This document shows positions 1 through 30,416 of a DNA stretch of 30,416 nt, one piece after another. Below the pieces are notes generated by a model. It was not told the DNA's origin and did not search any database. It saw only the letters and a program-made list of their open reading frames with translations. Position 1 is the stretch's first letter, and each line of letters begins with the position of its first letter. The position numbers were made by a program, and so were the translations under genes. The stretch comes from a virus: IMG/VR virus record IMGVR_UViG_3300043444_000099, positions 1-30,416 of that record, one strand, 5' to 3'.

Positions 1-291
1 CTAATCGATGAAAAAGATACACTAATGAAAAGTAAGATGTATCTCAAAGTTAATCTAGATATTGACATTACATTTGAAGAAGCTAACTTTATCAAAGAAA
101 CGTTTGTAGCTGAGCATGATATTAGAGAAATCAGCCTCATCCAAGACAAGGATGATGTTACCACTGTGCTCGATGATCAAGCAGACAGCAAGTTCGAAAG
201 CGTAGATCAGATTGTAACTGAACAACTGGTCAATATCGACAGTGACTCCTTTGATAAAAAGGTCCTTTTAGAGATTTATAACAGCCTATAA
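1..291 (+). CDS. 47: Recombination endonuclease gp47, C-terminal end (partial)
   Basis: The frame is open from the first base of the window through the Met at 25 to the stop at 289-291, so this is most likely the tail of a longer gene and not an 88-residue protein. T4-like phages place gene 47 (Mre11/SbcD-like nuclease) directly before gene 46, and the stop here overlaps the gene 46 start (TAATG). The visible residues form a small alpha/beta domain followed by an acidic helix ending LLEIYNSL, which fits the C-terminal cap region of gp47. The catalytic phosphoesterase motifs would lie upstream, outside the window. By family knowledge, gp47 with gp46 resects DNA ends for recombination-dependent replication. 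The alternative is a separate small gene starting at 25. I see no strong ribosome binding site there, so I prefer the partial gp47 reading. Confidence 0.75.
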   Translation, partial: LIDEKDTLMKSKMYLKVNLDIDITFEEANFIKETFVAEHDIREISLIQDKDDVTTVLDDQADSKFESVDQIVTEQLVNIDSDSFDKKVLLEIYNSL

Positions 292-2069
292 TGTTTAAAA
301 TAAAAAATATAACAGTTAAAAACTTCATGTCTGTAGGTAATCAGACACAGGCAGTTGATTTTGACAAAGAACACTTAACCTTAGTTCTCGGAGAGAACGT
401 TGATTTAGGCGGAGACGACAGCGGTAGCCGAAATGGTACTGGTAAAACTACCATGATCAATGCCCTGTCTTATGCACTATACGGTCAAGCACTAACTAAC
501 ATCAAGAAAGAAAACTTAATTAATAAAACTAACGGGAAGCACATGTTAGTTACAGTTGAGTTTGATGTTAAAGGGCAGAGCTTCCGCATCGAACGCGGTC
601 GTAAGCCCAATGTACTCAAACTATTCATTAACAATACAGAGCAAAAGTCCAAGGATGAAGACGATAGCCAGGGCGATAGTAGAGAAACACAAAAGGCTAT
701 TGAAGAACTGTTAGGCATGAGTCATACTATGTTCAAGCATTTAGTAGCATTGAACACTTACACAGAACCGTTCCTAAGCATGAAAGCTGCCGATCAGAGA
801 GAAGTTATTGAGCAACTGCTGGGTATTACCCTGCTATCTGAAAAGGCAGAGACACTCAAAGCCGCTGTTAAGGTTACTAAGGATGCTATCCAGTCCGAAA
901 CTTACAAGATCGAGGGAATTAAGACTGCAAACGAAAACGTTCAGAAGAGTATTGACAGCTTGAATATCAAGAGTTCTGCTTGGAATACTAAGCACGAGCA
1001 AGAACTAGAAAGCCTAGGCAAAGCTATTCTAAATCTCGAAGCTGTAGATATTGAAGCAGAGTTGCAAGCACACTTAGATTTAAAAGCATGGACTGAGTTA
1101 GATACTAAAATCCGCAACTTAAACAAACAGAAAGCAACTTTAGACTCTGCTGTTAGTCAAGCTAGCAAGGCTAGAGACAAGTATGCAAGAGAAGTAGAAG
1201 CACTGTCTAGCAAGACATGCCCTGCCTGCGAACAAGAATTACACGATCACAAGCACGAAGAAATGACTGCGGTGGCGGCTCAGCACTTAGTCGATGCACA
1301 AACATATTACGACAAGGTGTCTGGGGAACTTAAAAAGATTCAAGACGAGATTGGCAACGGTGATATGCCACGTAAGCCCATTACCTTTTATGATACTGAA
1401 GCAGAAGCATTAGGTCATAAGAACAATCTAGCAACTCTTGAAAGAGGACTCGAATCAAAAGCAGACGAAGCTAACCCGTATGAAGAACAGATTATTGAGT
1501 TAAAGAAAACTGCCCTGGTAGAAATCGACTGGACAGGTGTAAATGAGCTAGCAAAACTTAGAGATCATCAGGAGTTTCTGTTAAAATTATTAACAAACAA
1601 AGATAGTTTTATTCGTAAAAAGATTATTGATCAGAACTTAGCATACTTGAATAAGAGACTCAGTTATTATATCAGCAAGATGGGGCTTCCGCACCAGGTT
1701 GTATTCCAAAATGACTTGAACGTTGAGATTACTCAGCTAGGGCAAGACCTGGACTTTGACAACTTGAGTCGAGGTGAGCGCAACAGATTGATTCTATCGT
1801 TGAGCTTTGCATTCCGAGATGTATGGGAAAACTTATATCAGCACATTAACTTACTGTTCATCGACGAACTTATTGATGCAGGTATGGATGCCGCAGGTGT
1901 AGAAGCAGGTCTGGCGGTCCTGAAAAAGATGGCCAGAGAGCGCAATAAGAATATATACTTGATTAGTCACAAGGATGAGTTAGTTGGTAGAGTTAATAAT
2001 GTATTGAAGGTAATCAAAGAAAATGGTTTTACCTCTTACTCAAATAATGTCGATTACGTTGAAGCATAA
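291..2069 (+). CDS. 46: Recombination endonuclease subunit gp46 (Rad50/SbcC-like ATPase)
   Basis: This 592-residue SMC/Rad50-type ATPase has all the expected parts. The N-terminal P-loop NGTGKTT lies at residues 48-54, after an unusual Gly/Asp-rich insertion. A long coiled-coil middle carries a CPAC zinc hook at residues 310-313. The ABC signature LSRGER is at 492-497, the Walker B LLFIDE at 521-526 (D525, E526), and the switch histidine in ISHKDE at H560. In T4, gp46 partners gp47 to process double-strand ends for recombination-dependent replication and host DNA degradation. The length is close to T4 gp46 (about 560). The start ATG overlaps the preceding stop, which implies translational coupling, and the next gene begins at its own stop (TAATG). 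Confidence 0.96.
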   Translation: MFKIKNITVKNFMSVGNQTQAVDFDKEHLTLVLGENVDLGGDDSGSRNGTGKTTMINALSYALYGQALTNIKKENLINKTNGKHMLVTVEFDVKGQSFRIERGRKPNVLKLFINNTEQKSKDEDDSQGDSRETQKAIEELLGMSHTMFKHLVALNTYTEPFLSMKAADQREVIEQLLGITLLSEKAETLKAAVKVTKDAIQSETYKIEGIKTANENVQKSIDSLNIKSSAWNTKHEQELESLGKAILNLEAVDIEAELQAHLDLKAWTELDTKIRNLNKQKATLDSAVSQASKARDKYAREVEALSSKTCPACEQELHDHKHEEMTAVAAQHLVDAQTYYDKVSGELKKIQDEIGNGDMPRKPITFYDTEAEALGHKNNLATLERGLESKADEANPYEEQIIELKKTALVEIDWTGVNELAKLRDHQEFLLKLLTNKDSFIRKKIIDQNLAYLNKRLSYYISKMGLPHQVVFQNDLNVEITQLGQDLDFDNLSRGERNRLILSLSFAFRDVWENLYQHINLLFIDELIDAGMDAAGVEAGLAVLKKMARERNKNIYLISHKDELVGRVNNVLKVIKENGFTSYSNNVDYVEA

Positions 2070-2368
2070 TGCTAAACAAGTACAAGGACCTTTACGATAA
2101 GATTGTTCAAGATATGGTTAATCTGCATAATGCACACATGCATTTCCATACCAAGATCAATCAAACGTCTGCACTAGAAGTTAGGATGGCTATTAAGTCT
2201 CTTAATGATCATGCAGACGAACTTCGTAAAGCAGTCATGCAAGTACAAAAAGAGCACCGGGCTTTCTTAAAGACTCAAAGACTTGAATATAAAGCAAGAC
2301 TGAGAGAACAAAGAGAGAACAAGGCAAGAAAAAGAGAACATCTATTTAAAAAGAAGGAAACAAAATGA
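2069..2368 (+). CDS. Small basic coiled-coil protein, unknown function
   Basis: This 99-residue protein has no recognised domain. It is predicted to be almost wholly alpha-helical. The N-terminal half contains His-rich helix residues (HNAHMHFHTK around 19-28), and the C-terminal third is dominated by Arg, Lys and Glu (repeated REQRENKARKRE-type heptads), which suggests a coiled coil or a nucleic-acid-binding tail. It starts at the last base of gene 46's stop (TAATG) and its own stop overlaps the next start (ATGA), so it is translationally coupled within the gp46/gp47 operon. A role with recombination or DNA binding is inferred only from charge and position. Confidence 0.75.
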   Translation: MLNKYKDLYDKIVQDMVNLHNAHMHFHTKINQTSALEVRMAIKSLNDHADELRKAVMQVQKEHRAFLKTQRLEYKARLREQRENKARKREHLFKKKETK

Positions 2369-2559
2369 ACTCACAAGCAGATCTACAAGCAGCATTTGAA
2401 GCCTACATGGCAGAGAACACAAAATTTGAAGGTGGTAACAGCGCCGCAGGTACTCGTGCTCGCAAGGCATTAGCCGATTTAGGCAAGGCAGTTAAAAGCC
2501 GTCGTGCAGAAATTACTGAAGTTAAAAACGCTCGCAAGGAAGCAAAAGCAGCGAAGTAA
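2365..2559 (+). CDS. Small Ala/Lys-rich helical protein, possible DNA-binding
   Basis: A 64-residue, strongly helical and basic protein. The core GTRARKALADLGKAVKSRR resembles a short conserved protein seen near replication/recombination genes of marine T4-like phages and has the look of a histone-like or nucleoid-associated peptide. The C-terminus is a run of Lys, Ala and Glu. Its ATG overlaps the previous stop (ATGA), and its TAA overlaps the next start (TAATG). I do not recognise a named family, and DNA binding is inferred from composition only. Confidence 0.75.
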   Translation: MNSQADLQAAFEAYMAENTKFEGGNSAAGTRARKALADLGKAVKSRRAEITEVKNARKEAKAAK

Positions 2560-2987
2560 TGACTTGGACCTATCAAGGACAAGTTGTTGAAACATTACCC
2601 GAAGACTGTGTTGGTTTTGTATATTGCATTACCAACACAATCTCTGGGCGTCAATACATTGGCAAAAAACTAGCAAAATTTAGTAAAACGACCTACAAGA
2701 CTGTAAAGTTAAAGAACGGCACTAAGAAGAAAAAGAAAATTAGAAGCAAAATAGATTCCGACTGGCAGGATTATTACGGGTCCAGTCCTAACTTAACAGC
2801 AGACATAGACAAACTAGGCAAAGAAAACTTCTCCCGCGAAATATTATATTACTGTAAATCTAAAGCAGAAACATCTTACGTTGAGGCCCGCGAACAATTC
2901 GACCGCAAAGTATTAGAATCCGACGAATACTATAACGGACATATACAAGTCCGTGTCCATGGCTCACATATAAAATCTAAAATTTAA
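2559..2987 (+). CDS. GIY-YIG family endonuclease (Seg-like homing endonuclease candidate)
   Basis: A 142-residue protein with the GIY-YIG nuclease fold. The first element is GFVY at residues 19-22, the second YIG at 33-35 after SGRQ, and a conserved acidic residue lies in the helix SYVEAREQF (E109 is the likely metal ligand). Between them are a Lys-rich loop (about 55-64) and the segment DWQDYYGSSPNL typical of the phage GIY-YIG subfamily. No separate DNA-binding domain follows, so it is a minimal version. It sits at the end of the gp46/gp47 operon and is followed directly by a structured gene-free region. By family, such genes are often selfish homing endonucleases (T4 Seg proteins), though a DNA repair or processing role is equally possible. 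Confidence 0.88.
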   Translation: MTWTYQGQVVETLPEDCVGFVYCITNTISGRQYIGKKLAKFSKTTYKTVKLKNGTKKKKKIRSKIDSDWQDYYGSSPNLTADIDKLGKENFSREILYYCKSKAETSYVEAREQFDRKVLESDEYYNGHIQVRVHGSHIKSKI

Positions 2988-3312
2988 GGCACCTTAAGCG
3001 GTAAAAGCAAGCGTCAGCTAACATCGGACGCCCTATACCAGGACCTCGGGTCGCTGGGATGGAAATCTCTAGCCGCTAAGAGTACTCAACCACTATCCTT
3101 TACAGGACGTAGATCGCAAACTCGCCGCGGTTTGGTTGTTTGAAGCAAGAGAAAAGGCAAAAAGACGCTGTAGTGATACAGCACGTTTTACAAATATGTT
3201 AGCGTATATTTGTAAGACCGCCGTTGTAATAAGACGGGGATGGAGGTACCGGACAACCGCCTCTGATAAACACCCTAACGCTAAGTGACTATGCTACTCA
3301 GATGATGTCAAT

Positions 3313-3333
3313 CTTTGCCCTGTGCGGGCAAAG
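3313..3333 (+). other. Strong hairpin, 8-bp stem with 5-base loop
   Basis: CTTTGCCC (3313-3320) pairs perfectly with GGGCAAAG (3326-3333) around the loop TGTGC. No T-run follows, so it does not look like an intrinsic terminator. It may be a structural element of the surrounding RNA or a processing or stability site. Confidence 0.55.
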
Positions 3334-3424
3334 TGTGACCACTTAATCTAGATGATATTTAAATAGCTTCGCTACAAATATTGCTTCGAGCGTTTAGCGA
3401 AGAAGCAAATGAGCGCCAGCTCAT

Positions 3425-3432
3425 TATAAATA
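3425..3432 (+). promoter_or_regulatory. T4-type late promoter TATAAATA
   Basis: An exact match to the T4 late promoter octamer (recognised by gp55 sigma with gp33 and the sliding clamp). It lies 21 bases before the ATG at 3454, just after a 6-bp hairpin at 3409-3424. It gives a short leader without an obvious Shine-Dalgarno sequence for the following gene. Confidence 0.75.
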
Positions 3433-3453
3433 TAAGTTTAAATCTATTCAGCT

Positions 3454-4800
3454 ATGCAACTAAAAACTCTTATCAGTACTATCGATCACATAGAAAGTAA
3501 TAGGATCAGTATCTTCGAAAGTATCGGAAGAGGTGATCAGTATTTTACTACTTGGGAAAGGGAGATTCACCCTATTCTATGTGAGGTTGCAGTTCAACCT
3601 GATCAAGTTCAGCAGTTGTTTAAAAGTATTGAACAGGGTGCAGGGCGTAGCGCATTAGGTAAAGGTTTGGATGCAGTCAAGGGCGCTAAAGATAAAATCA
3701 GTGACGTTTGGTTTAATAAATTTGGTGGTATGCTACAAAGTAGCGGACCAGTTCAAGCATTTGACCAAAAATGGGAAGATATTAAATCAAAAGTTGCTGC
3801 CAAGAATCCAGAGTTAGCATCTAAGCTGGCCAAATACGGCGAGTTTGCTAAGAATAATCCTAACTTACATAAGTTTTTATTAGCTATTGCAGGTTCTGCT
3901 GCCGCTGCTCTAGGAGTTGCAGTAGCAGGTGGAGTTGGTGCAGGAGCACTTGCAGTTGGTACTGGTTCAGGTATTGCTGTAGGTATTTTAAACATTGCTG
4001 ACCGTTTGCTACAGGGTCAAAAAGCATCAACTGCTATAGGACGTGGTGCTACAACAGGCGCTATTGCAGGACTGGCAGCGGGCGCAGCCGCAAAAGTTGG
4101 TGACATGATCAAAGCCGGAATTAAGAGCAGTGCTATTGCTGACTTAAACGGTATGCGGATTACACGACACACAATGGACTGGAACGGACAACCATTTAGT
4201 GCGGTCACACAAGAACCATTAACTAGCCAACTTTCGGCAGCGTTTGATGCGATCGGTCCTAAGTTTGGACAAGACGGTCCAGCGCCGGGTGCTGTAGAAG
4301 CTTTTGCAAAATTAATGGCTAAAGCTTCTAGTCCAGAATATCAACAGCAAATTGCACAGACTAAAGAATTAGCCAAGGCTGTCAAAGATGCTGCAAAATC
4401 TAGTATGGCTGTTGTTGGACAACTACAACAAATTGGTACAGCAGCCGCAGGTGGAGTTGCCAGTGCCGCTACCAATCAACAGCCGGCACCTGTTACAGAA
4501 AATCAATTAAACGAATTGTTTGGTATCACAGGCAACAAAGTAGATGCTAGCAAACTTGAAAAGGCTTGGAAGAAAGCTGGTAGTCCGTTAGAAAGCGAAG
4601 AAATCGCTCAAATACTTCAAAGTGCTGGAGTAGATCCAACATTAATTTCCAAAGCATTTACTGACATAGGCTTACCTGAACCATCAGGACAGTCTCAGGT
4701 AAATACAGAATTGATAAAGCAAATTCAAGCAGAGTTTGCAAAATTAGATAAAAAAGGACAGCAAGACATACTTGCTTATTTGCAGACAGGAACCGCTTAA
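3454..4800 (+). CDS. Ala/Gly-rich protein with hydrophobic helices, unknown function
   Basis: A 448-residue protein of unrecognised function. Residues 1-60 form a mixed helical domain. A charged coiled region follows (about 65-135), then a long hydrophobic Ala/Gly-rich stretch (about 139-180, and again 199-213) with glycine-zipper character that could enter a membrane. After a Gln/Ala linker (about 285-345), the C-terminus has two small helical units. One contains AWKKAGSPLESEEI (about 369-382), and the last is an amphipathic helix pair with LDKKGQQDILAYLQ. That last motif recurs in the next gene. It is read from a TATAAATA late promoter 21 bases upstream, which suggests a virion or late protein. 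A virion-internal or ejected protein is a possible role, inferred only from composition and late expression. The ribosome binding site is weak. Confidence 0.7.
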   Translation: MQLKTLISTIDHIESNRISIFESIGRGDQYFTTWEREIHPILCEVAVQPDQVQQLFKSIEQGAGRSALGKGLDAVKGAKDKISDVWFNKFGGMLQSSGPVQAFDQKWEDIKSKVAAKNPELASKLAKYGEFAKNNPNLHKFLLAIAGSAAAALGVAVAGGVGAGALAVGTGSGIAVGILNIADRLLQGQKASTAIGRGATTGAIAGLAAGAAAKVGDMIKAGIKSSAIADLNGMRITRHTMDWNGQPFSAVTQEPLTSQLSAAFDAIGPKFGQDGPAPGAVEAFAKLMAKASSPEYQQQIAQTKELAKAVKDAAKSSMAVVGQLQQIGTAAAGGVASAATNQQPAPVTENQLNELFGITGNKVDASKLEKAWKKAGSPLESEEIAQILQSAGVDPTLISKAFTDIGLPEPSGQSQVNTELIKQIQAEFAKLDKKGQQDILAYLQTGTA

Positions 4801-4801
4801 T

Positions 4802-5725
4802 ATGAAAATTACAGAATTACTTGAAGAAAGACAAGACCTTGATGAGCTGAATATGGCTCAAGTAGGCGGAGCTATTGGAAAAGGTGCAACTGCTGTAGGT
4901 AAAGGAATTGGCGCTACTGCTGCCGGCGCTGTCCAAGCAGGTAAGAATTTCTGGGGCGGATTAAAGCAAGGATGGAAAGCAGGCCAGGGTGCAGTAGCAG
5001 GAACAGATACTGGAGCAGCTCCAACACAAGCTGGTCCGGCAGCTGGTCAGTCATCTACTGCGGCACCGGCGGCTGCGGGCGGCGCTCAACCAAGCGGACA
5101 ACCAGCAGCAAACACACAACCGGCTCCAACACAAGCAGGACCTACCGCTGGACAAGGTGCTACTGCGGCACCTGCGGCGGCAGGACAAGGTGGCAATGGC
5201 GGAGGAGCTGCAACTGCTCTAGCAGGTAATAATGCTGTTGCATCTTTAAAAGCACAGATTGATAAATTAGATCCTGCAAGTAAAAAAGAATTAGTTACTG
5301 CATTACAGAAACCAGCTGCTGAACCAGCACCTGCGGCAGCACCAGAAGCTCCTGCAGAACCTGCGGCAGCTCAACCTGCGGCAAAGCCAACACCAGATGC
5401 GGCAACACAAGCAAGAATTGATGCGGCACCTCAGGGATATGATCCAAACACTGGTAAGCCATTACCGGCGGCTGCTCCGGCAGGACAAGCACCTGCAGCA
5501 CCTGCTACTGATCCTAAAGCTCAGCAAGCGGCATTAAAAGCACGTCTTCAGGGACAACGTGCCGCAGGAAAGAGTGTAGCAACTCAAACAGGTAGCGGAT
5601 TTAAAGACTATGTTGGTGGAAGTCCTAATTACAAAGGATTTGATCCACAGGGCAATCCTATTCCAAACAAAGTGATGCGTGAAAACGTCGAGTTTTACAG
5701 TAGGTTCTTAGGTAAGAACATTTAA
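4802..5725 (+). CDS. Ala/Pro/Gln-rich low-complexity protein, unknown function
   Basis: I start this gene at the ATG at 4802 (MKITELLEER, 307 residues), one base after the previous stop. The in-frame ATG at 4772 lies inside the upstream gene and would add ten unrelated residues. The N-terminus is a short amphipathic helix, followed by a Gly/Ala-rich zone (about 20-60), long Ala/Pro/Gln repeats (about 65-255), and a conserved-looking C-terminal tail ending EFYSRFLGKNI. In the middle, a helix pair with KAQIDKLDPASKKELV (about 149-164) resembles the C-terminal motif of the preceding protein. The two are co-transcribed. The composition suggests an extended, flexible late or virion protein. The function is unknown. 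Its TAA overlaps the stop codon of the convergent gene on the other strand. Confidence 0.7.
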   Translation: MKITELLEERQDLDELNMAQVGGAIGKGATAVGKGIGATAAGAVQAGKNFWGGLKQGWKAGQGAVAGTDTGAAPTQAGPAAGQSSTAAPAAAGGAQPSGQPAANTQPAPTQAGPTAGQGATAAPAAAGQGGNGGGAATALAGNNAVASLKAQIDKLDPASKKELVTALQKPAAEPAPAAAPEAPAEPAAAQPAAKPTPDAATQARIDAAPQGYDPNTGKPLPAAAPAGQAPAAPATDPKAQQAALKARLQGQRAAGKSVATQTGSGFKDYVGGSPNYKGFDPQGNPIPNKVMRENVEFYSRFLGKNI

Positions 5726-5940
5726 AAGAACGGTAGCTTAGTCTTTTTAGTAGTCTCAAGATTTTCTTTAATAATCTTGCTGACAATTTCTAAATCTTCA
5801 CTTTCGAGTTCAAAAGCCTCAGTTATGGTTATGCTACCGCGCATGAACCACATAATCTGATAAAGTTGATTCTTTAAGGCTTTTGCCTCCCTTTCCATCC
5901 CTTCACTTAACTTTTGAATTGCTTCTAAGTCAAGAGACAA
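5722..5940 (-). CDS. Small protein next to gene 26, probable tail/baseplate assembly factor
   Basis: A 72-residue helical protein. The first available start is a TTG at 5940, six bases past the gene 26-like stop, with AAGG just before it. An ATG at residue 15 (MEREAK) is an alternative, so the start is uncertain. The conserved-looking core LYQIMWFMRGSITITEAF is followed by an acidic helix and a Lys/Thr tail ending LPFF. A small gene directly after the gene 26 homologue is a familiar arrangement in marine T4-like phages. By position it could be a baseplate hub assembly factor (gp51-like) or a tail assembly chaperone for the tape-measure protein, but I cannot assign it from sequence. Its stop overlaps the stop of the plus-strand gene. 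Confidence 0.7.
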   Translation of the reverse strand: MSLDLEAIQKLSEGMEREAKALKNQLYQIMWFMRGSITITEAFELESEDLEIVSKIIKENLETTKKTKLPFF

Positions 5941-5945
5941 AAGCC

Positions 5946-6815
5946 TTAGGCGAAAAAACTGGAAGGGTCAAAGTTTAAAGGAATCTCAAGCTCGTCACCG
6001 GTAATGCCAACAGCTCGCATTTCTTCAGTGACTGCTACTTTCAATGGCTTAATAGCATTGTGTTCTCTCAAACGATCAATGTGTCCTTTGACTTTGTCAA
6101 AAATTTCTTTATCGACATTGTCCATAAAATCTTGAATGTGTTTGCGATCGCTGGTACTGCCATTAACTGACTCAATTGAATATATAGAGTCTGAAACAAT
6201 GCCCAAAGTTAGCTTGTTAAGTTTAGCAAAACTTTCCTTAAAGATTCTGATCTTATCTTCATCTGACACAGATTCATCATTGACAACTTGTATAATCTTT
6301 TGAGTCTCAAAAGTCTGCAGAGCACCTTGAGTCATAACTTTGTAAGTAATAGGTCTTACATAAACTGTTAGATTTTCATTTACTGGAATAACTGGATCCC
6401 ACATAATAGTCTGCATTAGTTGGTCAGTTACTAGGCGCAGGTCAAGTTCATATTCATAATCAACATCTTCACCTAGCTTTAGAGGGACGCTCATTTTTTC
6501 ACCGTAGGTTGCAATACGGATAGCAATAAGAATAACGTCCATGTCAATGTTAGGAATCTTCCAAGCGTTCTTGACACTAGGCATACAGTGCTGAATAACA
6601 TCAACTACTGCCTGTCCGTTCATTAGCGCATCTGGAATCTTGAGTTTAAGTTCGTCTTGTGCAGTCATGGAATACACAGGATATTCACCGTTCTCGGAAA
6701 CTTCTAAACTGCCATCCTCCCAAAACTCTCCGTTGCTAGGCAAGCGAATGTAAATCTTAGGTTGGCGCATCAGGCCTAGTAATGGGTTTGGACTAACTGT
6801 TTTAGGTTGAACCAT
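5946..6815 (-). CDS. 26: Baseplate hub assembly protein, gp26-like (T4_baseplate family)
   Basis: A 289-residue protein matching the T4 gp26 baseplate family. The N-terminal segment PLLGLMRQPKIYIRLPSNG and the following MTAQDELKLKIPDALMNGQA are hallmark sequences of this family in T4-like marine phages. The middle (about 90-150) contains AIRIATYGEKM, and the C-terminal third is helical. By homology it acts in building the central hub of the baseplate. It is on the minus strand, with a GGAGAC ribosome binding site eight bases before the ATG and a minus-strand TATAAATA at 6858-6865. It diverges from the tape-measure gene and is longer than T4 gp26 (about 208). Confidence 0.88.
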   Translation of the reverse strand: MVQPKTVSPNPLLGLMRQPKIYIRLPSNGEFWEDGSLEVSENGEYPVYSMTAQDELKLKIPDALMNGQAVVDVIQHCMPSVKNAWKIPNIDMDVILIAIRIATYGEKMSVPLKLGEDVDYEYELDLRLVTDQLMQTIMWDPVIPVNENLTVYVRPITYKVMTQGALQTFETQKIIQVVNDESVSDEDKIRIFKESFAKLNKLTLGIVSDSIYSIESVNGSTSDRKHIQDFMDNVDKEIFDKVKGHIDRLREHNAIKPLKVAVTEEMRAVGITGDELEIPLNFDPSSFFA

Positions 6816-6828
6816 GTTTATTGTCTCC

Positions 6829-6836
6829 GATAAATA
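6829..6836 (+). promoter_or_regulatory. Late promoter GATAAATA for the tape-measure operon
   Basis: A one-base variant of the T4 late octamer on the plus strand, 55 bases before the ATG at 6892. It lies downstream (in the minus direction) of the minus-strand TATAAATA, so the two promoters face each other and their transcripts would overlap at the 5' ends. Confidence 0.55.
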
Positions 6837-6851
6837 ATCTAGTATAACTCT

Positions 6852-6870
6852 GCGTATTATTTATATACGC
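6852..6870. repeat. Inverted repeat around the minus-strand late promoter
   Basis: GCGTAT (6852-6857) is repeated inverted as ATACGC (6865-6870) around a seven-base AT centre that overlaps the TATAAATA octamer. It could be a hairpin at the 5' leader of the plus-strand transcript or an operator-like site. Confidence 0.5.
6858..6865 (-). promoter_or_regulatory. T4-type late promoter TATAAATA for gene 26
   Basis: An exact octamer on the minus strand, with its downstream edge 42 bases from the gene 26-like ATG at 6815. It drives the two-gene inverted island. Confidence 0.7.
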
Positions 6871-6891
6871 ACAGAACCCTGGAAAATAACA

Positions 6892-9090
6892 ATGGCTGAC
6901 GTAACCGGTAGAATAGGTGATCAAGATGTTGCATTAGACAATGCAGCCACTGAAGCGACGTTAAAAGATATTTTAGCGGCGTTAAAAGGTCAGCAATCGG
7001 CTCTTTCTAAACTTTCTGGAACAGCAGGTCAAGCAGGTGTTAATCCTGCTGCCATTGCCGCAGCTAATAAAGGCGTTCAACAAATGGGGGCCGCACAGCA
7101 AGCTGGTGTTATAGCAGGTAAAGGTCTAAGCATGGCCTTTAACGGTCTTTCTAAAGGTGCAATGTTACTAGGCGGTGTGCTCGGAGACATCGTTGCAGGA
7201 GGCGTACAAACTGGTAAGAACTTAATGGACCTTGCGGGCAAGATGCTCGACGGTACAGGTAAAGTTAGCGACTTATTTGGAGCATTAAAAGATCTTCCAT
7301 TTGGTCTAGGAGCAGTTGCAGGCTTATTCCAAAAGTTGATGGAAATGCAGGAAGCAGAACTTGCAACCTATCGAGAAATGACCAAGGCTGGTGTTAATTT
7401 TGGTGGCAGTCTGACTGACATTAGAACAACTGCTCTTGAAATGGGCACAACATTAGAAGGCTTTGGAGCATTAGTTAAACAGAATTCTACTTTATTTGCA
7501 CAGCTAGGATCTACTGCTGATGCAGGTGCAAGAAGTTTTGTAAATCTTTCTAAAGATATTCGCGGTAGTGATATAGGAAAGAATTTAAGAGCGTTAGGTT
7601 ATTCTATCGATGACATTAATGGTAGTACTGCAAACTATCTAAAGATAACTGGTGGCAGAACTGCTGAAGAAATGAAGAATACAAAAGCATTGGCAGCAAG
7701 TGCCGGTGCTTACATGACACAGCTAGACATGCTAGCTACAATTACTGGACAGAGTAGAGAACAACAAGAAAAAGCTCTACAAGAAGCTACAGCAAATGCA
7801 GCCTATGAGTCCTATCTACAGACATTAGACGAAGAAGGGCGTAAAAAAGCCACAGCCGCTATGCAGAATGCTCTAGCAGTTGGCGGTAAAGGTGCAGCCG
7901 ATGCATTGAAATCTCAATTAATGGGCTTGCCTCCAATGACTGAAGCGGCTCAAAACTTTACAGCACTATTACCTAACGCTGCCAAAGGTGTTGCAGATAT
8001 GGGCAATGCTGTAAAAGATACTAGCAAAGATTTAAAAGACGTTAATAAATCATATAGTACTGCAATGGTTGGTAGTGCTCAAGATGCTAAGAATCTTGGC
8101 AAAGAGCAAATGGCTGCAATGAGCATGACTGGCGGTGCAATGGCTGAAACTGCAATGCAAGCGCAGAAAAATGCTAACTTGTTGAACAGCAAACAGGTTA
8201 AAAACGCTGAAGATTTTGACAGATTACAAAAAGATATTGCAACTAGTCAGGATGAAAGAAACAAGACTCAGGCCGCCGCTGCTGCTGAATCTGAGCAGGC
8301 ATTTAAGAATCTAGGCGCAGAGTTAATGGGTGCATTGGCACCTACAATCAAAGAACTAGTACCTGTTATTCAAGACCTTGCACAAAAAATGATAGCGTTT
8401 GCTATGGAAAATATGCCTGCAATTAAAGCAGGATTGAAGATGGTTGTTGATTTTGTCAAGGACTTATTCTCTCCGGAAGGTAGAGAAAAAGTTGGAAAAC
8501 AAATTGCAGAAGGTCTAGGAAAATTGTTATCGGCAATTTGGGATAACTTTAGTTTATTTGGAAATAGCGAAGACAAAGCTAAACAACGAGAAACTAATCG
8601 AGCATACGATCAAGGCGGTGCAAATAGAGGCGGTGGCATGGACTTCAGTGCAGGCAGCTTTGCTGAAGGCGGCGTCGCTAAAGGTCCAAAATCTGGATAT
8701 ATGGCAAACTTGCACGGTACAGAAGCAGTTGTTCCATTACCCGACGGACGCAAACTTCCTGTGAATCTTGACCTTAAAATGCCAGATTTTTCGACTATTA
8801 TGTCGGATATTAAATCTTTTAGGTCAGAACTACAGCAGAAAATTAAAGATAAAACAGGTTTGCCTACAGACGACGATATAGGTAACATGTTCTCAAGTTT
8901 CAAAGATAACCTGTTTGGTAAAGATACTCCAAAAACTGAAACAGCTGATCCTTCTAAAGATTTAATAACCGAGCTACAACAGTTAAATAAGCAAACAGCG
9001 CAGATGTTGTCTTATATGCGTGAAACAACAGATTTCACTAGAAGAAACTTAGATGCAATCCGCGGACTAAATGGAAACCTATTAATTTAA
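6892..9090 (+). CDS. Probable tail tape-measure protein
   Basis: A 732-residue, Ala/Gly/Met-rich, mainly helical protein. A hydrophobic helix region lies around 83-130 (LGGVLGDIVAGGV), with long coiled helical stretches at about 130-500 and another amphipathic region at 440-545. Near the C-terminus, residues 592-624 carry the motif EGGVAKGPKSGY, then LHGTEAVVPLPDGR. Such EGG/GTEAVVPL segments are common at the C-terminal end of tape-measure proteins of many tailed phages. By family, it would fix tail length inside the tail tube and may be ejected with the DNA. It directly precedes the portal gene (stop at 9090, next ATG at 9092) and diverges from the gene 26 homologue, which fits a tail-assembly role. 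It may be the functional counterpart of T4 gp29, though sequence alone does not show this. Confidence 0.75.
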   Translation: MADVTGRIGDQDVALDNAATEATLKDILAALKGQQSALSKLSGTAGQAGVNPAAIAAANKGVQQMGAAQQAGVIAGKGLSMAFNGLSKGAMLLGGVLGDIVAGGVQTGKNLMDLAGKMLDGTGKVSDLFGALKDLPFGLGAVAGLFQKLMEMQEAELATYREMTKAGVNFGGSLTDIRTTALEMGTTLEGFGALVKQNSTLFAQLGSTADAGARSFVNLSKDIRGSDIGKNLRALGYSIDDINGSTANYLKITGGRTAEEMKNTKALAASAGAYMTQLDMLATITGQSREQQEKALQEATANAAYESYLQTLDEEGRKKATAAMQNALAVGGKGAADALKSQLMGLPPMTEAAQNFTALLPNAAKGVADMGNAVKDTSKDLKDVNKSYSTAMVGSAQDAKNLGKEQMAAMSMTGGAMAETAMQAQKNANLLNSKQVKNAEDFDRLQKDIATSQDERNKTQAAAAAESEQAFKNLGAELMGALAPTIKELVPVIQDLAQKMIAFAMENMPAIKAGLKMVVDFVKDLFSPEGREKVGKQIAEGLGKLLSAIWDNFSLFGNSEDKAKQRETNRAYDQGGANRGGGMDFSAGSFAEGGVAKGPKSGYMANLHGTEAVVPLPDGRKLPVNLDLKMPDFSTIMSDIKSFRSELQQKIKDKTGLPTDDDIGNMFSSFKDNLFGKDTPKTETADPSKDLITELQQLNKQTAQMLSYMRETTDFTRRNLDAIRGLNGNLLI

Positions 9091-9091
9091 T

Positions 9092-10801
9092 ATGAGCTGG
9101 AAAAAGTACTTTACCCCCGTCGATACCTCCGGAACTATGAGCCCTATCAGCGGCATGGGCGGTGACAGACCAACCGGCTCACGCCTTAACTATAGTTCCT
9201 ATTTGCCAGACGTTTATAGCGGACATCCTAATCGTTTAGAGCGTTACGGACAATACGATATGATGGACGGAGACAGTGAAGTTAATGCTGCTCTTGATAT
9301 TCTTGCAGAATTCTGCACACAAATTAACGAAGAAAATGCAACGCCTTTTCAGATTTTCTTTAAAGATCAAGCTACTCCTACTGAAGTAAAGATTATTAAA
9401 AAGTATCTACAGCAATGGACTACTCTTAATAAATTTCAAAAGCGTATCTTTAAAATTGTTAGAAACGCCTTCAAGTACGGTGACTGTTTCTTTATTAGAG
9501 ATCCAGAGACTAACGTATGGATGTATGTTGATCCGGGTAAAGTTGATAAGATTATTGTCAATGAAAGCGATGGTAAGCAGCCAGAGCAATATGTTATCCG
9601 TGACTTAAATCCTAACTTTGTTAATTTAAGCACCACGCAAATTTCTCCCAATGCAACTAATGCAGGACCTCCTACACCTTATAGCGGCGGCGGTGGCGGA
9701 CAGCGCGGTATGACTGGAACATACCCAACTAATATTGGTAATAGATTTGGTGTAAATCAAACTCAATGGGCTATTAATGCTGACCATGTTGTTCATTTAA
9801 GCATGAGCGAAGGTATGGATCAAAACTTTCCTTTTGGAAATAGCCTATTAGAAAGTATCTTTAAAGTCTATAAACAAAAAGAATTATTAGAAGATGCTAT
9901 CATTATCTATCGTGTGCAACGTGCTCCTGAACGTCGTGTATTCTATATTGACGTAGGTAATATGCCAAGTCACTTGGCTATGAGCTTTGTTGAACGTGTA
10001 AAAAATGAAGTTAATCAACGCCGTATTCCTAGCGTAACAGGCGGGGGACAAACAGTTGTTGATAGCAGTTACAATCCGTTAAGTATTAACGAAGACTATT
10101 TCTTCCCGCAGACAAGCGAAGGTCGCGGATCTAAAGTTGAAATTTTACCAGGCGGTACTAACCTAGGAGAAATTGATGATCTTAGATATTTTACTAATAA
10201 GTTGTTTCGTGCTTTACGCATACCTTCAAGTTATCTACCTACCGGGCCTGACGATGGAGGATCTAGTTTTAATGATGGTCGAGTTGGAACAGCCTACATC
10301 CAAGAACTTAGATTTAACAAGTATTGCGAACGACTCCAAAGTAACTTAAACGAAGCATTTGATTTAGAATTTAAGAGCTATCTACAGAACAAAGGTATTA
10401 ACTTTGATCCTAACGTTTTTGAATTACAATTCAATCCTCCACAGAACTTTGCAGCCTATCGCCAAACAGAAATGGATACTGCTAGAATCGCTAGTTATAG
10501 TAGTGTTGTTGCAGTTCCTTACATTAGCAAGCGTTTTGCTCTCAAGCGATTCTTAGGATTAACTGCTGAGGAAATGGCAGAAAACGAAGAGCTATGGAAA
10601 GAAGAAAACGGCCTAAGTGCAAAAGCACCTAGTGCTAGCGCCGAGTTACGCAGTGGCGGTATTACTAGCGGCGGAATGGAAGGCGATGTAGCTGACTTAG
10701 GTCAGTCAGGAGCAGCACCGGAAGGCATGCCAGGCGGTCCAGACGCTGCCGCAGCACCAGCCGCGCCAGGACAAGCCCCAGCTGGACAACCTCCAGCCTA
10801 A
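9092..10801 (+). CDS. 20: Portal vertex protein gp20
   Basis: This 569-residue protein matches T4-like gp20. The N-terminal region contains YDMMDGDSEVNAALDILAEF (about 54-73), the typical start of the portal clip/wing domain. The middle holds FIRDPETNVWMYVDPGKVDK and the marker stretch PFGNSLLESIFKVYKQKELLEDAIIIYR (given here as start PFGNSLLES, end IIIYR), widely used as a gp20 diversity marker. Later come RAPERRVFYIDVGNMP and LPTGPDDGG. The C-terminus (about 537-569) is a low-complexity Pro/Gly/Ala tail. The dodecameric portal sits at one capsid vertex, initiates prohead assembly and passes DNA. It is followed at once by the prohead core genes, as in T4. Confidence 0.96.
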   Translation: MSWKKYFTPVDTSGTMSPISGMGGDRPTGSRLNYSSYLPDVYSGHPNRLERYGQYDMMDGDSEVNAALDILAEFCTQINEENATPFQIFFKDQATPTEVKIIKKYLQQWTTLNKFQKRIFKIVRNAFKYGDCFFIRDPETNVWMYVDPGKVDKIIVNESDGKQPEQYVIRDLNPNFVNLSTTQISPNATNAGPPTPYSGGGGGQRGMTGTYPTNIGNRFGVNQTQWAINADHVVHLSMSEGMDQNFPFGNSLLESIFKVYKQKELLEDAIIIYRVQRAPERRVFYIDVGNMPSHLAMSFVERVKNEVNQRRIPSVTGGGQTVVDSSYNPLSINEDYFFPQTSEGRGSKVEILPGGTNLGEIDDLRYFTNKLFRALRIPSSYLPTGPDDGGSSFNDGRVGTAYIQELRFNKYCERLQSNLNEAFDLEFKSYLQNKGINFDPNVFELQFNPPQNFAAYRQTEMDTARIASYSSVVAVPYISKRFALKRFLGLTAEEMAENEELWKEENGLSAKAPSASAELRSGGITSGGMEGDVADLGQSGAAPEGMPGGPDAAAAPAAPGQAPAGQPPA

Positions 10802-10803
10802 CG

Positions 10804-10811
10804 GATAAATA
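10804..10811 (+). promoter_or_regulatory. Possible late promoter GATAAATA before the small head gene
   Basis: GATAAATA lies inside the palindrome GGATAAATATCC, two bases after the gp20 stop and only five bases before the ATG at 10817. Transcription from it would start at or very near the ATG, giving a leaderless or near-leaderless message. It could equally be a chance match. Confidence 0.4.
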
Positions 10812-10816
10812 TCCTT

Positions 10817-11062
10817 ATGCTACTTAACGAATTCATTTATTTTAAGCAAAACGAAGGACTATCTTCTAACGATCGTTATAATCCGTTAGAAGATAATATC
10901 AGCATTATTAAATCTAGTGACCTTCGTAAGACTCGTTTAACACTTGGTATGATCAACAGACTGAGAAAAGCAGGCGATGCTAGAGAGAAAGAACAGAAAG
11001 AACATTTAGAATTTGTTAAGATTATGTACGCACCACCTCCGCCTGAAGCGGCAGCGATGTAA
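10817..11062 (+). CDS. Small head-cassette protein at the gp67 position
   Basis: An 81-residue protein between portal and core genes, where T4 has gene 67 (prohead core, 80 residues). The segment LRKTRLTLGMINRLRKAGDAREKE, shown here only by its ends (LRKTRLTL and AREKE), is basic and helical. It looks like the conserved small protein found between gp20 and gp21 in marine T4-like phages. Its tail is Pro-rich and ends EAAAM. I cannot show homology to gp67, so the assignment as a prohead core component rests on position and size. There is no Shine-Dalgarno sequence before the ATG. Confidence 0.75.
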   Translation: MLLNEFIYFKQNEGLSSNDRYNPLEDNISIIKSSDLRKTRLTLGMINRLRKAGDAREKEQKEHLEFVKIMYAPPPPEAAAM

Positions 11063-11090
11063 TCTGTTCAGTTAATATTTTAGAACAGAT
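11062..11090 (+). other. Hairpin after the small head gene
   Basis: ATCTGTTC (11062-11069) pairs perfectly with GAACAGAT (11083-11090) around a 13-base AT-rich loop. It lies immediately before the CATAAATA late promoter. There is no T-run directly after the stem, so it is at best a weak terminator. It may protect the 3' end of the upstream message. Confidence 0.45.
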
Positions 11091-11098
11091 CATAAATA
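11091..11098 (+). promoter_or_regulatory. Late promoter CATAAATA for the prohead core operon
   Basis: A one-base variant of the T4 late octamer, about 145 bases before the ATG at 11244. The long leader holds two further perfect hairpins: CAAAAAC/GTTTTTG at 11146-11164 and GGCTGT/ACAGCC at 11192-11214. Confidence 0.6.
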
Positions 11099-11243
11099 TT
11101 TTTAACAAAAATTTCAACTCTGAGCCTAAAAACTCTGCCTTTTGTCAAAAACTGACCGTTTTTGGCCTATTTCACATAAGTATTCAGAACTGGCTGTAAA
11201 TATACACGACAGCCTTGCCAATCTAATTAAGGAGAAACCCGCA

Positions 11244-12203
11244 ATGTCTAACAAGTTTGAACAACTATTAGATCTTCTAGTCAACGAGGAAATGGATAAG
11301 GCGAATGAATTATTCCACGAAATCGTTGTAGAGAAGTCTAGAGAAATTTACGAAAATATGATCGCCGAAGAGGCGGAGGCAGATGAATTAGAAGAAGAAA
11401 TGGATGACGATCTTGACGAAAATCAAGATGAAGCAGTCGAAGAAGAAACAACATTAGAAATCGGCGGCGACGCCGGTGATGATTTTGCTTCCGATGTTGC
11501 CGATGCCGACGCTATGGGCGGCGAACTAGGTGGCGACGACGATATGGGTATGGACGGTGACCTAGGCGCTGAAGGCGAAGGTTCCGAAGAACAAAGAATT
11601 TCTGATCTAGAGCAAGAACTAGAGCAATTAAAATCTGAATTTGAAGCCTTAATGGCTGACGAAGCCGGCGAGCCAGAGCACAACGATGGTGAAGATGATC
11701 CAGAGTTTGGCGGTATGGACGACGACGAAGAAGGTTCCGACGACGAAGAAGGTGCCGACGACGAAGAAGGTGGTGAAGATGAAGAAGGTGGTGAAGAGTT
11801 TATGCGTGAATACGTAGAAACTGTTTCCGCAGGTCACGGTGCTGATAAAAAAGGCAAGGGCGAAGAAGGCGGAACTAACACCAAGAGCGTTGGATTACAA
11901 AATCCAAAAGGACGCCCAACAACAACAGCTAGCGCACATAACATCTTAGGCGGTAAGGGCGGAGAAGCTGGTATCAAAGGCGGGGAAGGCCTAGTTGGCG
12001 GACAAAAAGGTGAATTCACTAGCGACCACTTGAACAAGCCAGGTGGATACAAAGGTGATGCATTTAGCAAGAACGGTGCAGGTCATGGCGCTGAAGGTAA
12101 AGCACAACGTGGCGAAGGTCGCCCAGTTGGTGCAGCTACTGGCGGTAAAGCAGCTCAAACAGGTGCTGTTAATACCAAGAGCCCAGCAGACCGTATGCAA
12201 TAA
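11244..12203 (+). CDS. Acidic prohead core protein (gp68-like position)
   Basis: I start at the ATG at 11244 (MSNKFEQLLDLL, 319 residues), preceded by AAGGAG at good spacing. The frame is open further upstream from a TTG at 11142 but has no ribosome site there. Residues 1-45 form a helical domain with FHEIVVEKSREIYENM. Residues about 46-195 are extremely Asp/Glu-rich, with an internal coiled helix (DLEQELEQLKSEFEALM). A Gly/Lys-rich disordered tail follows, with LQNPKGRP and NTKSPADRM. This architecture between gp20 and gp21 is typical of marine T4-like phages and fits a scaffold core protein that gp21 degrades during maturation. In T4 the equivalent position holds gp67 and gp68. Direct homology to either is not clear. 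Confidence 0.82.
   Translation: MSNKFEQLLDLLVNEEMDKANELFHEIVVEKSREIYENMIAEEAEADELEEEMDDDLDENQDEAVEEETTLEIGGDAGDDFASDVADADAMGGELGGDDDMGMDGDLGAEGEGSEEQRISDLEQELEQLKSEFEALMADEAGEPEHNDGEDDPEFGGMDDDEEGSDDEEGADDEEGGEDEEGGEEFMREYVETVSAGHGADKKGKGEEGGTNTKSVGLQNPKGRPTTTASAHNILGGKGGEAGIKGGEGLVGGQKGEFTSDHLNKPGGYKGDAFSKNGAGHGAEGKAQRGEGRPVGAATGGKAAQTGAVNTKSPADRMQ
11721..11792 (+). repeat. 18-bp tandem repeat in the acidic core gene
   Basis: The unit GACGACGAAGAAGGT plus a variable codon occurs at 11721, 11739 and 11757, with a diverged fourth copy at 11775. It encodes D-D-E-E-G-x repeats. The near-identity at DNA level suggests recent slippage expansion. Confidence 0.75.
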
Positions 12204-12215
12204 TAGGAACTCGGG

Positions 12216-12842
12216 ATGCTATATCTAAGAGAACATTTAAGTTTTGATCAGGCTAGGGTTGTTCTAGAATCTGACGGGAATGAAGGCAAGAACCTTTATC
12301 TAAAGGGTATTGCTATTCAGGGTGGGATTAGAAACGCTAACCAGCGTGTCTATCCTGTCTCCGAGATTACCAACGCTGTCAAAACTCTAAATGATCAGAT
12401 TCAAAACGGTTATAGTGTTCTTGGAGAAGTTGATCACCCCGATGACTTAAAAGTTAACCTGGACCGTGTATCTCATATGATTGTTGATATGTGGATGGAC
12501 GGTCCAAACGGTTATAGTAAGATGAAAATCTTACCAACACCAATGGGCAACTTAATTCGTACGATGCTGGAAAGTGGCGTAAAACTTGGCGTAAGTTCTA
12601 GAGGTAGCGGAAACGTTAATGACGGAACTGGCGAAGTAGCTGACTTTGAAATTATTACAGTAGATATCGTTGCTCAGCCTAGTGCGCCCGGAGCTTACCC
12701 TACTCCAATTTATGAACACCTGATGAATAGTCGTGGTGGTAATAAAGCATTTAGGGTGGCGCAAGAGGTGAAAGAAGATCCCAAGGCCCAAAAGTATCTC
12801 CGCGAGGCGATGCTTAACATTATAAATGGCTTAAAAGCCTAA
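12216..12842 (+). CDS. 21: Prohead core protease gp21
   Basis: This 208-residue protein matches the T4 gp21 (S77) maturation protease. The catalytic triad can be read directly: H74 in LGEVDHPD, the serine in GVSSRGSG (S127 or S128), and D150 in ITVDIVAQPSAPGA. The length is the same as T4 gp21 (about 212). By family, it is packed in the prohead as a zymogen and cleaves scaffold, core and capsid proteins at L/I-x-E sites, turning the prohead into an expandable shell. AGGAAC lies before the ATG. It is in the expected order between the core protein and gp22. Confidence 0.96.
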   Translation: MLYLREHLSFDQARVVLESDGNEGKNLYLKGIAIQGGIRNANQRVYPVSEITNAVKTLNDQIQNGYSVLGEVDHPDDLKVNLDRVSHMIVDMWMDGPNGYSKMKILPTPMGNLIRTMLESGVKLGVSSRGSGNVNDGTGEVADFEIITVDIVAQPSAPGAYPTPIYEHLMNSRGGNKAFRVAQEVKEDPKAQKYLREAMLNIINGLKA

Positions 12843-12854
12843 GGAGACAAAGCA

Positions 12855-13958
12855 ATGTTGGACGCATTCAAACAGCTGGTCGAGAGTGGAATGATTTCTG
12901 AGTCTGTAAAGACTGAGATTGAATCTGCATTCAATCAGAAGATCCAAGAGAATCGCGACCAATTGACTGCTGAACTTCGTGAAGAGTTTGCTCAAAAATA
13001 TTCCCATGATAAGGGAATTATGGTTGAAGCACTTGACAAGATGATTAGCGAAAGATTGGCCGTAGAAATGGCTGAGCTTGCTGCTGATAAAAAGGCTTTA
13101 GCGGAAGCTAAAGTTGCATATCACAACAAGATGAAGGGTGATACTAGAGTTCTAGAATCATTCATCATGAATCAGCTAGGTAAAGAATTGGTAGAATTCC
13201 AAAGCGATCGTAAGAAAGTTAGTGAGAATTTTGCTAAGTTAGAGCAGTTCATTGTAACAGCTTTAGCACGTGAGATCAATGAATTTGCACAAGACAAGCG
13301 TGAATTAGCTGAAGCGAGAGTTAAGCTAGTAAGCGAAGCCAAAGTAAAATTTGACGAAGTCAAGAGCAGATTTATCAAGCGTAGCGCCGCAATCGTTGAA
13401 AACACAGTTACTAAGACATTGAAATCCGAGATGAAACAACTCAAGGAAGATATCGATAGTGCTCGTCAAAACGCATTTGGACGTCGCTTATTTGAAGCAT
13501 TTGCACAGGAATTTAGCACAAGCTATCTAAACGAGAAATCTGAAACACACAAGCTGTTAAGAATTATCGAAAAGAAAGAGCAAGAGCTAGCCGAAGCAAA
13601 AGCTGTTGTTACTGAAAAATCACAATTGGTTGAATCTAAGGAACGCGAAATTCGTGTTGCTCACGATGTCGCCAAGCGTAAAGAAGTAATGGCAGAAATG
13701 TTAGCACCATTGAGTGCTGACAAAAGAGAGATCATGAAAGAATTGCTAGAGTCTGTACAGACAGCAAAACTTAATGAGTCATTTGAGAAATACCTACCAG
13801 CAGTTATGGAAGGTGGCGTAAAGAAAGTAGCACCTAAGGCGCAAGCTAAAGAAATGCTTTCCGAAAGCACTGAAGTAACTGGAGACCGCGAACAAAAACA
13901 GCCACAGGTAGGCTTAGATAACATTTTAGATATCCGCAAGTTAGCGGGTCTAAAATAA
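12855..13958 (+). CDS. 22: Prohead core scaffold gp22
   Basis: A 367-residue, almost entirely alpha-helical, highly charged protein located between gp21 and gp23, as in T4 (gp22, 269 residues). Long coiled-coil segments rich in E, K and A run from about 50 to 290, with repeated ADKKALAEAK and QDKRELAEAR units. The N-terminus is LDAFKQLVESGMISE, and the C-terminus ends LDNILDIRKLAGLK. It forms the internal scaffold on which gp23 assembles and is then cut to small peptides by gp21. Several L-x-E candidate cleavage sites are visible. A strong AAGGAG ribosome site precedes the start, consistent with high expression. It is longer than T4 gp22. Confidence 0.93.
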   Translation: MLDAFKQLVESGMISESVKTEIESAFNQKIQENRDQLTAELREEFAQKYSHDKGIMVEALDKMISERLAVEMAELAADKKALAEAKVAYHNKMKGDTRVLESFIMNQLGKELVEFQSDRKKVSENFAKLEQFIVTALAREINEFAQDKRELAEARVKLVSEAKVKFDEVKSRFIKRSAAIVENTVTKTLKSEMKQLKEDIDSARQNAFGRRLFEAFAQEFSTSYLNEKSETHKLLRIIEKKEQELAEAKAVVTEKSQLVESKEREIRVAHDVAKRKEVMAEMLAPLSADKREIMKELLESVQTAKLNESFEKYLPAVMEGGVKKVAPKAQAKEMLSESTEVTGDREQKQPQVGLDNILDIRKLAGLK

Positions 13959-13982
13959 TTTAATTCAAGGAGAAGACATAAA

Positions 13983-15164
13983 ATGTCACAATTATTAAAT
14001 GAAAGATGGTCAGAGACCAAAGACGCTCTGCTTGAAGGCCTACAAGGTAACCGTCGTCAATCTATGAGCGTATGCTTAGAGAATACACGAAAGTACCTAG
14101 CTGAAAGTGCTACGGCAGGAGCAACAAGCACTGGTAATATCGCTACACTAAACCGCGTTATTCTTCCAGTTATCCGTCGTGTAATGCCGACAGTTATCGC
14201 TAACGAAATCGTTGGCGTTCAGCCAATGACAGGCCCAGTTGCACAGATTCACACTCTACGTGTTCGTTACGCAGACACAAGTTCTGGTGACAGCGTTGTA
14301 GCAGGTGATGAGGCACTAAGCCCATTCAAGCTAGCTGCTGCTTATTCTGGTAACAACAATAACAGCAGTCCAAAAGCGCAAACAACTAGCGTTCTAGAAG
14401 GACAAGTTGGTAAGCGTATGAGCATTCAAATCTTGAAAGCTCCAGTTGAAGCGAAGAGCCGTAAGCTATCCGCTCGTTGGACATTCGAGGCTGCTCAAGA
14501 TGCACAAGCAATGCACGGCATTGACATCGAAGCAGAAATCATGGCTGCTCTAGCACAAGAAATTACTGCTGAAATCGACCAAGAAGTTCTAGCTTCTCTA
14601 CGTGGCTTAGGTACAGTTGAACAAACTTACGACCAAGCTGCTGTAAGTGGTACAGCTACATTCGTTGGTGACGAACACGCTGCTCTAGCTGTTCAGATCA
14701 ACCGTGTTGCTAACTTGATCGCTCAGCGTACTCGTCGTGGTGCTGCTAACTGGGCAGTTGTTTCTAACCAGGCTCTAACAATCTTACAGTCTGCTACAAC
14801 TAGCGCATTTGCACGTACTACAGAAGGTACATTCGAAGCTCCTACAAACACAAAGTTTGTTGGTACTTTAAACAACAGCATGAAGATCTATGTTGATGCT
14901 TATCTAAGCGATACAGACGACAACAACCAAATCCTTATTGGATACAAGGGACCAAGCGAAGCTGACGCTGCCGCTTTCTATTGCCCATACATTCCTCTAA
15001 TGAGCTCTGGTGTTGTTCTAGATCCAGCAACATTCGAGCCAGTAGTTGGCTTCTTAACACGTTACGGCTATGTTGAGTTAACAAACACAGCATCTAGCTT
15101 AGGTAACGCTGCTGACTACCTAGGTAAGGTCGCAATTACATCCGCTAACGTTTCCTTCCGTTAA
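13983..15164 (+). CDS. 23: Major capsid protein gp23 (compact)
   Basis: A 393-residue HK97-fold capsid protein of the gp23 family. The N-terminal delta segment contains RKYLAES, then NRVILPVIRRVMPTVIANEI and GVQPMTGPVAQIHTLRVRY, which is the classic gp23 signature. The E-loop/A-domain residues follow, with KSRKLSARWTFEAAQDAQA (about 160-178), EIDQEVLASLR, and the C-terminal FVGTLNNSMKIYVDAYL and PYIPLMSSGVVLDPATFEP. A likely gp21 cleavage site is L-A-E at residues 39-41. The protein is much shorter than T4 gp23 (521) and shorter than typical cyanophage versions, so the insertion domain is probably reduced. AAGGAG precedes the start, and a strong terminator follows. Confidence 0.97.
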   Translation: MSQLLNERWSETKDALLEGLQGNRRQSMSVCLENTRKYLAESATAGATSTGNIATLNRVILPVIRRVMPTVIANEIVGVQPMTGPVAQIHTLRVRYADTSSGDSVVAGDEALSPFKLAAAYSGNNNNSSPKAQTTSVLEGQVGKRMSIQILKAPVEAKSRKLSARWTFEAAQDAQAMHGIDIEAEIMAALAQEITAEIDQEVLASLRGLGTVEQTYDQAAVSGTATFVGDEHAALAVQINRVANLIAQRTRRGAANWAVVSNQALTILQSATTSAFARTTEGTFEAPTNTKFVGTLNNSMKIYVDAYLSDTDDNNQILIGYKGPSEADAAAFYCPYIPLMSSGVVLDPATFEPVVGFLTRYGYVELTNTASSLGNAADYLGKVAITSANVSFR

Positions 15165-15190
15165 TTCGAAAGGACTCAAAAGGAGTACAA

Positions 15191-15214
15191 AAACCCGCTT
15201 CGGCGGGTTTTTTT
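15191..15214 (+). terminator. Intrinsic terminator after gp23
   Basis: AAACCCGC and GCGGGTTT pair around a TTCG tetraloop (15191-15210), followed by a run of seven T residues. It is very strong in form. It stands only about 20 bases before the next gene, and its stem and loop are identical to the terminator at 15695. Confidence 0.92.
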
Positions 15215-15233
15215 AAATCAAAAGGAGAACAAA

Positions 15234-15671
15234 ATGGCAGATTTATATTCAGCATTAAGCAGAGGCGGTAGAGTTAAACCTAACGCAATGTTTATTCCAC
15301 AACTAACCCCAGTGATCATTCACACTGATGGTCAAACACTTCCAAGCGGACAGACAGCATGGGCAGAAAATGACAGTGATACAGACAACTATCTAATCAC
15401 TAGTGATTATCAAGAACAGCGTGGTGATATTTTCAAAACAGTTCAGGCAATTCAACTTTATTGTGAAGTCTATGAGGTAAATGGTGCTAGCGACACTAGT
15501 CGTTTAACAGTAATTGTTAGAGATAGCAGTATTCCTTACGATGAAGGCGATACATTTCAAAATGCTGGAAACACTATTACCAAACTACAGACAGCAGTTC
15601 GTGCCGCATTAGGTGGTGCCGAGGTGTTAGTAACTATTGGTCGCTTTAAAGACGACGATACAGTTGGTTAA
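15234..15671 (+). CDS. Unknown protein, probable virion component
   Basis: A 145-residue protein directly after gp23 with a strong AAGGAG site. It begins ADLYSALSRGGRVKPNAMFI and appears beta-rich, with conserved-looking segments ITSDYQEQRGDIFKTVQAIQ (about 62-81) and VIVRDSSIPYDEGDTFQNAG. No family is recognised. Its location between two identical terminators next to the capsid gene, and late-type expression, suggest a capsid decoration or other structural protein, but this is only inference. No promoter is visible in the 20 bases between the upstream terminator and the start, so expression probably depends on read-through from gp23. Confidence 0.75.
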   Translation: MADLYSALSRGGRVKPNAMFIPQLTPVIIHTDGQTLPSGQTAWAENDSDTDNYLITSDYQEQRGDIFKTVQAIQLYCEVYEVNGASDTSRLTVIVRDSSIPYDEGDTFQNAGNTITKLQTAVRAALGGAEVLVTIGRFKDDDTVG

Positions 15672-15694
15672 TTTTTAAATTAAATTAGCTTAAG

Positions 15695-15717
15695 AAACCC
15701 GCTTCGGCGGGTTTTTT
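15695..15717 (+). terminator. Second intrinsic terminator, same stem-loop as after gp23
   Basis: AAACCCGC, TTCG loop and GCGGGTTT (15695-15714) are followed by a T run to 15717. The stem and loop are base-for-base identical to 15191-15210. Confidence 0.92.
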
Positions 15718-15718
15718 G

Positions 15719-15725
15719 TTAAATA
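15719..15725 (+). promoter_or_regulatory. Possible weak late promoter TTAAATA
   Basis: TTAAATA follows the terminator and lies 70 bases before the ATG at 15796. It differs from the late octamer but resembles the CTAAATA variant before 16589. Something must restart transcription after the terminator, and this is the best candidate seen. Confidence 0.3.
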
Positions 15726-15795
15726 TAGTACTAGAAAAAACTTATGCAGTACCCTCTGCGTAGACCTAGAACGTCATTTTATAAAGGAAAACAAA

Positions 15796-16515
15796 ATGGG
15801 ACGTCCAATTCAAAAGAAATATTTTGCTAACACTAACGTCAAATTAGACGGCGAAGGCGTTGGCGGTGAAAGCTTCAACGTTGTAACAGTATTAACAACT
15901 GGTACATTATATTCAACAACTACTAACTACACATGGACTGGTTCTGCACCTCAAATTGCAGGTGGTCAAGCAGCAAGCGGTACATTGACTATCGGTAGCG
16001 ACCGTAGAGTTACTGCATTTAACGTAAGCAACGGTGGTAGTGGTTATACTTCTACATCTAGCGTTACTGTTACAGTAAGCCCAGCAACAACTGGATCTGC
16101 CGCAACATATCACATTGCATTAACTACATCTACTCGTGCAAACGGTCTAGCTATGTATGCTTATATTCCTGCAAGTGGCGCAGCTGGTTACATCAGCGGT
16201 ACAGGCGGAAGCAGCCGTGTATTATCTGACGTCATTCGTCAAAGCGGTAATAACAAGTACGTTGTTCAAAACGCACAAGGCGTTGGCGTTGTACGATTAG
16301 TTGCAGACGGTACTGCGGCAAACGCTGCCGGCGAAGCTGACTTAACAGCAACTGACTGGAATGGCAGTACATATCGTGTTACAAAGCTACACGCTAAGAA
16401 AGCAAAACTAAAACAAGTTACTTCTAGTACAGCATTCTTAGTAGCAGACGGTGCATGGGCAAAATGGACCATTACCGCCGCAACAGGAACAACTGTTCTT
16501 TTAGCTAACGCTTAA
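15796..16515 (+). CDS. Thr/Ser/Gly-rich beta-structured virion protein
   Basis: A 239-residue protein, almost free of charged clusters and rich in Thr, Ser, Gly and Ala, typical of phage structural proteins. Residues about 68-100 contain an Ig-like or beta-sandwich motif VTAFNVSNGGSGYTSTSSV, a pattern (x-V-x-N-G-G-S-G-Y) widespread in phage tail and decoration proteins. The N-terminus GRPIQKKYFANTNVKLDG is distinctive. AAAGGAAAA precedes the start. It lies between two terminators (15695 and 16532), so it is a single-gene unit. The exact role is unknown. Tail, fibre or capsid-associated roles are all possible. Confidence 0.72.
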   Translation: MGRPIQKKYFANTNVKLDGEGVGGESFNVVTVLTTGTLYSTTTNYTWTGSAPQIAGGQAASGTLTIGSDRRVTAFNVSNGGSGYTSTSSVTVTVSPATTGSAATYHIALTTSTRANGLAMYAYIPASGAAGYISGTGGSSRVLSDVIRQSGNNKYVVQNAQGVGVVRLVADGTAANAAGEADLTATDWNGSTYRVTKLHAKKAKLKQVTSSTAFLVADGAWAKWTITAATGTTVLLANA

Positions 16516-16531
16516 TTAATTTAAGTACAAT

Positions 16532-16555
16532 AGAAAAGGGCTTAGGCCCTTTTCT
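16532..16555 (+). terminator. Intrinsic terminator
   Basis: AGAAAAGGGC (16532-16541) pairs with GCCCTTTTCT (16546-16555) around a TTAG loop, with the stem's own T run plus following T residues. It ends the single-gene unit at 15796. Confidence 0.85.
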
Positions 16556-16564
16556 TATTTGTGA

Positions 16565-16571
16565 CTAAATA
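16565..16571 (+). promoter_or_regulatory. Late promoter variant CTAAATA
   Basis: CTAAATA lies right after the terminator and 17 bases before the ATG at 16589. It is a known-type variation on the late octamer in marine T4-like phages and would restart transcription for the fibre gene cluster. Confidence 0.5.
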
Positions 16572-16588
16572 CGATAAAGGAAATTTTC

Positions 16589-17623
16589 ATGGCCGTAGAT
16601 GTAATTAGATATTCTGGCGATTTAAAATTGGCAACTGTTCAAGGCGGTACCATTACATTAGATACGGGCGTAAGTTCTGGAACAGTAGTTATTACTGGTA
16701 ACTTAAATGTATTAGGTACTGCAACTAATATTGCAACAACTAATACCATTGTTAAAGATAATATTATTACATTGAACGCAGGAGAATCCGGTTCTAGTGT
16801 AAGTCTTGGCGAAGCAAACACTCCTTTTTACGGTCAATCTGGATTTGTTATTGATAGAGGTAGCAATGCTAGCACTGCAACTCGTGCTTCTATCTTATTT
16901 GAAGAACGTACCTGGAGTTCAACAACAACTACGGCAACACAATATCAAGGTATGTGGTCTATTAAGACTGCTAACCGTGGAGCTGCTATCGAAGTTGGAT
17001 CAGTAAGATTAGTAGGCGCAGGCCCAAATAATGATAACAGGCTCAATTTACTAGGCGCCGGTATTAACGGAATGTTAAGTGTTGCTGGGCAGGTAAATTA
17101 TCATACTCGTGTTTTAGACGACAACGACATTCCTAACAAGTATTACGTTGATAATACTCCTCTAAGAGGAACTGCAACTAGCGCAATTACTGCACTAGAG
17201 CTTGCACAAAACGATACTAAAATTACTGTAACTGATAATAATATTCAACCTGGATATATTACAACTTACATTGACGGAGTATCTACAATGTTAGTACAAC
17301 GTCTTGCAGGTGTTCCTACTATTACATTAGGTACTTTAGTTGTTGCAGGAAATAGTATTCGAGCTGCATCTGCAAACAGAGATCTTGTTTTAGAAACATC
17401 AGGCACAGGAACTACAGTAGTAAATAACGGAATTACAGTCGGAGTATCAAGTGTAGCTCCTCAACCTAGTCAAGGCGCTGTAAAAATTTATACTACTTCT
17501 ACAGTAGGTGCAGGTAGTACAGGTATTAGATATGCAGGATACGAAAACTTAGCAACCTTGGTTCCAACTTCCGGTGAGTTAATTTCTGCAAGAAAAGCAT
17601 TAGTGCTTTCTATTATATTTTAA
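16589..17623 (+). CDS. Fibre-like virion structural protein
   Basis: A 344-residue protein with the beta-repeat composition of phage fibre or whisker subunits. It begins AVDVIRYSGDLKLATVQGGT. Residues about 20-60 contain the repeated G-x-hydrophobic beta-strands (GNLNVLGTATNI) typical of trimeric beta-helical shafts, then IITLNAGESG. The middle has HTRVLDDNDIPNKYYVDN (about 170-187), a motif seen in marine T4-like fibre proteins. The C-terminus ends with ELISARKALVLSIIF, resembling the small terminal domain of such proteins. It is the first gene of a run that ends with the two giant proteins. Host-contact or shaft function is inferred. Confidence 0.75.
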   Translation: MAVDVIRYSGDLKLATVQGGTITLDTGVSSGTVVITGNLNVLGTATNIATTNTIVKDNIITLNAGESGSSVSLGEANTPFYGQSGFVIDRGSNASTATRASILFEERTWSSTTTTATQYQGMWSIKTANRGAAIEVGSVRLVGAGPNNDNRLNLLGAGINGMLSVAGQVNYHTRVLDDNDIPNKYYVDNTPLRGTATSAITALELAQNDTKITVTDNNIQPGYITTYIDGVSTMLVQRLAGVPTITLGTLVVAGNSIRAASANRDLVLETSGTGTTVVNNGITVGVSSVAPQPSQGAVKIYTTSTVGAGSTGIRYAGYENLATLVPTSGELISARKALVLSIIF

Positions 17624-17632
17624 GGATTCAAA

Positions 17633-17950
17633 ATGGCAATTACAAATTCGCAACTTAGTTCAACTGCAAAAACTGAAGTTTTTGTTGGGTCTGGCGAAAA
17701 CGCGATTACTTGTATTATTCTTTGCAATACCAGTTTAAGTACTGATGCAACAGTTACAGTATGGGCAGTACCAGCCGCTATTGCAGCGGGCGATGCTAAT
17801 ATGATTTTAAATGAAGTTGCTTTACCTGCAGGTGAAACGTTTAGCATGGACACTGAAAGATTTATTTTAAGTGACGGAGACAGTATTCAAGCACAAGCAA
17901 GTCAAAACTTGATCATTACAGCAACAGTTAGCTACGTTCAAACGGCCTAA
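17633..17950 (+). CDS. Small beta-sandwich-like virion protein
   Basis: A 105-residue protein preceded by AAGGAT. The pattern of strands (TEVFVGSGENAITCIILCN, TVTVWAVP, LPAGETFSMDTERFILSDGD) resembles small phage structural proteins that follow fibre genes. The LPAGETFSMDT/ILSDGDSIQA segment matches in type the PPNDSASLITGKMILESQDSIRA segment of the protein at 25406, so the two are likely distant paralogues. Marine T4-like phages often carry such small proteins near fibre genes. A cap, adaptor or collar role is possible, but none is shown by the sequence. Confidence 0.72.
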   Translation: MAITNSQLSSTAKTEVFVGSGENAITCIILCNTSLSTDATVTVWAVPAAIAAGDANMILNEVALPAGETFSMDTERFILSDGDSIQAQASQNLIITATVSYVQTA

Positions 17951-17955
17951 ACACT

Positions 17956-18690
17956 ATGAAATTTTATAAAAGAAAAGCAATAGATTCGCATAACCCGCAA
18001 GACGATAGTTTTGCGGTAGAAGCTGACGGTCGATTAATTTCCGACTCTACACAAAGTTTTAAATTGCCAGGTGGTACCGTTGCTCAACGTCCTACTAATA
18101 CAACATTAGGTCAAGTTAGATATAACACTCAGCTATTTGATTTAGAAACATTTGTAAGAACTACATGGGAAAGAATTAGAACTGTCAGACCTGCAAAAAT
18201 TACAGTACAAAATTTAGGCAGTGGAAACTATTATAGCAATTTATTTGGTCCTCTTAATTCAACTTACTTTCCTTCCTATGGAGCAACTTACGGCGGAAGT
18301 GCTGCCAACATTCAAGTGTATGTAGATAACGTATATCAAATTCCTTTTACTAACTACGACTTAACAACAGATCCTTCCCCAGTCATTGTTTCAACTACTG
18401 GAACAACAACTGCAACTTCAACTGTATTATATCTGGACTCTGTTCAAAACGTTCAGCCTGGACAGACTATCGCCGGAAGTGCAAACATTACATCGAGTAC
18501 TACTGTGTTAGGTACAATAACAGGAACATTCAATGTAGTTATCAGCGAACCTGTAACTGGCAATGTAAATGCCGGTACTAGTTTAACATTTTCTTTTAAT
18601 ACAGGAACTTACATTCAATTCTCTGGGCCAGTTCCAGCTAAACCGGTTGTAGCATTACTAGGCTTTGACGGATATTTCCCTCCAGCTTAA
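17956..18690 (+). CDS. Fibre-cluster structural protein
   Basis: A 244-residue protein with no ribosome binding site before its ATG, five bases after the previous stop, so it is probably translated by coupling. The N-terminal FKLPGGTVAQRPTNTTLGQV (about 37-56) is a motif shared by many marine T4-like virion proteins and is followed by RYNTQLFDLETF. The rest is beta-rich and Thr/Ser-rich, with an NIQVYVDNVYQIPFTNYDL segment (about 118-136). The final residues are FDGYFPPA. A tail-fibre or baseplate-linked role is likely but unproven. Confidence 0.72.
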   Translation: MKFYKRKAIDSHNPQDDSFAVEADGRLISDSTQSFKLPGGTVAQRPTNTTLGQVRYNTQLFDLETFVRTTWERIRTVRPAKITVQNLGSGNYYSNLFGPLNSTYFPSYGATYGGSAANIQVYVDNVYQIPFTNYDLTTDPSPVIVSTTGTTTATSTVLYLDSVQNVQPGQTIAGSANITSSTTVLGTITGTFNVVISEPVTGNVNAGTSLTFSFNTGTYIQFSGPVPAKPVVALLGFDGYFPPA

Positions 18691-18818
18691 TAGGCTAACA
18701 ACACCAAATATTTCGTTCCCGATAAATACAACGATGCCAAATGGTTTGGCAGATCATACTGTGGTAAACCCGCAATGTAAGGTGGTTATCCGTGAAACTC
18801 GGTGTATAGGGAGCTAGC
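18691..18818 (+). other. Leader region before the first giant gene
   Basis: A 128-base gap containing a late promoter and a perfect 7-bp hairpin, TGCCAAA/TTTGGCA (18735-18741, 18745-18751, loop TGG), followed by short stems such as CCG/CGG at 18790-18802. AGGGAG precedes the ATG at 18819. The leader is longer and more structured than elsewhere in the fibre cluster. Confidence 0.5.
18721..18728 (+). promoter_or_regulatory. Late promoter GATAAATA for the first giant gene
   Basis: GATAAATA lies 90 bases before the ATG at 18819, with a hairpin-containing leader in between. It is a one-base variant of the T4 late octamer. Confidence 0.6.
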
Positions 18819-21800
18819 ATGGCCGTAGGTCGTATTACGGGCCCACTCTTAGCGCAAAACTTGCTAAGAGATGGAGTCAATATAGCAGTCGAAACAGACT
18901 TGCTTTATATCGATGTTGTTAATGGTCGAATTGGTATTAAAACCGATGCTCCTCGTACTGAGTTAGATGTCAATGGTACCTTAACTACTAAGGTTCTTAT
19001 AGCCGATACTGCTACAATCGGTTTAGTCACAATAGAAAGTTCTACATCAAGTAGCACAATTTCTACATTATATGGACCACTTACTGTTGCCCCCGGCGGC
19101 AACGAATGGTTATATGTTAATACAACTGCAAGTTTCCGTGGTGACGTTTATGCTACAGGAAATTTCTTTGCACAAGGAAATATCAAACTAGGTGATACAA
19201 CATCTAGTGACATCATCGAATTACTAGGAGAAGTACAAAGCGATATCCTTCCATATATCAGCAGCGGTACGTTCTCTACATACATCAGCACCTTTACTGG
19301 TCTAACTGTAACTGACTTTTATACCAGTACTGAAATTGTATCTGAATACAGCTTAGGTAACACAAGTAGCTATTGGCAAAATGGTTTCTTAGAAAATATC
19401 TTTACCAAGAGAATTGATACTGCTGGAACTGCTACAGACATACAATTCTTCCCTGATATTCCTTTATTGGAACGAACACTAAACAAGAGCGTTACTATAA
19501 ACGGAGACATCCGTGTCTATGGCGGAAGTCCGATTGGTACGGCTCCAGTAGTTAAAAACATCTTGTATGTTAATGAAAATGGCAGTGATGATAACGACGG
19601 CCGAGCAATGGATTCGAGTCGTGCGTGCCGCACAATTACTGGTGCAACTAGAAGTCCTTATTTTAAACAAGGTACTGTTATCAAAGTAAGTCCGGGATAT
19701 TATGCTGAAGATAATCCTATTGTTTTAAAACCTTACACATCTATTGTAGGTGATAGCTTACGTGCAGTATTTGTAGAACCTCTAAATAAAACTGTTGATT
19801 TGTTCCACGTTAATTCTGGTGTTTATATCACCGGAATGACTATGTTGAATTTACGTCGAGGGGAAGTAACTAGATATGAACCAGGCGGAGCCGGTACATA
19901 TACAACAGGTGCGTACTGTGTTGCTTTTCCTCCTAGTCTAGATAACCCAATTGAATTGTTTCACAGCCCCTACATTCAAAACTGTACCAATCAATCTGGT
20001 CCTTGGCTATACGACGGCACAATGTTTGTTCCAAACCAAACAGTTCAACTACCAATGGTAGTTGCTACGGCTACCTATGCATCCAGTACTACTACAATTA
20101 CCGTAACAATTCAACCTGAAGTTTCTGGACAACAATTAGAAATTGGAATGGCAGTCAATGGATATGGTATCCTTATTGAGGATGACATTCCTGTTGCAAC
20201 TATCGAGTCTATTGAAAACGTTGATGTTAATTTTAGAAATGCAAAACAACTTCTAACTTTGAACAAGGATTTTATCAAAGAAGAAGTTATTACATATATT
20301 AATTACAACTACCCTGATTTAGTTTATGATCAAGACAAATGCAGAAGAGATGCAGGTTATGTCTTAGACGCTCTTATAAATGATGCAATACTTGGAGGCA
20401 ATCAAAAGATTGTTGAAGCGGGTCGTGCATATTTCACAGGCAACAGTAATATTTTAGGAGAAGAACTAATTCCTACTATTGCTGCCTTTGAAAGAATTAA
20501 AACTTTTGCATTTGGTGTAGTATCTAATACTGACTTATCTTCTGTTAAGACTCCTACAAATATTGCAAGTCAAACAATTAATCTAGACCTCACTGGCGGA
20601 GAAATTGCAGAAGATAATATTGTAATGTTGATGGATTTATTAATCGACATTCTGCGTAACAACGGAGGATATGAAAATGCCGCAGCGTTACTAAATGCTA
20701 ACCGCGGATTTATTCAAGCTGAAACTGTTGCATTTGTAAATGAAACTTATGTTGGACAACCAATTCCAAGTTTTGAATACGACAGATCGAAATGTTTTAG
20801 AGATGTTGGATATATTATTGATGCACTGGCAACAGATTTATTATATGGCGGCAATGAACAGTCTGTAGCTGCCGGACAAGCATACAATGCAGGTGCAGTA
20901 ATAGTTGGCGAAGAAGATGAAACTATTGCCGGATTTAATTATCTCGGAATGGTTATTCGAGATGTAATTTTACAAAATGAAATTATTGACGGCTATCAAT
21001 CTACAGTTACTCAAACTACATTGGCCGCAACTGGTACTAATGCCGCAGTAGAGTTAATAACAAGAAATATTGAATCGATTAATTCATTCATTAGCGATGC
21101 AACATATTTTGTTCCAACGGTTTCAAACAGCGGTTCCCCTAGTTCGATTACTGGAATTGTAGATAGTTATAATCTGTTAGTTGCTAATAAGACGTTCTTA
21201 CAACATGAAGTTGTTAATTATATTGATGTAACTTTTACAAACTTAGACTTTGAGTATAATGAAGTTAAGTGTGCCCGTGATACTGGATTAATTTTTGACG
21301 GTCTGCTACTGGACCTAGTGCATAACGGTGAAAGTCAAAGCACATTTGCTGGACTTCAATATTGGAATCAAACTAACAGTGTAATTCCTGGAGAAGAAAC
21401 AACCACAACTAATGCCTTTGCCTACGCAAGAGATATTGCCGCAGATATTATTCAAGGTATTCCAGTAACAGTGTTAGGAACACTGACACAGTATATTAGT
21501 ACCGGTACAATATCCAGTGTAGCAGATGAACTAAAAGAAAAATTTGATGTAGTTATCAATGTAATTACAAGCGGAACCAGTGGCGTAACTGATTTAATTG
21601 AGCCTAATGGTGATATTAATACTTCTAGTAATTACACTATTGCATTAGATCTTTTAATTGCAAACAAAGAATTCATCAAAGACGAAGTTATCTATTGGAT
21701 TGAAGCTAACAAGACATCTGGTTTTACATACGACGATGCTAAATGCAGACGTGATGTAGGATATGTCTTAGACAGTACTGCAATGGATTTAATTCGCGGC

Positions 21801-24800
21801 GGTAACCGTCAGAGTATTCAAGCAGGTGTTTATTACTACGGATACAATAGCACCAGTACAACTCTTGTAAATGAAGTACCTCAAACAATGGCAGCATACA
21901 AGTATATGAAGTCATTGATTGAAAAAGTTTCTCAAAGAATACCTGCAACAAAAACATATCAAACAGAAATTACACAAAATTTTGACTTGCCAGGCGGAAC
22001 AATTGAAGAAGCTAGAGCAATCGGAGAAAATATTGATCTAATTAGAAAGATTATTAAACAAGGTCCAGCGTCAGCTCCAGAAAGAACTCCTATTAGTTTA
22101 ACTGTATCAACTTCGACAAATGTTAGTCGTGCGTACGAGTTATTAAAATTAAACAAAGATTTTATTGTCGCCGAAGTTGTAGAATTTGTTAATAAAACTT
22201 ATATTCAACCTTATGAATTTAGTTACAACGAAGAAAAATGTTTTAGAGATGTTGGATTAATTGTTGATGCGATTGCTACAGACATCATTCGTCGTTCTAA
22301 TGTTAGTTCTATTGATGCTGGATTAGCCTATTGGGAAGGCGCAGTAAGTGTTATTGAAGGTCAATTAAAAGAAACTGCTGGCGCTATTCAATACGCTAAG
22401 AGCATTGCTCTAGATGTCATTGCAAACAATCCTGTAACAAGTTTTTATCAACAATCAGTTGAAACTATTATTCCGGGAACTAGCTCAACTACAATGACTG
22501 TGGTTGTAAGCCAACTTATTAATAGTCAATTATCAGGTGGAGAAGTTGCAAGAGATTTGGTTGATAGTAATTTTAACGCAATCACAACTATCCTACGCGA
22601 TGGCCCTGCGTATGCTCCATTTAGCACAGAAGGGACTTTAACTCAGTTTGTATTAACTTTAAGTACATCAACTATCTCTGCTGCCGAAAATGATATAATG
22701 TATTTTGGCGAAACAACTGTTTATCCTATTGAAGATAAAAATCTTCCAGGCATTTGGAGCGAGAACGGTTATGCCGATCGTAGAATTGATCCAAACGGCT
22801 CGGGCGGCGGAGCATTAGTAGATGGTAATGCACCATCTAGAAGAAGTCCAATTCAATCTTTTGTTTTTGATGCCTTTACACAGATCACACAAGGTGGTCG
22901 CGGCATTCATATTATCAATGAAGGGTATGCACAGTTAGTTTCTGTCTTTACTATTTTCTGTAACGTAGCTGTTGAAACAGACACTGGCGGTATTGCATCT
23001 ATCACTAACTCCAATAATAACTTTGGAGATTTGTGCTTAGTTGCTAAAGGATACGGCAAACGTAAATTTGGTGGTACTGTATATAACCCAGAGAACTTTG
23101 CCTACGACGAGTTGTCAAATACATTTGAAGAAAATGAATATTATCCTCAAGGTTATTTCCCAACACGTCAGCAGGTTTGTATATTTGTTCCTGATCCAGC
23201 AAATAGACCTCACATCAGTTTAGTAATGGAAGTCATTCCGCCTGATCAATATGTTAATTACGATAACGATATTGTTCCGTATGTCAATGAACAAGGTTAT
23301 CCTGGATTTTTAACTGCCGTAATCAATACCAGCACACTATCTACAGGAAGCTATACAATTTCTGGTATAGATGTAACTGGTGCAAGTATTGGACAAACTG
23401 TATATATTAAAGATCAGTTCGGATACGAAGCAACCGATAACGGCGAAGGATTCCGATACATTAGTTCAGGTACAACAATCGTAGATATTGGTTATCAAAC
23501 AATTACTCTAAGCAATCCTATTGCAGAAGGCGGTGGTGAGTACGGAAACGATTTCTACTTTGATATCTATTGTTGTGGCAATGCTTACTATAACATATTG
23601 AGTAGTAAGCCTGCAACTAGCCCATACCCAACAGGTCAAAGTAAAATCCTTGGTCAAGAAACAGAAACAATCGACGCTATCAATCATATGAATGATATTG
23701 TCAATGCTGTAGTTTCTAATGTTGTCTATACAGGAACTTATACAACGGCAGTAAGTCAAACAATTGATACCACATATCCGGGTGGTGCAAACACTGTTGA
23801 GTTTATAAACGATCGTTTAGGTATTATTACTAACGTCATTTTATCAGGACCTCAAGCTGCACCAGAAGTTCAAAGTACTGGAACTAAAGCAGATTACTAT
23901 GCCAGTGCTATTGCTCTGTTAGAGCAGAATAGAATATTCATTCAAAATGAAACAGTTGGGTATGTTGATTCAATTTACGGCGGTTTTACTTACGATGAAG
24001 CCAAGTGTCAGCGAGATGTAGGTTTAATTATTGATAGTATTGCAATGGATATGCTGTATGATGATACAACCCAATCTACTTTTGCAGGACTTCAATATTG
24101 GAACCAAGCTGAATACGTTGATGGAATTGGTGGACAAATTACTACTACCACTGAAGCGATTGCTTATGCAAAATCTCTAGCAGTATCCATTGCTGGAGGT
24201 TCGGCGGGAACAGTAGTCGGACAGCGTTTTGACAATATTCTTGACATATTAGAAAATGGTACTACTGGAGTTAGTGACATTATTGTTGCAAACGCATATA
24301 GAACAACTGACAGTGCTACGCTTGCAGCCTATGCATCGTTACAGTCAAACAAATCTTCTATTCAAACACAGGTTATAAATTGGATTACTGCAAATCATCC
24401 TAGTTTTGTTTATGACCAAGTAACCTGCTCTAGAGACGTTGGGTACATTATCGATAGTGTATGTATAGATTTAATTCACGGCGGCAATAGACAAAGTATA
24501 ATGGCCGGTGTTTATTACTACGGGTTTGATGAAACTAGCAGTGCTATTGCAGGCGAAATACCTCAAACAGCCGCGGCATATAATTTTATTAAAGGTGTTG
24601 TTGGCGATATTATTACCGGTACTCCTATTAGTCCAAAGTATCAAAATGCAGTAGGACAAGTTACTAGTTTAAATCCTGCAACTGCTGACGAGACAGCAAC
24701 TCTGCAATCAAAGATTGATGTAATAACAAATATTATATCTAACGGTCCAACAGTGGCAGAAGAAAGAAGAGCTATAAGTCAAACAATGAACACTAGTACA

Positions 24801-25394
24801 TCTGTTGCTAGAGCATTTGCATTACTAAACGCTAATAAAGATTTTATTAAGGCAGAAGTTATAGCTTATGTAGAAAATGAATTTGGTGGCTTCCAATATA
24901 ATAGACAAAAGTGTCGAAGAGATGTTGGATTAATTATTGATGCACTAAAAGCTGATTTAGCTTCGGGCGGTAATTTTAGATCTGTCGAAGCGGCAAAAAC
25001 TTATTACACAAGAGAAGGAACATACCACATTGTTACATTAGAGGACAACGTAAGAAATCCTTTATTGTTTGTTGATGGTTCTACTGTTAATTTCTATCAA
25101 AGAAGTTATCAATCTGCAAGCGGATACTTGTTCGAGTATTGCGGTGCAGGAACACAGTACGGCGCATTGCCTCAAGTAGGTAGAGTTGATCCTGTACAGA
25201 GCAAAGAAGTAGTTCAGTTAAATAATGGTAAGGTGTTCTTTACTTCAACTGACCAGAATGGTGACTTTAGAATTGGTCCTACTCTAGTTATTAGCCAGGC
25301 AACTGGTGTATTGTCAGGAAGAACATTTGAAAAGAGTTTATTTGCTCAGATGACACCATTCATCTTAGCAGTTGAAACTGGCGGCGGAGATTAA
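18819..25394 (+). CDS. Giant modular fibre/adhesin-like virion protein
   Basis: A 2191-residue protein. Residues 1-20 (AVGRITGPLLAQNLLRDGV) and the following DLLYIDVVNGRIGIKT are the usual N-terminus of large marine T4-like virion proteins. Residues about 247-400 form a beta-helix (DUF1565-like) domain with LYVNENGSDDNDG and YTSIVGDSLRAVF. Five copies of a helical module follow, with the signature K-C-x-R-D at C508, C659, C818, C976 and C1141. A central beta domain (about 1305-1620) contains GSGGGALVDGNAPS. Three more modules follow at C1730, C1870 and C2032. The C-terminal domain (about 2080-2191) has STDQNGDFRIGP and ATGVLSGRTFEKSLF, a conserved ending in this family. It is probably a receptor-binding or whisker protein. 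One of the modules lacks the usual K before C (residue 1870, T-C-S-R-D). Confidence 0.85.
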   Translation: MAVGRITGPLLAQNLLRDGVNIAVETDLLYIDVVNGRIGIKTDAPRTELDVNGTLTTKVLIADTATIGLVTIESSTSSSTISTLYGPLTVAPGGNEWLYVNTTASFRGDVYATGNFFAQGNIKLGDTTSSDIIELLGEVQSDILPYISSGTFSTYISTFTGLTVTDFYTSTEIVSEYSLGNTSSYWQNGFLENIFTKRIDTAGTATDIQFFPDIPLLERTLNKSVTINGDIRVYGGSPIGTAPVVKNILYVNENGSDDNDGRAMDSSRACRTITGATRSPYFKQGTVIKVSPGYYAEDNPIVLKPYTSIVGDSLRAVFVEPLNKTVDLFHVNSGVYITGMTMLNLRRGEVTRYEPGGAGTYTTGAYCVAFPPSLDNPIELFHSPYIQNCTNQSGPWLYDGTMFVPNQTVQLPMVVATATYASSTTTITVTIQPEVSGQQLEIGMAVNGYGILIEDDIPVATIESIENVDVNFRNAKQLLTLNKDFIKEEVITYINYNYPDLVYDQDKCRRDAGYVLDALINDAILGGNQKIVEAGRAYFTGNSNILGEELIPTIAAFERIKTFAFGVVSNTDLSSVKTPTNIASQTINLDLTGGEIAEDNIVMLMDLLIDILRNNGGYENAAALLNANRGFIQAETVAFVNETYVGQPIPSFEYDRSKCFRDVGYIIDALATDLLYGGNEQSVAAGQAYNAGAVIVGEEDETIAGFNYLGMVIRDVILQNEIIDGYQSTVTQTTLAATGTNAAVELITRNIESINSFISDATYFVPTVSNSGSPSSITGIVDSYNLLVANKTFLQHEVVNYIDVTFTNLDFEYNEVKCARDTGLIFDGLLLDLVHNGESQSTFAGLQYWNQTNSVIPGEETTTTNAFAYARDIAADIIQGIPVTVLGTLTQYISTGTISSVADELKEKFDVVINVITSGTSGVTDLIEPNGDINTSSNYTIALDLLIANKEFIKDEVIYWIEANKTSGFTYDDAKCRRDVGYVLDSTAMDLIRGGNRQSIQAGVYYYGYNSTSTTLVNEVPQTMAAYKYMKSLIEKVSQRIPATKTYQTEITQNFDLPGGTIEEARAIGENIDLIRKIIKQGPASAPERTPISLTVSTSTNVSRAYELLKLNKDFIVAEVVEFVNKTYIQPYEFSYNEEKCFRDVGLIVDAIATDIIRRSNVSSIDAGLAYWEGAVSVIEGQLKETAGAIQYAKSIALDVIANNPVTSFYQQSVETIIPGTSSTTMTVVVSQLINSQLSGGEVARDLVDSNFNAITTILRDGPAYAPFSTEGTLTQFVLTLSTSTISAAENDIMYFGETTVYPIEDKNLPGIWSENGYADRRIDPNGSGGGALVDGNAPSRRSPIQSFVFDAFTQITQGGRGIHIINEGYAQLVSVFTIFCNVAVETDTGGIASITNSNNNFGDLCLVAKGYGKRKFGGTVYNPENFAYDELSNTFEENEYYPQGYFPTRQQVCIFVPDPANRPHISLVMEVIPPDQYVNYDNDIVPYVNEQGYPGFLTAVINTSTLSTGSYTISGIDVTGASIGQTVYIKDQFGYEATDNGEGFRYISSGTTIVDIGYQTITLSNPIAEGGGEYGNDFYFDIYCCGNAYYNILSSKPATSPYPTGQSKILGQETETIDAINHMNDIVNAVVSNVVYTGTYTTAVSQTIDTTYPGGANTVEFINDRLGIITNVILSGPQAAPEVQSTGTKADYYASAIALLEQNRIFIQNETVGYVDSIYGGFTYDEAKCQRDVGLIIDSIAMDMLYDDTTQSTFAGLQYWNQAEYVDGIGGQITTTTEAIAYAKSLAVSIAGGSAGTVVGQRFDNILDILENGTTGVSDIIVANAYRTTDSATLAAYASLQSNKSSIQTQVINWITANHPSFVYDQVTCSRDVGYIIDSVCIDLIHGGNRQSIMAGVYYYGFDETSSAIAGEIPQTAAAYNFIKGVVGDIITGTPISPKYQNAVGQVTSLNPATADETATLQSKIDVITNIISNGPTVAEERRAISQTMNTSTSVARAFALLNANKDFIKAEVIAYVENEFGGFQYNRQKCRRDVGLIIDALKADLASGGNFRSVEAAKTYYTREGTYHIVTLEDNVRNPLLFVDGSTVNFYQRSYQSASGYLFEYCGAGTQYGALPQVGRVDPVQSKEVVQLNNGKVFFTSTDQNGDFRIGPTLVISQATGVLSGRTFEKSLFAQMTPFILAVETGGGD
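20238..22434 (+). repeat. Five tandem 155-165-residue modules in the first giant
   Basis: Each module reads: helix LLxxNKxFIxxEVxxY, a linker, Y-D/N-x-x-K-C-x-R-D-x-G-x-I-x-D, a Ser/Ala-rich helix with AGxxYW or AGxYYY, then GE, T and a helix AxxYxK. The cysteines are spaced 151, 159, 158 and 165 residues apart. Confidence 0.85.
23910..25018 (+). repeat. Three further modules in the first giant
   Basis: The same module recurs after the central domain, with cysteines at 1730, 1870 and 2032 (spacing 140 and 162 residues). The last copy runs into the C-terminal domain instead of its usual final helix. Confidence 0.82.
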
Positions 25395-25405
25395 GGAGAT
25401 AAGAA

Positions 25406-25792
25406 ATGGCATTAATTCCATTAAACACGTTTAAAACAAAAACAAAAATTTTAGATACTAATTCAACAGCGACAGCCTATGTAGCACCAATTGGTGTAAC
25501 TTCGATTGTTCTTATGGCACAGGTAGCAAATGTAGATCCGTCTGCGTCCCACACCATTACATTTAGTCATCACAGAAGATTTAGAGTTCTTCCTGATGCT
25601 CAAGGTAACAATGCTCAAGATCCAAACATTACAACTGAACTTGTTCAGAATTTTGAAGTTCCGCCAAATGATTCTGCTAGCTTAATTACTGGTAAGATGA
25701 TTCTTGAAAGCCAAGACAGTATCAGAGCAAGCTCTGATGCAAACGGTGTTATGAAATTAGTTCTAAGTATTCTAGAAACAGCTAACAATTAA
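25406..25792 (+). CDS. Small beta-sandwich-like virion protein between the giants
   Basis: A 128-residue protein with AAGGAG before its ATG. It has a repetitive strand pattern, VTSIVLMAQVANVDPSAS (about 32-49), HTITFSHH, then FEVPPNDSASLITGKMILES (about 92-111) and DSIRASSD. The PPND-x-SLITGK-x-ILE segment is a recurrent one in small proteins beside marine T4-like fibre genes, and the 17633 gene has a related pattern. It lies exactly between the two giant paralogues, which suggests a partner role such as a joint, cap or attachment piece. Confidence 0.75.
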   Translation: MALIPLNTFKTKTKILDTNSTATAYVAPIGVTSIVLMAQVANVDPSASHTITFSHHRRFRVLPDAQGNNAQDPNITTELVQNFEVPPNDSASLITGKMILESQDSIRASSDANGVMKLVLSILETANN

Positions 25793-25805
25793 TTAAGAGA
25801 AAGCA

Positions 25806-28800
25806 ATGCCACGTTTATTAAGTAATAGAAAACCGGTAGCACGTCCGGGCGATCTCAAAGAGAATCGCTGGGACTATTTAAATCTACAACAAGCACAACC
25901 TGCTCTAGGTCTCGCACCTGAAGCTAATACAGGTTTCACTTTAGAAACAGATGAGAATGGCAAGGTAACTTTTACTAATACACTGGGAAAATTAGAGTTT
26001 GATAATCAAACTATTGCTGGAACTTTACCCGGCGAAGATATTAATATTAACGGCTCAATCAATGGCGGTAATATTGTACTAACTCCATACCAAACTGCAA
26101 GAGTTGCGGGTAATTTGTCTGTTGAGGGCGACGCTGAAGTTCAAGGTGACTTTACTGTACAGGGTATTCCTCGTGGTACAGCGCCACTAGTAAGCAATAC
26201 ATTATATGTTACACCCGATGGCAATGACGAAAACGACGGAACATCGATGGACTCTACACGAGCATGCCGCACTATCAGTGGTGCTGTTCGTAGCCCGTTC
26301 TATCAACCGGGTACAGCTATTAAGGTTATGGCTGGAACTTATTTTGAAGATAACCCTATTCCGTTAAAGCCATACACTTCTGTTGTTGGAAACGACTTAA
26401 GAACAACATTTGTCGAGCCACTTAACAAAGATCTTGACTTATTCCATGTTAATTCTGGAGTTTATATCGCACAGATGCAGATGCGTAACCTACGCCGGGG
26501 CGCAGTTGAGCGCTATGCACCGGGCGGAGCGGGAACTTATACTACAGGTGCTTACTGTGTAGCATTTCCGCCTAACTTAGAAAACCCAATCGACGTATAT
26601 TACTCTCCTTACGTACAAAACTGTACCAACCAAAGTGGTCCATGGCTAAAAGATGGAACTATGATGGTTCCAAACCAAACAGTTCAGATTCCATTAGCTG
26701 CCGGAACAAGTACCTGGTCTGCAGGAGCGGATCAAATTACAGTAACATTATACACAGGTACTGTCGTTACTGGTATGGCGTTAAACGATGCAGCCAACGA
26801 AGGCTACAGGAATGCACAACTTCTATTAAAACAAAATAGAAAATTCCTACAGGATCAAACTGTTGCTTATGTAGAAGATGCGTTTCCTAGTTTAGTTTAT
26901 GATCAAGCAAAGTGCTATAGAGACGTTGGCTACATTGTCGATGCTGTTGCGGGAGACGCTCGATTTGGAGGCAATAAGAGAAGCATTGAAGCCGGTTTAG
27001 CTTACTGGAAGGGAACTCAAACATTAATTCCCGACGAGCAAGTTGAAACAATTTCTGCTATCAACTATCTAAAGAGTATCTCGTTAGAAATCATTAACAA
27101 TACAACTGTTACAAATATTTTTAACACACTGTCTAGTCAAACAATTAATTTAAATTTAGACGGCGGCTCAGTAGTTTATACTCGTGCATCTAATAGTTTT
27201 GATTTAATTACTAGTATTATTGCAGAAGGTGAAAGTGCAGCACCAGACGAACCAACACCGGATTTGTTAGGATTAATTTATCCTACTGGTTTAAGTCCGA
27301 ATGATGTTAATGTTGCAACAACTGTAACTGATGTTACACAACTAACAACCAATACATACCTTGTTACACTAAGCACTTCTACAGTAAGTCCTAGTGATAA
27401 CGCTACAATTTATTTTGGTTACACTACAACATATCCTTACTTAGATGCAGATGTTCCTGCAGAATGGTCTTCTGATGCACAAGACGGATATGTGGATCGT
27501 AGATTAGATCCAATTGGATCTGGTGGCGGTGCCCTTGTTGATGGTAACGCTCCTAGCTTACGTTCTCCAATTCAGTCGTTCGTATTTGACGCCTTCACAC
27601 AGTTAAATCAAGGTGGTATCGGTATTCACATTATTAACAACGGCTACGCACAGCTGGTATCGGTCTTTACGATTATGTGTAGTCAAGCTGTTATTGTTGA
27701 AAATGGTGGTATTGCATCTATTACAAACTCAAACGCTAACTTCGGCGACACCTGTTTAACAGCTAAAGGACTTGGAAAACTTGCGTTCCAAGGCTTTGTA
27801 GTTAATCCTCCGTTCCCAACCAACGTACCTAACGGGGAATACTACCCATTAGGCTATTGGCCGCAACGACAAGTAATGGAAGTATTCATTCCAAGTGATA
27901 GAGATCGTCCGCACATTGGCCAAGTTATGGAAGTTGTTCCGCCTGACACATATTTAAATTACGAAGGCGACAGAATTCCATTTATTAATGAAGCAGGCTA
28001 TCCTGGATACCTAATTGCAACTGTTAATACTAACACTATTTCTACTGGTAGTTTTATAATTAATGACGTTGATGTAACCGGTGTTGCCATTGGTCACACA
28101 TTGTACGTAAGAGATGTATTAGGTAATGAGACACATCCTGTCACTGGACAGCCTTACGTAACTACTGGCACACAAGTTGTCGATGTTAATTTCCGTCAGA
28201 TTGTTTTAGACAGACCTATCTTAACAGGTTATTCTGATACAGATAATCCTAACTATTTTAATTTGTACTTCTGTGGAAGTGCTTACTATACAGTATTGTC
28301 TAGCAGTATTGACAGTTCTCTAGCATCTACCGTTACTACAGAAGTAACGTTAGTCCCCGGCCAAGAAACAACAACATCTCTAGCAATTAGCTATGCTAAA
28401 AAACTAGCACTTCGAGTAATTCAAAACGATCCGATTGACGGATTTGTTTATAATCAAGCAAAATGTAAAAGAGATACAGGCTTAATTGTTGATGCTATAT
28501 CTCTAGATTTATTATATCCAACATCTGAACTAAGTCAGAGTAACTTTGCTGGATTACAATATTGGAATCAAGAAAATTATGTTGGAACAATTGCCAACGA
28601 GATAACAACTACTACTAATGCGGTTCAGTATATTAAAGAACTTGCCGCAGAAATTGTTCAAGGGATTACTACTGGAACAAGATATCAAAGTACAGTCACA
28701 CAAAACACAGGGTTGCCATTGGCAACTGCTGTCGAAGCTCAGCTTATTTCTAATGACTTTGATGCAATCATAGACATTTTAGTCGATGGTGTTTCTGGAG

Positions 28801-30416
28801 TAACTGATAAAATTGTTCCTAACGGAGAACAAACTGCTGAAGAAAATATTGCAAGAGCATATTCATTGCTAACTGCAAATAAGGCATATATTCAAACAGA
28901 AGCAGTAGCATTTGTTGAATATACTAAAACTGTTGGATTTACATACGACTCTGAAAAATGTTATAGAGACGTAGGTTACATGGTTGATAGTGTTGCATTT
29001 GACTTACTACACCCAAATGAAAGCGGCCCAAGTAACAAGCAAGCCATTCAAAGTGGCGTCTATTACTATGGCTATATTAGTACCAGCACATCTATTGTAG
29101 GCGAAATTCCTCAAACAACTGCGGCTTACAATTATATTAAAGATCTAGTACCTTACGTAGTCAAAGGAATAACAACATCAACTTATCAAACATACATTGA
29201 TCAAGTAACTGATTTAGATCCAGGAACTGATGATGAAGTTACAACAATTCAAACATACATTGATCATATTATTAATATCATCAATGTGGGACCTAGCGCA
29301 GCCGAAGTTAAAGTTCCTATCAGTTTAACACAGTCGTCTGACTTAGATGTTTATAACGCTTATAGAATGTTAAATGCAAACAGAGAATTTATTCAAGAAT
29401 CCGTAATTGCATATATTAACGAAACTTACGAATCAGGAACATATCAATCAACATATAATCAAGTATTTGATGAAACACTAACTGGTGGTATTGACGCTGT
29501 AGGAAGTCTAGGCGACAAGTTTGATATTATTTCAGGAATTGTTATAAACGGCGCAGACAGCAGTCCGGATATTGTACGTCCTCGCCAGTATGTTGATGCC
29601 AATCAAAATATTTTAAATGCTAAAAAACTTCTTGACAAGAATAGATTATTCATCCAAGCAGAAACTGTTGCATTTGTTGATAGTATTTGGCCAAGTAAAT
29701 TTAGCTACGACCCAGTTAAGTGTTCGAGAGACACTGGACTAATTGTCGATAGCCTTGCACAAGATATATTATTTGATGGAACAAGTCAAAGTACATTTGC
29801 TGGTATTCAATACTGGAATCAAGGACTAACAGTTATCCCAGGAGAGCAAACAACTACAACTCGTGCAGTTAGCTATCTAAAAGATCTTGCACAAAAAATT
29901 GTTCGCAATGACACATCCGGACATAGATATAGTTTCTCTTATGATCAAACTAAGTGTGCTAGAGACACTGGATTGATTGTTGATGCTCTAGCACAAGATT
30001 TATTATTTAACGGCACAAGTCAAAGTACGTTCGCCGGAATTCAGTACTGGAATCAAGATAGCTATGTAGGTAGCATTGCTAGCGAACTTACTACAACAAC
30101 AAATGCAATTGAATATGTTTCATATCTTGCACAACGAGTAGTTCAAAATATTACAACAGGTACAAGATATCAAAGTACAGTTACACAAAATACTTCTTTA
30201 TCTGCGGCAACTGCTGAAGAATCTAGTTTTATCGAAGCTGAATTTAACATTATAACTAATATTCTTTCAACAGGCACCGTTGGTGTAACCGATGAAATTA
30301 TTCCAAACGGCATTGTTGCATTAACTGATGTCGATGTTAATCGTGCATATGACATTTTAATAGCAAACAAAGAATACATTCAAACTGAAGCTATTGCTTA
30401 TGTTGAAAGTACAAAA
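25806..30416 (+). CDS. Second giant modular virion protein (partial, runs off the window)
   Basis: The frame is open from the ATG at 25806 to the last base (1537 codons) without a stop, so the C-terminus is missing. A weak AAGAGA precedes the start. The N-terminus is its own (PRLLSNRKPVARPGDLKENR), not the AVGRITGPLL type of the first giant. From about residue 135 the two proteins are homologous: beta-helix with TLYVTPDGNDENDG, then one module (C370), the central domain with GSGGGALVDGNAPS, then modules at C887, C1052, C1306 and C1384, and a further one starting at the edge. The 1306-1384 spacing of 78 is half the usual length. It is a paralogue of the first giant, probably part of the same fibre or adhesion apparatus. 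Confidence 0.85.
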   Translation, partial: MPRLLSNRKPVARPGDLKENRWDYLNLQQAQPALGLAPEANTGFTLETDENGKVTFTNTLGKLEFDNQTIAGTLPGEDININGSINGGNIVLTPYQTARVAGNLSVEGDAEVQGDFTVQGIPRGTAPLVSNTLYVTPDGNDENDGTSMDSTRACRTISGAVRSPFYQPGTAIKVMAGTYFEDNPIPLKPYTSVVGNDLRTTFVEPLNKDLDLFHVNSGVYIAQMQMRNLRRGAVERYAPGGAGTYTTGAYCVAFPPNLENPIDVYYSPYVQNCTNQSGPWLKDGTMMVPNQTVQIPLAAGTSTWSAGADQITVTLYTGTVVTGMALNDAANEGYRNAQLLLKQNRKFLQDQTVAYVEDAFPSLVYDQAKCYRDVGYIVDAVAGDARFGGNKRSIEAGLAYWKGTQTLIPDEQVETISAINYLKSISLEIINNTTVTNIFNTLSSQTINLNLDGGSVVYTRASNSFDLITSIIAEGESAAPDEPTPDLLGLIYPTGLSPNDVNVATTVTDVTQLTTNTYLVTLSTSTVSPSDNATIYFGYTTTYPYLDADVPAEWSSDAQDGYVDRRLDPIGSGGGALVDGNAPSLRSPIQSFVFDAFTQLNQGGIGIHIINNGYAQLVSVFTIMCSQAVIVENGGIASITNSNANFGDTCLTAKGLGKLAFQGFVVNPPFPTNVPNGEYYPLGYWPQRQVMEVFIPSDRDRPHIGQVMEVVPPDTYLNYEGDRIPFINEAGYPGYLIATVNTNTISTGSFIINDVDVTGVAIGHTLYVRDVLGNETHPVTGQPYVTTGTQVVDVNFRQIVLDRPILTGYSDTDNPNYFNLYFCGSAYYTVLSSSIDSSLASTVTTEVTLVPGQETTTSLAISYAKKLALRVIQNDPIDGFVYNQAKCKRDTGLIVDAISLDLLYPTSELSQSNFAGLQYWNQENYVGTIANEITTTTNAVQYIKELAAEIVQGITTGTRYQSTVTQNTGLPLATAVEAQLISNDFDAIIDILVDGVSGVTDKIVPNGEQTAEENIARAYSLLTANKAYIQTEAVAFVEYTKTVGFTYDSEKCYRDVGYMVDSVAFDLLHPNESGPSNKQAIQSGVYYYGYISTSTSIVGEIPQTTAAYNYIKDLVPYVVKGITTSTYQTYIDQVTDLDPGTDDEVTTIQTYIDHIINIINVGPSAAEVKVPISLTQSSDLDVYNAYRMLNANREFIQESVIAYINETYESGTYQSTYNQVFDETLTGGIDAVGSLGDKFDIISGIVINGADSSPDIVRPRQYVDANQNILNAKKLLDKNRLFIQAETVAFVDSIWPSKFSYDPVKCSRDTGLIVDSLAQDILFDGTSQSTFAGIQYWNQGLTVIPGEQTTTTRAVSYLKDLAQKIVRNDTSGHRYSFSYDQTKCARDTGLIVDALAQDLLFNGTSQSTFAGIQYWNQDSYVGSIASELTTTTNAIEYVSYLAQRVVQNITTGTRYQSTVTQNTSLSAATAEESSFIEAEFNIITNILSTGTVGVTDEIIPNGIVALTDVDVNRAYDILIANKEYIQTEAIAYVESTK
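28375..30416 (+). repeat. Modules of the second giant, including shortened copies
   Basis: K-C-x-R-D signatures fall at residues 887, 1052, 1306 and 1384. The copies at 887 and 1384 lack the usual N-terminal LLxxNKxFI helix and join directly to the preceding helix. Another module's N-terminal helix (LIANKEYIQTEAIAYVE) begins at the window edge. Confidence 0.8.

Follow-up and report, generated by a model that had tools for sequence, protein, structure and literature searches.

What kind of domain is repeated along the giant tail fibre of a T4-like phage encoded in this viral DNA, and what does the conserved cysteine of each repeat do? The window, by which we mean the whole stretch of 30,416 nucleotides analysed here, contains on its plus strand an open reading frame of 2191 amino acids (positions 18819..25394), identified as a tail-fibre gene by its PHROG match (3.8e-103). 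Its product carries eight Cys-x-Arg-Asp (C-x-R-D) motifs, with the Cys at residues 508, 659, 818, 976, 1141, 1730, 1870 and 2032, whereas 2000 shuffled versions of the protein had a mean of 0.03 and a maximum of 2.

The modules were located using a profile built from the modules of other contigs only, the rows of the window being left out. This search resulted in seven complete modules (domain E-values from 1e-40 to 1e-60), an N-terminal half bearing the eighth core (aa 1990-2073) and a C-terminal half without a core (aa 1606-1684); no match was obtained with 200 shuffled fibre proteins. All lie on the plus strand. The first array is composed of five modules, namely module 1 (20217..20663, CxRD codons from 20340, E = 2.4e-40), module 2 (20661..21119, CxRD at 20793, E = 7.1e-44), module 3 (21141..21608, CxRD at 21270, E = 4.8e-51), module 4 (21621..22094, CxRD at 21744, E = 9.6e-56) and module 5 (22101..22619, CxRD at 22239, E = 4.6e-45). 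After an intervening beta domain, the second array opens with the C-terminal half (23634..23870, profile positions 81-158, E = 4.9e-15), followed by module 6 (23886..24293, CxRD at 24006, E = 1.7e-42), module 7 (24300..24767, CxRD at 24426, E = 1.2e-60) and the N-terminal half (24786..25037, core at 24912, profile positions 3-86, E = 1.2e-31). The protein ends with a C-terminal domain common among its relatives (25044..25391, plus strand), with 70-98% identity in many related loci. A preliminary description of this DNA had counted eight copies of the module; the eight cores are there, but the copies are not quite equal, since they comprise seven complete modules, an N-terminal half and an additional core-less C-terminal half, in two arrays. 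A second fibre gene on the same strand (25806..30416), incomplete at the end of the window, has the same beta-helix platform, and the profile search placed modules at 26793-27260, 28437-28823, 28833-29321, 29598-29930 and 29931-30308. Its five further C-x-R-D cores were missing from the earlier list.

The arrays are inserted into another domain. The two parts of the fibre encoded at 19563..19988 (aa 249-390) and 22803..23051 (aa 1329-1411), both on the plus strand, correspond to residues 27-168 and 188-270, respectively, of the uninterrupted platform of L064. The structural model of this platform is a beta-helix of moderate confidence (pLDDT 69), and its top Foldseek matches are phage tail fibres and pectin-lyase-type folds; the protein presents both a PHROG tail-fibre match and a beta-helix domain. 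Module arrays of variable length, from one to many modules across related loci, are thus inserted at one site of the platform, within a single beta-helix loop.

The preliminary description knew of no named domain for the module and held that its proposal would be refuted if the module clearly matched a domain already well described. Such a match exists, because the module very probably belongs to the phycobiliprotein, or bilin-binding globin, superfamily. The Pfam family PF00502 (cut-off 22.2 bits) matched the whole 2191-aa protein with 34 bits (3.4e-8), the hit lying in module 6 (aa 1727-1809). Taken singly, modules of the relatives L025 and L028 also exceeded the cut-off (25.3 and 27.1 bits), and those of the window remained under it, with a best score of 18.4 bits. 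Among 145 modules, 32 were matched by PF00502 and at most two by any other family. When the module profile was searched against all PDB sequences, 18 of the 19 matches were to phycocyanin alpha. Conversely, host phycocyanin CpcA compared with 50,697 phages matched only 22 Synechococcus phage records, in fibre or virion proteins, and hhalign aligned the module with the phycobiliprotein profile over 97 columns (P 6e-7). A direct comparison of the whole fibre protein with PDB sequences gave no match, and an NCBIfam search gave nothing above a cut-off.

Structure prediction pointed in the same direction. Module 4, modelled over 21612-22106 by AlphaFold without templates and from phage sequences alone (pLDDT 95.3, pTM 0.90), has six helices and no strand, in agreement with the helical nature proposed earlier. 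In a Foldseek comparison of this model with the PDB, a check that had also been proposed, ranks 1 to 49 were all phycobiliproteins, with TM scores of 0.57-0.66 and E-values around 2e-3, none being below 1e-3.

Over about 670 modules the motif is conserved at 97% for Cys, 98% for Arg and 99% for Asp, and it is kept in 13/13 modules of the window. The Lys preceding it, described as nearly invariant, is present in 12 of these 13, and its overall conservation is just 67%. Conservation equal to that of the Cys is seen at Asp(+14) and Tyr(+30), and it is almost as high at Asn(-26). In marine cyanophages, only 34 of 67 modules have retained the Arg, and some lack the Cys. Cys-x-Arg-Asp is the covalent bilin-binding motif of bilin-binding globins (PMC10151467). 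Of the three roles considered earlier for the Cys, a ligand site therefore appears the best supported, as judged from the superfamily and its motif, and a disulfide or pure packing seem less likely.

Our preferred reading, which we hold to have slightly better than an even chance of being right, is that the modules are shortened bilin-binding globin beads displayed in loops of beta-helix fibres, and that some of them bind bilin covalently through the Cys. Covalent bilin itself is about an even call. The Cys of at least some modules would attach a linear tetrapyrrole, held by the Asp and the Arg. In marine cyanomyoviruses, phage CpeT would provide the bilin or load it, and some phages would also use heme oxygenase together with PebS or PcyA; where a lyase is lacking, the bilin would attach unaided, as it can in the bilin biosynthesis-associated globins (BBAGs) of heterotrophic bacteria. 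The pigment may then serve to stabilise the fibre, to space it or to tune it to light.

The distribution of bilin-related genes bears on this reading. Among 24 named phages, modules and CpeT are jointly present in 14 and jointly absent in 10, a complete concordance, and in S-PM2 and Syn1 cpeT lies at most 1.5 kb from the module gene. The site at which T-type lyases are known to act is Cys-155 and not Cys-84 (PMC2327270). No CpeT was found in 24 window-like, module-rich contigs, and CpeS, considered as the lyase in its place, was found in none of 47 module-rich contigs. Cassettes of heme oxygenase and bilin reductase (HO-FDBR) occur in 3 of 24 module contigs and do not adjoin the modules; P-SSM2 and S-SSM7 have PebS and Ho1 and no modules. 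An enrichment of modules in FDBR contigs was not observed (2/25 versus 16/25 capsid-matched controls), in a comparison limited by the shortness of most FDBR contigs and by controls biased towards structural regions. The tRNA genes recorded within the S-PM2 module gene were not found by ARAGORN and are probably misplaced record features. The capsid and portal proteins of the window are closest to those of jumbo phages of Proteobacteria, and neither psbA (47 module-rich contigs) nor NblA (42 module-rich contigs) was detected among its relatives. Among isolates the module is a cyanophage-only marker, but these genes make its extension to the window doubtful. The Proteobacteria-like capsid, the relatives without CpeT, CpeS, psbA and NblA, and the unenriched FDBR contigs were all counted against bilin binding in the window itself. 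Further points against the preferred reading are the module-free genomes of P-SSM2 and S-SSM7, the known site of T-type lyases, the absence from the module of the N-terminal residues and the Arg93 of phycobiliproteins, the loss of Arg or Cys in cyanophage modules, the large share of the motif in the profile-profile signal, and the Foldseek E-values.

These data leave considerable room for a bead that descends from a bilin-binding globin and has no pigment, a reading we regard as a serious contender though rather less probable than its bilin-binding counterpart. Here the module would be a structural or adhesive element lengthening the fibre, and Cys, Asp and Arg would form a buried polar core with Asn(-26), Asp(+14) and Tyr(+30), whose comparable conservation such a core would account for. 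The abundance of modules in phages without a lyase or a detected bilin gene, their persistence in some cyanophages after loss of the Cys or Arg, and array lengths such as spacers would show are all in its favour; yet a structural core alone predicts neither that exactly those residues in contact with the chromophore in relatives should be kept at 97-99% nor the concordance with CpeT. A Cys engaged in a disulfide with a partner chain, or in plain core packing without any ligand, is very improbable: in its favour, the protein lies on the virion exterior and its modules average 1.2 Cys each, but the conserved residue stands in the very context that binds bilin in relatives, and the modules offer no second conserved Cys as partner. 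It is also improbable, if slightly less so, that an unrelated helical repeat shares C-x-R-D with phycobiliproteins by chance. The motif does carry most of the profile-profile signal (P 0.0075 when masked), block shuffles keeping it reached a probability of up to 86, and single modules of the window score under the Pfam cut-off. Against convergence, however, the likeness of real modules beyond the motif exceeded that of motif-kept shuffles in 70/70 loci, phycocyanin alone topped the whole PDB, and the fold predicted from phage sequences matched phycobiliproteins before anything else.

The match gains in interest since the literature searched, which excluded most subscription papers, yielded no previous description of a phycobiliprotein domain in a virion. 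The superfamily as beads of a phage fibre would be an unusual use, and hundreds of cyanophage records contain domains, named in them only as tail fibre, gp7 or structural protein, to which a fold can now be assigned. Adsorption is light-dependent in the cyanomyovirus P-HM2 and not in P-SSP7; modules are present in the former and absent from the latter. A bolder proposal, which we consider unlikely, is that the virions of many T4-like phages are pigmented. Phage heme oxygenase, with PebS, PcyA or PcyX, would make the bilins, and these would be loaded by phage CpeT, or load themselves, onto modules of fibres and baseplates; the pigmented fibre would sense light and have a part in the light dependence of adsorption in P-HM2 and similar cyanomyoviruses. 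If true, phage bilin genes would have a function in the virion. The role of these genes has been termed a mystery or enigmatic, chiefly for hosts without phycobilisomes (PMC3037559, PMC11480375), and that of phage CpeT unresolved (PMC3037559). The fold and the Cys-x-Arg-Asp motif suggest bilin in some phage fibres, which offers a testable reason for the bilin genes, and a phycobiliprotein-like virion domain concordant with CpeT in the named genomes tested is a candidate CpeT substrate that can be tested simply.

Among known systems, phycocyanin alpha (CpcA) and the other phycobiliproteins of PF00502 share with the module the fold, the order of helices from helix B to the C-terminal helices and the Cys-x-Arg-Asp site. 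The module differs by lacking the first ~45 residues (helices X, Y and A), with about 44 residues ahead of the Cys instead of 83, by a shorter B-E loop, and by Asp or Glu in place of an Arg (Arg93) that is invariant at +9 in phycobiliproteins. Without helices X, Y and A, which make the alpha-beta dimer, and without the Leu-Arg after the motif, it would fall outside the light-harvesting phycobiliproteins proper; it also forms tandem repeats within a fibre of the virion, and its bilin is only putative. The BBAGs, likened to the module by their description, belong to the same superfamily, with CXRD in BBAG-1 and BBAG-3, can attach bilin without a lyase and need not come from cyanobacterial hosts (PMC10151467). 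They occur as separate proteins, encoded within clusters of bilin genes, whereas the modules are fibre repeats seldom accompanied by such genes. Right-handed beta-helix fibres and tailspikes of phages (e.g. Agrobacterium phage 7-7-1, PDB 9rkv) resemble the platform in fold but, unlike the window fibre, have no known module array in a loop. The core-membrane linker ApcE, which attaches its own bilin (PMC2327270) and whose bilin-binding domain (4xxk) is among the Foldseek matches of module 4, likewise embeds a phycobiliprotein domain in a large multi-domain scaffold, although this is a single domain in a thylakoid phycobilisome and not an array on a beta-helix fibre.

The window is part of a jumbo T4-like phage and carries genes for a portal, a prohead protease and a major capsid protein, several small virion-like genes and two giant fibre genes. 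The first fibre gene (18819-25394) encodes a protein of 2191 aa with eight C-x-R-D cores, against a mean of 0.03 in shuffled versions of this protein. The preliminary description, which reported eight copies of a helical module in one protein, was thus correct as to the cores. However, a profile built from the modules of other contigs only delineated seven complete modules, an N-half bearing the eighth core and a C-half without core, and the repeat is not confined to this protein, as five more cores lie in the second fibre gene (25806 onwards), which runs past the window end. The order in the first fibre protein is five modules, a beta domain, the C-half, two modules and the N-half. The C-half (23634-23870) and the N-half (24786-25037) bound the second array and might pair and thereby close it, much as a beta-propeller is closed by its velcro. 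At 28437-28823 and 29931-30308, the first helix is missing from some modules of the second fibre gene, and the distance between two cores is just 78 residues. Modules therefore seem to be shuffled in smaller pieces, the breakpoints falling close to positions 36 and 80-86 of the profile.

A beta-helix domain of the fibre, the platform, holds the module array in one of its loops; a model of the platform (pLDDT 69) resembles phage tail fibres and pectin-lyase-type beta-helices. The platform halves are contiguous in several relatives (loci L058, L063, L064, L065 and L078). Parts of the platform that are 19 residues from each other in L064 have 938 residues, including the five modules, between them in the window protein; other relatives have inserts of between about 200 and about 2000 residues.

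The first fibre protein matched the Pfam phycobiliprotein family PF00502 above cut-off (3.4e-8), from the chromophore Cys to the C-terminus. Among 145 diverse modules scanned singly, 32 matched this family and every other family matched at most two; two further modules exceeded the curated PF00502 cut-off on their own. A profile of the 145 modules gave 19 matches among all PDB sequences (best E 0.005), of which phycocyanin-alpha made up 18, and phycocyanin also ranked first with the 13 window modules alone. Conversely, cyanobacterial phycocyanin alpha (CpcA) matched 22 of 50,697 phage records at E up to 10, all from Synechococcus phages and, among the matches listed, tail fibre, virion or unnamed proteins. 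When the module profile was compared with a profile of 181 phycobiliproteins, P was 6e-7 over 97 columns. The real pair had a probability of 92 and column shuffles had at most 4.7, but values of up to 86 were reached by block shuffles, in which the motif stays intact, and masking the motif left P 0.0075 with unchanged register; the motif therefore provides most of this signal. When the motif of 613 modules was fixed in place and the remainder shuffled, the median score with a phycobiliprotein HMM was 8.8 bits for real versus 2.5 for shuffled modules, the real ones being higher in 70 of 70 loci. A template-free AlphaFold model of module 4 (21621-22094), based on phage sequences only, has six helices (pLDDT 95.3, pTM 0.90). 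Foldseek ranked phycobiliproteins 1 to 49 in the PDB (TM 0.57-0.66, best E about 2e-3), followed by a globin at rank 50. Taken together, the sequence matches, the beyond-motif control and the predicted fold make the module very likely a member of the phycobiliprotein superfamily.

Over about 670 modules from 77 sequences (the window and 76 IMG/VR loci retrieved by a KCxRD-containing pattern, which fixes only one module per locus), Cys, Arg and Asp are conserved at 97%, 98% and 99%. Counted from this Cys, Asp(+14), Tyr(+30) and Asn(-26, 94%) are also near-invariant. In phycobiliproteins and in the bilin biosynthesis-associated globins of heterotrophic bacteria bilin is attached covalently through the same Cys, with Arg and Asp holding it in place; the globins bind bilin without a lyase (PMC10151467). 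The motif shifts to CxDD or CxTD in giant gp7-type proteins from marine cyanophages (L214-L267), where the Cys has been lost from a few modules and Asn(-26) and Tyr(+30) hardly vary.

All matching phage isolates are cyanophages (207 records with one module as query, 381 with the whole protein), the proteins being annotated as fibre, gp7, baseplate or structural. Modules were also present in 16 of 25 environmental contigs with a window-like capsid, picked regardless of modules. The nearest relatives of the window capsid and portal are jumbo phages of Proteobacteria, none of which was among the module matches. As psbA (0/47), NblA (0/42) and the bilin lyase CpeS (0/47) were not found in environmental contigs, nearly all module-bearing, the host may not be a cyanobacterium.

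Modules and the bilin lyase CpeT were both present in 14 of 24 named phages (S-PM2, P-HM1, P-HM2, P-SSM4, P-SSM7, P-RSM4, S-RSM4, S-ShM2, Syn1, Syn9, Syn19, Syn33, S-SM1 and S-SSM5) and both absent in 10 (P-SSM2, S-SM2, S-SSM7, S-TIM5, S-CRM01, Ma-LMM01, HTVC008M, P-SSP7, Syn5 and T4). The CpeT matches of P-SSM7 and S-ShM2 are weak and pass the cut-off only together with their neighbours in frame; Table 3 of PMC3037559 likewise gives CpeT for both. From the same table the absence of modules in S-SSM7 was predicted ahead of the search. For 20 cyanomyoviruses the association has a Fisher's P of 3e-5, uncorrected for shared ancestry. A single cassette contains both cpeT and the module gene in S-PM2 and Syn1 (GC730, cpeT, 2OG-Fe oxygenase, module-bearing GC734, gp12), and in P-HM2, where one module protein is gp7, cpeT directly precedes fibre genes. 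This co-occurrence and proximity support the fibre as a putative CpeT substrate. The intervening 2OG-Fe(II) oxygenase gene (T4-GC 104; S-PM2 165307-165888, Syn1 20572-21144) might modify the fibre. The S-PM2 record (AJ630128) annotates 16 tRNA features within GC734 (168556-173383, locus L284); they are probably misplaced, since ARAGORN found none there and nine around cpeT.

Several observations count against the CpeT link. P-SSM2 and S-SSM7 encode PebS and Ho1 (PMC3037559) and have neither CpeT nor modules, CpeT was found in 0 of 24 window-like contigs, and the known sites of T-type lyases are Cys-155 sites, Cys-84 sites being served by other lyases (PMC2327270). Heme oxygenase adjoins a bilin reductase (FDBR) in three large, window-like module-bearing phage contigs (L287 7414-8602, L288 7324-8527, L289 7316-8378), in which psbA was not found; FDBR contigs showed no enrichment for modules. 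We lean towards a reading in which some or all modules would covalently carry a bilin, which would serve to stabilise, space or tune the fibre; CpeT would load it in marine cyanophages, and in other phages it would attach by itself. A pigment-free bead retaining the core of the superfamily is the main rival, somewhat less probable but a serious one. A light-sensing role is speculation: the idea rests on two phages that also differ in morphology, P-HM2, which has modules and adsorbs in a light-dependent manner, and P-SSP7, which has none and does not (PMC7112961). Several marine cyanomyoviruses also show light-dependent adsorption (PMC2984593).

Through the module, the question of what phage bilin genes do becomes directly testable. 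We found no earlier report of a phycobiliprotein-type domain in virions in the literature searched. Compared with phycobiliproteins, about 45 residues are missing from the start of the module (helices X, Y and A) and Asp replaces an invariant Arg, so the module is not classed as a light-harvesting phycobiliprotein; the superfamily of the domain is known, whereas its place in phage fibres is new.
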